A stretch of 64,000 nucleotides of DNA from Parafannyhessea umbonata (GTDB taxonomy: Bacteria; Actinomycetota; Coriobacteriia; Coriobacteriales; Atopobiaceae). Where the stretch lies: NCBI RefSeq assembly GCF_900111255.1, contig NZ_FOGP01000007.1, forward strand, positions 1 to 64,000. Direction: 5' to 3'. The first letter of the stretch is position 1, and each line of letters opens with the position of its first letter. Shown here in pieces: positions 1 to 64,000 of the stretch. The position numbers and the translations under genes are program-made. The notes beneath the pieces are model-generated. The model was not told the DNA's origin and made no database searches. It saw only the letters and a list, made by a program, of their open reading frames with translations.

Positions 1-42
1 GCGAGGCGTTCAGCCGAGCAGTACTAATCGGTCGAGCTCTTC
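1..42 (+). rRNA. 23S rRNA, 3' end (partial)
   Basis: The first bases contain the conserved 23S 3'-terminal block GTACTAATCGGTCGAG, and a 5S gene follows about 120 bp later, the normal 23S-5S order. The exact 3' end is estimated. The spacer at 43-160 holds no gene that I recognise. Confidence 0.85.
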
Positions 43-160
43 CCTTCCTTTACATGTGTTCCGGATCGGAGCGGTCCTCTTGGAGAGGCGTCGTCCGCGT
101 CGCGCTGTGCGGCCCCCAGGGCACGGCGGCGAAGGCCCCGTGACAACAGAATGCCCCTAG

Positions 161-282
161 TTGGTCAGCGGCCATGGCAGGGGAGGCACACCTGGTCCCA
201 TTCCGAACCCAGAAGTTAAGCCCCCGAGCGCCGATGGTACTGCGGAGTCAGTCCGTGGGAGAGCAGGACGCCGCTGACCAAC
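161..282 (+). rRNA. rrf: 5S rRNA
   Basis: The segment has the typical 5S core CCATTCCGAACCCAGAAGTT and closing helix I formed by TTGGTCAGCGGC and GCCGCTGACCAA. The flanking bases 151-160 and 283-292 extend this helix perfectly (ATGCCCCTAG with CTAGGGGCAT), so the precursor has a 22-bp end stem that probably serves RNase processing. The mature ends are estimated from the helix. It is the last gene of the rRNA operon. Confidence 0.93.
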
Positions 283-298
283 TAGGGGCATTTCGCGT

Positions 299-336
299 GG
301 GGGAGGCCCCCGGCTCTGCGGCCGGGGGCCTCCCCC
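299..336 (+). terminator. rRNA operon terminator-like hairpin
   Basis: A perfect 16-bp GC stem (299-314 with 321-336) with a 6-nt loop lies 16 bp after 5S. There is no T-run behind it, so termination would rest on hairpin strength or on Rho. Confidence 0.6.
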
Positions 337-552
337 CGTATGCCGGCGGGAGGCTGATGTTTTGAACCTTTCTAAGGTGCCACTTTAAGAAAGAATTTCA
401 AGTGACAGTTATCTGCAAAGAAATCTATCACGGTGGCAAAATCTTTCATGCATAACTCTTTCTTTTTGTTGACCAATTGGATAGAACTAATCTTGATTCA
501 AGGATGCATGCATCAATCCAATTGTGTAAACATAAATCAAAGGGTTTTAGCT

Positions 553-3500
553 ATGATAAGTTCAAAAGATCTCATTGTACCCCCATGCAAGTATGCCAAT
601 GCTGTGGAGGCGTCTTCTGTTGGCCTTGGTCTCCTAACGCCGGATGACCTTTGCGGCATCTGCTCTCGCGTCGTTGATTCGCCATCTCACCTTATGTTTC
701 TTGTTGCGGATTCTGGCCTTGGCAAGTCGTATGCCCTTGACTGTTTCGCTCGTCTCGCACGTCAGAACGGTGCTTTTGTTGACCAGGTTTCTTTCTGCGA
801 TTGTGACAGTCGTGAGGTTCCTTCTCGCATGGGGCGTTATGCACGAAGCATAGCCTCATCCGCTGGCAGCGGGGAGCGCTTCATACTAATTGATGGCATG
901 CCCGCCGCAGACGAGTTTGACGCGGACCGTGAGGCCAACGCGCTCGCCAGGCTGTCTGGACAGGGCTTCTCGGTGATTGTCGCTCTTCGTCCTGAAGAGG
1001 CCACTCTAGTGGACTCTTGCCATGGGTACGCCATCGTTAGGAGCCGAGACCTGATTTGCCCAATTGAGGGAGACGGCAAGTATCTTTGGCTTGCCAATGG
1101 GGTCCCTGCGCTCGCAAGCTCTTTTGTTGGCGTTTCTGAGCACGCCTCTCGAGGTAACGTCCTTCCCGCTTACGTCGAAGCCCTTAGGGCTTGCGTCACC
1201 TCTGCGGTGCGAGATTCCCTTACGGATGAGGAGAAGCGGGTACGTCTCGCTATGATTCTTATCGGCCGGGGTGACTTTGACGATCTTTCAGACGCCTGTC
1301 GCTTCGATGACGATATGGCTGCGTCGCTGGAAGCAGACGCACCCTTTTTCGGTGCTAATCTCCTCGCGCGAACTTTTAGTGTTGCCGGAGTGTGTGACGA
1401 CACACTCTTCTCCGCGGCACTGCCGGCCCTCTATGGATGCCTTGATTCGTCGGAGGTCGTCATTCAGAGTGCGGCGTGCACGCTCGCTCGCCTTGGCGAG
1501 TATGGCCGTTGCGCTATCGTCGCGGGCCTGAGTCATGATGGAGCTTTCCTGAAAGAGCTGTCGTGCGATTTCGGCGTCGACTTCATCAACGCGGGCGCTT
1601 TGGCGCTCGTGGATGCACACCTTCCCCAGCAGTCGGAAATCGAGTGGGCAGATACGGTTCTCGCACGCCGCTCGTGGGCCTTCTGGGCCGCGAGGTCACT
1701 TGAGGGTGAGCAAGGTGACCTGCCAAAAGTCCTTGGCCTTCCAGGTGATGCTCCCCTTACATTTGAAGAGGGCGCTCTTCCTGAGCCCCTTGGCGGACAT
1801 GGCGAGGGGTCCGAAAACGGCCTTGCTGCGTGTTCAGGCGGTGGATCTGGGGATGGTCTCGAGTCGAATCATTACTACGAGCAGCGTTTGCCGTACATCT
1901 CACCGAGCGACGACGTCAACCAGCAGATGAAGGCATGTCTCTTGTGTCTCTCGCGCAAGGCACTGGCGGGGATGGTGACGCGCTATTCTCCTGATCCTCG
2001 CTATGGGTGCCAAGACGAGTTCGCGCTGCGCCTCGTCGAGCATCTCAACGCGTGCAGAGCCTTGATAGATGGGCACTTCTCAGATGTATATGAGTCCTTA
2101 ATAAATTCAGAAGCTTGCGTGCATGTAAATGACCTGACATCGCTGTTTATACACGATGACTTCAGAATTGCGTCATTGCTATTGGGCGAGCGCGGCTCAA
2201 GGGATGACGAACTTGGGCGAGAGTCTCTGAAACGCGTCGTCTCATCGACTGGCTCTAAGCTTTTGGAGGCATACCGCGACTACTTCAACGAGGCTCTGTG
2301 GACCGTTATGGGGTTTGACGCCGTGTTCAGGAATGCGGAGAGGGCAATCTCTCGTGCGTCGGCCCATGGCGACCGCGTTGCCGAAATCGTGTTTCTGCTG
2401 GCTGCGGCTGTAGGTGACGTGAGGCTTGGCAGCTGCAAGAGAGGCTATGTCAGGGCGCGCCAAGCAATAAAGAGGGCCGATGCCTGCGGTTGCACCTATT
2501 TGCGTGACGCTGCCACGCTCATCACGTATGCAGCTGAGGCTAAGTTGGGAGAAGAGCTATCGTATCGTCCCGGCGAGATCGAGAATGGTGCGCTTGGCGA
2601 CCTTGCCCGCATGCTCTACAAGGCCTGCGTGGGCGATGACTCGAGGGTGAGGCTTGACTCGCTGAGCAGAAGCGGCGTGTCCCATGAAGTGAGCTGGGCT
2701 CTTTGGTTCCTGTGCAATGACCTTGGGGATGCGTCCGAGTGTTTCCGAGGGCTTATCCCGGCAAACTGGCGACGCGTTTCGGGCCGTGCGGTGCCGGGGG
2801 TCGAGGAGCGTGACGATGACTCGGGCTCGCTGACGCCGACCGTTCCGCCCGCGGGTGAGGCGGATGCCAAGGCGAAGCGCGTCCAGGTAAAGGTTTTGGG
2901 CTCATTCGAGGTTCGCGTTGACGGCCGCCTGGTGCCGTTTTCCCGAATCAACAAGAGAAGGGCAAAGGATGTCCTTGCGCTTCTCGCCCTCACGCCAGGG
3001 CACAAGATGCGCAAGGTCGAACTTCTCCGTTGCATTTGGGGCGAGGACGACTATGCCACGGGGGCTCAGAAGCTCTATGAGGCCATTGCATCTCTCAGGT
3101 CGGCGCTCGGCGGAAGGTACATGGGGTTCGATCCCGTGCACAGCTCGCGGCACGGTGGGTATGTGACTGTCGGCGAGGGTGATGTCGAGTTCGACGTGGA
3201 CCGCTTCAACGAGATCTGCCAGCGCGTTCTTGCGGGCGGCTGTGACGATGAGGCGAGGGCGCGGAAGGCCGTCGTCGTCCATCAGATGTATGAGGGTGGC
3301 CCGGCTTACGTGGCAAGTGACGTGACCGGCAACGCGGCGCGCAAGATTGAGAGAATCGATCGGCTCTATGCGAGCAGCTGCGTCGAAGGGGCACAGTGCG
3401 CCCTGAGGTCTGGTAGGTACTATCTGGCGGCCGAGCTCTCGCGCGCAGTTTTCGACAAGTGGCCGAGCAGGGAAGACGCGCTGCTCGTTCTGCTTGGCTC

Positions 3501-3876
3501 CCTTAAGGGTCTGGGCCTACGCTCCGAGGCGCTCTACGCCTTCCGAAAACACAAGACGACGCTGTATTCGGAGCTCGGGATTCGTCCGAGTCTGGAGATC
3601 CTCTCCATGGTCGAGGAAATTGTCGGCGAAGGACAGTCGGACCGAAGCGACGAAGGGGTGTCGGCGCAAGAGGGGCGCGAGATGGAGGAGGGCATCGCGT
3701 GCGACCCGTCGCCCTCTTCGAACGGCCCGTGCGACACGGCCGACGAGCCAACGGACATGGCGAGAGACGAAGGCGAGCCAAGGGAGCGAACGGATGCTGC
3801 AGACTCGCATGGGTTCGGCGCTAGTCTAGGCGGACGTGGGACAAGCGACATTGGCGAAAGAGGCATCGCAAGCTAA
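553..3876 (+). CDS. STAND-type ATPase regulator with C-terminal SARP/BTAD domain
   Basis: A 1107-residue protein. Near the N-terminus is a P-loop (VADSGLGKS) with a hydrophobic Walker B (RFILIDG), as in AAA/STAND signalling ATPases. A long helical middle follows. The C-terminal part begins with a winged-helix DNA-binding unit of the OmpR/SARP type (starts VKVLGSFEVRVDG) followed by a bacterial transcriptional activation domain (ending about SELGIRPSLEILSM), then a low-complexity polar tail. I chose ATG 553 because the reading frame upstream (433-552) is AT-rich and looks like promoter DNA, whereas AAAGGG precedes 553. The family activates transcription when nucleotide and an unknown ligand bind. 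It stands alone after the rRNA operon, so its target cannot be inferred. Confidence 0.8.
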   Translation: MISSKDLIVPPCKYANAVEASSVGLGLLTPDDLCGICSRVVDSPSHLMFLVADSGLGKSYALDCFARLARQNGAFVDQVSFCDCDSREVPSRMGRYARSIASSAGSGERFILIDGMPAADEFDADREANALARLSGQGFSVIVALRPEEATLVDSCHGYAIVRSRDLICPIEGDGKYLWLANGVPALASSFVGVSEHASRGNVLPAYVEALRACVTSAVRDSLTDEEKRVRLAMILIGRGDFDDLSDACRFDDDMAASLEADAPFFGANLLARTFSVAGVCDDTLFSAALPALYGCLDSSEVVIQSAACTLARLGEYGRCAIVAGLSHDGAFLKELSCDFGVDFINAGALALVDAHLPQQSEIEWADTVLARRSWAFWAARSLEGEQGDLPKVLGLPGDAPLTFEEGALPEPLGGHGEGSENGLAACSGGGSGDGLESNHYYEQRLPYISPSDDVNQQMKACLLCLSRKALAGMVTRYSPDPRYGCQDEFALRLVEHLNACRALIDGHFSDVYESLINSEACVHVNDLTSLFIHDDFRIASLLLGERGSRDDELGRESLKRVVSSTGSKLLEAYRDYFNEALWTVMGFDAVFRNAERAISRASAHGDRVAEIVFLLAAAVGDVRLGSCKRGYVRARQAIKRADACGCTYLRDAATLITYAAEAKLGEELSYRPGEIENGALGDLARMLYKACVGDDSRVRLDSLSRSGVSHEVSWALWFLCNDLGDASECFRGLIPANWRRVSGRAVPGVEERDDDSGSLTPTVPPAGEADAKAKRVQVKVLGSFEVRVDGRLVPFSRINKRRAKDVLALLALTPGHKMRKVELLRCIWGEDDYATGAQKLYEAIASLRSALGGRYMGFDPVHSSRHGGYVTVGEGDVEFDVDRFNEICQRVLAGGCDDEARARKAVVVHQMYEGGPAYVASDVTGNAARKIERIDRLYASSCVEGAQCALRSGRYYLAAELSRAVFDKWPSREDALLVLLGSLKGLGLRSEALYAFRKHKTTLYSELGIRPSLEILSMVEEIVGEGQSDRSDEGVSAQEGREMEEGIACDPSPSSNGPCDTADEPTDMARDEGEPRERTDAADSHGFGASLGGRGTSDIGERGIAS

Positions 3877-3931
3877 GAGAGAAAAGCTGGGGCCAACATA
3901 GGAAGGGAGCCGCCTGACGCGAGTCTGGCTC

Positions 3932-3970
3932 GCCGCGACCGAGCCGAGAGAGGTTCGGCCGCGGCTTTTT
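3932..3970 (+). terminator. Rho-independent terminator after the SARP regulator
   Basis: A 14-bp stem with one mismatch (GCCGCGACCGAGCC with GGTTCGGCCGCGGC) is followed directly by TTTTT. It closes the regulator gene. In the rest of the 380-bp gap to secA I see only the promoter below. Confidence 0.85.
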
Positions 3971-4179
3971 CGACCCGCATTATTCCTTGCGGGGGGGGTG
4001 CTGTATTCGGCGGGCGGCACGTGATGCCGGGCGACTGGATTGAGTGCGACTAGAAGTCGGGCTATGGGTACACAATAGGCCGGAGAACGCCTGCAGAATG
4101 CTCCGGAAGCGGCCGAAACGCGCCGCCATGGTGCCGTTTTGATGGTTGACGCGTGAGAGGCACTGTCTGCGGGTGCCAA

Positions 4180-4208
4180 TTGATAAAGTAAAAATCGCTG
4201 AATAGTCT
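4180..4208 (+). promoter_or_regulatory. Probable sigma-70 promoter of secA
   Basis: TTGATA (4180-4185), a 17-bp spacer and TAGTCT (4203-4208) lie 49 bp before the secA start. Spacing is ideal; the -10 box matches the consensus in part. Confidence 0.5.
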
Positions 4209-4256
4209 GGGGAGTAGAGTCACGCTCTTCTCCCCTTGAGTGCCTAAGGATTTCTC

Positions 4257-7004
<2,748 letters not shown>

Positions 7005-7009
7005 CTCGC

Positions 7010-8125
7010 ATGACAGGAATTACGCACGCAGACATCGAGGCGCTCAAGGCCCGTCTTGATGAGGTGGAAGGTTACCTGCACATCGACCTGCGCAGGCATG
7101 ATGTCGCGCAGCTGGAGCGCAAGAGCGCGGAACCAGGATTCTGGGATGATGCGGAGGCAGCCAGCTCCACAATGGCCGAGCTGACGCGCGCACGCGAGGA
7201 CGTCCAGAACATCGAAGACGCCCACCAGAAGCTCGACGACGCGGTCGCGGCGCTTGAGCTTGGCGACGAGGTGGGCGACGACGAGCTGGGGGAAGAGGCC
7301 GCGCGCCTCGCCGGGGAGCTCAGGAAGAGCCTCGCCGAACTCGAGCTTTCCAGCTGGTTTACGGATGACCTTGACCATGGCGACGCGATCGTCACCATCA
7401 CGCCCGGACAGGGCGGACTCGAGGCACAAGACTGGTGTGACATGCTCTTCCGCATGTACCTGCGCTACTGCGACAAGCGCGGCTGGAAGGTCGACCTCAA
7501 CGACGTCACGCCCGCCGAGGTCATCGGCTTGGATCGAGCGACCTTCACGGTCTCCGGCAAGAATGCCTATGGAATGCTCCGCGCGGAGAAGGGCGTGCAC
7601 AGGCTTGTCCGAATCTCGCCTACGGACGCGAAGAAGCGCCGCCAGACGACCTTTGCCGGCGTCGACGTCGTTCCCGTCCTGCCCGATGACATCGAGGTCG
7701 AGATAGATCAAAACGACCTTCGCATCGACGTCTACCACGCGTCTGGCCCCGGCGGCCAGGGCGTCAACACGACCGACTCGGCCGTGCGCATCACGCACCT
7801 CCCGACCGGGACGGTCGTCACTTGCCAGAACGAGCGAAGCCAGCTGCAGAACAAGGCCGTCGCCATGCAGATTCTCAGGAGCCGCCTGTACGAGATGGAG
7901 CGCGAGAAGCGCGAGGCCGAGCTTGAGGCGCTGCGCGGCCCCAAGAGCGAGATCTCGTTTGGCAACCAGATTAGAAACTACGTCCTCTACCCCTTCCAGC
8001 TGGTGAAGGACACGCGCACCGGACTCGAGACGAGCAACGTCGACTCCGTCTTGCAGGACGGTGACCTCGATCCGTTCGTGATTGCCTACCACAGGTGGGC
8101 CGTTGGCAGAAAGGATGCCTCGTGA
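7010..8125 (+). CDS. prfB: Peptide chain release factor 2
   Basis: A 371-residue class I release factor that frees peptides at UGA and UAA. The GGQ catalytic loop (SGPGGQGVNTTDSAV) and the RF2-type N-terminus (EPGFWDD) and C-terminus (LDPFVIAYHRW) are clear. The stop-codon-reading tripeptide reads SPT (RISPTDAKKRRQ) instead of the usual RF2 SPF; RF1 uses PxT. The frame is continuous from ATG 7010, so there is no programmed frameshift of the E. coli kind. Its own stop is TGA, overlapping the GTG of the next gene by 4 bp. It sits directly behind secA. Confidence 0.95.
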   Translation: MTGITHADIEALKARLDEVEGYLHIDLRRHDVAQLERKSAEPGFWDDAEAASSTMAELTRAREDVQNIEDAHQKLDDAVAALELGDEVGDDELGEEAARLAGELRKSLAELELSSWFTDDLDHGDAIVTITPGQGGLEAQDWCDMLFRMYLRYCDKRGWKVDLNDVTPAEVIGLDRATFTVSGKNAYGMLRAEKGVHRLVRISPTDAKKRRQTTFAGVDVVPVLPDDIEVEIDQNDLRIDVYHASGPGGQGVNTTDSAVRITHLPTGTVVTCQNERSQLQNKAVAMQILRSRLYEMEREKREAELEALRGPKSEISFGNQIRNYVLYPFQLVKDTRTGLETSNVDSVLQDGDLDPFVIAYHRWAVGRKDAS

Positions 8126-9000
8126 AGAAGGTCGACTGGCGCCGATACCTCAAGGAGGCCTTCCTGATCGTGGCCGGCTCCTTCGTGTTCGCCCTGGGCG
8201 TTGACTGCTTCGAGGTCCCCAACGGCCTGGCTGCCGGTGGCCTGACCGGTCTGGCGACCATTCTTGCGGCCATCGCCGCGAGCGTGGGCATCACGCTTCC
8301 CGTTGGTATCCAGACCATCGTCATGAATGTCCTTCTCCTGAGCTACGTCGTGCTCACGACGCGCGATTGGAGCTACGTCGCCAGAAGCATCGCGGGCATC
8401 ATCATCTCGGGCCTCTTCATGGATGCGCTTGCGCCCGTCGTGCCCGTGCTCGCCCAGGGCGAGCTGCTGATCTCTGCGATCTGGGGTGGCGTGCTGGTCG
8501 GTGCCGGCGTGGGCATCGTCTTCCTCTCGGGCGGCAACACCGGTGGCACCGACATCGTCGCCCAGCTGCTGAACAAGCCCACCGGCCTGCCGCTGGGCAC
8601 GCTGAGCATGCTGGTCGACGGCGCGATTGTCCTGGCGTCGATCCCCGTGTTCTCGGTGCGAAACGCGCTTTATGCCGGCATCGCAATGTACATCGGCGGC
8701 GTGGTGATCGACATGGTGGTCGACGGCCCCCGGACGGCGCGTGTGGCCTACATCATCTCGCACAGGCATGACGAAATCGCCAACAAGATCCTCTACGAGA
8801 TGGGTCGCGGCTGCACGGAGCTGCAGGCCAGGGGTGTCTGGAGCGGCAACAGCCGTCCGGTTCTGATGTGCGTCCTCGGCCGAACCGAGACCGCGCGCCT
8901 CAAGGGAATCGTTGCCGAGCTCGACCCGGACGCCATCGTGATTGTCTCGGAGGTGCACGAGGCCTTTGGCGAGGGCTTTGGCGAAATTGGCCCCTCATAA
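8122..9000 (+). CDS. YitT family (DUF161/DUF2179) membrane protein
   Basis: A 292-residue integral membrane protein of the YitT family. About six hydrophobic segments are followed by a soluble C-terminal DUF2179 domain (from about YIISHRHDEIANKIL). The glycine-rich motif FLSGGNTGGTDI is typical. I chose GTG 8122, which overlaps the prfB TGA (GTGA) and has AAAGGA 6 bp upstream; a GTG at 8095 is possible. The function of the family is not established; transport has been suggested for some members. Confidence 0.85.
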   Translation: MKKVDWRRYLKEAFLIVAGSFVFALGVDCFEVPNGLAAGGLTGLATILAAIAASVGITLPVGIQTIVMNVLLLSYVVLTTRDWSYVARSIAGIIISGLFMDALAPVVPVLAQGELLISAIWGGVLVGAGVGIVFLSGGNTGGTDIVAQLLNKPTGLPLGTLSMLVDGAIVLASIPVFSVRNALYAGIAMYIGGVVIDMVVDGPRTARVAYIISHRHDEIANKILYEMGRGCTELQARGVWSGNSRPVLMCVLGRTETARLKGIVAELDPDAIVIVSEVHEAFGEGFGEIGPS

Positions 9001-9162
9001 ATGGACAATCTAAACACCTTGGCTGCATTTTCGTAGGCATTGTGCGACTTTTGGTGTTTGGTTGTCGCAAATTTAGCTACTCGACCTCATCCTAGGGAGG
9101 CAAGGTGCTCGGGTCGCGTCCGCGTGTGGCCCGTTGCGTTTGACGCGAGAGCGGGGGCAAGG

Positions 9163-9621
9163 ATGTTCCTGAGCGATTTGCTCGACGAGAAGTGCGTGCA
9201 GGTTGGCGTCGAGGCGCGTGACTGGCGCGATGCCGTTCGCAAGTCGTTCTCCCCGTTGGTCGAGTCGGGCGCGGTGAGCGAGGCATATGTCGCCGATGCC
9301 GTCGCAGGGGTCGAGAAGTACGGGCCCTACTATGTCGTCTGCCCGCACGTGGCCCTGCCGCACGCAAGGCCCGAGTCTGGGGCCAGGCGCATGGCGATGG
9401 GCGCGTGCATTTTGTCCTTGCCAGTGAGCTTCGGGGCGCGCGAGAATGATCCTGTCAGGTATCTGTTCCCCCTCAGCGCGACCGAGGCGGATGGGCACCT
9501 TGAGGTTTTGGCACGTTTGGTGGACCTGCTCTCGGAAGAGCGGTTCCTGTCTTCTATGGATGGGGCCCAAGCCCCGGTTGAGGTCGTGGAGATGATCCGC
9601 GACATGGAAAGGAGTCTCTAA
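9163..9621 (+). CDS. PTS EIIA component (mannitol/fructose/ascorbate type)
   Basis: A 152-residue EIIA of the fructose/mannitol fold, a cytoplasmic phosphocarrier that takes phosphate from HPr. The phosphorylatable histidine lies in VALPHARPES. The frame is open upstream to 9040, but homology begins at ATG 9163, behind a G-rich stretch, so this start is preferred. It overlaps the EIIB gene by one base (TAATG). No EIIC permease gene lies nearby, so substrate and transport role are unknown; a regulatory role is possible. Confidence 0.85.
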   Translation: MFLSDLLDEKCVQVGVEARDWRDAVRKSFSPLVESGAVSEAYVADAVAGVEKYGPYYVVCPHVALPHARPESGARRMAMGACILSLPVSFGARENDPVRYLFPLSATEADGHLEVLARLVDLLSEERFLSSMDGAQAPVEVVEMIRDMERSL

Positions 9622-9917
9622 TGTCTCAGAAGTTCCGCGCTCTTGTTTGCTGCCGCGCCGGCATGGGTTCCTCCGCGATGCTCAAGATCAAGTGTGACCA
9701 GGTCATCAGCGAGGAGGGCTATCCCATCGAGACCTCCCAGGGCAACCTTGACGCGCTGATGGGCTTTGACGGCGACCTGGTCATCACCATGTCGGACCTT
9801 GCCGAGGAGCTCATTGAGGACGGCAACCACAAGTACGTTGCGGGCATCCGCAACATCGTGGACAAGAAGGAGATCAAGGAGGCCCTCGAGGCATTCCTTG
9901 CTTCCAAGAGCGAGTAG
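9621..9917 (+). CDS. PTS EIIB component (lactose/ascorbate type)
   Basis: A 98-residue EIIB with the phospho-cysteine loop VCCRAGMGSS near the N-terminus and the fold of ascorbate/galactitol IIB proteins. It would receive phosphate from the EIIA encoded just upstream (1-bp overlap). The membrane EIIC partner is absent from the window. A terminator follows, so the pair forms its own unit. Confidence 0.88.
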   Translation: MSQKFRALVCCRAGMGSSAMLKIKCDQVISEEGYPIETSQGNLDALMGFDGDLVITMSDLAEELIEDGNHKYVAGIRNIVDKKEIKEALEAFLASKSE

Positions 9918-9972
9918 CCAATCGGCGTCGGCGGCAGTCCTTCTTGCCCCTGATGCCTTGAGATGTGTCTAG

Positions 9973-10010
9973 AAGATGGTTGGACGAGGTTTTGCCCGGC
10001 CATCTTTTTT
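9973..10010 (+). terminator. Terminator after the PTS IIA/IIB pair
   Basis: AAGATGG (9973-9979) pairs with CCATCTT (10000-10006), and the pairing runs into a T-tract. The loop is long (20 nt) and may fold further. Confidence 0.7.
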
Positions 10011-10152
10011 AGCGTTCGCCAAGCCTAAGCTCACGCAGACGGAAAACGGTGCTGTGCATTCGCGACAATAGCGATATGGTATCTACCTGTGGGCTGAGCC
10101 CATGAACTGTTTTCCGGATTGGCGGGCGACCGCCATCGAAGGGGGAGCGTAC

Positions 10153-10833
10153 ATGAAGTTCTTTATCGACACCGCCGACCTCGACGAGATTCGCGAGGCA
10201 GCAAGCTGGGGCGTCCTCTCTGGCGTTACCACCAACCCGAGCCTCTATGCCAAGACTGGCGGCAAGCTTGCGGACTTCGAGGACCACATGGTCAAGATCT
10301 GCAGCATCTGCGAGGGGCTGCCCGTCTCCGCCGAGTCCACCGCGGAGACCACCGAGGAGATGATCGCCGAGGGCAAGCGCCTTGCCTCGCTGGCCCCGAA
10401 CATCGTCGTCAAGCTCCCCATCTGCGAGGCGTCGCTGCCCGCGACCCACGCCCTTGCGGCGGAGGGCATTCGCGTCAACATGACGCTCGTCTTCTCGGCG
10501 CCCCAGGCGCTTCTCGCCGCGCGCGCCGGCGCCCGCTACATCTCTCCCTTCGTCGGCCGCTTTGATGACATTGGAGACGACGGCTTGGCCCAGCTCGAGA
10601 CCGTCATCAACGCGGTCCAGAACTTTGACTATGGCTACTGGGACGAGGAGGGCGGCCCCGAGATCATCACGGCGTCCGTCCGCACCCCGAACCACGTCAC
10701 GCAGGCCGCCCTCATGGGCGCCGACATCGCCACGGTTCCGTTCGCGGCGCTCAAGAAGTGCGTGCACCACCCGCTGACCGACCAGGGCCTTGTCAAGTTT
10801 GCGGCCGACTGGAAGAAGGTTGTTGAGGGCTAG
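10153..10833 (+). CDS. tal: Transaldolase (MipB/TalC-like)
   Basis: A 226-residue small-type transaldolase of the non-oxidative pentose phosphate pathway. The N-terminus FFIDTADLDEIREA and GVTTNPSLYAK are diagnostic; the Schiff-base lysine is in NIVVKLPICEA. At the position where E. coli fructose-6-phosphate aldolase has Tyr131 this protein has Phe (YISPFVGRFDD), as in true transaldolases, which favours transaldolase over F6P aldolase activity. I chose ATG 10153, preceded by GGGGGAG, over an upstream in-frame ATG. Its last 63 codons plus terminator are repeated perfectly at 30652-30915, beyond the microcompartment island. Confidence 0.93.
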   Translation: MKFFIDTADLDEIREAASWGVLSGVTTNPSLYAKTGGKLADFEDHMVKICSICEGLPVSAESTAETTEEMIAEGKRLASLAPNIVVKLPICEASLPATHALAAEGIRVNMTLVFSAPQALLAARAGARYISPFVGRFDDIGDDGLAQLETVINAVQNFDYGYWDEEGGPEIITASVRTPNHVTQAALMGADIATVPFAALKKCVHHPLTDQGLVKFAADWKKVVEG

Positions 10834-10908
10834 CTCCTCCAACAGGGAAAACTTGGGCCCCGGGGGGGCGCGGCGATGGCCGCGCCCCTTTTGCGCTCTG
10901 CTTTAAAT
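10645..10908 (+). repeat. 264-bp perfect direct repeat, left copy (tal 3' end plus terminator)
   Basis: Bases 10645-10908 recur without a mismatch at 30652-30915 (offset 20,007). The repeat starts inside the tal coding region and ends at CTTTAAAT behind its terminator. It marks the left boundary of the island. Confidence 0.97.
10865..10892 (+). terminator. tal terminator
   Basis: A perfect 10-bp GC stem (GGGGCGCGGC with GCCGCGCCCC, 4-nt loop) is followed by TTTT. It is duplicated at 30872-30899 as part of the 264-bp repeat. Confidence 0.9.
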
Positions 10909-10930
10909 CCTGACTTCCGCAGCAGTTTAG

Positions 10931-10964
10931 CGCCGTTTGCCCCTTTCTAGCTGGGCAAACGGCG
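10931..10964 (+). terminator. Strong hairpin just inside the island's left end
   Basis: CGCCGTTTGCCC and GGGCAAACGGCG form a perfect 12-bp stem with a 10-nt loop, followed by a T-rich stretch. It lies 23 bp inside the left junction and 40 bp from the transposase remnant, so it may be a terminator or part of the IS end. Confidence 0.55.
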
Positions 10965-11003
10965 TCCTTTACTTGTTTTTTCTGACGGCACGCCGCTCGG
11001 CGG

Positions 11004-11907
11004 CTACCTCCAGTGGATCTTCTTCCCCTTCTTGAACAGGACCCTCACGTCCGCCGTCCTCATCCACTTGCGCGGAGCCTCCTCGTCCGCGAGCGCGAAG
11101 ATCTCGTCGGTGAGGTCGGTCCTGTGGTCGAAGAGCCACCAGCCGTCGTCCGCGTAGGAGCAGCCCAGGTCGCGCATGTCCTCCAGCAGGGCGCGCGCTG
11201 AGGGGGTGCGACGGCGGCGCGCGCTGGGAGAGGCGGACGATCAGGAGCGCCAGGTAGCAGGTCAGGAAGTGCGCGCGTATGTGGGACTCGGTTCACGCCC
11301 AGACGGGCCTGGATTCGAGTCCGCCGGTCTTGGTCACCTTGAACGACTCCTCGATCCTCCACGGCTCCCGGTAGGCGTCGAGGATGCGGAAGTCCTCCCA
11401 GTCGGTCTCGCTGGTCACGATGAGGTGGTAGCCGTCGAGCCTGGCCGCCTCGTCTATCGCGGCCTGGTCGATCTGGGGCCTGACCCCCGCCTCCTCGAGC
11501 GCCTCGCCGGTCTTCGCGTCGAACGTGACGTCCCTGACGTACTGCGCGGCGCCGTAGTGCGCGGCGCGGGTGCACGCGCCCGGCCTCTCGACGAGCTGTC
11601 TCGCCCTCTCCAGCACCTTCTCCCTCTCGTGGCGGGCGCGCTCGGCGTACTTGCGGCTCCACATCGCGACCACCTTGGCCTCGACGTCCTCGTCCCTCCT
11701 GAAGTGCGCCACGGGGTCCTCGAACTCCGCCTCGAGCGCGTCGACGAAGCCGAAGGTCCTCACCGTCCTCTGGCGCGTGCGGCCGCTCTCGTCGCGGTAG
11801 TCCCGCACGGCCGAGAGGCTCACCCTTCCCGGCTTGGTCGGCGTCTTCTTCAGGTACGTGGCACACCCCGTTCCACCTGCGGATACGCTAGGTACCATAC
11901 GTAACAA
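11004..11907 (-). mobile_element. IS1634-like transposase remnant (internally deleted, interrupted)
   Basis: On the minus strand, the N-terminal part (YLKKTPTKPGRVSLSAVRDY) runs into the C-terminal catalytic region with RIEESFKVTKTGGLESRPV, typical of IS1634-group (IS4 superfamily) transposases. The central segment that should carry the first two catalytic Asp residues is missing. An in-frame TGA follows RPVWA, after which TESHIRAHFLTCYLALLI continues. A frameshift then leads to the last part, LLEDMRDLGCSYADDGWW, which ends at 11004. The element cannot move. It lies at the left edge of the island. Confidence 0.85.
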
Positions 11908-11935
11908 TACGTAGCAAGAAACTTGACAAAGAAAA

Positions 11936-12423
11936 ATGCCCGTATGGGCAGGTCGGGCATCGAAAAATTTTCTCTCGATCAGCCAGCTAACTGCGGAGGA
12001 GTGGGGAGGCGGATGGGGGAGAGAAAATCCTTTTGAGGGGTCGTCTCGTGTCGCAATTATTCGCGGTGCAGATTTTCCTTCAGTCGCGCAGGGCTCTTAT
12101 GGCGGCCTTCCCGTGAGGTATGAGAAGGATTCTAAGGTTAATAGCGTCGCTCTTCGCGCCGGGGATATTGTTTCGGAAAATTCAGGAGGAACTGATTCTC
12201 GGCCAACTGGTAGGACGGTTTTCGTCACTAATGAATTGATTGACGCCTATGACTGCCCGGTCATCCCCGCGAGTTTCTGTCGTCTCCTTAGATTTGACAA
12301 CAGAGCGAATAGCGAATTTGTCTACTACTGGCTTCAGGAAATGTACTCTGCCGGTAGAACGTGGGGTTATCAAAATAGGTCGACCGGTCTCTCGAACTTC
12401 CAATACAAAGTGTTTGCCGATTC
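11936..12423 (+). pseudogene. Fragment of a type I restriction specificity subunit (HsdS)
   Basis: The open frame reads like one target-recognition domain of HsdS (VAIIRGADFPSV, GDIVSENSGGTDSRPTG, STGLSNFQYKVF). Both ends are missing: no second recognition domain and no hsdM or hsdR nearby. Codon use is clearly more AT-rich than in the neighbours, which suggests foreign origin. At about 12423 it is joined abruptly to the dehydrogenase remnant on the other strand. Confidence 0.7.
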
Positions 12424-12905
12424 TGAGCGTCTGCGTGGACGGGCGGTGCACGGGGTAGCCGAAGCACGGGTCCCAGCGGCTGGCGACGACATCGCGGTTC
12501 GACGACGTGACCTTGCGCATGAGGTCGAGCATGAGCGCGATGGTATGTAGGGCGACGTCCTCGGTGCAGTAGCCGGGGCAGTTGGTGGCCAGGACGCCCT
12601 TGCGGGCGAGCGCGTCGGTCGCGATGTGGTTGACGCCGATGGAGAGGCTTGCGAAGAGGCGCGCGCCCGAGGCGGCGACTGCCGACGCGCCCGCCTCGGA
12701 GATGCCGGCGATCTCGTTGACGATGGCGTCGCAGCCACGCTCGAGCTCGTCGGGGGCGCCCTCGGTGATGGGGACGAAGATGTCGTGGGGGGACGCCCAC
12801 GAGCTCGATTTGGTCGCGGACGCCCCACCCGTCGAGGATGGCGTCGGCGAGCGTGGCGTCTCCCGAGAGCGTGTAGAGCAGGACGCGGTGCTTCTTGCTG
12901 GCCAT
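12424..12905 (-). pseudogene. Truncated, frameshifted D-2-hydroxyacid dehydrogenase
   Basis: Minus-strand start at 12905 with AAGGAAG upstream (MASKKHRVLLYTLSGDATLA). After about 38 codons the frame shifts to DIFVPITEGAPDELE and continues through SIGVNHIATDALARKGVLAT and CPGYCTEDVALHTIALML, the N-terminal substrate-domain signature of D-isomer 2-hydroxyacid dehydrogenases (D-lactate dehydrogenase type). The reading breaks off before the NAD-binding Rossmann domain, at the junction with the HsdS fragment. It is therefore non-functional. Confidence 0.75.
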
Positions 12906-13028
12906 GCGGGCTTCCTTCAAATGCGAGCGTCGGGCAGGGATGCACGGCGCGGGCCTGTCGTGTGGTGCCACGGGCGGCATCGAGCCAAGTCTAGCGGTTT
13001 TTGGGCGCGCGCTGCCTCCCGCGGAGTG

Positions 13029-13209
13029 GCACCGGCCAGCTCCGTGCCAGCAAACGCCCAGCTAGAGACAAGGATTTCTGTCTATTGGAAGGCTATTCTC
13101 GCGCCATTTCGATCGCGCGCTATGCTCCACTCACGCTGGTCGACGGACCTACGTGCGGGGCGGCGCCTCACCGTTGGAGGTGTTGCCTATGGAGCAATTC
13201 TTCTTGATC
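13029..13209 (+). repeat. Micropeptide module, copy 1
   Basis: About 180 bp here are some 85-90% identical to 30345-30528 on the other flank of the cut operon. The shared part comprises a non-coding leader of about 160 bp (with CAGCTAGAGACAAGGATTT and a TATGCT box at 13121) and the first seven codons of a small open frame. Similarity stops inside that frame. A small 4-bp indel precedes TATGCT. Confidence 0.85.
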
Positions 13210-13341
13210 CTGCCATTCCTTGCGGGCCTGGTCGGCCTCGCGAAGGCAGCGATGGAGCTGGCGGGCGCCGAGTGCGCCCTCGCCAAGACTCGAAGGGAGG
13301 ACTACGCCGATACACGTAGGGCTCGGCACCTGAGTCAATAG
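13189..13341 (+). CDS. Micropeptide with one predicted membrane helix (MEQFF type)
   Basis: A 50-codon frame beginning MEQFFLILPFLAGLVGLAK: a hydrophobic stretch (about residues 4-25) followed by a charged tail. GGAGG stands 10 bp before the ATG. A sister frame with the same first seven residues exists at 30508. Size, single helix and repeated leader resemble small membrane toxins of type I systems or holin-like peptides, but I see no defined antitoxin RNA, so function is unassigned. Confidence 0.5.
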   Translation: MEQFFLILPFLAGLVGLAKAAMELAGAECALAKTRREDYADTRRARHLSQ

Positions 13342-13345
13342 TAGG

Positions 13346-13373
13346 GTCCCGTGATGCACCAACATCGCGGGAC
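13346..13373 (+). terminator. Hairpin after micropeptide gene copy 1
   Basis: GTCCCGTGATG pairs with CATCGCGGGAC (11 bp, one G-U) 4 bp after the stop. It is not followed by a T-run. Confidence 0.45.
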
Positions 13374-14037
13374 CTGGGACAGGCGCCGCCTACCCAAGAC
13401 CGTAGGACGTCGCCAGCTACATCTTCGCACGCGGCAGCGGCCCGGGCCAACGGTTGCGCGAGGGTCGTTGGCCGAGCGGCCGGAGGCGTGGGTCGGCTGT
13501 CTGCTCGTCTCCGATTCGGCTGACCATATGCACACTGATGCTCGACCGTGAATATTCGACGCGCAATCCTGCATACCCATACCCTATGTGAGAGATTTTA
13601 TCAACGCTTCAGAAATGCAACTGTCGTATCGCATTTGCCGTGTTGGCGTTGCTGCCGAGCAGTGGACACGGGCGACGCAAATACGTATCGCGTGCGTGTG
13701 CGTGTATTGCTGGGGAAGCTGTTGATGGCCACAATTTGCGATCCGCACTGCGTCGGGTAAATCGGCGCGGATGCATGCCGACGCCTTGGAACGAGCGAAA
13801 TCCAATACTTCTGCAATTCCATTATTTTGCCACTCGATTGGGCCGGCGCTCGCGGCGAAGCTGTCATCTCGTTTGAACAACTTCTTCCGCTCAGCGGCTC
13901 TCGCTCGTCCGTTCACACAAAACGCGCCGAAGAATCGTGCGCGGCTGTGCCCTTACACAACGGAAGGCTTGTACCATCGGCCCCGCCGTGACGTGAAGGT
14001 TCTGTGAACTGAAGTTCTTCCGAAGTGGAGGTATGGA
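13374..14037 (+). other. Gene-free stretch upstream of the cut operon
   Basis: About 660 bp without a convincing gene; the short open frames here have no ribosome-binding site or family resemblance. Composition is more AT-rich than in the operon. It must hold the operon promoter, but I cannot place one with confidence. CCTT (13951) and AAGG (13964) flank 9 bp as an imperfect inverted repeat that could be part of a MerR-type operator. The ribosome-binding site GGAGG is at 14027-14031. Confidence 0.5.
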
Positions 14038-15144
14038 ATGCAAGACGCATCCGCAACGCTGTCGCCTGCCGATCTGGCCAGGCAGAAGAAGAGTGCGCTT
14101 GACGCGAGCTTCTTCAAGAAGGGCATCATGATCGCCCTGTTCTCGAGCCTTATGTACGGCTTCTACACCGCGTTTGTGACAGCGGGTCAGAACTCTGTCC
14201 TCTGGGCCGGCTGGACCGCCGAGATCGCACCCACCGCTTTTCTCGCCGTGTTCATCATTCCGACCATCGCAAGCGCCATCAACGATACCTGCAGTGCCAT
14301 CTGGGCGTTGGCCATCACCATCAAGCAGGGAAAGCTTGGTGACTTCGGTCGTACGGTGAACACGAGGCCGGGCATCATCCTGATGCTGAGCGCTCTTGTG
14401 GGTGGCCCCATCGCGACCGTCGCCTACATCATCGCGCTCTCCCAGGCCGGCACCATCGTGGTTCCCATCGCCGCGCTCAATCCCGCGATTGGCTCGATCC
14501 TCTCGCGCATCCTCTACAAGCAGGAGCTTGGTCCCCGCAAGATCGTGGGCATCCTCATCTGCGTCGCCGCCGGCCTCATGATCGGCTCGGCGAGCCTCAC
14601 GGGTGACTCCTCCTCCAACATCGTCATGGGCCTCGCGCTGGCCTTCGTGGCCGCCCTGGGCTGGGGCGCAGAGGGCTGCATCGCCGGCTACGCCTCCTGC
14701 ATGATCGACACCCAGATCGGCATCACTCTGCGCCAGTGCGTCTCGGGTGTCGTCGAGCTGCTCGTCGTCCTCCCCATCCTCTCCGTCGCAGGCGGCGTTC
14801 CCATGGCGCAGACCTTCTCCTACCTCAGCGCTGCCGTCGCTAACCTTCCCACGATCGCGTGCTTCGTGGTCGCCGGCTTCGCCGCCTACAAGTCCTTTGC
14901 CAGCTGGTACCGCGGCAACTCCATGTGCGGAACCGCGCTGGGCATGGCCTGCAACGGCACCTACACCTTCGTGGCGCCGCTCGTGACCTACCTCGTGGTT
15001 GGCCTCGCCATGGGCATCGACGGCTACGCGCTTCCGCCGATCGCCTGGATCGCCGCGGTCGTCATGATCCTCGGCATCCTCGTCATCGCCGTTGACCCCA
15101 AGGAGCTCTTCAAGAAGAAGGAGGCGGCTCATGCGACCGCTTAA
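14038..15144 (+). CDS. DMT-superfamily (EamA-like) transporter, first gene of the cut operon
   Basis: A 368-residue polytopic protein with about ten hydrophobic segments arranged as two similar halves, the pattern of drug/metabolite transporters (PIAALNPAIGSILSRIL and ALGMACNGTYTFVAPLV in equivalent places). It ends in a lysine-rich cytoplasmic tail. GGAGG lies 6 bp before ATG 14038. As the leading gene of a choline-lyase microcompartment operon it probably imports choline or exports trimethylamine. This is inferred from position only. The next gene overlaps its 3' end by 14 bp. Confidence 0.8.
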   Translation: MQDASATLSPADLARQKKSALDASFFKKGIMIALFSSLMYGFYTAFVTAGQNSVLWAGWTAEIAPTAFLAVFIIPTIASAINDTCSAIWALAITIKQGKLGDFGRTVNTRPGIILMLSALVGGPIATVAYIIALSQAGTIVVPIAALNPAIGSILSRILYKQELGPRKIVGILICVAAGLMIGSASLTGDSSSNIVMGLALAFVAALGWGAEGCIAGYASCMIDTQIGITLRQCVSGVVELLVVLPILSVAGGVPMAQTFSYLSAAVANLPTIACFVVAGFAAYKSFASWYRGNSMCGTALGMACNGTYTFVAPLVTYLVVGLAMGIDGYALPPIAWIAAVVMILGILVIAVDPKELFKKKEAAHATA

Positions 15145-15394
15145 CTACGCAATGCTCAAGTACTTCACCACGGTCGACGAGGCCTGCGCCGACGACGTGA
15201 TGGGCGCGCTTGCCGGCGACTACTCGACCTTCACCGCGTTCAAGCGCGAAAAGATGCAGGAGGCGCTGATGACCGCCGAGAAGAACGGTCTCATCGCCGA
15301 GTCGCGCGTCGACCTTGATTCCAACGGCGACCTGCGCGTCTTCTACAGCGCCAGCGAAGAGCAGCGCGCAACCATCGACTCGTACATCAAGTAG
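15131..15394 (+). CDS. Small protein with winged-helix-like character, unknown
   Basis: An 87-residue protein starting MRPLNYAMLKYF, preceded by AAGGAGG inside the transporter gene. The pattern (FKREKMQEALMTAEKNGLI followed by a beta-hairpin-like RVDLDSNGDLRVFYSA) resembles a small winged helix. I do not recognise the family. Its tight coupling to the operon suggests a role in the microcompartment or its control. Confidence 0.6.
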   Translation: MRPLNYAMLKYFTTVDEACADDVMGALAGDYSTFTAFKREKMQEALMTAEKNGLIAESRVDLDSNGDLRVFYSASEEQRATIDSYIK

Positions 15395-15403
15395 GGAGGG
15401 AAC

Positions 15404-15703
15404 ATGCGCTATCGCGGAGAGGAGGCCATCGGCCTCATCGAGACCATTGGCATGGTTCCCGCCATCTACGCGGCGGACGCCATGCTCAAGGCGGGCGACA
15501 CCGAGCTCGTCAGCTACGAGAACGTTGGGTCCACGCTCGTCACCATCATCGTCAAGGGCGACGTCGCCGCCTGCGAGGCCGCCGTCAGGGCCGGCAAGGA
15601 GGCTGCCGCCAGCATCGGCAAGCTCACCGCCGCCAATGTCATGAAGCGACCCGTCCCGCCGATCGGCGACGTGGTCTCCGTGCACGACGTCGACTGCAAC
15701 TAG
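15404..15703 (+). CDS. Microcompartment shell protein, BMC-H (first type)
   Basis: A 99-residue single BMC domain (PduA/EutM fold) that forms hexagonal shell tiles. It starts RGEEAIGLIETIGMVPAI and has the pore-loop region YENVGSTLV with a serine at the position of the PduA pore residue. The C-terminal extension VSVHDVDCN is short. AGGGAGGG precedes ATG 15404. It lies 9 bp after the previous gene. Confidence 0.93.
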   Translation: MRYRGEEAIGLIETIGMVPAIYAADAMLKAGDTELVSYENVGSTLVTIIVKGDVAACEAAVRAGKEAAASIGKLTAANVMKRPVPPIGDVVSVHDVDCN

Positions 15704-15716
15704 GGAGGCCAGGACT

Positions 15717-16028
15717 ATGGCAAGCGAGAGCATGAACGCACTTGGCGCTATCGAGACCTTCGGCCTGGTCTGGGTTCTCGAGGCCGGCGACGCCATGTGC
15801 AAGGCCGGTGACGTCGAGCTCATTGGCTACGAGAACACCGCCTCGGGATACATCTCGATTCTCGTCGAGGGCGACGTCGCCGCCTGCAAGGCGGCTGTCG
15901 CGGCCGGCGTGAAGGCCGTCGAGGCGCTGGGCGCCGAGGTCTACAGCTCGGTGGTTATTCCGAGGCCGCACCCGAGCCTCAAGAAGATCACCGACAAGTA
16001 CGACGTCGAGAAGCTTCTGGCCTACTAA
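15717..16028 (+). CDS. Microcompartment shell protein, BMC-H (second type)
   Basis: A 103-residue BMC-H protein (NALGAIETFGLVWVLEAGDA), distinct in sequence from the first and from the triplicated one. Its pore loop reads YENTASGYIS. The tail after VVIPRPHPSLK is longer than in PduA. It is preceded by a GGGAGG-type site and spaced 13 bp from the upstream gene. It is a shell hexamer component by family. Confidence 0.93.
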   Translation: MASESMNALGAIETFGLVWVLEAGDAMCKAGDVELIGYENTASGYISILVEGDVAACKAAVAAGVKAVEALGAEVYSSVVIPRPHPSLKKITDKYDVEKLLAY

Positions 16029-16039
16029 GGAGGCGCCGT

Positions 16040-17560
16040 ATGTCTCTCATCGACAACGACCTCCTCTCGATCCAGGAGGCACGCATCCTCCTGGAGCACG
16101 CGGCCGAGTCCGCGGAGGTCCTCGAGGGGCTGCCGGCATCACTCGTCGACGACTTCCTGTCGCACCTGAAGGAGCGCCTGCTCCCGCTTGCGGGGGCATA
16201 TGCGGAGCAGGCCTTCTCGGAGAGCGACTATTGCTGCGCCGAGGACGAGGCGAGCCTCACCGAATGGGTGCTCACTGACCTGCTCGACGACGTCTGTGCG
16301 CGCACGCCGGTCCAGAAGATCGTGCGCTCGCGCTCCGGCGCCGCGGAGGTCTGCCTGTCCAAGGGCGTGGTGGTGTCGCTGCTTCCCGACTGGCTCGCGG
16401 TCCCCACGATGTTGAGTCAGCTCTTCATGGCGGTGCGCTCCAAGAGCCCGATCGTCTTCTCGGCGAGCGCCCGCATCCACGGCACCTGCGAGCGCGCCAT
16501 GCGTGACATCGCCGAGGTGGCCGAGTTCTGTCACTACCCCCTCGAGGCGCTGGGATTCCTCAGCATCTTCTGTCCCGAGGGAGAGCAGTGGGTCTGTTCG
16601 CAGCCGTGCGTCCACGTGGTGATCGACTCCCGCGAGGAGCAGGAGAGCCACGACTTCGACGCCGCCGGTCGCGACGTCTACCATGCGACCCTCGGCAACA
16701 ACCCCGTCTTCGTCGAGGAGACGGCCGACCTTGCGGCCTGTGCCAAGGAGGTCGTGCTGGGAAAGTCGTTCTGCCATGGCATGCTTCCCGGCGCCGAGCA
16801 GAGCGTGGTCGTCGAGCGTGCGGTCGACGACGCCTTCAAGGAGGAGCTCCGCCGACAGGGGTGCTTCTTCCTTACCGACGAGCAGGCAGACCGGCTCGTG
16901 TCGATCCTCTTCGCGCCCGATGGCTTGCCCTATCGCGAGCTCATCGCGAAGAGCGCCTTCGACCTCGCCCGTCGCGCGGACATCACGGTGCCCGAGAGCA
17001 CCAGGGTGCTCGTGGTCCAAAAGCCCTATGTGAGCGAGTACAGCTTCTTCTCCAAGGCGAAGTATGGACCCGTTCTCTCGTATTACGTCGAGGAAAGCTG
17101 GCGCACGGCCTGCGAGAAGTGCATTGAGCTGATCTTGAACAGCGGTCACGGCAACGCTCTCTCGATCTTCTCGCAGGACCCGGAGGTAATTCGCCAGTTC
17201 ATCCTCAAGAAGCCCGTGGGAAGGGTGCTCGTGAACGTGAGCTGCGCCCTGGGCTGCATCGGATGTCACAGCGACCTGCCCAAGACGCTCACCGTCACGG
17301 GCTGGGACTGCGCGACGACCTCCGAGCTCGGCGTGACCTACGGCGACTTCGTGCGTCGCCGCCAGGTCGGTGTTGGCTCCACGGCCGCGGAGCACGCTCT
17401 TCTCGAGCGCGCGAGCTCCTGCGACCACACGCCGGTCGTCTTCAGGACGAGGATCGCCGATCCCACGGACGAGCCGGAAGACCACGGGTCGGAGGCCCAT
17501 GAGGGCGCCAACCCACAGGGGTGGTTCGACGGCGTGGTCAAGGCAATTCGAAACGATTAA
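16040..17560 (+). CDS. Aldehyde dehydrogenase paralogue lacking the catalytic cysteine
   Basis: A 506-residue protein that aligns along its length with the CoA-acylating aldehyde dehydrogenase at 25226. Where the active enzyme has FDNGTICASEQS, this one reads [12 protein letters not shown], so Pro replaces the nucleophilic Cys. The conserved VPSTNPTST segment is LPDWLAVPT, and GGPGMVKAAY is not conserved. It should therefore not oxidise aldehydes. A polar tail ([13 protein letters not shown]) leads to an amphipathic C-terminal end ([12 protein letters not shown]) that resembles an encapsulation peptide. A structural, chaperone or regulatory role inside the compartment is inferred. Confidence 0.8.
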
Positions 17561-17574
17561 GCGAAGGAGTGAGA

Positions 17575-20118
17575 ATGGACATCAAGGAGTTTGCCAAGGA
17601 ACTCTCCGAGGCAACGAAGAACATGTCCGACGAGCAGCGTGCGACCGTTCGCCAGATGTTCGAGAAGGTCGCAGACCAGCTCGACGCGCCGTGCGCGGCG
17701 CCCGCCGTCCCGCGTGGCGAGGGCGAGCCCTACGATGTGCCCGAGGGACCCACCGACCGCCAGCGCCGCCTGAAGGACAACTTCCTCAAGCAGGTGCCGA
17801 GCATCACCATGCACCGCGCACGCGCGGTTACCGAGATCATGAAGGCCAACCCGGGCATGCCGATGATCGAGCTGCGCGCCAAGGCCTTCCGCCGTTGCTG
17901 CGAGACGGCCCCGCTCGTTATCCAGGACGACGAGCTCGTGGTGGGCGCCCCCTGCGGCGCGCCGCGCGCCGGCGCGTTCTCGCCCGACCTCGCCTGGAGG
18001 TGGCTGCGCGACGAGCTCGACACCATCGGCGAGCGTCCGCAGGACCCCTTCTACATCTCCGAGGAGGACAAGCAGTACTGCCGCGACGTCCTCTTCCCGT
18101 TCTGGGAGGGCAAGTCGCAGGACGAGGTCTGCGAGGACCAGTACCGCGAGGCCGGCGTCTGGGAGCTCTCCGGCGAGTCGTTCGTCTCCGACTGCTCCTA
18201 CCACGCCATGAGCGGCGGCGGAGACTCCAATCCCGGCTATGACGTCATCCTCATGAAGAAGGGCATGCTCGACATCCAGGCCGAGGCGCGCGAGCACCTC
18301 GCCCACCTCGACTACGCCAACCCCGACGACCTCGAGAAGATCTACTTCTACAAGAGCGTGATCGACACCACCGAGGGCGTCATGATCTACGCCAGGCGCA
18401 TGAGCGAGTACGCGGCCCAGCTCGCGTCCTCCTGCCACGACGCCAAGCGCGCCGCCGAGCTCCAGCAGATCTCGCACATCCTCCAGAGCGTACCGGCGCA
18501 CGCGCCGAGCACCTTCTGGGAGGCCGTCCAGTCCGTCTTCGTGATCGAGAGCCTGCTTCCGGTCGAGGAGAACCAGACGGGCATGTCGCTCGGCCGCGTC
18601 GACCAGTACATGTATCCCTTCTACAAGGCTGACATCGAGGCCGGGCGCCTCACTCCCTACCAGGCCTTCGACATCGCGGGCTGCATGCTCATCAAGATGA
18701 GCGAGATGATGTGGGTCACCTCGCGCGGCCAGTCCGAGTTCTTCGCCGGCTACCAGCCCTTCATCAACATGACCCTCGGCGGCGTCACGCGCCAGGGCCA
18801 CGACGCGACCAACGAGCTCACGTACCTCCTGATGGACGCCGTCCGTCACGTCAAGGTCTACCAGCCCACGGTCGCCTGCCGCATCAACAACAAGTCGCCC
18901 GAGAAGTACATGCGCAAGATCGTGGACATCGTCCGCTCCGGCATGGGCTTCCCCGCCTGCCACTTCGACGACACGCACATCAAGATGATGCTCGCCAAGG
19001 GCGTCAGCGTCGAGGACGCCCGCGACTACTGCATGATGGGCTGCGTCGAGCCCCAGAAGTCCGGCCGCCTCTACCAGTGGACCTCGACGTCCTACACGCA
19101 GTGGCCGATCTGCATCGAGCTCACCCTCAACCACGGCGTGCCCCTGTGGTACGGCAAGCAGGTGACCCCCGACCTCGGCGATCCCGCGCAGTACAAGACG
19201 TACGAGGAGTTTGACGAGGCCGTCAAGAAGACCATCTACTTCGTCACCAAGTGGACCGACGTCGCGACGGTCATCTCCCAGCGCGTCGCTCGCGCCGTCG
19301 CCCCCAAGCCCCTCATGTCGATCATGTACGAGGGCTGCATGGAGAGCGGCAAGGACGTCTCCGCCGGTGGAGCCATGTACAACTACGGCCCCGGCGTCGT
19401 CTGGACGGGCCTCGCGACCTACGCCGACTCGATGGCGGCCATCAAGAAGCTCGTCTTCGAGGAGCACAAGTACACCCTCACCGAGATGGCGGATGCCCTC
19501 AAGAGCGACTTCGAGGGTCGCGAGCAGATGCGCAAGGACTGCCTCGATGCGCCCAAGTACGGAAACGACGACGACTACGCCGATTCCATCGCGGCCGACA
19601 TCGTCGACTACACCGAGCGAATCCACGTGGACTTCAAGACGCTCTACTCCCACATGTCCACCGGCACGCTCTCGATCTCCAACAACACGCCCTTCGGCGA
19701 GATGACCGGCGCCACCGCAAACGGCCGCAAGGCCTGGACGCCGCTTTCCGACGGCATCAGCCCCACCCAGGGTGCGGACTTCCGCGGCCCCACCGCGATC
19801 ATCAAGTCGGTCTCCAAGCTCTCCAACGACTCGATGAACATCGGCATGGTCCACAACTTCAAGCTCATGAGCGGCCTGCTCGACACGCCCGAGGGCGAGA
19901 ACGGCCTCATCACGCTGCTGCGCACCGCGTCGATGTTCGGCAACGGCGAGATGCAGTTCAACTACCTCGACAACGAGACGCTCATCGACGCCCAGAAGCA
20001 CCCCGAGAACCACCGCGACCTGGTCGTCCGCGTCGCTGGCTACTCGGCGTTCTTCAACGAGCTCTGCAAGGACGTTCAGGACGAGATCATCAGCCGAACG
20101 ATGCTCGAGAAGTTCTAG
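17575..20118 (+). CDS. cutC: Choline trimethylamine-lyase (glycyl radical enzyme)
   Basis: An 847-residue glycyl radical enzyme that cleaves choline to trimethylamine and acetaldehyde. Compared with the Desulfovibrio enzyme, each active-site residue is present with an offset of one: Tyr209, Asp217 (GGGDSNPGY), Phe396 (GYQPF), Cys490 and Glu492 (GCVEPQ), Thr503 and Tyr507 ([10 protein letters not shown]), and the radical Gly822 (RVAGYSAFF). Propanediol and glycerol dehydratases differ at these choline-contacting positions. The N-terminal helix ([18 protein letters not shown]) is a plausible encapsulation sequence. GAAGGAG lies 7 bp before ATG 17575. It should act inside the shell, and oxygen would destroy the radical form. 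Confidence 0.96.
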
Positions 20119-20141
20119 CGCCAGACGAGAAGAGAACGAGG

Positions 20142-20164
20142 CCCGGGGCCCAGGCGGCCCCGGG
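20142..20164 (+). other. Intercistronic hairpin between cutC and cutD
   Basis: A perfect 9-bp stem (CCCGGGGCC with GGCCCCGGG, 5-nt loop) without T-run. It may stabilise the upstream cutC message or damp expression of cutD. Confidence 0.6.
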
Positions 20165-20188
20165 GACCAAGGAGGGGAGGCATTCCAT

Positions 20189-21130
20189 ATGAGCGGCGAG
20201 CAGGCGGTCGAGCGCAAGGTCCGCATCTTCAACCTTCAGAAGTACAACATGTACGACGGGCCCGGCGTGAGGTCGATGGCGTTTCTCAAGGGCTGCCCCC
20301 TGCGCTGCAAGTGGTGCTCCAACCCCGAGAGCCAGCTGCGCGTGCACGAGGTCATGTTCAAGCGCGTCAACTGCGTCGACTGCGGCGCATGCGCCGCGGT
20401 CTGCCCCGTGGGCGTCCACAAGATGGTCGACGGCGAGCACGTGGTCGACAGGGCCGTGTCGTGCATCGGGTGCCGCGGATGCGAGGCGGCCTGTATGAAC
20501 CATGCGCTCGAGGTCATGGGCGACGACCGCACGGTCGACGATGTCGTGGCCTTCCTCGACGAGGACGCCGACTTCTATCGCATGTCGGGCGGTGGCATCA
20601 CACTCTCCGGCGGCGAGGTGCTCGCGCAGGCCGAGGCGACCTACTCGATCCTCATGGCGGCAAAGTCCCGTGGCTACCACACGGCGATCGAGACCTGCGG
20701 CTACGCGAAGACCGAGACGGTCCTCAAGATCGCTCGCTACGTCGACCTCTTCCTGTTCGACATCAAGCAGATGGACCCGGTCAAGCACAAGTTCTGGACC
20801 GGCGTGAACAACGAGCTGATCCTCGCCAACGTGCGCACCCTGCTCGAGAGCGGCCACAACGTCCGCGTGAGGATGCCGCTGCTCAAGGGCGTGAACGATT
20901 CGAAGGACGAGATTGACGCGGTCATCGACTTCTTCAAGCCGTACCGCTACCAGAAGAACTTCGACGGGGTCGACCTCCTGCCGTACCACAAGCTCGGCGT
21001 CGGCAAGTACGCGTCGCTGGGCCGCGACTACCAGATCGAGGGGGACCCGTCGCTCACCGACGACGACCTCGCCCGCATCGAGGGCTGGATCAAGGGCGCC
21101 GACTTCAAGGTCAACCTCGTCAGGCACTAG
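20189..21130 (+). CDS. cutD: Choline TMA-lyase activating enzyme (radical SAM)
   Basis: A 313-residue glycyl-radical activase that abstracts hydrogen from the CutC glycine using S-adenosylmethionine. The radical SAM cluster motif is C36-x3-C40-x2-C43 (GCPLRCKWC). Two ferredoxin-type 4Fe-4S motifs follow: C62/C65/C68/C72 and C92/C95/C98/C102. The SAM-binding GGE motif is in ITLSGGEVLAQ. AAGGAGGGGAGG precedes ATG 20189 by about 8 bp. Its position directly after cutC fixes the partner. Confidence 0.95.
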   Translation: MSGEQAVERKVRIFNLQKYNMYDGPGVRSMAFLKGCPLRCKWCSNPESQLRVHEVMFKRVNCVDCGACAAVCPVGVHKMVDGEHVVDRAVSCIGCRGCEAACMNHALEVMGDDRTVDDVVAFLDEDADFYRMSGGGITLSGGEVLAQAEATYSILMAAKSRGYHTAIETCGYAKTETVLKIARYVDLFLFDIKQMDPVKHKFWTGVNNELILANVRTLLESGHNVRVRMPLLKGVNDSKDEIDAVIDFFKPYRYQKNFDGVDLLPYHKLGVGKYASLGRDYQIEGDPSLTDDDLARIEGWIKGADFKVNLVRH

Positions 21131-21185
21131 CGAGACGAACACATCAGGCACCCCCGGGTCGCCAGTCACGAGAGAGGAGGAAACC

Positions 21186-21818
21186 ATGCGCTTCGTAACC
21201 GAGGACGAACTTCGCGACGCCTATGCCACCACGCCGTTCGACAGCTATGACCTGCCTGACGGTGCGCGGCTCACGCCGGGGGCCCGGCAGTTCCTGATCG
21301 ACTTCGGCGTGTCCTTCGAGGCATCCGACGCCGAGAGGAGCGAGCGCGCCGGGGCAGGGACACCGTCCCATGCGTGGCGCGGCTCGCACGAGACCGCGCC
21401 CTGCGATGGCCTGTCCGACCTCGTCTGGGACGTTCGCCTGCTCGGCTCCGAGCTCAGGCTCCTGGCTCGTCGCTCGCAGGGCATCGACAACGCCTTCGCG
21501 CGCCAGGCCGACGCGTTGGGCCACGCGTGGCAGGACGTGCGCGAGGCGGGCGACCTCGCCCTCGCGGACGCGTCCGCCCAGAGCCCGAGCCCGCCCGGGC
21601 CGCCCCCGGCCCCGCCGCTCGCCGCCGGCGTGCATCCGGTCTTCTTCGAGATGGCCCGCATGCACGCGGAGGTGGGGCGCTGCGCCCACGCCTGGGCGCA
21701 GGCTCGCGCGGGCGCCTCGGACGCGGAGGCCGCGTCCCTTGACGGTTGGGTCGCACGTGCGGCACAGGCGTGTCAGTTGTTGGAGGAGTCGATGGGTAAG
21801 GCAGAGGGGAAGGTGTAG
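21186..21818 (+). CDS. EutT-like N-terminal domain protein of the microcompartment, unknown role
   Basis: A 210-residue protein. The first 45 residues (FVTEDELRDAY ... GARLTPGARQFL) match the N-terminal segment of EutT-type cobalamin adenosyltransferases. The remainder is helical with a proline-rich linker (SPSPPGPPPAPPL) near residue 140. The Cys cluster that binds metal in EutT is not seen, and the glycyl radical pathway needs no B12, so adenosyltransferase activity is unlikely. AGAGGAGG precedes ATG 21186. It may be an assembly or cargo-anchoring factor. The stop lies 3 bp before the next start. Confidence 0.65.
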   Translation: MRFVTEDELRDAYATTPFDSYDLPDGARLTPGARQFLIDFGVSFEASDAERSERAGAGTPSHAWRGSHETAPCDGLSDLVWDVRLLGSELRLLARRSQGIDNAFARQADALGHAWQDVREAGDLALADASAQSPSPPGPPPAPPLAAGVHPVFFEMARMHAEVGRCAHAWAQARAGASDAEAASLDGWVARAAQACQLLEESMGKAEGKV

Positions 21819-21821
21819 AAG

Positions 21822-22670
21822 ATGGTCGATCTCAAGGCAGCCAACGAGAGGCTCGAGGAGCTCCTCGACTGCGTGGACCATCCCAAGGCGGTTCGCGAGG
21901 GACAGCGCCTCTTCTGCGGCCTCGACCTCGGCACGGCCTTCATCGTGCTGGTCGTGCTCGACGAGGATGGCAACCCCATCGACTGCAAGTACGAGTTCGC
22001 CAGCGTCGTTAAGGACGGCATGGTCGTCGACTACGTCGGGGCGTGCGACATAGCGCGCCGCCTCAAGGAGCAGGTCGAGGCGGAGCTCGGCGTCGAGCTC
22101 GAAAGCTGCGCGGTTGCGATTCCACCCGAGACCGAGTCCCTCGACGGCGGCGTCGTCAAGAACGTCTGCGAAAGCACGGGCCTCGAGTGCGTGGCCGTCT
22201 TCGACGAGCCCACGGCGGCGAACCTGCTCATCGGCACCCGCGACGGCGCGGTGGTCGACATCGGCGGCGGCACGACCGGCATCTCCGTCTTCGAGGACGG
22301 TCGCGTCGTCGAGTGCGTCGACGAGTCGACCGGAGGCACGCACTTCTCGCTCGTGCTCGCGGGCGCCAAGCGCATGAGCTTCGACGAGGCCGAGGTCTAC
22401 AAGCGCGACCCCGCGCACCACGCGGAGGTCCTACCGATCGTGGCGCCGACCATCGACAAGGTCACCTCGATCATCGCGCGTGCCTGCGAGCCCCACGACG
22501 TCGGCGAGGTCATCCTCGTCGGCGGCACGGCCGAGCTGACGGGTATCGAGGGGCGGGTCCGGAAGGGCCTGGGCGTCGAGGTCCACAAGCCCAACCACCC
22601 CATGTTCGTGACGCCCATGGGCATCGCCCTCGGCTGCGTCGAGGCGGCAAAGGGGCAGGCCAATGCTTGA
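21822..22670 (+). CDS. eutJ: EutJ-like actin/Hsp70-fold ATPase
   Basis: A 282-residue member of the EutJ family, with the actin-fold phosphate motifs GLDLGTAF (near residue 33) and DIGGGTTG, plus FDEPTAANLL. EutJ is thought to be a chaperone for microcompartment enzymes, but its exact client is not known. It ends in TGA, overlapping the ATG of the next gene by 8 bp, which indicates translational coupling. Confidence 0.88.
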   Translation: MVDLKAANERLEELLDCVDHPKAVREGQRLFCGLDLGTAFIVLVVLDEDGNPIDCKYEFASVVKDGMVVDYVGACDIARRLKEQVEAELGVELESCAVAIPPETESLDGGVVKNVCESTGLECVAVFDEPTAANLLIGTRDGAVVDIGGGTTGISVFEDGRVVECVDESTGGTHFSLVLAGAKRMSFDEAEVYKRDPAHHAEVLPIVAPTIDKVTSIIARACEPHDVGEVILVGGTAELTGIEGRVRKGLGVEVHKPNHPMFVTPMGIALGCVEAAKGQANA

Positions 22671-22968
22671 CATCAGGGTCATCAAGGCGCCCGCGCCAGG
22701 CACCATGCGCGTCATCAGGCAGCGCAGCGGCGCCCGCTGGGATGACGACTTCCGCCCCGCCGCGGTCGGCCTCGTGCAGGGCAAGCTCATCGAGATGCTG
22801 GTCGCGAGCGACGTGGCCGAGAAGAGCGCCAACGTGGTCGTGACCGACATCCGGGGCTCGTGTCCCCAGAACATGGTGCTCCTCGCCATCGCCGGCGAGA
22901 CCGAGAGCGTCATGGAGTGCCTCAGGCGGATTCGAGACGGAAAGGACCAGACCCATGATTGTTGGTAG
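22663..22968 (+). CDS. Divergent BMC-domain protein
   Basis: A 101-residue protein. After a lead of about 30 residues (IRVIKAPAPGTMRVIRQ) it has a BMC-like core (AVGLVQGKLIEMLVASDVA ... CPQNMVLLAIAGE). The usual basic pore loop is replaced by VTDIRGSCPQNM. It is probably a minor shell or shell-associated component. It overlaps both neighbours (8 bp before, 14 bp after), so its dose is coupled to EutJ and the pentamer. Confidence 0.75.
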   Translation: MLDIRVIKAPAPGTMRVIRQRSGARWDDDFRPAAVGLVQGKLIEMLVASDVAEKSANVVVTDIRGSCPQNMVLLAIAGETESVMECLRRIRDGKDQTHDCW

Positions 22969-23224
22969 GCTCATCGGCTCCATCTGGGCCACGCGCAAGT
23001 ACGACGAGCTGAGCGGGATGAAGCTCATGCAGGTCGAGGTCATCACCGGCGACGAGGCCGGGCGCCAGCTCATCTGCGTTGACACCATCAGCGCCGGCGT
23101 GGGCGACCGCGTGATCGTCACCACGGGGGCGTCGGCCTACCTGTTCATGAGGGACGCCTTCGACCAGAACGTCCCGGTCGATGCCGTGATTGTAGGGATC
23201 ATCGACGAAGACGTGAGTCTGTAA
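22955..23224 (+). CDS. eutN: Microcompartment vertex protein, EutN/CcmL type (BMC-P)
   Basis: An 89-residue pentamer-forming protein (MIVGRLIGSIWATRKYDELSG, ending VDAVIVGIIDEDVSL) that caps the twelve vertices of the shell. It is the only BMC-P gene in the locus. The start codon lies inside the preceding gene (14-bp overlap). Confidence 0.95.
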   Translation: MIVGRLIGSIWATRKYDELSGMKLMQVEVITGDEAGRQLICVDTISAGVGDRVIVTTGASAYLFMRDAFDQNVPVDAVIVGIIDEDVSL

Positions 23225-23261
23225 GCAATAAAGCGATTTGTATTTCGGAAAGGAGGACGGC

Positions 23262-24173
23262 ATGAAGAAACTTGTGAGCGCGCAGGACGTGATCGCCGCC
23301 AAGGACGGGCACGAGGACATCTACATCGATGACAACACCATCGTGACCGCCCAGGCCGTCGACCTCGCTCACGAGATGGGCGTGTGCCTGAAGCAGGGCC
23401 CCGCGCCGCACGAGGGCCACGAGGCGTGTGCGGAGCAGCCCCACGCAGAGGCTCATGCATGCCATGACAAGGAGGAGGGCTGCGCGTCTGCGCTGTCCGC
23501 CGAGGAGCTCGAGCGCGTCATCGCGGCCGCTCTCGACAAGGGAATCTGGAGCGAGGGCGACCTTGAGGGCCTGCTGGGCACCAACGGCGCGGCGCAAGTC
23601 GACGCCGACGTCGTTCCCGTGGGCGTCTCTGGCCGCCACATCCACCTCTCGCAGGTGGACCTCGACCAGCTGTTCGGGCCCGACTTCGAGCTGACGCGCA
23701 TCAAGGATCTCAGCCAGCCCGGCCAGTTCGCCGCGAAGGAGTGCGTGACGATCGCCGGCCCCAAGGGCGTGATCGAGAAGGTCCGCGTCCTGGGCCCCGT
23801 GCGATCCCAGACGCAGGTCGAGGTGCTCGCCGGCGATACCTTCAAGCTGGGCGTGCCGCAGAAGGTCCGCCTCTCGGGGCACCTCGAGGGCACGCCAGGC
23901 GTCACGGTCATCGGCCCCAAGGGCAGCGTTTGCCTCCACGAGGGCACGATCGTGGCCGCGCGCCACATCCACATGAACCCCGCGCAGGCCGCCGAGCGCG
24001 GCTTCCATGACGGCCAGGTCGTCTCCATCAAGGCCGACGGCGAGCGCGGCGGCACCCTCGACAACGTGATCGTCCGCGTCACCGAGGGCGGCAACCTCGA
24101 CTGTCACATCGACACCGAGGAGGCCAACGCGCTCCAGGTCAAGAGCGGTTCTACGCTCCGCGTAATCAGGTAA
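23262..24173 (+). CDS. pduL: PduL-type phosphotransacylase with metal-rich N-terminal extension
   Basis: A 303-residue phosphate acyltransferase that converts acetyl-CoA to acetyl-phosphate and recycles CoA inside the shell. The C-terminal 190 residues are the PduL domain with both zinc-binding histidine motifs (SGRHIHLS and ARHIHMN). The N-terminal extension of about 110 residues is unusual: it begins like EutQ/EutT leaders ([15 protein letters not shown]) and contains a His/Cys-rich patch ([19 protein letters not shown]). ATG 23262 follows AGGAGG. The extension may target the enzyme or bind metal. Confidence 0.92.
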
Positions 24174-24216
24174 CGAGAGCTGCGGCTCTGAAGAGGATCC
24201 CAAGGAGGTTTCCAGC

Positions 24217-24501
<285 letters not shown>

Positions 24502-24522
24502 AAGCAAGCAGACGAGAAGAGC

Positions 24523-24539
24523 GCGGGCACCTCGCCCGC
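24523..24539 (+). other. Hairpin between BMC-H copies 1 and 2
   Basis: GCGGGC-ACCTC-GCCCGC, a 6-bp GC stem, lies just before the next ribosome-binding site. It is repeated at 24865-24881. Confidence 0.6.
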
Positions 24540-24558
24540 AACCAAGGAGGTTTCCAGC

Positions 24559-24843
<285 letters not shown>

Positions 24844-24864
24844 AAGCAAGCAGACGAGAAGAGC

Positions 24865-24881
24865 GCGGGCACCTCGCCCGC
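24865..24881 (+). other. Hairpin between BMC-H copies 2 and 3
   Basis: An exact copy of the hairpin at 24523-24539, as part of the 342-bp unit. Confidence 0.6.
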
Positions 24882-24900
24882 AACCAAGGAGGTTTCCAGC

Positions 24901-25185
<285 letters not shown>

Positions 25186-25225
25186 CGAACCCGCGAGATA
25201 GAGCCATAGCTAACCGGAAAGAGGC

Positions 25226-26842
25226 ATGATGCACGAATACGACCGCGACCTCGAGAGCATCCAGGCCGCACGCGACCTCGCGCGCGCCGGCCAGGTTGCC
25301 GCCGAGAAGATCGCAACCTACACCACCGAGCAGATCGACCGTATCCTTCGCTCCATGGTCGAGACTGCCGAGAAGAACGCCAAGCAGCTCGCCGAGATGG
25401 CCGTCGAGGAGACGACCTTCGGCAACGTGCACGACAAGATCTTCAAGAACCACATGGCCTCCGGCCTGCTTTACGAGCAGATCAAGGACGCGAAGACGAT
25501 CGGCGTCATCGACGTGGACGAGAAGAAGCAGACGATCACGATCGCCGAGCCCGTCGGCCTGATCTTGGGCATCGTCCCCTCCACCAACCCGACCTCCACG
25601 GTCCTCTACAAGTCGATGATCGCGCTCAAGGCGCGCAACGCCATCGTCTTCTCGCCGCACCCCAAGGCCGCCAAGTGCACGAACCTTGCCATCAAGCTCA
25701 TGTGCGACGCGGCCGTCGCCGCGGGCGCCCCCGAGAACATCATCCAGGGCGTCAGCCTCGCGACCATCGAGGCCACCAACGCGCTCATGCACGCGCCCGA
25801 GGTCAAGATGATCATCGCCACCGGCGGCCCCGGCATGGTCAAGGCCGCCTACAGCTCGGGCAAGCCCGCGCTGGGCGTCGGCGCCGGCAACTCGCCCTCC
25901 TACATCGAGCGCACCGCCAACGTGCACGACTCCGTCCGCCAGATCATGGCGTCCAAGACCTTCGACAACGGCACCATCTGCGCCTCCGAGCAGAGCGTCA
26001 TCTGCGAGACGTGCAACCACGACGAGGTCGTCGCCGAGTTCAAGCGCCAGGGCGGCTACTTCATGAGCGAGGAGGAGTGCGCCAAGGTCTGCAAGATCCT
26101 GTTCCGCAACGGCCACGCGATGAGCCCGAACTTCGTCGGCCACGACGCCCAGAGCATCGCCCACGCCGCGGGCATCTGCGTTCCCGCCGACACCCGCGTC
26201 CTCATCGGCGAGCAGCACGGCGTCGGTCCCGAGTGGCCGCTCTCCTACGAGAAGCTCACGACCGTGCTCGGTTTCTACACCGTGGCCGACTGGCACGAGG
26301 CGTGCGAGCTCTCCATCGCGCTCCTGCAGAACGGCATCGGCCACACGATGAACATCCACACGCAGGACAAGGAGATCGTCCGCAAGTTCTCCGTCAAGCC
26401 CGCCTCGCGCATCCTCATCAACACGGGTGGCACCCAGGGCGGCACGGGTCTCTCCACCGGTCTCGACGTGGCCCTCACGCTGGGCTGCGGCACCTGGGGC
26501 GGCAGCTCCGTCTCCGAGAACGTGGGCCCGCAGCACCTCGTCAACCTCAAGCGCGTCGCCAACGGCATCGTCGAGCCCGACCAGGTCGCGGCCGCCGACG
26601 CGACGTTCGCGAAGTGGCACCCCGAGCTCGCGGCTGAGTACGGCTGCGCGACGACGCACGAGTGCGCGGGCGCGTGGCACGGGGCCGGCTCCTGCGAGCC
26701 CGCGTCGAGCCCCATCAGCTACTCCGTGGGCTGCTGCTCCGCCCCGGCGCACGAACAGCAGGCGCGCAAGAGCGACACCATCGACGCGGAGGAGCTCCGC
26801 AAGATGGTGAGCGAGCTGGTCTCCGCCTTCCGCGGCGAGTAA
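25226..26842 (+). CDS. cutF: CoA-acylating acetaldehyde dehydrogenase
   Basis: A 538-residue EutE/PduP-type enzyme that converts acetaldehyde, CoA and NAD+ to acetyl-CoA and NADH. The catalytic cysteine is Cys252 in FDNGTICASEQS; VPSTNPTST and GGPGMVKAAY are intact. The C-terminal 60 residues form a Cys/His-containing linker and then an amphipathic helix (AEELRKMVSELVSAFRGE) typical of encapsulation peptides. Either ATG 25226 or ATG 25229 may be used; GGAAAGAGG lies upstream. A 12-bp hairpin follows the gene. Confidence 0.94.
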   Translation: MMHEYDRDLESIQAARDLARAGQVAAEKIATYTTEQIDRILRSMVETAEKNAKQLAEMAVEETTFGNVHDKIFKNHMASGLLYEQIKDAKTIGVIDVDEKKQTITIAEPVGLILGIVPSTNPTSTVLYKSMIALKARNAIVFSPHPKAAKCTNLAIKLMCDAAVAAGAPENIIQGVSLATIEATNALMHAPEVKMIIATGGPGMVKAAYSSGKPALGVGAGNSPSYIERTANVHDSVRQIMASKTFDNGTICASEQSVICETCNHDEVVAEFKRQGGYFMSEEECAKVCKILFRNGHAMSPNFVGHDAQSIAHAAGICVPADTRVLIGEQHGVGPEWPLSYEKLTTVLGFYTVADWHEACELSIALLQNGIGHTMNIHTQDKEIVRKFSVKPASRILINTGGTQGGTGLSTGLDVALTLGCGTWGGSSVSENVGPQHLVNLKRVANGIVEPDQVAAADATFAKWHPELAAEYGCATTHECAGAWHGAGSCEPASSPISYSVGCCSAPAHEQQARKSDTIDAEELRKMVSELVSAFRGE

Positions 26843-26861
26843 GGCCAGGCTCTTCTCGCCC

Positions 26862-26898
26862 GATCGGGGCGCCCATGGCGCGCTGGGGCGCCCCGGTC
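26862..26898 (+). terminator. Hairpin between cutF and the merR gene
   Basis: GATCGGGGCGCC pairs with GGCGCCCCGGTC (12 bp, one T-G) without T-run. It may be a partial terminator that separates the enzymes from the regulator. The 164-bp gap may also contain a separate merR promoter that I cannot define. Confidence 0.5.
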
Positions 26899-27006
26899 GA
26901 GACGGGATTGTCGGCACCATGGGCGACGCCAGGCAATAGACTTTGGTCTTGTTGCGCGGCCCGTCCGCGGCCGGCGCGTCAGGTGAGCGTTTGAGGAGAT
27001 GAGATC

Positions 27007-27861
27007 GTGATCGCACACGCACGTGCAGACAGGTGCGACCTGTACCAGATCGGAGAGGTCAGCCGCATGGGCTGCATCTCGCAGCGTACCCTGAGGCACT
27101 ACGACGAGCTCGGGCTCATGCGTCCCGACGTCGTGCGGGACAACGGGTACCGCTACTACAGCCTGAACACCATGCTCAAGATCCCCGTGATCAACTACCT
27201 CAAGATGCTCGGCTTCTCGCTCGACGAGATCACGCACATGCTGCAGCGCTCGAGCCTGACCGAGGTGCGCCGCAACCTGGCGGAGCACCTGAGCTCCTGT
27301 GACGAGGAGGCGCGCCTGATCGCCGAGAAGCGCCAGGCCATCGTCGAGTGGGCCGAGCTGGTCGACGAGGCCAACATGGTCCTGAGGGTAAAGCCCAAGA
27401 CCGTGAGCGTTCGCTACCTCGCGAGCCGGGAGCTCTTGTGCATGGAGTCGACCTTCTCGGGCGGCTTCGCCGACTCGGTCGTCAGCCTGGACTACGCGGC
27501 GTTCGTGCGCGAGGCAGACAACGCCATCTGCGGCCCGGTCATCCTGCAGTTCGAGACCGTGGGGGATGCCAAGGCGGCTGCGGGCGGACACGCCTGCCCC
27601 GTCCGCCTCCTGCAGAAGGCCATGAGGCCCGTCGCCGAGGACGAGGCCTACGTCATGCCCGAGGGCATGTACCTCTCGACCTACCACGTGGGTGCATTCG
27701 AGGAGATGGACGAGGCCCTCGACCGTCTGCTCGCATTCGCCCACGAGAACGGCTACAAGATCTGCGGTCCCGTGACGGAGCGCTTCGTCACGGACTTCTG
27801 GACAACCTACAACTCCGAGCTCTTCGTCACGGAGCTCCTTCTCAGAACCGAAACGGAGTGA
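27007..27861 (+). CDS. MerR-family transcriptional regulator with effector-binding domain
   Basis: A 284-residue regulator. Residues about 14-83 form the MerR winged helix (YQIGEVSRMGCISQRTLRHY, NGYRYYSLN), a coiled-coil helix follows, and the C-terminal part (from about VSVRYLASRELLCMES) looks like a GyrI/BmrR-type small-molecule pocket. It starts with GTG 27007. Lying inside the cut operon, it is the likely switch for the operon, and choline or a breakdown product may be the ligand (inferred). It ends 2 bp before the alcohol dehydrogenase gene. Confidence 0.88.
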   Translation: MIAHARADRCDLYQIGEVSRMGCISQRTLRHYDELGLMRPDVVRDNGYRYYSLNTMLKIPVINYLKMLGFSLDEITHMLQRSSLTEVRRNLAEHLSSCDEEARLIAEKRQAIVEWAELVDEANMVLRVKPKTVSVRYLASRELLCMESTFSGGFADSVVSLDYAAFVREADNAICGPVILQFETVGDAKAAAGGHACPVRLLQKAMRPVAEDEAYVMPEGMYLSTYHVGAFEEMDEALDRLLAFAHENGYKICGPVTERFVTDFWTTYNSELFVTELLLRTETE

Positions 27862-27863
27862 CA

Positions 27864-28955
27864 ATGAACGAGTTCAGCCTCAACGCGAAGCTCTTCTTCG
27901 GGCCGCGTGCCGTCGAGCACCTGGGCAGCCTCTCGTGCTCGCATGTCCTGGTGGTCACGGACGGCTTCCTGCAGGAGTCGGGCATGGTGGGCAAGATGTG
28001 CCAGCACCTGCCCTCGGGAGCGCGCGTGAGCGTGTACTCCAACGTCAAGCCCGATCCGAGCCAGGAGCTCGTCGACGAGGGTGTCGAGATGATCTTCCGA
28101 GAGCGCCCCGACCTCGTGATCGCCTTCGGCGGCGGCTCGTGCATCGACGCGACCAAGGCCATCCTGTACTTCGCCAGTCAGAAGGGGATGGAGCGCCCGT
28201 ACTTCCTCGCGATTCCGACGACCGCGGGCACCGGCTCCGAGGTGACCAACTTTGCGGTCATCACGCGCGGCAGCACCAAGGTCGCGCTCATCGACGACGC
28301 GCTGGCGCCGGACGGGGCTCTTCTCGACGCGAGCTTCACGCGTTCGGTCCCGCCCCAGATCACGGCCGATACGGGCATGGACGTGCTGACCCATGCGCTC
28401 GAGGCCTACGTGAGCAACCAGGCGACCACCTTCACCGACGCGCTTGCGGTCAAGGCGCTGCGCATCGTCTTCGAGGACCTTCCCCTGGTCTTCCGTGACG
28501 GCGACGCCATGCGCGCCCGCGGTCGCATGGCCGAGGCGTCCTGCGTCGCGGGCATCGCCTTCACGAACGCCGGCCTGGGGATCAACCACAGCCTGGCTCA
28601 CGCCCTGGGCGGGCGCTTCCACGTGGCCCACGGCCGCCTGAACGCGATCCTTCTGCCCTATGTCATGCGCTTCCACATGGCAGAGTCCGCCTACCGCGAG
28701 CCTTACGAGCGTCTCGCGCATGAGCTTGGGATGTCTGGCGCAGACGAGCTCCTGCAGCGCGTCATCGACCTGAGGTCGCGCCTTGGCATCCAGGATTGCC
28801 TGGCTGACCTTGGCTCGATCGACGCCTCGTGCTTCGAGGAGCACGTGTGCGACATGGCGGAGGCCGCGGCCAACGACCGCTGCACGCCCACGAACCCGCG
28901 CCCCGTCTCGAGGCAGGACCTCGTGAACCTGTATCGCGACGCCTATCGCGGCTAG
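27864..28955 (+). CDS. cutO: Iron-dependent alcohol dehydrogenase
   Basis: A 363-residue group III (Fe) alcohol dehydrogenase that reduces acetaldehyde to ethanol and regenerates NAD+ for the aldehyde dehydrogenase. The nucleotide motif is FGGGSCIDATKAI. The metal ligands appear as Asp173 and His177 (MDVLTHALEAY) plus the two histidines in [20 protein letters not shown] 27864 starts the homologous region. A 12-bp perfect hairpin follows the gene. Confidence 0.94.
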   Translation: MNEFSLNAKLFFGPRAVEHLGSLSCSHVLVVTDGFLQESGMVGKMCQHLPSGARVSVYSNVKPDPSQELVDEGVEMIFRERPDLVIAFGGGSCIDATKAILYFASQKGMERPYFLAIPTTAGTGSEVTNFAVITRGSTKVALIDDALAPDGALLDASFTRSVPPQITADTGMDVLTHALEAYVSNQATTFTDALAVKALRIVFEDLPLVFRDGDAMRARGRMAEASCVAGIAFTNAGLGINHSLAHALGGRFHVAHGRLNAILLPYVMRFHMAESAYREPYERLAHELGMSGADELLQRVIDLRSRLGIQDCLADLGSIDASCFEEHVCDMAEAAANDRCTPTNPRPVSRQDLVNLYRDAYRG

Positions 28956-28964
28956 CCCACCCTC

Positions 28965-28993
28965 TGCCGGCGGGCGCCCTTCGCCCGCCGGCA
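28965..28993 (+). other. Hairpin after cutO
   Basis: A perfect 12-bp stem (TGCCGGCGGGCG with CGCCCGCCGGCA, 5-nt loop). There is no T-run, and translation of the next gene restarts 37 bp later. Confidence 0.6.
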
Positions 28994-29030
28994 TCCCCGA
29001 ACGACCGAAGCACGTGCTGGAGGACTGACA

Positions 29031-29393
29031 GTGGAGAACGGACAAGAGCAGATTCGCGTGGTCCAGGAGACCGTCTCGGGCAAGGAGATCACCCTCGCCC
29101 ACGTGATCGGCGGGCCCGAGCCCATCATCTACACCAAGCTGGGCCTCAACCCGGAGATCGACTTCGGGACGAGCGCCCTGGGCATCATGAACATCACGCC
29201 GCCCGAGTCCGCCGTGATCGCCTCCGACCTGGCCGTCAAGAGCGCGGACGTCTACCTTGGCTTTGCCGACCGCTTTACGGGCACGATGATCATCAGCGGG
29301 GAGGTCGCCGACGTCACGACGGCGATCACCGAGGTGGTCGCGTTCTTCCGCGACACGCTGGGCTACGTCACCTGCAAGGTCACGAAGCGCTAG
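29031..29393 (+). CDS. Circularly permuted shell protein, EutS/PduU type (first)
   Basis: A 120-residue permuted BMC-H protein. ITLAHVIGGPE, NITPPESAVIASDLAVKSAD and FADRFTGTMIISGEV match the EutS/PduU pattern. Members form hexamers with a small beta-barrel plugging the pore. It starts with GTG 29031, behind TGGAGG. Confidence 0.9.
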   Translation: MENGQEQIRVVQETVSGKEITLAHVIGGPEPIIYTKLGLNPEIDFGTSALGIMNITPPESAVIASDLAVKSADVYLGFADRFTGTMIISGEVADVTTAITEVVAFFRDTLGYVTCKVTKR

Positions 29394-29400
29394 GCGTGCC

Positions 29401-29832
29401 ATGAGGGAGAGGGTTACCAGGGAGGAGTTCTTCGAGCGCGTGCTCCACGGCCAGGTGCCGCGCGGGGAGCATGGCGAGCTGCGCTTCACGCGCGTGAGCG
29501 TGCCGGGGCGCGAGGTGGACCTCGCGCACGTCATCGGCACGTCGCGGGAGAGCACCTGCAAGACGCTCGGCCTTGACATCGGCACCCACGAGGGCGAGGA
29601 CCACGTGGGCGAGGCGCTTGGCTTCATGCGCTTCACGCCGTGGGAGTCGGTCGTCATTGCCGCCGACGTCGCGATGAAGGCCGGCGCGGTGGAGCTTGCG
29701 TTCATGGATCGCTTCAATGGATCGCTCATCCTCTCGGGGGAGATCAGCGAGATCGAGAGCGCCGAGCGGGAGGTCCTCGACTTCTTCGAGCACGAGCTCG
29801 GCTTCTATGTCTGTCCGATGACCCGCAGGTAG
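29401..29832 (+). CDS. Circularly permuted shell protein, EutS/PduU type (second)
   Basis: A 143-residue paralogue of the preceding protein (VDLAHVIGTSRES, FTPWESVVIAADVAMKAGA, FMDRFNGSLILSGEI) with a longer N-terminus and an inserted acidic stretch (THEGEDHVGE). It lies 7 bp behind the first. Two different EutS-like proteins may form mixed facets. Confidence 0.88.
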   Translation: MRERVTREEFFERVLHGQVPRGEHGELRFTRVSVPGREVDLAHVIGTSRESTCKTLGLDIGTHEGEDHVGEALGFMRFTPWESVVIAADVAMKAGAVELAFMDRFNGSLILSGEISEIESAEREVLDFFEHELGFYVCPMTRR

Positions 29833-29842
29833 GTGATGCGAG

Positions 29843-30328
29843 ATGAAGCGACTGTTCCTGATGGGCCGAAGCGAGGCGGGCAAGACGTCGCTCACGCAGG
29901 CCCTGCGCGGTGAGAGGCTGCACTATCACAAGACGCAGTACACATACGCCGACGGCGACACCATCGACACGCCGGGCGAGTACTCGGAGACGAAGGCGGT
30001 GGGCGTTGGCCTGGCGTGCTTCTCGTTCGAGGCGGACGTCATCGCGCTTCTGATTGCGGCCAACGAGCCGTTCACGGTGTTCGCGCCCAACTGCAAGTCG
30101 TTTCTCAACAGGACGCTCATCGGCGTCATCACCAAGATCAACGAGCCCAACGCCAACGTGGCGATGGTTCGGCAGTGGCTCGAGAACTGCGGGTGCGATC
30201 GCATCTTCCTCGTGGACAGCGCCACGGGGGAGGGGATCGGCGAGCTTCGAGCCTATCTCGAGCAGGACGTCGAGCCGATGACGTTAGAGCAGGCGAAGGC
30301 CCGCCAACGTGAGGGCGTCTTCTGCTAG
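29843..30328 (+). CDS. eutP: EutP/PduV-like small GTPase
   Basis: A 161-residue P-loop GTPase of the EutP/PduV family. G1 is GRSEAGKT (residues 8-15), G3 is DTPGE and G4-like is TKIN. The PduV relative has been linked to positioning of microcompartments; for this protein that role is an inference. It is the last gene of the operon, immediately before the second micropeptide module. Confidence 0.88.
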   Translation: MKRLFLMGRSEAGKTSLTQALRGERLHYHKTQYTYADGDTIDTPGEYSETKAVGVGLACFSFEADVIALLIAANEPFTVFAPNCKSFLNRTLIGVITKINEPNANVAMVRQWLENCGCDRIFLVDSATGEGIGELRAYLEQDVEPMTLEQAKARQREGVFC

Positions 30329-30344
30329 GGCGTCGCATGGTTTG

Positions 30345-30528
30345 GCGCCGGCAAGCTTCGGGCCAGCAAAAGCCCAGCTAGAGACAAGGATTTCTGCGGA
30401 TTGGAAGGCCATTCTCGCGCCGTTTCGACCGCGCACGCGTTATGCTCCACTCACGCTGGTCGACGGATCTACGTGCGGGGCGGCGCCTCTCGAGGGAGGT
30501 GTTGCCTATGGAGCAATTCTTCTTGATC
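30345..30528 (+). repeat. Micropeptide module, copy 2
   Basis: The counterpart of 13029-13209: the same leader with TATGCT at 30441, the same ribosome-binding region (GGGAGG) and the same seven starting codons. It sits between eutP and the right 264-bp repeat. Confidence 0.85.
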
Positions 30529-30840
30529 ATGGCGTTTCTGACGGTCCCGTTCGGGCTGCTGAAGGCCGCGATTGGGCTCTATGGCGCCTTGCGCGACCAT
30601 GAGGGCTCGGAAGGCGAGTCGGACGACGGGTCCGCAGACCACGAACTGCCAGAGGAGGGCGGCCCCGAGATCATCACGGCGTCCGTCCGCACCCCGAACC
30701 ACGTCACGCAGGCCGCCCTCATGGGCGCCGACATCGCCACGGTTCCGTTCGCGGCGCTCAAGAAGTGCGTGCACCACCCGCTGACCGACCAGGGCCTTGT
30801 CAAGTTTGCGGCCGACTGGAAGAAGGTTGTTGAGGGCTAG
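30508..30840 (+). CDS. Chimeric frame: micropeptide fused to the transaldolase C-terminus
   Basis: A 110-codon frame. The first 49 or so residues are MEQFF-type ([19 protein letters not shown], one membrane helix, then an acidic tail). The frame then passes in phase into the duplicated tal tail ([14 protein letters not shown] to KKVVEG). It has a good ribosome-binding site. The tal part lacks the active-site lysine region, so no transaldolase activity is possible. It is probably an accident of island insertion; whether it is expressed is unknown. Confidence 0.6.
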
Positions 30841-30915
30841 CTCCTCCAACAGGGAAAACTTGGGCCCCGGGGGGGCGCGGCGATGGCCGCGCCCCTTTTG
30901 CGCTCTGCTTTAAAT
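30652..30915 (+). repeat. 264-bp perfect direct repeat, right copy
   Basis: Identical to 10645-10908, including the tal stop codon and terminator. It ends at CTTTAAAT, just before the ftsE promoter region. It marks the right boundary of the island. Confidence 0.97.
30872..30899 (+). terminator. Duplicated tal terminator
   Basis: The copy of 10865-10892. It would stop read-through from the island into ftsE. Confidence 0.88.
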
Positions 30916-30935
30916 GTGCGAGCGGCGAGGTAACT

Positions 30936-30963
30936 TTGTCGTTGCAGGCCTTGCGTGTAGAAT
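30936..30963 (+). promoter_or_regulatory. Possible ftsE promoter
   Basis: TTGTCG, a 16-bp spacer and TAGAAT lie 42 bp before the ftsE start and outside the repeat, so ftsEX keep a promoter whether or not the island is present. Confidence 0.45.
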
Positions 30964-31005
30964 CATGATATCTGTCAGTATCGCTATGTAGAAAAAGGAG
31001 CTCTT

Positions 31006-32127
31006 GTGGCCAACCACTTTCGCAGCAGCGAGCGGCAGGGGAACGAAGAGAACGTCGCTTCGACTCCGCTGGATGCGCAGGGCGTAGAGCAGGCACCGCT
31101 GACTTCAGATGCAAGTCTGGATGACACGGCCGCCGGCTATTCCGAGGGACGCACGGGAGGCGCTCACTTCGCGGCGCCTGCAGACGATTCCGTGCCTGCG
31201 TACGCGGCGGACGAGACGCCGGAGCCTTCCGCGGCGCCGGCGGCGGAGCCCCTCGCGGCTCCGGAGCCCGAGCCTCAGCCCGCACCCGTCCAGGGCGAGG
31301 GGCAGAGCGCAATGGTCGTCTCGGATGCGCCAGAGTCTAACGACATCACCGCGCAGCCGGGGTTCACGAGCGTCTTCGCACCTCTGCAGGATGATGGGTC
31401 GCAGGTTATCCCCCACACGGGAAAGCCGACCATCTCGCTCAGAAACGCAACACTCATCTACCCGGCCCAGCCCAACAAGCCCGCACTCGAGGACGTGAGC
31501 CTCGACATCTACCCCGGCGAGTTCGTCTTCGTCGTCGGCCATTCGGGCTCGGGCAAGTCCACGTTCCTCAAGCTCCTCACGCGAGAGCTTCGCGCGACGA
31601 GCGGCCAGGTCATCGTGGCCGGACAGGAGCTGACCAAGCTGCGCAACAGGAAGGTTCCCTACCTGAGGCGTCAGATTGGCACGGTCTACCAGGACTTCAA
31701 GCTTCTTCCCGACAAGACGGTCTACGAGAATGTCGCCTTTGCGCTTGAGTGCATCGGCAAGCCTCGCGCCGTCATCAGGGCGCAGGTCCCCGAGACCCTG
31801 CGCCTGGTCGGCCTTGCCGAGAAGATGGACAACTATCCCGACCAGCTCTCGGGCGGCGAGCAGCAGCGCGTCTCTGTTGCTCGAGCGATGGTCAACCGCC
31901 CGCCGCTGCTGGTCTGCGACGAGCCTACGGGCAACCTCGACCCCGCAATCTCGCTCGGTATCATGAGACTGCTCGACCGCATTAACCGCACCGGTACCAC
32001 CGTCGTCATGGCAACCCATGACCGCGAGATGGTTGACTCCATGCGCAGACGCGTCATCGCGCTTGAGGCGGGTCACGTGGTCCGCGATCAGGAGAGGGGA
32101 GGCTACGGTTACTATGGTGCCCTCTAA
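31006..32127 (+). CDS. ftsE: Cell-division ATP-binding protein FtsE with long N-terminal extension
   Basis: A 373-residue protein. The ATPase domain begins near residue 142 and carries Walker A (GHSGSGKST, about 178), the signature [14 protein letters not shown] and Walker [14 protein letters not shown]. FtsE pairs with FtsX at the divisome to control peptidoglycan hydrolases. The first 140 residues are an Ala/Pro/Glu-rich, apparently disordered extension absent from E. coli FtsE (222 residues). The GTG start at 31006 is supported by AAAGGAG 5 bp upstream. FtsX overlaps by 14 bp. Confidence 0.93.
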
Positions 32128-33040
32128 CATTGGTTATTCGCTTCGCGAGGCGGGACGTCACTTCCGCAGGAACTGGTCTACGGTTCTTGGCGCAATCGTC
32201 ACGATCTTCCTCTCGCTGTTCGTCATCGGCCTGTTCGTCATCGGCTCCGTAATGGTCACGAACCTCGTCGGCAGCGTCGAGGACCGTGTCACCATCCAGG
32301 CGTTTATTGCCGACGACGCCAACCAGGAGGATGTTGACGCCCTCCAGGCGAAGGTCGAGAGCTGGGGCAGCGTGGACTCCGTTGCCTACAAGAGCAAGGA
32401 GGAGGCGCTCAACGAGTACAAGGAGACGATGAGCAATCGCAACGCCGCCGACGCGGTCGCGGCGCTCGATGGTCAGAATCCTGTTCCCGCCTCGCTCGTC
32501 ATCACCCTCAAGGACCCCAAGAGCGTTGAGGACGTCGCTTCTCAGCTGACCTCCGACTCCGACTTCAAGAAGGTTGCAGACGACCACGACAACCCGACGA
32601 ATTCGGTCCAGTACGGTCGCGAGACGGTCGAGCGTCTGTTTAGCGTCACCTACTACCTGCGCATCGGTGCGGTCGTGCTCGTGGCCCTTCTGGCCTTTAT
32701 CGCGTTCGTGTTCATCAACAACACGATTCGCCTGGCCATTGCCGCTCGTCGTCGCGAGATTGCCATCATGCGTCTCGTCGGCGCGTCCAACGGCTTCATC
32801 CGCGGGCCGTTCATGACCGAGGGCATGCTTGAGGCCCTCATCGGCTCCATTCTCGCGGTTATCGTTCTTCACGTGGGCATGGGGCTGGTTGTGCCCAAGC
32901 TTCAGAACAGCCTGCAGTTCCTTTCGTTTGAGCTGCCGGTGCACGTGCTGGTGCTGACCTACATCTCGCTGGTCGTCATCGGCATGCTGCTGGGTCTCTT
33001 TGGCTCGATGATCGCAATGAGGCGCTACCTCAAGGTCTAG
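32114..33040 (+). CDS. ftsX: Cell-division protein FtsX
   Basis: A 308-residue membrane partner of FtsE. One transmembrane helix near residues 20-45 is followed by an extracytoplasmic domain of about 130 residues, then three helices with the FtsX core ([17 protein letters not shown] between them). ATG 32114 is inside ftsE, a normal translational coupling for this pair. The sequence ends with RRYLKV. Confidence 0.93.
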
Positions 33041-33076
33041 CGTCGGGCTCGTTGAGGCCAATGCTTAAGCGCGCGT

Positions 33077-33111
33077 GGGCGGCGCGGTCGTTAGGCCGCG
33101 TCGCCCATTTT
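33077..33111 (+). terminator. Hairpin between ftsX and rnr
   Basis: GGGCGGCGCGG pairs with CCGCGTCGCCC (11 bp, one G-T), followed by ATTTTG. It lies immediately before the rnr ribosome-binding site, so it could terminate ftsEX or influence rnr translation. Confidence 0.55.
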
Positions 33112-33127
33112 GCAAAGGAGGGAACAC

Positions 33128-35167
33128 ATGGGTCGCAAGCGTCCCCACAGGGGAAATCGTCGCCGGGGGTTCGGCTCCGCCCATCGCAAGCCGAAGGTCT
33201 TTCTGGATGGCACCATCCGTGTGTTTGGGCGGGGCGTGGCCGAGGTCAGCACATCGGAGGGGACGTTTCCGGTGGCCCGAGGCGGCATTCGCGAGGCCAT
33301 GAGCGGAGACGAGGTGCAGGTAAGCATCTCTTCGCGCGGCGGAGAAAAGCGCGCCTACGTCCAAGGGGTCATCACCAGGGCCACGGAGTCGTTCCTGGGC
33401 ACCTACGAATGGATCGACCCCCTGGGTGCGGTCTCTCCGCTGGATGCGCGCATCAGGCGCGACTTCTTCGTGGTTCCGCAAGACGACAGCGCCCGCAAGA
33501 GGGGCGTGCGGACGGGCGACGTGGTGGTCGCGCGCATCATGGAGTACCCCTCGCGGCGGAGCGCCGGCGTCGTCACCATCGACCGGCGCGTGGGCTCCGC
33601 GGACGAGCTCGACCTCAACGTCGAAGCTGTAATCGCCTCCAACGACCTCGTCACGGAGTTTCCTGCCGCGGCGCTCGAGGAGGCAGCCGCCGTTCGCGTG
33701 GATGCGGACGAGGCTCTTGTCCGCGACCGGCTGCGCCGTGACCTGCGCTCGTCGTGTGCGGTGACCATCGACCCCGCTGATGCGCGCGACTTCGACGACG
33801 CGGTCTGCGCGCGCGAGGTGGACGACGGCTTCGAGGTAGAGGTCCACATCGCGGACGTCTCGCACTACGTGGCGTGGAACTCTGCGATAGACAACGAGGC
33901 TAAGCGCAGGACTTGTTCCGTCTATCTGGTCGACCGCGTCATCCCAATGCTCCCCGAGGCGCTTAGCTGCGACGCGTGCTCGCTCAGGCCCGGCGAGGAC
34001 CGACTCACGATGAGCGTCGTCATGCGCCTGAGCAAGCGGGGCGAGGTCGTGGGCGGAAGCGCCGGCCCGGCGGTCATTCGCTCGCGTGGTCGGCTTGACT
34101 ACGATGCAGTCGACGCGCTTCTTGCGGGGGATGTCGATGCCAGCGGGCTTGCGGTTGAGGAGTCGTCGCGCCTGGAAGTCATGACGTCCCTTCGCCTGCT
34201 CGACAAGATCGCCCGGCTGCGCGAGGGCATTCGGCATCGTCGTGGCGCCATCGACTTCGAGACGCGCGAGGCCAAGGTGGTCCTGGACGAGAAGGGCGCG
34301 CCCACGGGGGTGAGGGTGCGTCGCAAGACGAGGGCGACGAGCCTGGTGGAGGAGGCCATGCTCATGGCCAACGAGTTCGTGGCTGGAGTGCTGGGCGACG
34401 CCGACGTGCCCGCGGCCTATCGCGTCCACGAGCCGCCGGCGCACGACGACCTTGTCTCGACCATCCCCATTCTTGAGGAGCTGGAGCTAACGGACCCGAA
34501 GACGCTTGCCGGGTTGGTTGCGGGCGAGCCCGAGGCCATCCGCACGGTTCTGGAGCGCGCGAGGGGGACGGCGGGCGAGTACCTTGCGAACTCCGTGCTG
34601 CTGAGGGCGCAGCGCCGTGCCATCTACCTGCCCCACAACGAGGGGCACTACGCCCTGGGCGCACGCGCGTACTGTCACTTCACCTCTCCCATCAGGCGCT
34701 ATCCCGACGTTTTGGTGCACCGTGCGCTGCGTGCGAAGCTTGAGGGGAAGCTCGACTCGCGTGACCAGGCGCAGGCGAAGAAGCTTCTGCCCCAGCTGTG
34801 TCGAACCTGCTCCGACCAAGAGCGCGTGGCCGACCGGGCCGCCCGCCAGTCCCAGAAGGTCAAGATGGCCCAGATGTATGCCGACCGAGTGGGCGAGTCC
34901 TTCTCGGGTGTCGTCACCGGCTGCACGCGCCACGGCCTCTTTGTCATGCTGGACGAAAGCTGCGCCGAGGGGATGATTCCCGTGCGCGACCTGGGCGACG
35001 AGTGGTTCTGGTACGACGAACGCAGGCTATGCCTGGTGGGGGAGGAGACCGGGCGTGAGTGGCGCCCGGGAAAGCGCGTCGCGGTGACCGTCGTTTCTGC
35101 GGAGCCGTCGCGTGGTCAGATAGACTTTGTGCTTGCGGGTCACGTGCGAGAATCAAGCCGCGCGTGA
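33128..35167 (+). CDS. rnr: RNase R/RNase II family 3'-5' exoribonuclease
   Basis: A 679-residue exonuclease. A basic N-terminus (KRPHRGNRRRGFG) leads to OB folds and the RNB catalytic domain (TIDPADARDFDDAVCA, whose aspartates bind magnesium), with TSPIRRYPDVLVHR near its end. A C-terminal S1 domain follows (FSGVVTGCTRHGLFV). RNase R degrades structured RNA and nonstop messages released by trans-translation; smpB and the tmRNA gene lie downstream. I chose ATG 33128 because AAGGAGG lies 5 bp upstream. The stop is TGA. Confidence 0.93.
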   Translation: MGRKRPHRGNRRRGFGSAHRKPKVFLDGTIRVFGRGVAEVSTSEGTFPVARGGIREAMSGDEVQVSISSRGGEKRAYVQGVITRATESFLGTYEWIDPLGAVSPLDARIRRDFFVVPQDDSARKRGVRTGDVVVARIMEYPSRRSAGVVTIDRRVGSADELDLNVEAVIASNDLVTEFPAAALEEAAAVRVDADEALVRDRLRRDLRSSCAVTIDPADARDFDDAVCAREVDDGFEVEVHIADVSHYVAWNSAIDNEAKRRTCSVYLVDRVIPMLPEALSCDACSLRPGEDRLTMSVVMRLSKRGEVVGGSAGPAVIRSRGRLDYDAVDALLAGDVDASGLAVEESSRLEVMTSLRLLDKIARLREGIRHRRGAIDFETREAKVVLDEKGAPTGVRVRRKTRATSLVEEAMLMANEFVAGVLGDADVPAAYRVHEPPAHDDLVSTIPILEELELTDPKTLAGLVAGEPEAIRTVLERARGTAGEYLANSVLLRAQRRAIYLPHNEGHYALGARAYCHFTSPIRRYPDVLVHRALRAKLEGKLDSRDQAQAKKLLPQLCRTCSDQERVADRAARQSQKVKMAQMYADRVGESFSGVVTGCTRHGLFVMLDESCAEGMIPVRDLGDEWFWYDERRLCLVGEETGREWRPGKRVAVTVVSAEPSRGQIDFVLAGHVRESSRA

Positions 35168-35296
35168 CGGGGTAGGCTACACTACGCCTAAACGAGCGCC
35201 TGGCGCGCGGCGCGTCCGTCATGTGACGCGCCCGTCGCGAAAGGCGAGAAGAACGACCAAAGCGGCAGCCGGGCATCCGGTGGCACTGGAGGACAT

Positions 35297-36181
35297 ATGG
35301 AAGAGACCAACATGACTGATGCCTTGGCTCATGCCGAGGGGCTTCTTGTCGAGGGGCACAACGAGGAGGCGCAGGAGCTTCTCTCTCGTCTGGCGGAGGA
35401 CGCGGAGCAGTATGTGGACAGCAACTGTCCCACGACCGACGAGCTGCAGTGGTTCAGCTTCCCGTCCCTCTTCGAGCGACTGGCCTACCGTCGCGTCGAG
35501 AACGACCCGCGCGAGCTGAGGTCGGTAGGCGAGCCCCTCGACCGACTCTACGGCGACCTCGCCCTGGCCTGCGTGCGCAACGGCGACTACGACAGCGCGA
35601 TGGCCGCGCTGCGCCATGCCGTGCGCTGGAACCCCATGGGCTGCGAGTACAGGCTCAACCTGGCCGACCTCTACCGCGTGGCGGGAGACCCCAACGAGTA
35701 CCTCGCCCTGAGCTACTCTGTGTTCGAGCGCGCGAGCGACGCGCGCCACCTGGTGCGCGCGTTCGTGAACTTCTCGGAGTACTTCCAGGTATCCGAAAAG
35801 CCAAAGGCCTCTGCGGCCGCGCTGCGCGCCGCACGCAGGTTCGGCGTCGAGGACTCCGCCCTCAAGGCGGCGCTCGAGCTTGCCGCGGGAACCGACCACG
35901 ACCCGGACTCCGTCGACGACGACGAGGCTCGCGACCTGCTGGCGCAGGAGGGGCTCCCCGACGGCGCCAACGCAGAGATGGCGGTCTGCCTACTTTTGTG
36001 CGCCTCCGACGCTGCGGCCGCGAGGGACCGCAACCTTGCGGCCGACCTCACGCGCAGGGCGCGCGACCTGGTCGGCGAGGGCGCCTGCATGGCACTGCTC
36101 AAGCTGATTCGCGAGGAAGACGACGAGGCGAGCCCGAGCGGCGCGGACGGCTGTGCCGCCAAGGAGGGCGACGATGCCTAA
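35297..36181 (+). CDS. TPR-like repeat protein, unknown function
   Basis: A 294-residue soluble helical protein. The region around LYGDLALACVRNGDYDSAMAALRHA and AVRWNPMGCEYRLNLADLY has tetratricopeptide character. The C-terminus is acidic. GGAGG lies 4 bp before ATG 35297. It overlaps smpB by 8 bp and follows rnr, so it may take part in the same RNA-surveillance unit, an inference from position only. Confidence 0.7.
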   Translation: MEETNMTDALAHAEGLLVEGHNEEAQELLSRLAEDAEQYVDSNCPTTDELQWFSFPSLFERLAYRRVENDPRELRSVGEPLDRLYGDLALACVRNGDYDSAMAALRHAVRWNPMGCEYRLNLADLYRVAGDPNEYLALSYSVFERASDARHLVRAFVNFSEYFQVSEKPKASAAALRAARRFGVEDSALKAALELAAGTDHDPDSVDDDEARDLLAQEGLPDGANAEMAVCLLLCASDAAAARDRNLAADLTRRARDLVGEGACMALLKLIREEDDEASPSGADGCAAKEGDDA

Positions 36182-36641
36182 GCGCGAGATCAAGCTGATC
36201 GCAAAGAACCGCACCGCCCATCACGAGTACGAGTTCGAGGAGACTTACGAGGCGGGCGTCGTGCTGACGGGGACCGAGGTCAAGAGCATCCGCGAGCGCT
36301 CCGCCCAGATTACGGACTCGTTCTGCATCGTGCGCGACGGCGAGGTGTGGATGCTCAACGTTCACATCCACCCCTACTCGCACGGCGGCGTGTGGAACGT
36401 CGATCCCGACAGACGCCGCAAGCTGCTGCTCCATCGCAGGCAGATTGACACGCTCGAGGGCAAGCTGCGCAACAAGGGCCTCGCCCTGGTGCCGCTTAAG
36501 ATCTACTTCGACGAGCACAGCCGCGTCAAGGTGCAGCTGGGGCTGGGTCGAGGCAAGAAGCTCTACGACAAGCGAGCCGACCTTAAGAAGCGGCAGACTG
36601 ACCGCGACATCCAGCGCGCCCTCAAGGAACGGAGCCGCTAG
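36174..36641 (+). CDS. smpB: tmRNA-binding protein SmpB
   Basis: A 155-residue SmpB, which carries alanyl-tmRNA into stalled ribosomes. Diagnostic segments are IAKNRTAHHEYEFEETYEAG, LTGTEVKSIR and KKLYDKRADLKKRQ, with a basic C-terminal tail (RALKERSR). The start at 36174 overlaps the preceding gene. The tmRNA gene itself is 1.9 kb downstream. Confidence 0.97.
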   Translation: MPKREIKLIAKNRTAHHEYEFEETYEAGVVLTGTEVKSIRERSAQITDSFCIVRDGEVWMLNVHIHPYSHGGVWNVDPDRRRKLLLHRRQIDTLEGKLRNKGLALVPLKIYFDEHSRVKVQLGLGRGKKLYDKRADLKKRQTDRDIQRALKERSR

Positions 36642-36678
36642 GCCGGCAGGCGTGGCAAAAGAGAAGGACGAGCGCCTC

Positions 36679-36711
36679 CGGGTGGCAGACAGAGCTCTGC
36701 CGCCCGTTTTT
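36679..36711 (+). terminator. Terminator after smpB
   Basis: CGGGTGGCAGA pairs with TCTGCCGCCCG (11 bp, one T-G), followed by TTTTT. It ends the rnr-smpB unit. Confidence 0.88.
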
Positions 36712-36793
36712 CATGCCGCTCGCGGGGAAGCGGCTCTTGTCGGCGGCCTTGCGGGAATACTAGATTCAATGGCTGCCAAAGAGGAGGTCGTCT

Positions 36794-37297
36794 ATGGATG
36801 TGTCCGCCCTGCATCGGTTCTCGAGCGGTCTGTATGTCGTCTCGGCCGAGGCCGATGGCGATACTGGGGCCTGCGTAATCAACACAGGGCTCCAGCTTAC
36901 GAGCTCGCCCCTTCAGGTTGAGGTCGTGATCAACAAGCAGAACCACACGGCGGATGTCGTGCAAAGGGCCGGCCACTTTGCTCTCTGCCCCATAACGCAG
37001 GAGGCCGACATGCTCTTCATCGGTCGCTTTGGGTTCAGGAGCTCGGCCGAAATAGACAAGTTCGAGGGCATAGCCCGCGAGGTTGCCGCAACGGGCGACC
37101 CCTACACGCCGCTTTGCGCCGCCGCGGTTATTGCCTGCGAGGTCGTACAGACCCTCGACGTGGGGACGCACATCATCTTTGTCGGCAGGGTGGTGGATGC
37201 GCAGTCGCTTTCCGACGAGCCTCCGCTTACCTATGCGTACTACCACACGATCCTCAAGGGCAAGACGCCCCCTCGGGCATCTTCGTATACCGGTTAG
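36794..37297 (+). CDS. Flavin reductase-like (FMN-binding split barrel) protein
   Basis: A 167-residue member of the flavin reductase domain family (start ALHRFSSGLYVVSAEADGD; FALCPITQEADMLFIGRFGF). It would bind FMN and pass electrons from NAD(P)H or rubredoxin. A rubredoxin gene follows 63 bp later; in many anaerobes the two are fused as high-molecular-weight rubredoxin. AGAGGAGG lies upstream of ATG 36794. Confidence 0.85.
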   Translation: MDVSALHRFSSGLYVVSAEADGDTGACVINTGLQLTSSPLQVEVVINKQNHTADVVQRAGHFALCPITQEADMLFIGRFGFRSSAEIDKFEGIAREVAATGDPYTPLCAAAVIACEVVQTLDVGTHIIFVGRVVDAQSLSDEPPLTYAYYHTILKGKTPPRASSYTG

Positions 37298-37360
37298 CCG
37301 CCCGGACTCGGGCGTTCGACGTCCGGCCCGTTGGGTCGGGCCTGGAGAGAGGGGAAGGGT

Positions 37361-37498
37361 ATGGCAGAGGAGAAGTACAAGTTCGTCTGTACCGTATGTG
37401 GCTATGAGGTCGAGGTCGACACCCCGGAGCTTCCCGAGGACTTCGTCTGTCCCGTGTGCGGGGTTGGCCCCGAGATGTTCGAGAAGTCCGACGACTAG
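37361..37498 (+). CDS. Rubredoxin-like protein (45 residues)
   Basis: A short gene with two cysteine knuckles, C10-x2-C13-G (FVCTVCGYE) and C30-x2-C33-G (FVCPVCGVG), which bind one iron atom. It is shorter than standard rubredoxins (52-54), with a reduced loop between knuckles, and so resembles the rubredoxin module of reductase fusions. GGGGAAGGG lies upstream of ATG 37361. It probably exchanges electrons with the flavin reductase encoded before it. Confidence 0.85.
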
Positions 37499-37656
37499 CT
37501 CGGGCGGATTTGTGGGCGGGCGATGATCGCCTCCCCAAGACGACGCGTGACGAGTGCGTGACAATTCTCGTATCGATGGCCGGGACGGCGTACAATGTCG
37601 CCCCGGCCACTTGCGCCGAGAAATGCTTAACGAAATGATGGGGATGATCCTCTCTT

Positions 37657-38388
37657 ATGCGCCGTGCCACGCAAACGTCCGAGTCCATTGAGCTTGCCGC
37701 CCTGCTTGCCATGTCAGGCGGCCTTATGGATGCCTACTCGTATTTGGGCCGTGGCAAGGTCTTCGCGAACGCGCAGACGGGCAACCTGCTTTTGCTGGGC
37801 GTTCACGCGGCCGCGGGCGAGTGGGCGCAGACTATCCAGTACGCCATGCCCGTCGTGTTCTTCGCCCTGGGTGTTGCCGTCGCGCACGGCGTAAGGTGCC
37901 ACTGTCACAACATCAGGGCGCATTGGCGGCAGATCTGCCTGGCGATCGAAGTGGTTCTTCTGGCGACGGTGGCGTTCGTTCCCGAAAGCCAGAACCTGCT
38001 CGCCAACAGCATGACCTCCCTGGCGTGCGGCATTCAGGTCCAGGCCTTCAGGAAGATTCACGGCGTGGGCTTTGCCACGACGATGTGCATTGGCAACCTC
38101 CGCGCGGCAACGCATGGGCTGACGGAGTTCTTCCACAGCGGGAATCGCAAGGCGCTCGAGAGCTCCCTGCTGCACTATGGCACGATCGTCTGCTTCGTGT
38201 GCGGCGCCATCCTGGGGTCTCGAATGCTGGGTCTCGTTGGTCTTCGCGCCATACTGGTGAGCTGTGCCATTCTGGTGGTCGCACTTTTGGTGATGAACTG
38301 GGACCGAGAGGTTGGCACGGCCGCGGCGGCGGAGCGCCAGTGGCTGCGTGCCCGCAGGAGGCGCCGCGTCACACGCGACGGCGAGTAA
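37657..38388 (+). CDS. DUF1275 (YoaK-like) membrane protein
   Basis: A 243-residue membrane protein with about six hydrophobic segments. The family signature is seen in AMSGGLMDAYSYLGRGKVFANAQTGN and again in IHGVGFATTMCIGNLR. The function of the family is unknown. It ends in a basic tail (RARRRRRVTRDGE). It stands alone between the rubredoxin gene and tmRNA. Confidence 0.88.
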   Translation: MRRATQTSESIELAALLAMSGGLMDAYSYLGRGKVFANAQTGNLLLLGVHAAAGEWAQTIQYAMPVVFFALGVAVAHGVRCHCHNIRAHWRQICLAIEVVLLATVAFVPESQNLLANSMTSLACGIQVQAFRKIHGVGFATTMCIGNLRAATHGLTEFFHSGNRKALESSLLHYGTIVCFVCGAILGSRMLGLVGLRAILVSCAILVVALLVMNWDREVGTAAAAERQWLRARRRRRVTRDGE

Positions 38389-38497
38389 CGAAACCTGCTC
38401 TAGCATTTGCGATGCGAGACGGGTACACTACTACCACGCTCGTTCTTGGGCGCGTTCCTTGACATTCGCATGGTGACAATCGGTCCCATCACCTCAT

Positions 38498-38856
38498 GGG
38501 GGCGACTGGTTTCGACAGGGTGATTCTGAGGTGGGCAGCAAGCCGTGGTCTCCTCGCCACGTTAATCAGGGGTACCGTCAAATTTAATTGACAATGATTC
38601 TTACCAGGGCTATGCCCTCGCTGCTTAATTAATATTGCAGCCGTCAATCCGGGGATTGCTCCCGTTTCCGGTGCGACGTCATCTAGGGAGATGCTCCTTT
38701 GGACGTAGCTGGTATGCCAGGGGATAAGACTGAACCAACTGGGGCGCCGAGTGCGGGTTACCGAGCGCGACGCGCCCGAGATCTAATCGGCAACTGAGCT
38801 TGGAGACACCTGCCAGGGGATTGCTTTGGACCGGAGTTCGATTCTCCGCGCCTCCA
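38498..38856 (+). ncRNA. ssrA: Transfer-messenger RNA (tmRNA)
   Basis: The 5' end GGGGGCGACTGGTTTCGACA and the 3' tRNA-like end GTTCGATTCTCCGCGCCTCCA pair as an acceptor stem (GGGGGCG with CGCCTCC). The tag frame ends ...SYQGYALAA followed by TAA at about 38634. The resume codon is less clear; by the conserved A four bases upstream it may be TCA. The CCA is not encoded. It works with SmpB to rescue stalled ribosomes. Confidence 0.97.
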
Positions 38857-38914
38857 CCTGCGTATGAAGGGCTGGGCGCGACTTCTCTGAAAGTCGTGGC
38901 AGCCGTTGAAGTAT

Positions 38915-38952
38915 GGGCGGAGCAAGGCTTTGTGCCTTGCTCCGCCCTTTTT
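38915..38952 (+). terminator. tmRNA terminator
   Basis: A perfect 14-bp stem (GGGCGGAGCAAGGC with GCCTTGCTCCGCCC, 5-nt loop) followed by TTTTT. Confidence 0.97.
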
Positions 38953-39118
38953 GTTGTCAAGCGTTTTAGAAGCGCCCGGGCCTCGTCGTGCGACGCCGAC
39001 GCGCATGTCACGGCGCCTGCCGGCCGAAGATGCTCTCCGGCTCACGTGCGTGACGTCAAATTGTTAACTGTCGTAAACTCTATGGAGAGGCGATCGCGCG
39101 GGAAGAAGGGTGCGCCCA

Positions 39119-39499
39119 TATGTTTTGGAATGGCGTTGCAGGCGTCTACGACGTCTTTGCCGACGGGGCTTCGACAAGGTCGTCGCCGGCAACGTGATTC
39201 ATCTGCTCGATGAGCCCCGGGCTGCGCTTGTGGAGCTCGGGCGCGTCTGCAAGGATGGAGGGATGGTCGTCATCCCGACGTACCTGGGCCGTCGTGACGA
39301 CGGGTCTGTCCGAGGCCTTTCCGCGCTGTTGGGATGCATTGGCGTCAAGTTCGGAAGACAGCTGGACTTGGGCTCCTATTGCAGCCTGCTCCAGGCGGCG
39401 GGCTATGGAGAAGTGCATGTCGAGCTCATCGAGGGCCGTCTACCCTGTGCGTTGGGGACGATTCGGAAGACGCGACCGGTAGGGTGGAGCGAGGCCTAG
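39119..39499 (+). pseudogene. SAM-dependent methyltransferase with internal deletion
   Basis: ATG 39119 begins MFWNGVAGVYDVFADG, the usual start of a class I methyltransferase. Within about 15 codons the sequence jumps, in another frame, to the C-terminal half (FDKVVAGNVIHLLDEPR ... GGMVVIPTYLGR ... LIEGRLPCALG). The glycine-rich SAM-binding region is missing. Such proteins are usually about 200 residues, so roughly a third has been deleted. It should be inactive. Confidence 0.75.
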
Positions 39500-40128
39500 C
39501 CCATACAGTTTCGATAGTAGAAGACGGCGATTTGCGTGCGGTTGCGCAGGTTGAGTTTGGCGAGGATGGCGCTGATGTGATTGCGTACGGTGCCGTCGGA
39601 AATGAAGAGCTCCCGGGCGATCTCCCCGTTGTCGAGGCCGTCTGCCACCAGGCGAACCACGTCGCGCTCGCGCTCGGAGAGGCCTGCGAGGGCGCCTTCG
39701 TCGCGAGCGGGTGAGATGCCGGCTCCCAGGGCCACGGCCTTCTCTAGGACCTCTCCCTCGAGGACGCGCTGCCCGCCCATGACGGACCTCAGCGCGGGCG
39801 CGATGGTCGAGACATCCTGCTTGATGAGGTAGCCGCGGGCGCCCATCTTGAGCGCGCGCACTATGTACTCGTCGTCGGCGAAGGTCGTGAGGAACACGAT
39901 CGCCGCGTCCGGGTGGGACGCGAGGATCTTCTCGGCCGCGGAAAGCCCGTCACGCCCCTGCATCTGGATGTCCATCAGCAGGACATCGGGCGCAAGCTCG
40001 TCGAAGAGGGATACGGCTTCGTCGCCGTCTGAGCCGCAGCCTGCTATCTCGATGTCGGGCTGCACCGAGAGGATGGTCGCGAGGGAGCGGCTGACGATCT
40101 TGTCGTCATCTACGATGAGGACGTTCAT
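39496..40128 (-). CDS. Two-component response regulator, NarL/LuxR type
   Basis: A 210-residue regulator. The receiver domain has the acidic pocket IVDDDK and the phosphorylation site Asp53 (LLMDIQM); the C-terminal LuxR helix-turn-helix reads LSERERDVVRLVADGLDNGEIA. Its start overlaps the kinase stop by 4 bp (ATGA), so the two are coupled. It probably controls the ABC exporter divergent from the kinase; a perfect palindrome between them is a candidate operator. Confidence 0.95.
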   Translation of the reverse strand: MNVLIVDDDKIVSRSLATILSVQPDIEIAGCGSDGDEAVSLFDELAPDVLLMDIQMQGRDGLSAAEKILASHPDAAIVFLTTFADDEYIVRALKMGARGYLIKQDVSTIAPALRSVMGGQRVLEGEVLEKAVALGAGISPARDEGALAGLSERERDVVRLVADGLDNGEIARELFISDGTVRNHISAILAKLNLRNRTQIAVFYYRNCMG

Positions 40129-41228
40129 GATGCCTGCTTTCGGGGGATGGATGCGAACACGTTGAACATGCCGTCGGAGGAAGAGATGCGCAGCGTGCCA
40201 CCCAGGGCCTGGACGCGCTCGCGCATGGACGAGAGCCCCATGCCCCGCTCGAGCAGACGCTCGAGATTGCTGCCGGGACTTGGGACGGATCCGTCGTTCG
40301 TGATGCTGACCTGCCAGAGGCCGGGATAGGAGGCTACGCTGACGGTCGCGTGGCCGGCCCGCGCATGGCGCGCCGCATTGGTCAGGGCCTCCCTAGAGAC
40401 CGCGATGACGCAACGCGTGACGTCCGCGGGAACGTCGTCTGGAAGGTCGCAGCGGACCTCGACGTTCGCGATGCCGCTTCCGCTTGCCAGTCGGTTGAGC
40501 TCTACCGAGAGATCCGTGGCCGAGTCAGCCAGCGCGTGGACGCTCGAGCGCATGGAGTCCAGGGCCGCGTTGACGCCAGAGGCGATCTCGCCCAGCTCGT
40601 CGACAACCTGGCCGTCGTCGGCGTGAATTACCCTGAGCGCCTCGACCTGGAGGGTCAGACGCGTGAGCAGGTGGCCCACGCTGTCGTGGATGTCACGGGC
40701 GATGCGCGTGCGCTCGGCGAGCGCCGCCGCCTTGGTCTCGTAGACGCGTGCGTCCTCGAGCTGGCGGTTCTTCTCCCTAAGTGCCAGAACCTTGTCCTGA
40801 AGGTCGTCCTCGAGGGCGTGGAGGCCCCGCTCGGCGCTGGTCGCCCGCTGCGTCTTGCGCGAGAGCGCGACGGACAGGAGCGTGACCGCGACCAGCGTGG
40901 CGCACGGGGCCAGGCCAAGTGCGCCCGCGCGCCCCCACAGGACTATTGGGACGAGCGTGGCGATCGAGAGCGCCAGGCTCTGACGCGCAAGGTCGTAGGC
41001 AAACAGGGGGGCGCCGAACGCGGCGCCGGGAACGGCGAGTGGCAGGAGCGCAAGGGCGCACGTCGCACGGGCGGCCTTGGGGCGATGGGGCTCGAGCAGC
41101 TCGTACGCCGCAGACGCAATCACCGCCAGAAGGAGCGCGACGATCTTGGGCGCGTCGGGCTCGTCGAGGGTGACGGCGAAGAGCGTGCAGGCCGCAGTCA
41201 GGAGCGTCTTGTCGATGAGTCTGTCCAT
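40125..41228 (-). CDS. Sensor histidine kinase (HisKA_3/NarX type)
   Basis: A 367-residue membrane kinase. The N-terminal 120 residues hold about five hydrophobic segments without a large external loop, which suggests sensing in or at the membrane. A coiled coil precedes the phospho-accepting His181 (RIARDIHDSVGH). The ATP-binding domain has SREALTNAARHA and GMGLSSMRERV. Small-loop kinases of this kind next to ABC exporters often respond to cell-envelope-active compounds (inference). Confidence 0.93.
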   Translation of the reverse strand: MDRLIDKTLLTAACTLFAVTLDEPDAPKIVALLLAVIASAAYELLEPHRPKAARATCALALLPLAVPGAAFGAPLFAYDLARQSLALSIATLVPIVLWGRAGALGLAPCATLVAVTLLSVALSRKTQRATSAERGLHALEDDLQDKVLALREKNRQLEDARVYETKAAALAERTRIARDIHDSVGHLLTRLTLQVEALRVIHADDGQVVDELGEIASGVNAALDSMRSSVHALADSATDLSVELNRLASGSGIANVEVRCDLPDDVPADVTRCVIAVSREALTNAARHARAGHATVSVASYPGLWQVSITNDGSVPSPGSNLERLLERGMGLSSMRERVQALGGTLRISSSDGMFNVFASIPRKQAS

Positions 41229-41260
41229 GGCTCAATTGTAGGGGAGAAGCGCGTCGACTG

Positions 41261-41306
41261 CGTCACCACTTGCCCCATGACAAATGTCATGGGGCAAGTG
41301 GTGACG
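41261..41306. promoter_or_regulatory. Perfect 22-bp inverted repeat, candidate operator
   Basis: Bases 41261-41282 (beginning CGTCACCACTTGCCCC) are the exact reverse complement of 41285-41306, separated by AA. It lies in the divergent gap between the kinase gene and the ABC transporter operon, where terminators are not expected. NarL-type regulators bind such palindromes as dimers. Confidence 0.7.
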
Positions 41307-41370
41307 CCGCTCACTTCCGCCCGCGTGGCCCGGAGGACAGAATGGTGCCAACCTCAGGAAAGGTGAAGAC

Positions 41371-42321
41371 ATGAGTGCATCGACAATCGTTTCCGTAGAC
41401 AACCTCGTCAAGCGTTACGGCAGCCTGACGGCTGTGGACCATCTGACCCTCAACATCGGGGAGGGCGAGGTCTTCGGCCTGCTGGGCCCCAACGGCTCGG
41501 GCAAGACCACGACCATCAACTGCATCCTCCAGCTGCTCTCCTATGACCACGGCCAGGTCGAGCTCTTCGGCAGGCGTGCGACCCCCACGAGCTACGACCT
41601 CAAGCGCCGCGTCGGCGTGGTTCCCCAGGAGGTCGCGGTGTTCAACGAGCTCAGCGTGCGCGAGAACGTAGACGCATTCTGCGCGCTGTACGTCTCGGAC
41701 CGCGCGCGCCGCAGGCAGTTGGTGGACGAGGCCATCGACTTCGTCGGCATCGGGGACTTCGAGAAGTTCCGTCCCAGCAAGCTGTCGGGAGGTCTCCGAC
41801 GCAGGCTGAACATTGCCTGCGGCATCGCCCACAAGCCGGAGCTCATCATCTTCGACGAGCCCACGGTCGCCGTTGACCCCCAGAGCCGAAACGCGATTCT
41901 TGAGGGCATCCAACGCCTCAACCGCGAGGGCGCGACCATCATCTACACCTCCCACTACATGGAGGAGATCGAGCAGATCTGCACGCGCATCTCCATCATG
42001 GACGCCGGGCGCACCGTGGCCTCCGGCACGGCAGACGAGCTCAAGTCCATGGTTGGCACGGGTGAGAAGATCAACGTCGGGTGCTCTGTTCCCGACGAGG
42101 CCACCCTCGAGGCGGTCCGCTCCCTCTCGTGCGTGCGCGCTGCGACGTACGCGTCCGGTCACCTTCTGGTCGAGTGCCTCGCGGGAGACCACAACCTCTC
42201 CGACATCCTGGGCGTCCTTCGAGATCGTGGCGTGAGCTACGGCCGCGTGCTCTCCGAGCCGCCCACACTCAACGACGTGTTCCTCGAGATAACCGGTCGC
42301 GAGCTTCGCGACGAGGCATAG
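41371..42321 (+). CDS. ABC transporter ATP-binding protein (drug/lantibiotic exporter type)
   Basis: A 316-residue ATPase of the DrrA/CcmA group. Walker A is GPNGSGKTTT, the signature is LSGGLRRRLNIA and Walker B is LIIFDEPTVAVDP; a C-terminal domain (from about residue 220) is typical of ABC-2 exporters. AGGAAAGG lies upstream of ATG 41371. Two permease genes follow, which gives one complete exporter. Confidence 0.94.
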   Translation: MSASTIVSVDNLVKRYGSLTAVDHLTLNIGEGEVFGLLGPNGSGKTTTINCILQLLSYDHGQVELFGRRATPTSYDLKRRVGVVPQEVAVFNELSVRENVDAFCALYVSDRARRRQLVDEAIDFVGIGDFEKFRPSKLSGGLRRRLNIACGIAHKPELIIFDEPTVAVDPQSRNAILEGIQRLNREGATIIYTSHYMEEIEQICTRISIMDAGRTVASGTADELKSMVGTGEKINVGCSVPDEATLEAVRSLSCVRAATYASGHLLVECLAGDHNLSDILGVLRDRGVSYGRVLSEPPTLNDVFLEITGRELRDEA

Positions 42322-42331
42322 GGGGTCTGCC

Positions 42332-43507
42332 ATGATGCGTGCGAACTTCAAGGCGACGCTCCTCTCCATAGTGCGCTCGCCGAGCCTCCTGTTCTGGCCG
42401 CTTGCGTTTCCCATCATCCTCTCGCTTGTCTTCTCGATGATGTTCTCGGGGCTCGAGCAGGCATATCGCCTGCAGCCGGTCTCCGTCGCCGTCGTTCGCG
42501 ACGCGAACTACGACAAGGCAACCGGCTTCGACGAGCTGCTCTCATCGGTCGACGACGACGGCGACGAGTGGCACGTGTTCGACGTCAGCTCCGTCGGCAG
42601 CGTGGCCGAGGCCGAGCGCAAGGTGGTCGACGGGGACGTCTCGGGCTACATCTGCCTTGACGCGGACGCGAACCCCTCGCTCCACCTGTCGCCGCGCGCC
42701 TCGTTTAGCCTCGGCTCCGGATCGCTCACCTCGGCCCAGTCGGTGCTGGACTCCTACATCCGCGTCCGCTCCGAGATGGAGGACCTTGCGAAGAAGGACC
42801 CCATGCTCCTGGCTGACCCCACCGTCCTGCAGAGGTTCAGCTCGGACGCCGTTTCGACCGAAAGGCTCTCGGTCACGGCGAACGACCCCAAGGCGAGCGT
42901 CCGCTATTACTACGCGCTGCTCGGCATGGCCGCGGGCATAGGCTCCGTCCTGGCCATGAAGGCGATTCGCGAGACCCAGGCAAACGCGACCGCCCTGGGT
43001 GCCCGCAGGACCCTGGCCGGGTTCCCGCGCTGGCGCGTGCTCGTCTCGTCTACCGCGGCCGCGTGGCTCGCGAGCTACGCCTGCCTTGCTGTGGGCTTTG
43101 CCTTCATTCGGTTCGTTCTGGGCGTCGACTTCGGCGGACGAGAAGGACTTGCCCTCCTGGCCCTGGGCGCGGCCTCCCTCGTCTCCTCGTCGGCCGGCGC
43201 CATCTTCGGCACCTTCGCCAGCGATTCGGGCAGCGGGGTCCTGACGGCCATCACCTGCGTGCTCTCGTTCTTCGCGGGGCTGTACGGCACCTACTCCCAG
43301 CAGCTCTCCGACCAAGTCGCCCACAACCTGCCCTTGCTTGCGGCGGCCAACCCCATTCGCCAGATCTCCCAGGCCTTCTACTCGCTCATGTACTATGACT
43401 CGCTCGAGCCTTTCGCCGCGCATTGCGCGACCCTTCTGGTCACGGCGCTCGTGCTCGGCTCGGTCGCGGCGGTTCGTATGAGGAGGACCAGCTATGTCAA
43501 TCTTTAA
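42332..43507 (+). CDS. ABC-2 type permease, first subunit
   Basis: A 391-residue membrane protein: one N-terminal helix (LLFWPLAFPIILSLVFSMMF), a large extracytoplasmic domain (about residues 40-185), then five helices. ATG 42332 or 42335 may start translation. It pairs with the next permease as a heterodimer and overlaps it by 14 bp. The substrate is unknown. Confidence 0.9.
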   Translation: MMRANFKATLLSIVRSPSLLFWPLAFPIILSLVFSMMFSGLEQAYRLQPVSVAVVRDANYDKATGFDELLSSVDDDGDEWHVFDVSSVGSVAEAERKVVDGDVSGYICLDADANPSLHLSPRASFSLGSGSLTSAQSVLDSYIRVRSEMEDLAKKDPMLLADPTVLQRFSSDAVSTERLSVTANDPKASVRYYYALLGMAAGIGSVLAMKAIRETQANATALGARRTLAGFPRWRVLVSSTAAAWLASYACLAVGFAFIRFVLGVDFGGREGLALLALGAASLVSSSAGAIFGTFASDSGSGVLTAITCVLSFFAGLYGTYSQQLSDQVAHNLPLLAAANPIRQISQAFYSLMYYDSLEPFAAHCATLLVTALVLGSVAAVRMRRTSYVNL

Positions 43508-44675
43508 GTCCGCGTTGCGCGTCCTCTGGCGCCACAAGCTCTACGTCCTTATCTACCTCGTAATGATGACGGCGATGGGCGTGATCATCTCGTCCCAGGC
43601 GAACACGGGAGGAGTTACCGAGTACACCGCCGCCAAGCCGAACGTCGCCGTGATCGACCGTGATGGCTCGCAGATCTCCCGCTCGATCGCCACGTACGTG
43701 AGTGGAAGCGGCACCGAGGTCCAGGTCGACGACAGCCAGCGTGCCATTCAGGACGCCACGGCCGAGGATGCCGCCTCCTACATACTCGTGATTCCCGAGG
43801 GCTACGGCGACGACCTGATGTCCGCGGCCGCCGACGGCCAGGACGCCCCGGCGCTCCGCACGGTCATCAGCTACCAGAGCGCGGCTGGCTCGCTGATGGA
43901 CATCAAGGTCAAGCAGTACCTCCAGTCGCTCTATGGCTACGCGTCTGCGACCGGCGCCGACCAGGAGGAGGTCGCGCGCCTGGCCTCCGACGCGATGTCC
44001 CGGGAGGCCGACGTCTCCATCGTCGACACGGGCGACTCCAGCGTCTCAGAGGCGCTCGTCCAGTACTTCATGTGGACCGAGTACCCGCTCTTCTGCTCGT
44101 GCGCGGTGTGCATCGCAGTGCTGATGAAGTCCCTCAACGGCGACGACGTGCGCAGGCGCCTCCTTGCGGCCCCCACCACCTCCTTCTCCAGGAGCCTTCA
44201 GGAGTTCGCCGCCTGCGTCGTGGCCGGCCTCGTCGCGTGGGCGTTCGTCGTCATCGTGGGCCTCGCGTTCTACGGCCAGGCCCTCGTCGCCAACGCCCCG
44301 GCAACGGCCGCGCTGCTGTCGCTCCCGAGCCTTGCGTACGCCATGGTCTCAGTCGGCGTCGGATTCCTCCTGGGCCAGATGGGCGTGGGAGAAGAGCTCG
44401 CCAACGCTCTCGCGAACGTCGGCGGCATGGTGATGTCGTTCATGGGCGGGGCGTGGATCGACCTGTCCATCGTCGGCGACGGCATCCTCTCCGTAGCTCA
44501 CCTGGCCCCGTCGTTCTGGGCCACCCAGGCGATAGACAAGGTCCTCGGGATCGAGACGGCCTACACCGAGGCGGGCGTGGAAATGTGGGGGTGCCTCGGC
44601 ATCGTGTCCCTCTACGCCATCGTCTTCGTGATCGTCGCGTTTGTCGTCGGCAGGGCGCGTCTGCAGCGCTCCTAG
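43494..44675 (+). CDS. ABC-2 type permease, second subunit
   Basis: A 393-residue paralogue of the preceding permease with the same plan (N-terminal helix, external domain of about 170 residues, five to six C-terminal helices). The external part (VAVIDRDGSQISRSIATYV) resembles YhgE/ABC-2 proteins. It overlaps the first permease gene by 14 bp. Confidence 0.9.
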   Translation: MSIFKSALRVLWRHKLYVLIYLVMMTAMGVIISSQANTGGVTEYTAAKPNVAVIDRDGSQISRSIATYVSGSGTEVQVDDSQRAIQDATAEDAASYILVIPEGYGDDLMSAAADGQDAPALRTVISYQSAAGSLMDIKVKQYLQSLYGYASATGADQEEVARLASDAMSREADVSIVDTGDSSVSEALVQYFMWTEYPLFCSCAVCIAVLMKSLNGDDVRRRLLAAPTTSFSRSLQEFAACVVAGLVAWAFVVIVGLAFYGQALVANAPATAALLSLPSLAYAMVSVGVGFLLGQMGVGEELANALANVGGMVMSFMGGAWIDLSIVGDGILSVAHLAPSFWATQAIDKVLGIETAYTEAGVEMWGCLGIVSLYAIVFVIVAFVVGRARLQRS

Positions 44676-44701
44676 TTGTTCGCGTCGCGACCCGCGCTGG
44701 T

Positions 44702-44731
44702 TTGAAACGCGTCACATAAAGTGGGGATAAT
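44702..44731 (+). promoter_or_regulatory. Promoter of the patatin-like gene
   Basis: TTGAAA (44702-44707), an 18-bp spacer and GATAAT (44726-44731) lie about 60 bp before the start codon. Confidence 0.6.
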
Positions 44732-44754
44732 GACCTCACCACGAAACGTTTTCC

Positions 44755-44774
44755 GGGCGCCCCACGGGGCGCCC
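44755..44774 (+). other. Leader hairpin of the patatin-like gene
   Basis: GGGCGCCC-CACG-GGGCGCCC followed by TTT lies in the 5' untranslated region, 9 bp before the ribosome-binding site GGAGG. It could attenuate transcription or shield the site. Confidence 0.55.
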
Positions 44775-44792
44775 TTTCGCACGGAGGTTCGC

Positions 44793-45689
44793 ATGACCAA
44801 CAACGCTTTGGTGCTCGAGGGCGGCGGGTTTCGCGCCATGTTCACCGCGGGCGTCACCGACGTCCTGATGGAGCACGGGCTATATGACTTCTCGAGCGTC
44901 TGGGGCGTCTCGGCCGGAGCCATCAGCGCCCTGAGCTTCAAGAGCCACCAGATCGGACGCGTCGCCCGCATCATGCTGGCGTTTCGCGACGACCGACGGT
45001 TCATGTCGCTCTGGTCGTTTTTGACCACGGGCAACATGGCGGGAAGCGAGTTCATGTTCGACGAGGTCCAGAACGTGCTCGACCCCTGCGACAACGACCG
45101 CTTCAACGAAAGCCCCATGCGCATGTTCGCCGTCGCGTCGAACGTCGTGTTCGGCACGCCGGAGTACTTCGAGTGCAAGAGCCTTCCCGAGGACGTCCTC
45201 AAGGTGCGCGCATCGGCCTCGATGCCCGGCGTCTCGCAGATGGTCGAGGTCGACGGCGGGCGCTACCTGGACGGCGGCACCACGGACTCCATCCCGTACG
45301 AGGCGGCGCTCGGGCTCGAGGGCGCGAACGAGGTCGAGGGATACGGGGGCGCGCAAAAGGCCGTCGTTGTCCTCACGCGCGAGCGAGGCTACCAGAAGGA
45401 CCTGGGGAACGAGGGCCTCATCCTGCGCTCCCACCGCTACGACAACTACCCCTACTTCACCCATGCGCTCGAGACGCGCCACCTGCGCTACAACGAGCAG
45501 CGCAGGCGCCTGTTCGAGATGGAGGAGCAGGAGGATTCGCGCGTGCTGGTCATTGCTCCCGAGGAGCCCGTGACGGTCGACGTCAGGGGCGCGGACGGTG
45601 GGGCCCTGCACTCCCTCTACATCCAGGGACGCCAGCAAGCAGCCCGACGCATCGAGGAGATATCGGCGTTCATCGGCCACGAGGCGTAG
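44793..45689 (+). CDS. Patatin-like phospholipase
   Basis: A 298-residue lipid acyl hydrolase of the bacterial patatin family (YjjU/RssA-like). The oxyanion motif is EGGGFRAMF, the nucleophile Ser40 is in GVSAG, and the catalytic Asp near 160 is in YLDGG. No signal peptide is seen, so it acts in the cytoplasm or at the inner membrane face. ATG 44793 follows GGAGG; the frame open upstream overlaps the promoter. Confidence 0.9.
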   Translation: MTNNALVLEGGGFRAMFTAGVTDVLMEHGLYDFSSVWGVSAGAISALSFKSHQIGRVARIMLAFRDDRRFMSLWSFLTTGNMAGSEFMFDEVQNVLDPCDNDRFNESPMRMFAVASNVVFGTPEYFECKSLPEDVLKVRASASMPGVSQMVEVDGGRYLDGGTTDSIPYEAALGLEGANEVEGYGGAQKAVVVLTRERGYQKDLGNEGLILRSHRYDNYPYFTHALETRHLRYNEQRRRLFEMEEQEDSRVLVIAPEEPVTVDVRGADGGALHSLYIQGRQQAARRIEEISAFIGHEA

Positions 45690-45792
45690 CCGCGGCGCAT
45701 GGCCAAGAAGGGCGAGAAGGGCGTACGAGACGTCCTTCTCGACATTTTGTGGACGAATGTGGTGTTTTGCCACGTACCTGCGGGCGCTGTTG

Positions 45793-45798
45793 TATACT
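45793..45798 (+). promoter_or_regulatory. Probable -10 box of the rplM-rpsI operon
   Basis: TATACT lies 76 bp before rplM. No -35 box with standard spacing is seen; TTGCCA (45767) stands 20 bp upstream. Confidence 0.4.
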
Positions 45799-45874
45799 TC
45801 TTAGGCTTTTCCACTGAGCCCCGTAATCTCAAGGAAAAAGCAGTTCTCATTTCGTAGGTACATGGAGGAGTCAA

Positions 45875-46315
45875 GTGAACAAGTCGACTCGTTTCGCCAA
45901 GAAGGGTGAGGTCCAGCGCAACTGGGTTCTCATCGATGCCGAGGGCGCTACTCTTGGCCGCCTTGCAACGAAGGCTGCCATGATTCTTCGTGGCAAGAAC
46001 AAGCCCCAGTACACCCCGAACACCGACACCGGTGACTTCGTGGTCATCATCAACGCCGACAAGGTCCAGCTTACCGGCGTCAAGGCAGATCACAAGGAGT
46101 ACTGGCGTTACTCTGGCTGGCTCGGCGGCCTCAAGACCGAGTCCTTCAAGGAGGCTATGGCCAAGCACCCCGAGCGCGTCATCGAGCACGCTGTCAAGGG
46201 CATGCTTCCCCACACCACCCTTGGTCGCCAGCAGGCCACCAAGCTCAAGGTCTACGCTGGCCCCGAGCACCCGCACGCTGCACAGAACCCCGTTAAGATT
46301 GATCTGGAGGCTTAA
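45875..46315 (+). CDS. rplM: 50S ribosomal protein L13
   Basis: A 146-residue L13. The start [34 protein letters not shown] and [12 protein letters not shown] are diagnostic. GTG 45875 is preceded by GGAGGAG. It is followed after 3 bp by rpsI, the universal pairing. Confidence 0.98.
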
Positions 46316-46318
46316 CCG

Positions 46319-46714
46319 ATGGCTGACAACTCCGCTGTCTACACCGGCACCGGCCGTCGTAAGGAGGCCACCGCTCGCGTGCGCCTCGTTCCCGGCACCG
46401 GCAAGGTTACCGTTAACGGTCGCGACGCTCTGAACTACTTCGGTCGTCAGCAGCTCGTCGACAACGCTCTCGCTCCCTTCCGCGTCACCGACACCGTCGA
46501 TCGCTTCGACGTCTTCGCCAACTGCGACGGCGGCGGCATCAACGGCCAGTCCGGCGCCCTGCGCCTGGGCATCGCCCGCGCTCTCCTCGAGGCTGGCGAG
46601 TACCGCGCCGACCTCAAGAAGGCTGGCTTCCTCACCCGCGACGCCCGTGCGGTCGAGCGCAAGAAGTACGGTCTGAAGAAGGCTCGCAAGCGCCCGCAGT
46701 TCTCCAAGCGCTAA
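46319..46714 (+). CDS. rpsI: 30S ribosomal protein S9
   Basis: A 131-residue S9 ([21 protein letters not shown]-terminal [11 protein letters not shown]). The conserved final SKR contacts tRNA in the P site. It is cotranscribed with rplM and closed by a terminator. Confidence 0.98.
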
Positions 46715-46741
46715 GGCCTTTGGGTCACAGATACCTGTCAG

Positions 46742-46775
46742 GGGGCCTGTCGATTCTTTTCGGCAGGCCCCTTTT
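46742..46775 (+). terminator. rplM-rpsI terminator
   Basis: GGGGCCTG pairs with CAGGCCCC around a partly paired loop, followed by TTTT. Confidence 0.85.
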
Positions 46776-46851
46776 CTGTCACCATACGTTTGACGCGGCC
46801 TCGTTGACGCGCCAAACGTGAGCAAGTGTTCGCAACCAGAAGGGGAGCGAA

Positions 46852-48189
46852 ATGAAGTACTTCGGAACGGACGGCTTTCGCGGCAAGGCAAACGAGGGCC
46901 TGAACGTCGATCACGCCTACAAGATCGGTCGCTTTGTCGGCTGGTACTACGGTGCCCGCGAGGGCAAGAAGGCCCGCATCATCTTGGGGAAGGACACGCG
47001 TAGGTCGAGCTACATGTTCGAGAGCGCCCTGGTGTCTGGCCTCGTGGCGTCGGGAGCCGACGCCTACATGCTGCACGTCATCCCCACGCCGGGCCTGGCA
47101 TACGAGACGGCCGACGGCGGCTTTGACTGCGGCATCATGATCACCGCGAGCCACAACCCGTACTACGACAACGGCATCAAGCTGGTCAACACCGACGGCT
47201 ACAAGATGGACGAGGACGTTCTGGAGAAGATCGAGTCCTACATCGACGGCGAGTTCGACGTGCCCCTGGCAACCGGCGACTCCATTGGCTGCACGGTCGA
47301 CTACATGCAGGGCCGCAACCGCTACATCGCCCACCTGATCTCGTCATGCGGCTTCTCGATGCAGGGCGTCAAGGTCGGCCTGGACTGCGCGAACGGCGCG
47401 GCGTCCTCGGTGGCCCGCCCCGTCTTCGACGCCATGGGCGCCGAGACCCACGTGATCAACAACGCCCCCAACGGCTTCAACATCAACGTCGACTGCGGCT
47501 CCACCCACATCGAGCGCCTGCGTGACTTTGTTGTCAAGAACGGCCTCGATGTCGGATTTGCCTACGACGGCGACGCCGACCGCTGCCTGGCCGTCGACGA
47601 GCGCGGCCATGTGGTCGATGGCGACCTCATCCTCTACGTGTGCTCGACGTACCTCGCCAAGCACGGCCGCCTTGCCAAGAACGTCGTCGTTCCCACGGTC
47701 ATGTCGAACTTCGGCTTCTTCAAGGCGCTCGAGGCCGCGGGCATCGGCCACGAGGCGACCGCGGTGGGCGACAAGAACGTCTGGGCCTGCATGATGGAGA
47801 ACGGCTACACCCTGGGCGGCGAGCAGTCCGGCCACATCATCTTCGGTGACCTCGAGAAGACCGGAGACGGCATCATGACCAGCCTCCGCATCATGGAGGT
47901 GCTGCGTGCCGAGCGCGAGAAGCTCTCCGAGCTCACCCGCCCCGTCAAGCTGTACCCGCAGCTCCTGATCAACGTTCGCGTTCAGGACAAGGACGCGGTC
48001 ATGGCTTCCGACGACATCAAGGCGGCGGTCGCCGAGGCCGAGAAGTTCCTCGAGGGCAATGGTCGCGTCCTCGTGCGCGCGAGCGGCACCGAGCCCCTGA
48101 TCCGCGTCCTCGCGGAGGCACCCACCGACGAGCTCTGCCAGCAGGCGGACGCCATCGTCATCAAGGCGCTGGAGCCCTACAAGGAGTAG
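46852..48189 (+). CDS. glmM: Phosphoglucosamine mutase
   Basis: A 445-residue alpha-phosphohexomutase that converts glucosamine-6-phosphate to glucosamine-1-phosphate for peptidoglycan precursors. The phospho-serine is Ser100 in TASHNP; the metal loop is DGDADRC; the sugar-binding loop is GGEQSGH; the C-terminal phosphate-binding motif is RASGTEPLIRV. glmS, which supplies its substrate, is the next gene but has a separate leader. Confidence 0.95.
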   Translation: MKYFGTDGFRGKANEGLNVDHAYKIGRFVGWYYGAREGKKARIILGKDTRRSSYMFESALVSGLVASGADAYMLHVIPTPGLAYETADGGFDCGIMITASHNPYYDNGIKLVNTDGYKMDEDVLEKIESYIDGEFDVPLATGDSIGCTVDYMQGRNRYIAHLISSCGFSMQGVKVGLDCANGAASSVARPVFDAMGAETHVINNAPNGFNINVDCGSTHIERLRDFVVKNGLDVGFAYDGDADRCLAVDERGHVVDGDLILYVCSTYLAKHGRLAKNVVVPTVMSNFGFFKALEAAGIGHEATAVGDKNVWACMMENGYTLGGEQSGHIIFGDLEKTGDGIMTSLRIMEVLRAEREKLSELTRPVKLYPQLLINVRVQDKDAVMASDDIKAAVAEAEKFLEGNGRVLVRASGTEPLIRVLAEAPTDELCQQADAIVIKALEPYKE

Positions 48190-48225
48190 CTCCGCCGCTC
48201 GAGACGCTGCGCATAGTGACGCTTT

Positions 48226-48270
48226 CGCGAGAAGGGCGTGCCTCCCAGCTGGTGGCATGCCCTTCTCGCG
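48226..48270 (+). terminator. Hairpin between glmM and glmS
   Basis: A 17-bp stem (starting CGCGAGAAGGGC, one G-T pair) with an 11-nt loop; TTTTT follows 11 bp later. It is probably the glmM terminator. Confidence 0.65.
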
Positions 48271-48318
48271 TGTGGCATGTCTTTTTGTGGCGCTGTCGCA
48301 GCGATAACACCTCGCTGG

Positions 48319-48360
48319 TAGAATGAAGAGCTAGTATGCAATGCCGCCTTATGGGCGGCA
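48319..48360 (+). promoter_or_regulatory. glmS promoter -10 and leader hairpin
   Basis: TAGAAT (48319-48324) is a likely -10 box, with a weak TCGCAG 17 bp before it. TGCCGCC and GGCGGCA (48342-48360) form a 7-bp leader hairpin 10 bp before the ribosome-binding site AGGAGG. Confidence 0.45.
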
Positions 48361-48383
48361 GGGATAACCCAGGAGGTAACAAC

Positions 48384-50231
48384 ATGTGCGGAGTCGTCGG
48401 TTACACCGGCAAGAAGCAGGCGGTGGACTTCCTTCTCTATGGTCTCCAGACGCTCGAGTACCGCGGGTACGACTCCGCGGGCGTTGCCGTGCTCTCTCCC
48501 GACAACAACCTTCACCTGGTAAAGGTCGCTGGCCGCGTTGCCGCCCTGCGCGAGCGCTGCGAGGCTGCCAACCTGGTGGGCACCACCGGCATCGGGCACA
48601 CGCGCTGGGCAACCCACGGCGCCCCGACGGACAAGAACGCCCACCCGCACACCAGCTGCGACGGTCGCATCGCCGTCGTCCATAACGGCATCATCGAGAA
48701 CTACGAGCAGCTCAAGCGCCAGCTCATGGCCGAGGGCCACGGCTTTAAGAGCGATACGGACACCGAGGTCGTCGCGCACCTGGTGGAGGACGCCTGGAAC
48801 GGACCCGCGAAGGGCGACCTGGCCGCTGCCGTGCGCAACGCCTGCGACAGGCTCGAGGGGTCGTGGGCCCTTGCCGTCACCTGCGCGGACTGCCCCGGCG
48901 AGCTCGTGGTGACCAGGAACGCCTCCCCCCTGGTCGTCGCCTCGACCGAGGACGGCGCCTACGCCGCCTCCGACGTCATGCCGCTTGCCCGGGTCACGTC
49001 GCACTGCATCCAGCTTGACGACCACGACATCGCCGTGCTCCACGAGGACGGCAGCATTGTCGTAGAGGACCGAGACGGCAACCGCGTCGACCATCCCAAG
49101 ACCCTCGACATCGACTGGGACGCCTCGGCGGCCACGCTGGGCGGCTACTCCGACTTCATGGCAAAGGAGATCTCCGAGCAGCCTGCGGCCATCGAGCGCC
49201 TGCTGAAGGACCGCCTGGGCAAGCACGGCATCGAGCTCGACGAGCTCGATATGACCGAGGAGGAGCTCGCGGCCATCGATCGCGTCTACATGGTCGCGTG
49301 CGGCACCTCGTATCACGTCAGCCTCATCGCTCGCGAGCTGCTTCAGGACTGGGCCAAGGTGCCGGTCTTCTGCGAGTACGCCTCCGAGCTCAACTACAAG
49401 GAGCCGCTCGTTACCGAGCACACGCTCTGCGTCATCATCACTCAGTCCGGTGAGACCGCCGACACCCTCACCGCGGCGCGCCGCATGAGGGCCATGGGCT
49501 GCAAGGTCTTCGCCATCACCAACGTCCTGGGGTCCTCCGCTGCCCGCGAGAGCGACGGCACGATGTACATCCAGGCGGGCCCCGAGGTCTGCGTCGCCTC
49601 GACCAAGGCCTACACCGCGCAGATGGTCGCCTCCGCGCTTCTTGCCCTGAGGATCGCAAAGGCCAAGGGCACCATGGATTCCGACAGCGTGCGCGGCCAC
49701 TTCGCGAACCTCGAGCAGGTTCCTGGCCTCATGAGCGAGGTCATCAGCCGCCGCTGGCAGGACAAGCAGGCCGCCCAGGTGTTCCGCAACGCCAAGAGCG
49801 CGCTGTTCCTGGGCCGCGGTGTCAACTCGACGACGGCATACGAGGGCGCTCTTAAGCTGAAGGAGATTAGCTACCTGCATGCCGAGGCATACCCCGCAGG
49901 CGAGATGAAGCATGGCCCCATCGCCCTGCTCGAGCCCGGCTTCCCCGTGGTCGCCATCGTCCCGGCGGACCACGTTCACGACAAGACGGTCTCCAACATC
50001 GAGGAGTCCATCGCCCGCGGCGCCATGGTCGTCGCGGTCGCGACGGACGGGGACGAGCGCGTCGCGAAGCTCTGCGAGCACACGCTCTGGATCCCGCCCT
50101 GTCCCGAGGAGTGGATCGTTCCTCTGGTGGCCATCGTCCACCTGCAGCTGCTTGCCCGCTACGTCGCCCGCAGCCGTGGCTGCGACGTCGACAAGCCGCG
50201 CAACCTGGCTAAGTCCGTTACGGTTGAGTAG
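48384..50231 (+). CDS. glmS: Glucosamine-fructose-6-phosphate aminotransferase
   Basis: A 615-residue enzyme that makes glucosamine-6-phosphate from fructose-6-phosphate and glutamine. The catalytic N-terminal cysteine is residue 2 (MCGVVGYTGKK). The glutaminase domain spans about 1-240. Two SIS domains follow (CGTSYHVSLIA; ITQSGETADTL). The C-terminus KSVTVE is typical. ATG 48384 follows AGGAGG; the open frame before it is leader. Confidence 0.96.
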   Translation: MCGVVGYTGKKQAVDFLLYGLQTLEYRGYDSAGVAVLSPDNNLHLVKVAGRVAALRERCEAANLVGTTGIGHTRWATHGAPTDKNAHPHTSCDGRIAVVHNGIIENYEQLKRQLMAEGHGFKSDTDTEVVAHLVEDAWNGPAKGDLAAAVRNACDRLEGSWALAVTCADCPGELVVTRNASPLVVASTEDGAYAASDVMPLARVTSHCIQLDDHDIAVLHEDGSIVVEDRDGNRVDHPKTLDIDWDASAATLGGYSDFMAKEISEQPAAIERLLKDRLGKHGIELDELDMTEEELAAIDRVYMVACGTSYHVSLIARELLQDWAKVPVFCEYASELNYKEPLVTEHTLCVIITQSGETADTLTAARRMRAMGCKVFAITNVLGSSAARESDGTMYIQAGPEVCVASTKAYTAQMVASALLALRIAKAKGTMDSDSVRGHFANLEQVPGLMSEVISRRWQDKQAAQVFRNAKSALFLGRGVNSTTAYEGALKLKEISYLHAEAYPAGEMKHGPIALLEPGFPVVAIVPADHVHDKTVSNIEESIARGAMVVAVATDGDERVAKLCEHTLWIPPCPEEWIVPLVAIVHLQLLARYVARSRGCDVDKPRNLAKSVTVE

Positions 50232-50240
50232 GGGTTATTC

Positions 50241-50819
50241 GTGGCACGAGCCGGCGTGGGCGTGGACATGCTCGAGATCAAGAGGATGGAGCGTGCGATC
50301 AGCCGCCATCCCTCCTTCCTCCAGAGGGTGTTCACCGAAGAGGAGCGCATCTATTGCGAGGGGACCGCGCGTCCCACCGAGCACTATGCGGCCCGTTTCG
50401 CGGCGCGCGAGGCGACGCTCAAGGCGTTGGGCACGGGCTTCTCGCAGGGCGTGAAGGTGCGTGACGTGTCGGTCGGGCGAGACTCGCGGGGCCGTCCCGT
50501 CGCGGTTCTGACGGGAAGGGCCGCCGAGGTGGCGGCGGAGCAGGGCGTCCAGGAGGTCCTGCTGTCGCTCTCGCACACCCACGAGGTTGCCGTGGCCAAC
50601 GCCGTGGCGATGACGGACGACGTTCGTCCCAAGGCGGACGAGACGACGGACCCCCTCAAGGAGCTCCAGGCCTCATTCAAGCAGGCCCGCTCGGTGATTG
50701 ACGAGCTTGAGCGCCTTCAGGACGGAATCTTGGACACACTTGACGGGGAAGAGCGCGGGGAAGAAGAACCCGCGATGGAGCAGATACCCTTTGCGGATGC
50801 TCGGGGGAGTGACGAATAA
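50241..50819 (+). CDS. acpS: Holo-acyl-carrier-protein synthase with C-terminal extension
   Basis: A 192-residue AcpS that transfers phosphopantetheine to acyl carrier protein. GVGVDMLEIKRMER and the F/WxxKEA-like RFAAREATLKALGTG hold the magnesium and CoA residues; LSLSHTHEVAVANAV ends the catalytic core near residue 128. The last 60 or so residues (KELQASFKQARSVIDELERL ...) are an extra, mostly helical tail not found in standard AcpS. It starts with GTG 50241 and overlaps the next gene by one base. Confidence 0.9.
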   Translation: MARAGVGVDMLEIKRMERAISRHPSFLQRVFTEEERIYCEGTARPTEHYAARFAAREATLKALGTGFSQGVKVRDVSVGRDSRGRPVAVLTGRAAEVAAEQGVQEVLLSLSHTHEVAVANAVAMTDDVRPKADETTDPLKELQASFKQARSVIDELERLQDGILDTLDGEERGEEEPAMEQIPFADARGSDE

Positions 50820-52432
50820 TGCAGCCAGTACTTAACGTCGAGGACGTAAAGCGTGTGGAGAGCGGCCTGACCGAGGTGGGCGTCAGCATCTCCGAGCTCA
50901 TGCACAGGGCGGGCACCGCCGCCGCGAACGAGGTCATGCGCACCGACGACGTGTCCTCGGTCACGGTCTTTTGCGGCCTCGGCAACAACGGTGGCGACGG
51001 CTGGGTTGCCGCCGAGTCTCTTCGCAAGCGCGACATCGACGTGACGGTGGTCACGCCGGTCGCCCCCGATGACATCCAGGGCGACCTCGCCCGCGTGGTC
51101 GCAAAGAGCGCCCAGGCGGCCGGCGTGAAGATGCTCGTCGCCCCGCCGAAGGGTCGTGTCGAGGAGCTGCTGCTCTCGACTGACGTCGTTGTCGACGCGA
51201 TGCTGGGCACCGGGTTCCACGGAGACCCCCGCGCCCCCTTTGACATCTGGATCGAGTGCATCAACGCGTCGGGCGCCACGGTCATCGCCGTCGACGTCCC
51301 CAGCGGTCTTTCCGCCCAGACGGGTCTTGCGTCTTCTAGGTGCGTCATCGCCGACATGACGGTCACCATGCTGGTGCTCAAGCCCGGCCTGCTTGCGGAC
51401 ATGGGCCGCGACGCCTGCGGAACCATCGTCGTCGCCCCGCTTGCCGAGCAGACCGAGCGTCTGGTGCTCGAGGCGGACCCCGTCGCCTGGAGGGCCGACC
51501 TCGAGGACTATGTCGACGTGCTCGCGCCGCCCTCCAATGCGGTTGACAAGTTCACGCGCGGGTCGGTGCTGGTCGTCGGAGGCTCCCTCCGCTTCCCGGG
51601 CGCCCCGCTCCTGGCCGCCCAGGCGGCCGCTCGCTCCGGCGCCGGCTACGTGACCCTTGCCGTTCCCGAGCCTGTCGCCCCCATCCTGCAGTCGCAGATG
51701 CCCGAGATTCCGGTCATGGGGCTTCCCTCCGACCCGGACGGCACCTTCTCGGCCGAGGCCGCGGACATCGTGGCCGAGCTCGCCCTCAAGCGCACGGCGA
51801 CCCTGGTTGGCCCCGGCATGCGCGTGAGCGGTGGCACGGTCGGCGTGGTCTCCAAGCTGATCTCGAGCGAGGTCCCGCTGGTCATCGATGCCGATGGCCT
51901 GAACTGCCTGGCTCGCCTGACGTCCAACAAGCTGGATGACTTCCCCGAGCTGCTTCGCAGGAACGAGCCGCTCATCCTGACCCCGCACCGTCGCGAGCTC
52001 GGCAGGCTTGTGGGGCAGCAGGAGGTTCCTCCCGCGTCCCTCACCGCAGCGATGGAGGCCGCAAGGCGCATCGTCTGGACCGATGGTGGCAGCGAGATAA
52101 CGGTCGTCGCCAAGGGCTCCGCAACCGCGTGTGTGAGCGTCGACGCGGCCGTCCTGCCCAAGCCAGGCCCCGCGGCCCTGGCCACCGCCGGGTCTGGGGA
52201 CGTGCTGGGAGGCGTGGTCGCGGCATTTCTTGCCCGCTCCAACGTGGGCAACGATGACCTACCCGTTCTTTCCGCGCTCGCCTGCGAGGTCCATGGCTAC
52301 GCCGGTTCGATTGCGGCCGAGCGCTTTGGCTCTCACGGCGTGATGGCGCGTGACATTATTGATGCATTGGGACTCGCCGAGGACGCGCTCGAAGAGCAGA
52401 TCGCCTTCCCCGAATCCACGGATATGGATTAG
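50819..52432 (+). CDS. nnr: Bifunctional NAD(P)H-hydrate epimerase/dehydratase
   Basis: A 537-residue repair enzyme for hydrated NAD(P)H. The N-terminal YjeF-type epimerase domain (FCGLGNNGGDGWVAAE) spans about 1-220. The C-terminal ribokinase-like dehydratase domain has VVGGSLRFPGAP and the catalytic TAGSGDVLGG. Translation is coupled to acpS by TAATG. The order acpS-nnr-alr is common in bacteria. Confidence 0.94.
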   Translation: MQPVLNVEDVKRVESGLTEVGVSISELMHRAGTAAANEVMRTDDVSSVTVFCGLGNNGGDGWVAAESLRKRDIDVTVVTPVAPDDIQGDLARVVAKSAQAAGVKMLVAPPKGRVEELLLSTDVVVDAMLGTGFHGDPRAPFDIWIECINASGATVIAVDVPSGLSAQTGLASSRCVIADMTVTMLVLKPGLLADMGRDACGTIVVAPLAEQTERLVLEADPVAWRADLEDYVDVLAPPSNAVDKFTRGSVLVVGGSLRFPGAPLLAAQAAARSGAGYVTLAVPEPVAPILQSQMPEIPVMGLPSDPDGTFSAEAADIVAELALKRTATLVGPGMRVSGGTVGVVSKLISSEVPLVIDADGLNCLARLTSNKLDDFPELLRRNEPLILTPHRRELGRLVGQQEVPPASLTAAMEAARRIVWTDGGSEITVVAKGSATACVSVDAAVLPKPGPAALATAGSGDVLGGVVAAFLARSNVGNDDLPVLSALACEVHGYAGSIAAERFGSHGVMARDIIDALGLAEDALEEQIAFPESTDMD

Positions 52433-52452
52433 CGACTGGAGGAAACGCAGCG

Positions 52453-53613
52453 ATGCCGACCGTTAAGTATCCCAAGAACCGATGGGCATGGGTCGAGGTT
52501 GACCTCAACGCCATTCGCAAGAACACCAGGGCCTTCAAGGCGCAGATTGAGCGCGGCACCAAGATGATGTGCGCCGTCAAGGCGGACGCCTATGGTCACG
52601 GTGCCGTCGAGTGCGCCAAGACCATGCACTCCGCGGGCGCGGACCAGTTTGCCGTCGCCACGGTCGACGAGGGTATCGAGCTGAGAAAGGGCGGGGTGAC
52701 CCAGCCCATCCTCATGCTCAACGAGTCGCCGCTCGAGGGCATTGACGACCTGCTGGCCTACGACATCATGCCGGCCATCTACACCACGGAGTTCGCCTAT
52801 GCCTATGGCGAGCGCGCCGTCGCCCTGGACAAGGTCGGCAAGTACCACCTGGCGGTGGACACGGGCATGACGCGCATCGGCGTGCTTCCCGAGGACGCGG
52901 TCGAATTCCGCCACAGCATCGACTTCCATCGCGGCCTGGAGTGCGCGGGCACATTCACGCACTTCGCGACGGCCGACGTCATCGGCGACTGGGACTTCAA
53001 ACAGCAGGCGCGCCGCTTTGCCGACACGGTGGGCGCGCTTCGCCAGGCGGGGTTCGAGACGGGGCTCGTGCACTGCGACAACACCCCCGGCACTCTGCTC
53101 CATCCCGAGTTCCACTATGACATGTGCCGCGTGGGCATCGGCCTCTACGGCCTTCAGGCTGCCGAGACCACCGCGCCTCGCATCGCGCTGACGCCTGCCA
53201 TGAGCGTGCGCGCCCGCGTGACGCGCGTCATCAACCCGGCCGTGGGCGAGGGCGTCGGCTACGGCCTGACCTATCGCGTGCCGAAGCCCAACATCCAGAT
53301 CGCCACGGTTCCCGTGGGCTACGCGGACGGGCTCTCGCGCGTCCTCTCCAACAACATGGATGTCATCTGCAACGGCACCCGTGCCCGCCAGGTCGGACGT
53401 ATCTGCATGGACCAGTTCATGTTCGCCGTGGACGTCAACAGCATCCGCGCCTATCACCCGGCCCGCTCGGTCGAGCGTGGCGACGTCGTGACCATCATCG
53501 GTCGCGACGGCGACGAGGAGATCACGGCCGACGAGATGGCGGCGCGTCGCAACACGATTAACTACGAGGTCGTCTGCAACTTCTCGCAGCGTCTTGACAG
53601 GGTCTTCGTCTAG
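52453..53613 (+). CDS. alr: Alanine racemase
   Basis: A 386-residue PLP enzyme that supplies D-alanine for peptidoglycan. PLP binds Lys43 in AVKADAYGHG; the second catalytic base, a tyrosine near 290, is in VGYADGLSR. GGAGG lies before ATG 52453. It is part of the cell-wall and housekeeping run from glmM onward. Confidence 0.96.
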   Translation: MPTVKYPKNRWAWVEVDLNAIRKNTRAFKAQIERGTKMMCAVKADAYGHGAVECAKTMHSAGADQFAVATVDEGIELRKGGVTQPILMLNESPLEGIDDLLAYDIMPAIYTTEFAYAYGERAVALDKVGKYHLAVDTGMTRIGVLPEDAVEFRHSIDFHRGLECAGTFTHFATADVIGDWDFKQQARRFADTVGALRQAGFETGLVHCDNTPGTLLHPEFHYDMCRVGIGLYGLQAAETTAPRIALTPAMSVRARVTRVINPAVGEGVGYGLTYRVPKPNIQIATVPVGYADGLSRVLSNNMDVICNGTRARQVGRICMDQFMFAVDVNSIRAYHPARSVERGDVVTIIGRDGDEEITADEMAARRNTINYEVVCNFSQRLDRVFV

Positions 53614-53622
53614 GAGGTTCTT

Positions 53623-54240
53623 GTGGGTGTCATGCACATTCCCGGGCATGAGCACCAGCGCCCGGGTGAGGTCGCGCTCCAAGAGATACGTGACGTCATG
53701 GGCAACTGCCAGCTCTGTCCCCTGGGCCAGACGCGAACCAACCTCGTGTTCGGGACGGGAAACCCCCATGCTCGCGTGATGTTCGTCGGCGAGGGGCCTG
53801 GCAAGAACGAGGACGTCCAGGGCGAGCCCTTCGTGGGCCAGGCCGGAAAGAGGCTTGACTCGCTCTTGGGCTTGGCTGGGCTGAGGCGCGAGGACGTGTA
53901 CATCGCGAACGTCATCAAGTGCCGGCCGCCCTCGAACCGCAACCCACGTCCCGAGGAGATCAAGGCCTGCTCGCCCTTCCTGCGCGAGCAGATCCGCAGC
54001 ATCTGGCCAGACGTGATCGTGTGCCTGGGCAACTTCGCCACGCAGTTCGTCTTGCGCACCGATAGGGGCGTGACGCAGCTTCGCGGCAAGATGTACGAGA
54101 CCGGGCATTTCAAGGTCATCCCCACGTTCCATCCGGCGGCGACGCTCTACCACGAGGAGTGGACGCCGCTGCTCGAGGCAGACCTGACGATGCTGGGTGA
54201 CTGGCTGAAGGAAAGCCCGAGGCAGGAGGAGGCACAATGA
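53623..54240 (+). CDS. Family 4 uracil-DNA glycosylase (iron-sulfur)
   Basis: A 205-residue type 4 uracil-DNA glycosylase that removes uracil from DNA. GEGPGKNEDVQGEPFVGQAG is the family motif. Four cysteines (C29, C32 and the pair in KCRPPSNRNPRPEEIKAC) bind 4Fe-4S. A conserved histidine is in TFHPAAT. I prefer GTG 53623 because AGGAGG stands 6 bp upstream; ATG 53632 is also possible. It overlaps tsaE by 4 bp (ATGA). Confidence 0.93.
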   Translation: MGVMHIPGHEHQRPGEVALQEIRDVMGNCQLCPLGQTRTNLVFGTGNPHARVMFVGEGPGKNEDVQGEPFVGQAGKRLDSLLGLAGLRREDVYIANVIKCRPPSNRNPRPEEIKACSPFLREQIRSIWPDVIVCLGNFATQFVLRTDRGVTQLRGKMYETGHFKVIPTFHPAATLYHEEWTPLLEADLTMLGDWLKESPRQEEAQ

Positions 54241-54758
54241 GCGTCGCGACAAGGGTCGGAAGGGGCGAGTTCCGCTCGACCTCGGCCGAGCAGACGATAG
54301 CCGTGGGCGAGGCCTTGGGCCGTGTCCTGCGGGAGGGCGACGTGCTCGTCCTCACGGGCGACCTGGGGGCGGGGAAGACCCAGCTCACCAAGGGAATCGC
54401 ACGCGGCATGGGCGTCGATGGCGACGTCACGAGCCCGACCTTCACCATCGAGATGGTCTACGAGGGCCGCGACCTTCCCCTCTACCACTTCGACCTGTAC
54501 CGCCTGGACTCCGCTTCGCAGCTTGAGGACACGGGCCTCTTCGACGTGCTGGGCTCAGACGGTCCTTGCGTCATCGAGTGGGGCGAGCAGTTCTCTGACG
54601 ACATTGGAGAAGAGCGCATCGACGTGTTCGTCACGCGCCTCGACGACGAGGCGGCCCCGGGAGAGGAGCCGCCGCGCCTGATCTCCCTGCGCGCTCACGA
54701 CGCGCGGGGAGAAGAGCTGTTGGACGCCCTCGAGGCGCAGGCCCAGCAGATGAACTAA
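54237..54758 (+). CDS. tsaE: tRNA threonylcarbamoyladenosine biosynthesis ATPase TsaE
   Basis: A 173-residue P-loop protein (LTGDLGAGKTQLTKGIA) with SPTFTIEMVYEG and YHFDLYRL. TsaE is the ATPase partner of TsaB-TsaD in making t6A37 on tRNAs that read ANN codons. Its partners are encoded by the next gene as one fused protein. It ends with an acidic tail longer than in E. coli. Confidence 0.95.
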   Translation: MSVATRVGRGEFRSTSAEQTIAVGEALGRVLREGDVLVLTGDLGAGKTQLTKGIARGMGVDGDVTSPTFTIEMVYEGRDLPLYHFDLYRLDSASQLEDTGLFDVLGSDGPCVIEWGEQFSDDIGEERIDVFVTRLDDEAAPGEEPPRLISLRAHDARGEELLDALEAQAQQMN

Positions 54759-54854
54759 CCGGAAGGGCGGGGTAAGGGCCATGGCGTGCATGCGCTTCTC
54801 GCCCCGCAAATTGCCCGTCGTTGTGACGCGGGCCTACGAAAGAGACAATCGCAC

Positions 54855-57317
54855 ATGAGTACCGAAGCACCCCAGATGAGCGTCCGCACCATCCTTGCCG
54901 TAGACACCTCGACCGACATGCTCGCCTGCGCCGTGGGCACATGGGAGGGTGGCGACGCGGCCCCGAGCTGCAAGACGCTGGCCACGCGCGACCACCTGTG
55001 CCGTCGTCATGCCAACGAGGAGCTGGCCAACAGCTGCCGCGCCGCGCTCGAGGAGGCCGGCCTTGCGATGGCGGACGTCGACGCGGTCCTGGTGGGGAGG
55101 GGGCCCGGCTCCTTCACGGGGGTCCGCATCGGCATCGCCACGGCAAAGGGGCTGGCCTGTGGTCTGGGCAAGCCCCTGTACGGGGCGTCGACGCTCGACG
55201 CGGCCGCCTGGACCGCGTGGGAGGCTGGCGTGCGCGGCAAGCTCCTGGTGGTGGGCGACGCCATGCGCGGAGAGGTCTATCCGGGCGACTATGCGCTCGA
55301 TGACAATGGCGCGCACCGACGGTTCGCGTCCGAGCGCGTCCTCAAGGCTGACGCGTTCGTCGAGGAGCTCTCCGCCCGCGGCGACGGGGGCGACCTGACG
55401 ATATCGGGTGACGGCCTCAAGAAGTACCGCGCGAAGTTCGAGGATGCGGGCTTCTCGTGCATTGCCGACGAGGCCATCTGGCATCCCACCGGCTCCGGCC
55501 TGCTGCACGCAGCCGTCGCGCCCGAGGCCCATTTGGGCGACGGCGACCCCGCGCTGGTGCTTCCCATCTACACGCGCCTTTCCGACGCGGAGGAAAACGA
55601 GCGCAGGCGCCTTGGCATGGCGGAGCCGGCCAGCGTGCAGACCACGGGCGTCGACGACCTGCTGGCGGGCATTCACTCGCAGCTGAGGCCGATGACCGTG
55701 AACGACCTCGAGGCCGTCGCGGAGCTCGAGGCCGAGGTCTACCAGGACGCGGCGCACACGCCGTGGTCTCGCCAGCTCTTCTTCGAGGACCTCTCCCAGC
55801 CGGGACGTTCCTGGTGGGTCGCGCATGATCGCGGCGAGATCATCGGCTTTGCGGGCGGCATGCTCGCGGGGGATGACTTCGAGGTGACAGACGTGGTCGT
55901 GTGCCCCGCGCGCCGTCGCGAGGGGCTGGCGTCGCGCCTGTTCGCGCGCATTGCCTATGACGCCCAGATGCTCGGTGCCAAGACTGCCTCACTCGAGGTG
56001 GAGGAGAAGAACGCGGCGGGCCGCGCGCTGTACGAGTGCCTTGGCATGCGACGGACGGGCAAGCGTCCGAACTACTACGGCCAGGGCGAGGACGCACTCA
56101 TCCTCTCGGTCGATCTGCCGCTCGACGCATCGCGTCTGCAGGGGGAGCGCGTCGAGCCGAGCGCCTCGGTGCGCCCGTGGCCCATCGAGGTGGGCAAGAG
56201 GAGCGAGGACTGCCTGCGCGCGCTGGATGCCGCGGGAGGCCTGATCCTCTCGGTCGAGTCGTCCTGCGACGAGACCGCCATGGCCATCATCGACTCGCAT
56301 GGAACCATCTGCGCGAATGTCGTCGCGACCTCAATCGACTTCCACGCCCGCTTTGGCGGCGTTGTGCCCGAGATTGCCTCGCGCAAGCACGTCGAGGCCA
56401 TTGTCGGCGTCTTCGAGGAGACGCTCGCCCGGGCCGGCGCCCACTTTGGCTGCGACACACTGACTCCCGCGGACCTCTCTGCCGTGGGCGTGACGGCGGG
56501 GCCCGGCCTCGTGGGCGCGCTGGTGGTCGGCGTCGCCTTCGCAAAGGGCGTTTGCGCCGCAACCGACCTTCCGCTCGTGGCCGTGAACCATCTCGAGGGT
56601 CACCTTCTGGCGAACCTCTTCGCCAACCGCGAGCTCGAGCCGCCCTTTGTCGCAAGCCTCGTGTCTGGCGGCAACACCATGCTGGTCCACGTAAAGGAGT
56701 GGGGTGACTACGAGGTCCTGGGCTCCACCATCGACGATGCGGTGGGCGAGGCCTTCGACAAGGTCGCAAAGGCCTTGGGGCTGGGCTACCCGGGCGGCCC
56801 CATCATCTCCAAGCTCGCCGCCCGCGGAAACAAGAAGGCGATCCACTTCCCCCGCGCCATGATGCACAGCCATGACTTCCGCTTCTCGCTCTCCGGCCTG
56901 AAGACGGCCGTCATCACCTACATCGAGGGCGAGAACAAGGCCGGAAGGCCAATCAACCTCCCGGACCTCGCCGCCTCGTTCGAGGCGGCGGTCATCGACG
57001 TCCAGGTTGCCAAGGCCGCGGAGGCCGTCCTGCAGACGGGCGTCTCGGACTTCTGCGTGGGCGGCGGCGTTGCTGCGAACCCCCAGCTGCGCGAGGCGTA
57101 CAAGAAGCGCTTCAGGCGCATGGGGGTCAGGGTGAGCGTTCCGCCGCTGTCCGTCTGCGGAGACAACGGCGCCATGATCGCGGTCGTCGCCCTGCGAAAT
57201 TATAGAGACGGCGTGATGGCCGACCTTTCGCTCGACGCAAATCCCAATGCAAAGCTGGGTGCCTGGAGCTCTACCGCGGCGCCACTGATAGGAGGGGACT
57301 GGCCTGCACAATCCTAA
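54855..57317 (+). CDS. Fusion protein TsaB-RimI-TsaD
   Basis: An 820-residue protein with three enzymes in one chain. Residues about 8-250 are TsaB (TILAVDTSTDMLACAV; GRGPGSFTGVRIGIATAKGL). About 272-425 is a RimI-type GNAT acetyltransferase (acetyl-CoA loop RRREGLASRLF; NAAGRALYECLGM), which acetylates the N-terminus of ribosomal protein S18 in relatives. About 461-820 is TsaD (SVESSCDETAMAI; metal-binding histidines in NHLEGHLLANL; VGGGVAANPQLRE). TsaB and TsaD form the t6A transferase, so the fusion fixes their ratio. ATG 54855 is preferred over 54786, which precedes the homologous region; ATG 54876 is also possible. Confidence 0.93.
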   Translation: MSTEAPQMSVRTILAVDTSTDMLACAVGTWEGGDAAPSCKTLATRDHLCRRHANEELANSCRAALEEAGLAMADVDAVLVGRGPGSFTGVRIGIATAKGLACGLGKPLYGASTLDAAAWTAWEAGVRGKLLVVGDAMRGEVYPGDYALDDNGAHRRFASERVLKADAFVEELSARGDGGDLTISGDGLKKYRAKFEDAGFSCIADEAIWHPTGSGLLHAAVAPEAHLGDGDPALVLPIYTRLSDAEENERRRLGMAEPASVQTTGVDDLLAGIHSQLRPMTVNDLEAVAELEAEVYQDAAHTPWSRQLFFEDLSQPGRSWWVAHDRGEIIGFAGGMLAGDDFEVTDVVVCPARRREGLASRLFARIAYDAQMLGAKTASLEVEEKNAAGRALYECLGMRRTGKRPNYYGQGEDALILSVDLPLDASRLQGERVEPSASVRPWPIEVGKRSEDCLRALDAAGGLILSVESSCDETAMAIIDSHGTICANVVATSIDFHARFGGVVPEIASRKHVEAIVGVFEETLARAGAHFGCDTLTPADLSAVGVTAGPGLVGALVVGVAFAKGVCAATDLPLVAVNHLEGHLLANLFANRELEPPFVASLVSGGNTMLVHVKEWGDYEVLGSTIDDAVGEAFDKVAKALGLGYPGGPIISKLAARGNKKAIHFPRAMMHSHDFRFSLSGLKTAVITYIEGENKAGRPINLPDLAASFEAAVIDVQVAKAAEAVLQTGVSDFCVGGGVAANPQLREAYKKRFRRMGVRVSVPPLSVCGDNGAMIAVVALRNYRDGVMADLSLDANPNAKLGAWSSTAAPLIGGDWPAQS

Positions 57318-57350
57318 GGTCAGGCGGGATTAATCTTTTCGCTGTCGGGT

Positions 57351-57387
57351 GGTGCCGCGATGCTTGGGCGCATCGCGGCACCGTTTT
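57351..57387 (+). terminator. Terminator after the TsaB-RimI-TsaD gene
   Basis: A perfect 13-bp stem (GGTGCCGCGATGC with GCATCGCGGCACC) followed by GTTTT. Confidence 0.92.
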
Positions 57388-57414
57388 ATTGCATATGGTA
57401 AAGAGGGATATAAT
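57386..57414 (+). promoter_or_regulatory. Promoter of the amino acid ABC transporter operon
   Basis: A perfect TATAAT (57409-57414) with TTATTG 17 bp upstream. Transcription would start near 57421, giving a leader of about 180 nt. Confidence 0.65.
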
Positions 57415-57420
57415 CGCTGG

Positions 57421-57599
57421 TTAAACCCGTGTTACCAAGGACGGGGACTTCACTTTCGAATTTGATAGCTGTCGTATTCTGACCTCGTGCACGTAACTTT
57501 CTCGCATTAGGTTGCAAGGGGGAGGGGAATAGGTCCCCTCCGGTTGCGGAGCACGGAAGGGGACTTTAGGCAGTTTTCAGAAGGAAAGAAGGAACCACC
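57421..57599 (+). promoter_or_regulatory. Structured 5' leader of the amino acid ABC transporter operon
   Basis: The long leader contains GGAGGGGA (57521) pairing with TCCCCTCC (57534-57541). The same CCCC strand can pair instead with AGGGGAC (57558-57564), so two exclusive folds exist. I recognise no known riboswitch consensus. Confidence 0.4.
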
Positions 57600-58556
57600 A
57601 TGACCAAGGCCAACCCTACCCATAACCAGCATCTGCAAAATGTCTCAGAGAGCGAGCATCTGGACAAGCTCTCGCGTCGTGGCTTCCTCAGGCTTTCTGG
57701 CGTCACCGCCGCCGCCGCAGCGGGCACCTCTTTGCTGAGCGCCTGCGGCCCTGCGGCCCCCGGCGCCTCTGGGTCCGATTCCTCTGACAGCTCCTCCGAC
57801 TCGTCTGCCGCCACCCTGGGCGACGGCAAGACCCTTCGCGTCGGCATGGAGGTTGCCTACGCGCCCTACAACTGGCAGACCTCCGAGTCTTCTGACACCA
57901 CCATTCCCGTCGACAACGTCTCCGGTGCCTACGCCGATGGCTACGACGTGCAATTCGCCAAGGTGATTGCCGAGGCGCTGGGCATGGAGCCCGTTGCCAT
58001 CAAGATGGCCTTCTCGGGTCTGATCGACTCGCTCAACAACGGCCAGATCGACATCATCTGCGCCGGCATGTCCGCGACCGAAGAGCGCAAGCAGGCAATC
58101 GACTTCTCTGACCCCTACTTCGTCGGCGGCTTCGGGCTGCTTGTCAAGAAGGACTCTCCCTACGCAAGCGCCACCTCGCTTGAGGATTTCAAGGGTGCTG
58201 CGGTCCTGGGCCAGAAGGACACGCTCCTCGACCAGGTCATCGATGAGATTCCCGAGGTCAACCACCTGACGCCGGTCGAGACCGTTCCCAACATGATTTC
58301 CCAGCTCAACCAGGGGACATGTGACGCCATCACCTTCAACACCGAGAGCACCAAGAGCTTCCTGCGCGCCAACCCCGACCTCGTCGCCGTCCAGTTTGAC
58401 GAGGGCAAGGGCTTCAAGGAGACCGTCCCCGTCAACGCTGGCATCAAGAAGGGACAGGACGCCGTCCTGAAGAAGATCAACGACGCGATTGCCGCCTACT
58501 CGGACGACAAGCGCCAGGAGATCTTCGACGCCTGCGTCGATCGCACTCCCGAGTAA
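57600..58556 (+). CDS. Polar amino acid ABC transporter substrate-binding lipoprotein (Tat-type signal)
   Basis: A 318-residue periplasmic-binding-protein family 3 member. The signal has twin arginines (SRRGFLRLSG, R26-R27), an alanine-rich core and a lipobox LSAC with Cys49, so it is probably exported folded by Tat and lipid-anchored. A Ser/Asp linker follows. The binding domain starts TLRVGMEVAYAPYNW and has ICAGMSATEERKQAIDFSDPY. The permease and ATPase genes follow. The ligand is unknown; the neighbouring M20 peptidase suggests amino acids or peptide derivatives. Confidence 0.92.
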   Translation: MTKANPTHNQHLQNVSESEHLDKLSRRGFLRLSGVTAAAAAGTSLLSACGPAAPGASGSDSSDSSSDSSAATLGDGKTLRVGMEVAYAPYNWQTSESSDTTIPVDNVSGAYADGYDVQFAKVIAEALGMEPVAIKMAFSGLIDSLNNGQIDIICAGMSATEERKQAIDFSDPYFVGGFGLLVKKDSPYASATSLEDFKGAAVLGQKDTLLDQVIDEIPEVNHLTPVETVPNMISQLNQGTCDAITFNTESTKSFLRANPDLVAVQFDEGKGFKETVPVNAGIKKGQDAVLKKINDAIAAYSDDKRQEIFDACVDRTPE

Positions 58557-58588
58557 GAAGCACTTCTCCTCTCAACCGCACGTACTGC

Positions 58589-58628
58589 GGCGCGCGCCCG
58601 AGAGACATGGGTCTTGCGGGCGGGCGCC
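58589..58628 (+). other. Hairpin between the binding-protein and permease genes
   Basis: GGCGCGCGCCCG pairs with CGGGCGGGCGCC with one mismatch. Hairpins at this place commonly protect the binding-protein message so that more of it is made than of the permease. Confidence 0.55.
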
Positions 58629-58663
58629 GTTCCCGTTAACTCGAAAAAGGAGGTTGCGACGCA

Positions 58664-59968
58664 ATGAGCAGCAACCACGAGGGCTCTGACCCCTCCCTCC
58701 CCGCACAGTCAAGGGGCGACAGGCACGGCTTCGCCGGCTTTGTGCTCAACGATCATCGCTACGTATTCCTGGGAACGAGCGTCATCGCGCTCGTTGGCAT
58801 GTGGCTCTCCATGCAGCCGCGCAGCGACATGAGCTTCCTCGCTCAGTCCTATGCCGTCGAGGTGGTCCTGTACTACGCGCTCGTGCTGTTCCTCGCCGTG
58901 GCGGCCGTCGCCCTGGTCAACAAGCTCGTCAAGTGGCGTGACTATGCAACCACGTCCCCACTCGCGCGTCCTGCCGCCCGCCGCGCCGAGCGCATCGCGT
59001 CGTACGTGGTCGCCGCGATCACCTGCGTGCTCTTCGTCGACCGTGCGGTCATGGGGTTCGCCTCGGTCGTTGGTGCCGCCATCGCGTCCGACTCCACCCC
59101 CCAGGGCTTCCTGCCCGGCGCCGTCTACATGGTCTTCGAGGGTAGGGACATCTTCGTTCAGGGCATCCTCACGACCATCGAGCTTGCCCTTTTCGGCACC
59201 ATCATCGCCTTCTTCCTGGCGATACTCCTGGTCTTCCTGCGCATCCAGCAGATCGATCGCCCGGACAACGACGCCGTCCGTTTCTTCAAGGTCCTGGGCG
59301 TCGGTTTCGCGCGCGTCTACTCTGCCGTGGTGCGCGGCACGCCGATGATGGTCCAGTCCCTTCTCATCTACTTCGCGGGCTTCGCGGCCCTGCGCGGCAC
59401 CGGCATGTCCGCGTCGCAGATCGGCGCCATCTGGTCCACGTTCGTCGCGGGCCTGGTCACCATCTCGCTCAACTCGACCGCCTACATGATGGAGGTCCTG
59501 CGCGGCGGCATCGAGGCCGTCGACGACGGCCAGACCGAGGCCGCGCGCTCGCTGGGCCTCTCGCAGTGGCAGGCGATGACCAAGGTCGTCTTCCCGCAGG
59601 GCATCAAGAACGCCATCCCCGCCCTCTCGAACGAGCTCGTCATCAACATCAAGGACTCCTCGGTCCTCTCGGTCATCGGTGTGTTCGACCTCATGTTCGC
59701 GACGACCACGGTCGCCGGCATCTACTACCGACAGCTCGAGGTCTACGCCGTTGCCACCCTGTGCTACCTCATCCTCACGATGGTGGCCAGCAAGCTCCTC
59801 TCGATGCTTGCGCTCCGGCTCGACGCCTCTGACCCCGGCCCCGTGCTGAGCACGTCCGACGTGACGTCCACCGCCGGCACCGCGGGCGGCAAGGCCGATC
59901 CCAGGAAGGTCAAGCTGGACGAGCACCACAAGGGCGCGCACGGCAAGAAGCCGTCGTCCAAGAGGTAG
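58664..59968 (+). CDS. Polar amino acid ABC transporter permease
   Basis: A 434-residue membrane protein. The C-terminal half is a HisM/GlnP-type permease domain with the EAA loop (EAARSLGLSQWQAMTKVVF) that contacts the ATPase. The N-terminal 150 residues add about three extra helices (VFLGTSVIALVGMWL and others), more than in HisM. The hydrophilic tail is lysine-rich. AAAAAGGAGG lies upstream of ATG 58664. A single permease gene suggests a homodimer. Confidence 0.92.
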   Translation: MSSNHEGSDPSLPAQSRGDRHGFAGFVLNDHRYVFLGTSVIALVGMWLSMQPRSDMSFLAQSYAVEVVLYYALVLFLAVAAVALVNKLVKWRDYATTSPLARPAARRAERIASYVVAAITCVLFVDRAVMGFASVVGAAIASDSTPQGFLPGAVYMVFEGRDIFVQGILTTIELALFGTIIAFFLAILLVFLRIQQIDRPDNDAVRFFKVLGVGFARVYSAVVRGTPMMVQSLLIYFAGFAALRGTGMSASQIGAIWSTFVAGLVTISLNSTAYMMEVLRGGIEAVDDGQTEAARSLGLSQWQAMTKVVFPQGIKNAIPALSNELVINIKDSSVLSVIGVFDLMFATTTVAGIYYRQLEVYAVATLCYLILTMVASKLLSMLALRLDASDPGPVLSTSDVTSTAGTAGGKADPRKVKLDEHHKGAHGKKPSSKR

Positions 59969-59980
59969 GGGAGAAGAACA

Positions 59981-60757
59981 ATGACTAACGCTTCCAACAA
60001 CGGCTCCGCCGAGCCCATCATCCACGTCGAGGGCCTGCGCAAGTCGTTCGGCTCCCACGAGGTCCTGAAGAACATCGACTTCAAGGTCATGCCGGGCGAG
60101 GTCGTCACCATCATCGGCGCCTCGGGCTCGGGCAAGTCGACGCTGCTGCGCTGCATCAACCTGCTCGAGACGCCCGACTCCGGGCACGTGTGGTTCCATG
60201 GCCAGGACCTTGCCGCCGAGCACGTGGACGTGAACGCCCTGCGCGAGAAGATCGGCATGGTCTTCCAGAGCTTCAACCTGTTCAACAACCTCAACGTGCT
60301 GGACAACTGCACCCTTGCGCCCATTACCCTCAAGAAGATGGGCAAGGCCGAGGCCGAGGCCGAGGCCAAGCGCAACCTCGAGGCGGTCGGCCTTCTGGAC
60401 TTCGCGAGCGCCCCCTCGACCTCGCTCTCGGGCGGCCAGAAGCAGCGCGTCGCCATCGCCCGCGCGCTTTGCATGAAGCCCGACCTCATGCTGTTCGACG
60501 AGCCGACCTCCGCCCTCGACCCCGAGATCGTGGGCGAGGTCCTCAACGTCATGCGCGACCTTGCGGCCCAGGGCATGACGATGGTCGTCGTGACGCACGA
60601 GATGGACTTCGCCAAGAACGTCTCGGACAAGGTCGTCTTCATGGACCAGGGCGTCATCGCCGAGCAGGGCAGCCCGAGCAAGCTCTTCACGAGTCCCGAG
60701 CACCCGCGCACCCGGGAGTTCCTCTCTCGCTATCTCGAGGACACCGGAGTCGCATAG
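59981..60757 (+). CDS. Polar amino acid ABC transporter ATPase
   Basis: A 258-residue ATPase of the HisP/GlnQ group. Walker A is GASGSGKST, the signature is [15 protein letters not shown] and Walker B is [13 protein letters not shown]. The typical motif [14 protein letters not shown] is present. It lies 12 bp behind the permease gene and 10 bp before the peptidase gene, so all are probably in one message. Confidence 0.96.
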
Positions 60758-60767
60758 GAGGCAGGGC

Positions 60768-62198
60768 ATGGCACAGGTATGGAAGTTCTTCTCGCACGAG
60801 GATGACTATTCCGACATGAGCGAGGAGGGGGCATGCGCCCGACTGGGGCGCGCCCTCTCGATCAAGACCGTTGACGGACCCACGCGCGACACGACGGACT
60901 GGTCGACGTTTGACGAGCTCGAGGCGCACCTTCGCGCATCGTTCCCGCTTACGTTCGGGCGGGCTGCGGTCGAGCACGTCGACCACTCGCTCATGCTCAC
61001 CATCAGCGGAGAAGACCCCTCGCTTCTGCCCGCGCTCTTCATCGCGCATATGGATGTCGTTCCCGTGGTCGAGGGGACGGAGGACGACTGGGAGCACGAT
61101 GCGTTCTCGGGGCACGTGGACGACACCTACGTCTGGGGCCGCGGTGCCCTCGACATGACCGACCAGCTGATGGGCGAGCTCGAGGCGACCGAGTACGCGC
61201 TCGCCCATGGCTGGCGCTTCAGGCGCACGCTCATGCTGTGCTTCGGCCAGGACGAGGAGATGGCCCAGTCGGGAGCCCGCGCCATGGGAAGGCTGCTCGA
61301 GGAGCGCGGCCTTCGCTTCGAGTACCTGGTTGACGAGGGTGACTACAACATCGTCGACACCGGCATCTACGGCGCCCCCGGCCGCTTTGGCATGCGCGTC
61401 AATCTGTGCGAGAAGGGCTATGCCGACGTCCGCCTGACCGTCCGCAGCGCCGGCGGCCATTCGTCCAACCCGTTTGGGGGGACGTCCCTGGCGACGCTGT
61501 CCGAGGCGATCGCCCGCATCTCCCGCCGGGAGTGGCCCGTCGAGCTCATCGACATCAACCGCCGCATGCTCGAGTGCCTGGCGCCGACCATTACGGCCGA
61601 GCCCCTGGCGTCGCTCGTGCGTGGCGGCCGCGCGGCGATTGACGCAAACGCCGACGCCATCGCCCGCGAGTTCGCGAGCCGTCGCGAGCTGTACCCGTTC
61701 GTCACCACCACCTGCGCGCCCACGATGATCGAGGGCGGGTCCCAACAGGCGAACGTCATGCCGCAGGACATGAGCGCCACCATCAACTTCCGCCTGCTTC
61801 CGGGCGTGACGACCGCCGACGTCCTGCGTGCCGTGAGCGAGGACGTCGCGGGGCTTCCCGTCGAGGTCGAGCTGCTGAACGACGCGGCCAACGACCCGTC
61901 CGCCACGTCGCGCTCCGACGGCTACGGCTTCCGGAAGCTCGTGGACGTCGCAAGCCGCTACTTCGTGGACCCCCAGACCGACGAGCCGCTCGCGCTGATT
62001 CCCGCCATCGTATCGGGCGCGACGGACGCTAGTATGTATGAGCGCGTCTGCGACACGTGCATGCGCTTCTCGGCATTCGTGGCCGACGCCGACGAGGTCG
62101 CTCGCGGCGTCCATGGGACCGACGAGCGCATCACCAGACGCGCGTATCTGCAGGGAATCAGATTCTTCATTCGTCTCATCCAGGAGACGATGCTCTAG
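60768..62198 (+). CDS. M20-family metallopeptidase (carboxypeptidase-like)
   Basis: A 476-residue peptidase of the M20/ArgE/DapE group, similar to the carboxypeptidase S branch. The first metal motif is LFIAHMDVVPV; the catalytic glutamate is in FGQDEEMAQSGA; a further metal site is the histidine in SAGGHSSNPFGG at the dimerisation domain. It lacks a signal peptide and so is cytoplasmic. Linked to the amino acid transporter, it may release amino acids from an imported conjugate or dipeptide. Confidence 0.92.
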   Translation: MAQVWKFFSHEDDYSDMSEEGACARLGRALSIKTVDGPTRDTTDWSTFDELEAHLRASFPLTFGRAAVEHVDHSLMLTISGEDPSLLPALFIAHMDVVPVVEGTEDDWEHDAFSGHVDDTYVWGRGALDMTDQLMGELEATEYALAHGWRFRRTLMLCFGQDEEMAQSGARAMGRLLEERGLRFEYLVDEGDYNIVDTGIYGAPGRFGMRVNLCEKGYADVRLTVRSAGGHSSNPFGGTSLATLSEAIARISRREWPVELIDINRRMLECLAPTITAEPLASLVRGGRAAIDANADAIAREFASRRELYPFVTTTCAPTMIEGGSQQANVMPQDMSATINFRLLPGVTTADVLRAVSEDVAGLPVEVELLNDAANDPSATSRSDGYGFRKLVDVASRYFVDPQTDEPLALIPAIVSGATDASMYERVCDTCMRFSAFVADADEVARGVHGTDERITRRAYLQGIRFFIRLIQETML

Positions 62199-62209
62199 GG
62201 GGACCACCG

Positions 62210-63832
62210 ATGGCCGATGTCAGCGTCGTTTGTGCCGACCACGTCTATGTGAGCGAGGGGAGGCCGGACGAGCGAGCCGCGCTTGTGATGGAGGACTCGC
62301 GCATCAAAGCCATCTGCAGCCCCGAGGAGGCCGCGGCGCTTTCGGACGACGCCCCGGTCCGCGACTATGGCGACGCATTCGTCTGCCCCGGCTTCCACGA
62401 CGCGCACCAGCACGTGTTCCACACGGCGCTCTTCGACTCGGACCTCGCGTGCTCCTTCCCGGGGCACAGCGAGGCCGAGTGCGTGGAGCACCTGCGCGCC
62501 TTCGCGCGGTCGCATCCCGGCGACGGGTGGCTGGTGGGCCAGGGCTGGCGTGCCGACCTGTGGGAGCCGGCAGCTCCGCCCACGCGCGACTCCCTTGACG
62601 CGGCCTTTCCCGACCGCCCGGTGGCCATGTACTCCGGGGACCTGCACACGCTCTGGCTCAATAGCGCGGGCCTGCGCACGTTGGGCATCACGCAAGAGAC
62701 CGAGCCGCCCCGGGGTGGCGTGTTCTCGCGTGACGAGGGTGGTCGCCTGACGGGCGTGCTTCGCGAGGCCGCCGGCATGGTCTACGTCGCGAAGGTCTTC
62801 GCGAGCCTGCCGCGAGCCGGCGTCATGCGAGCCTACGAGGACTACTTCCAGAGGTGCCTGTCGCAGGGAATCACGAGCGTGTGCGACATGGCGCTTTCGG
62901 CCCTGCCGGGCGCCGACTACGTGAACGATGACATCTACGAGGAGCTGCTCGCCCAGGGTCGCCTGCCGCTGCGCGTCAGCATGTTCCCGCAGAACGTGGG
63001 CGACTTCGATCGCATCGAGGGCCTGCAGTCCCGCCTGGGCGGGGACCTCCTGCGCGCTCCGGGCACCAAGCAGTTCTTCGACGGCGTCTCGAGCGCGCAC
63101 ACGGCCTGGCTGCACAAGCCCTACGCGAACCCCTACTTCGAGGGCGACTGCGGTCGCCCGACCGTGGACCCCGAGGTCATGCGCAAGTATGTCCTGGGCG
63201 CGGCGGAGCGGGGCATCGCGACGCGCATCCACACCATCGGGGACCGCGCGATTTCCGTGGCCATCGACATCTTCCGCGAGGCGCTCCAGAAGTACGGGCG
63301 TCCTCGCCAGGGGATGAACTCCATCGAGCACGTCGAGAACCTGACGCCGGACGACGTGCGGGCCATGGCCGACATCGACCTGGTGGCCTCGGTGCAGCCG
63401 CAGCACGTCGTGATCGACGTGACGCAGCCCGAGCGCGACCTGGGGGCGGAGCGCGCGGGCTTCATGTGGCCCTTCGCGAGCTATGAGCGCGCGGGCGTCA
63501 CCATGGCCTTCGGCACGGACAGTCCCTGCGTCCCCAACAGCGCCATGCAGGTCCTGAGCTGCGCCGTCACCAGGGAGCAGCCCTGGGACAACCAGCCGGC
63601 AGGCGGCTGGCTTCCCCGGGAGCGCATCGGCATGGCCAAGGCCATCGACGCCTACACGCGGGGCCCGGCCCGTGTGGCCGGCCGCGAGGCCGACCTGGGC
63701 ACGCTCGAGCCGGGCAAGCTCGCCGACTTCGTCGTGCTCGACCGCGACCTCATGCAGGCTGACCCCGAGCAGATCCAGGACGTGCGCGCGACGGCCACTT
63801 ACGTGGGCGGCGTGCTGGCCTGGGAGCGATAG
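62210..63832 (+). CDS. Amidohydrolase, YtcJ-like
   Basis: A 540-residue metal-dependent hydrolase of the amidohydrolase-3 family. The metal-binding DAHQH motif is in CPGFHDAHQHVF. HTIGDRAISVAID and SIEHVENLTPDD carry further ligands, and FGTDSPCVPNS the catalytic aspartate. The substrate is unknown; relatives act on N-acyl or formyl compounds. ATG 62210 lies 11 bp after the peptidase stop, so it belongs to the transporter-peptidase operon. Confidence 0.9.
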   Translation: MADVSVVCADHVYVSEGRPDERAALVMEDSRIKAICSPEEAAALSDDAPVRDYGDAFVCPGFHDAHQHVFHTALFDSDLACSFPGHSEAECVEHLRAFARSHPGDGWLVGQGWRADLWEPAAPPTRDSLDAAFPDRPVAMYSGDLHTLWLNSAGLRTLGITQETEPPRGGVFSRDEGGRLTGVLREAAGMVYVAKVFASLPRAGVMRAYEDYFQRCLSQGITSVCDMALSALPGADYVNDDIYEELLAQGRLPLRVSMFPQNVGDFDRIEGLQSRLGGDLLRAPGTKQFFDGVSSAHTAWLHKPYANPYFEGDCGRPTVDPEVMRKYVLGAAERGIATRIHTIGDRAISVAIDIFREALQKYGRPRQGMNSIEHVENLTPDDVRAMADIDLVASVQPQHVVIDVTQPERDLGAERAGFMWPFASYERAGVTMAFGTDSPCVPNSAMQVLSCAVTREQPWDNQPAGGWLPRERIGMAKAIDAYTRGPARVAGREADLGTLEPGKLADFVVLDRDLMQADPEQIQDVRATATYVGGVLAWER

Positions 63833-63839
63833 CGGGCGC

Positions 63840-63859
63840 GGCAGGAAGCCCTTCCTGCC
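63840..63859 (+). terminator. Hairpin after the amidohydrolase gene
   Basis: GGCAGGAA-GCCC-TTCCTGCC (8 bp) lies 7 bp after the stop, without T-run. Confidence 0.5.
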
Positions 63860-63922
63860 CGCCACACGACGTCCGCACGTTTTGGGTACCATCGTGTGAA
63901 ACCCAACGGCCAAGGAGGACCA

Positions 63923-64000
63923 ATGCAGGACGGATTCGTAAGCGTCGCGGCTCGCACCCCGCGCGTGAGGGTGGCGGACGTCGACTTCAACGTCGAGGCC
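63923..64000 (+). CDS. Probable NAD(+) synthase, N-terminus (partial)
   Basis: The last 78 bases encode MQDGFVSVAARTPRVRVADV and so on, like the first residues of glutamine-dependent NAD synthetases (nitrilase-type amidase domain). AAGGAGG stands 5 bp before ATG 63923. The gene runs out of the window, so the call rests on 26 residues. Confidence 0.6.
   Translation, partial: MQDGFVSVAARTPRVRVADVDFNVEA

Follow-up and report, generated by a model that had tools for sequence, protein, structure and literature searches.

A second aldehyde dehydrogenase gene in a choline locus

What is the role of an aldehyde dehydrogenase (AldDH) homologue that has lost its catalytic cysteine, in a choline locus that also encodes an intact AldDH? 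The question is raised by ORF 16040-17560 on the forward strand of the window, i.e., the 64,000-nucleotide stretch of Parafannyhessea umbonata DNA analyzed here. This ORF is unbroken (506 codons), starts with ATG behind an AGGAGG-like ribosome-binding site, and its stop codon is followed after 14 bp by the ATG of cutC at 17575, so that the frame and operon position are preserved as an earlier note on this DNA had stated.

The neighbourhood is a type I choline-utilization (GRM1) microcompartment locus. Its genes encode, in order, an EamA-type transporter, two BMC-H proteins, ORF 16040-17560, CutC, CutD, EutJ, BMC-P, a PduL-type phosphotransacylase, three BMC-H proteins, the active AldDH and an iron-type alcohol dehydrogenase, followed by more BMC genes and PduV/EutP. 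Assignment to GRM1 is based on the presence of CutC, CutD and BMC shell genes (PF00936 and PF03319 matches in profile searches), and of another AldDH with an intact catalytic Cys. From the gene order, ORF 16040-17560 is probably cutB; CutB and CutF are both listed as AldDHs (PMC6620236). The main features are as follows.

15404-15703 and 15717-16028 (15404..16028), + strand: two BMC-H shell protein genes, directly upstream of the dead AldDH
16040..17560, + strand: AldDH-fold protein in the cutB position of the GRM1 choline locus, predicted to be catalytically dead (506 aa, Pro250 for the nucleophilic Cys)
17575..20118, + strand: cutC, choline trimethylamine-lyase (TIGR04394, 1624 bits)
20189..21130, + strand: cutD, CutC-activating radical SAM enzyme (TIGR04395, 532 bits)
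22955..24173, + strand: genes of the choline locus for the BMC-P vertex protein (EutN/CcmL) and the PduL-type phosphotransacylase
25226..26842, + strand: active acetylating acetaldehyde dehydrogenase (TIGR02518, 708 bits; Cys252)

Two duplications were also observed in the window. The tandem BMC-H genes at 24217-24501, 24559-24843 and 24901-25185 encode identical 94-aa proteins at a spacing of 342 bp, a recent shell-gene triplication adjoining the active AldDH gene. The C-terminal part (ending in VVEG) of a transaldolase-like ORF (10102-10833) is repeated within 30442-30849 (at 30442-30840), where it is fused to a different start; one copy of this partial duplication lies close to each edge of the choline locus.

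Loss of the active site

The window protein and the 25226-26842 enzyme showed 26% identity over 402 columns in BLASTP (E 5e-40). A 15-residue stretch of the window protein (P0001) aligned without gaps to the stretch of the active enzyme given below (P0002), which places Pro250 (codon CCC) at the position of the nucleophile Cys252:

KTFDNGTICASEQSV

The replacement of the nucleophile by Pro, claimed in the earlier note, was thereby borne out. The same note regarded the conserved VPSTNPTST segment as gone; the motif is indeed lost, though by substitution with LPDWLAVPT rather than by deletion, so that the oxyanion Asn corresponds to Leu119 in the window protein. The degeneration extends further than that note stated. 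The NAD glycine loop, ATGGPGMV in the active enzyme, is DSREEQES in the window protein, and the Glu342 position is occupied by Ala. The window protein scored 22.4 bits against Pfam Aldedh, below the cut-off of 23, and 222.5 bits against TIGR02518, for which the curated cut-off is 620. By score, as well as by Pro250 and Leu119 in place of the nucleophilic Cys and the oxyanion Asn, it therefore falls outside EutE (TIGR02518), while Pro250 agrees with the replacement of Cys by Ser or Pro that characterizes the inactive GRM1 copy. The two altered stretches are located as follows.

16382..16408, + strand: residues 115-123, LPDWLAVPT in place of VPSTNPTST, oxyanion Asn lost
16772..16801, + strand: former catalytic loop, residues 245-254, with Cys245 of the FCHG motif and Pro250

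The dead AldDH across CutC loci

The GTDB genome collection was scanned with CutC as the anchor, which yielded 80 loci. In 78 of these, cutC is immediately preceded by an AldDH gene, which has a fixed position between BMC-H genes and cutC and leaves a gap to cutC of 5-270 bp (mostly < 60). The frame was open in 71 loci (including L076, in which the N-terminus is shortened), cut by a contig end in five, broken in two and absent in two; it was thus open in 71 of the 75 loci in which no contig end truncates it, distributed over Actinomycetota, Bacillota and Thermodesulfobacteriota. Eleven further genomes from the same bacterial family as the window carried intact orthologues with 66-84% identity, all with Pro at the catalytic position, so the substitution is neither chance nor an assembly error.

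Residues were then compared between 86 dead proteins (80 distinct) and 71 active partners. The catalytic position was occupied by Pro (46), Ser (31), Ala (7), Thr (1) or Val (1) in the dead proteins, encoded by TCN, CCN, GCN, ACA and GTG codons, and by Cys in 71/71 active enzymes. Homologues with the normal Cys upstream of cutC were looked for in the other loci and none was found (0/86), in line with the view that loss of the Cys is conserved across CutC loci. The oxyanion Asn was retained in 9/86 dead proteins vs 71/71 active enzymes.

The exceptional loci are described individually. In L062 (9651-9998) and L097 (9355-9966), cutC comes immediately after BMC-H and the dead AldDH gene is missing. 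A search of the L062 genome, a MAG, found the active AldDH (L115) and no dead copy, which indicates that the protein can be absent from a choline locus. In L079 (8554-9787, an Anaerococcus hydrogenalis draft genome) and L112 (8574-9967, a MAG), the dead AldDH gene is split into two ORFs, reflecting either true decay or sequence error. On an Alkalibaculum bacchi MAG contig (L038), CutC (83%) and the dead AldDH group with those of Coriobacteriia, so this contig is likely misbinned or the product of gene transfer.

Origin of the dead family

On a tree rooted with AdhE, with the outgroup reading frames confirmed by BLAST, the dead proteins, including the window protein, formed one clade (SH-aLRT 100). 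Loss of the Cys required one change on this tree, with ten more changes among the remaining states, suggesting a single ancestral loss of the nucleophile. The dead proteins grouped with EutE-type enzymes and Mailhella-type active enzymes (SH-aLRT 93). Branching order within this group was poorly supported, so an origin on the EutE side rests on the joint-group value of 93 and on pairwise identities, and the deep placement should be taken with care because the branches of the dead clade are long. As for identities, the dead protein of Clostridium ragsdalei (L052) was 50% identical to the AldDH of an ethanolamine-type locus in the same genome (L113, whose neighbours we read as EutB, EutC and EutL) and 43% identical to the AldDH of its own choline locus. 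The nearest active relatives sampled are thus EutE-type enzymes and not the usual choline-locus AldDHs. Since the family groups with the EutE side, the window gene did not arise by recent duplication of the active AldDH gene 9 kb downstream; calling it a paralogue, as the earlier note did, is misleading.

In choline loci of Mailhella-type Desulfovibrionaceae, the usual active AldDH is replaced by one from the EutE side that lies nearer to cutC, while the dead protein is still present. Their active AldDH genes are the following.

L067, 14255-15745: Mailhella-type active AldDH
L090, 9065-10540: Mailhella-type active AldDH
L061, 6358-7836: Mailhella-type active AldDH
L110, 6290-7768: Mailhella-type active AldDH

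Selection and the constraint map

In close pairs, dN/dS of the dead AldDH determined by the Nei-Gojobori method was 0.06-0.17 and third-position changes dominated, a clear indication of purifying selection. Both the active AldDH and CutC evolve more slowly than the dead AldDH. The window gene shows neither the stops or frameshifts nor the relaxed selection of a pseudogene. Together with the lack of the Cys in all 86 proteins, these values support the idea of a maintained pseudoenzyme in a microcompartment locus, which the earlier note had put forward.

To map the constraint, per-region entropy in the dead proteins was expressed relative to the active enzymes. The ratio was raised 8.8-fold in the VPSTNPTST loop, 6.3-fold in the NAD loop and 6.9-fold in the Cys loop, as well as 8.2-fold at residues 207-222 and 3.8-fold at 417-437, and was unchanged at 5-29 (1.08) and 371-399 (0.99). 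Six residues, F224, P344, E351, K360, C361 and V393, were invariant in 86/86 dead proteins and different in most active enzymes. The two conserved segments are located as follows.

16052..16126, + strand: residues 5-29 in the N-terminal helix segment, with the same degree of conservation as in the active enzymes
17069..17236, + strand: residues 344-399, the most constrained part of the family, containing invariant P344, E351, K360, C361 and V393

This pattern fits a loss of catalysis in which structural or binding stretches were kept, and does not fit a hidden new active site.

Predicted structure and C-terminal tail

The structure of the window protein was predicted with a pLDDT of 88 and a pTM of 0.85. 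The model matched solved acetylating AldDHs over almost its full length, the closest being 3k9d from Listeria (Z 51.6, rmsd 2.4, 449 residues), which places the protein in the ALDH fold and indicates, at the level of the model, that the overall fold is retained in the dead protein. Beyond this fold lies a tail.

17432..17557, + strand: residues 465-506, a disordered linker (465-491) and an amphipathic C-terminal helix (492-505), encapsulation-peptide-like

The linker was modelled with low confidence and the terminal helix as a helix. Among 67 distinct sequences the helix was more amphipathic than its shuffled versions (mean moment 0.61 vs 0.40). A flexible linker that tethers a short amphipathic helix to the core, as predicted here, is the arrangement expected of encapsulation-peptide cargo. 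The helix is present in most members and absent or doubtful in 10 to 13 of the 80 distinct ones, whose tails are short; any encapsulation via the helix thus cannot be universal.

Role of the dead AldDH

The earlier note offered a scaffold, a cargo adaptor or an allosteric partner of the active enzyme as possible functions. The sequence evidence leans toward the first two, and we moderately favour a structural, non-catalytic role in the choline microcompartment, as cargo or adaptor, for a protein made together with CutC. An EutE-side ancestor would have lost its nucleophilic cysteine once; the resulting protein would be produced along with CutC, packed into the compartment, and there help to hold CutC (with CutD) and other enzymes of the core together at the shell. 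Its binding surfaces would be the N-terminal helix, the 344-399 face and the C-terminal helix rather than the dead pocket. In Clostridium ljungdahlii, choline induces the AldDH gene adjoining the choline lyase gene (log2 7.2, vs 7.9 for the lyase; PMC12016505). Judging from the gene order and from its relative C. ragsdalei, the induced gene probably encodes the dead copy.

A narrower and tentative version makes the protein a dedicated assembly factor that docks CutC/CutD to the shell and core via the three surfaces named above, with the C-terminal one serving as an encapsulation helix. Carboxysomes have non-enzymatic, enzyme-like organisers, and such an assembly factor would be their counterpart in a catabolic compartment.

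Instead, the dead protein might form a hetero-dimer or hetero-tetramer with the active AldDH, as a non-catalytic subunit that regulates, stabilises or localises its partner, a possibility that we take seriously but consider rather doubtful. The two proteins share a fold, microcompartment AldDHs are tetramers (PMC5311937), and dead-plus-live paralogue pairs are known, the prozyme of trypanosome AdoMetDC being a case (PMC6221367). Distances between dead and active proteins also correlate across loci (rank r 0.85); however, the correlation is equally high with PduL and EutJ and thus reflects shared inheritance only. Furthermore, the dead protein is only 26% identical to the active enzyme of its own locus, its gene adjoins cutC and not the active AldDH gene, and the Mailhella-type loci keep it despite an active enzyme of a different lineage, which argues against obligate pairing with one enzyme. 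Evolutionary-rate covariation singled out neither CutC nor any partner, its sign and rank varying with the loci sampled; a strong signal seen at first, which favoured CutC over the active enzyme, was due to Desulfovibrionaceae loci with an active enzyme of another lineage. The evidence weighs a little against a partnership that is obligate with one given active enzyme.

It is unlikely that the dead protein retains a chemistry or ligand of its own, either through other cysteines or by holding CoA or NAD. Cys245 of the FCHG motif is five residues away from the former nucleophile and does not vary within the Coriobacteriia clade, and a further three Cys occur at 402-409 of the window protein. Cys245 was, however, found in 20/86 dead proteins only, from Coriobacteriia and one MAG contig, and is absent in 66/86; being limited to this clade, it cannot be the replacement nucleophile of the family, so that the acylating use of this cysteine envisaged in the earlier note as a refutation of its proposal gains no support from sequence. 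The Cys-rich segment, considered as a metal site, is present in close relatives only. Constraint on the cofactor loops is reduced 6-9 fold, and no common chemistry explains Pro, Ala and Val besides Ser and Thr at the nucleophile position.

Least credible of all, and already contradicted, is a decaying gene kept merely through recency or operon polarity: it would account for the broken ORFs in L079 and L112, the absence from L062 and L097 and the faster evolution relative to the active enzyme and CutC, but not for the low dN/dS, the open frame in 71/75 loci from three phyla or the family-specific invariant residues.

Comparison with known systems

Trimethylamine, which is tied to heart and kidney disease, is produced in the gut by type I choline compartments. 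Their widespread locus keeps a putatively non-catalytic protein under selection.

ALDH16A1 of mammals is a pseudoenzyme of the ALDH superfamily. It resembles the dead AldDH, by description, as a non-catalytic ALDH-fold protein; its loss of catalysis is unrelated, and the organism and context are different. The EutE-type acetylating AldDHs of ethanolamine microcompartments (L113, 3k9d) share the fold with the dead family and are its nearest active sequences, but EutE keeps the Cys, the Asn and the cofactor loops, all of which the dead family has lost.

The closest counterpart is the inactive AldDH of GRM1 loci itself, which is already known. All GRM1 loci with two AldDHs have one copy in which Cys is replaced by Ser or Pro, Olsenella uli is among the GRM1 hosts, and a role of the inactive copy as scaffold or regulator has been proposed, nearly in the words of the earlier note (Axen et al. 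2014, PMC4207490). The second copy was also described as putatively inactive in GRM1A and GRM1B (Sutter et al. 2021, PMC8217296). The window gene shares with these copies the locus type, the identity as second AldDH, the Cys to Pro/Ser replacement and the proposed role, and is a member of this group without essential difference. New relative to the published accounts are the Ala, Thr and Val states, the single origin, the kinship with EutE, the dN/dS values, the constraint map, the terminal helix, and the absence of the protein from some loci and the swap of its active partner in others. With one origin on the EutE side and a constraint that has shifted away from the pocket and onto two other segments, the remark of 2014 becomes testable, and the loci without the dead protein and those with a swapped active partner provide natural cases for such tests.
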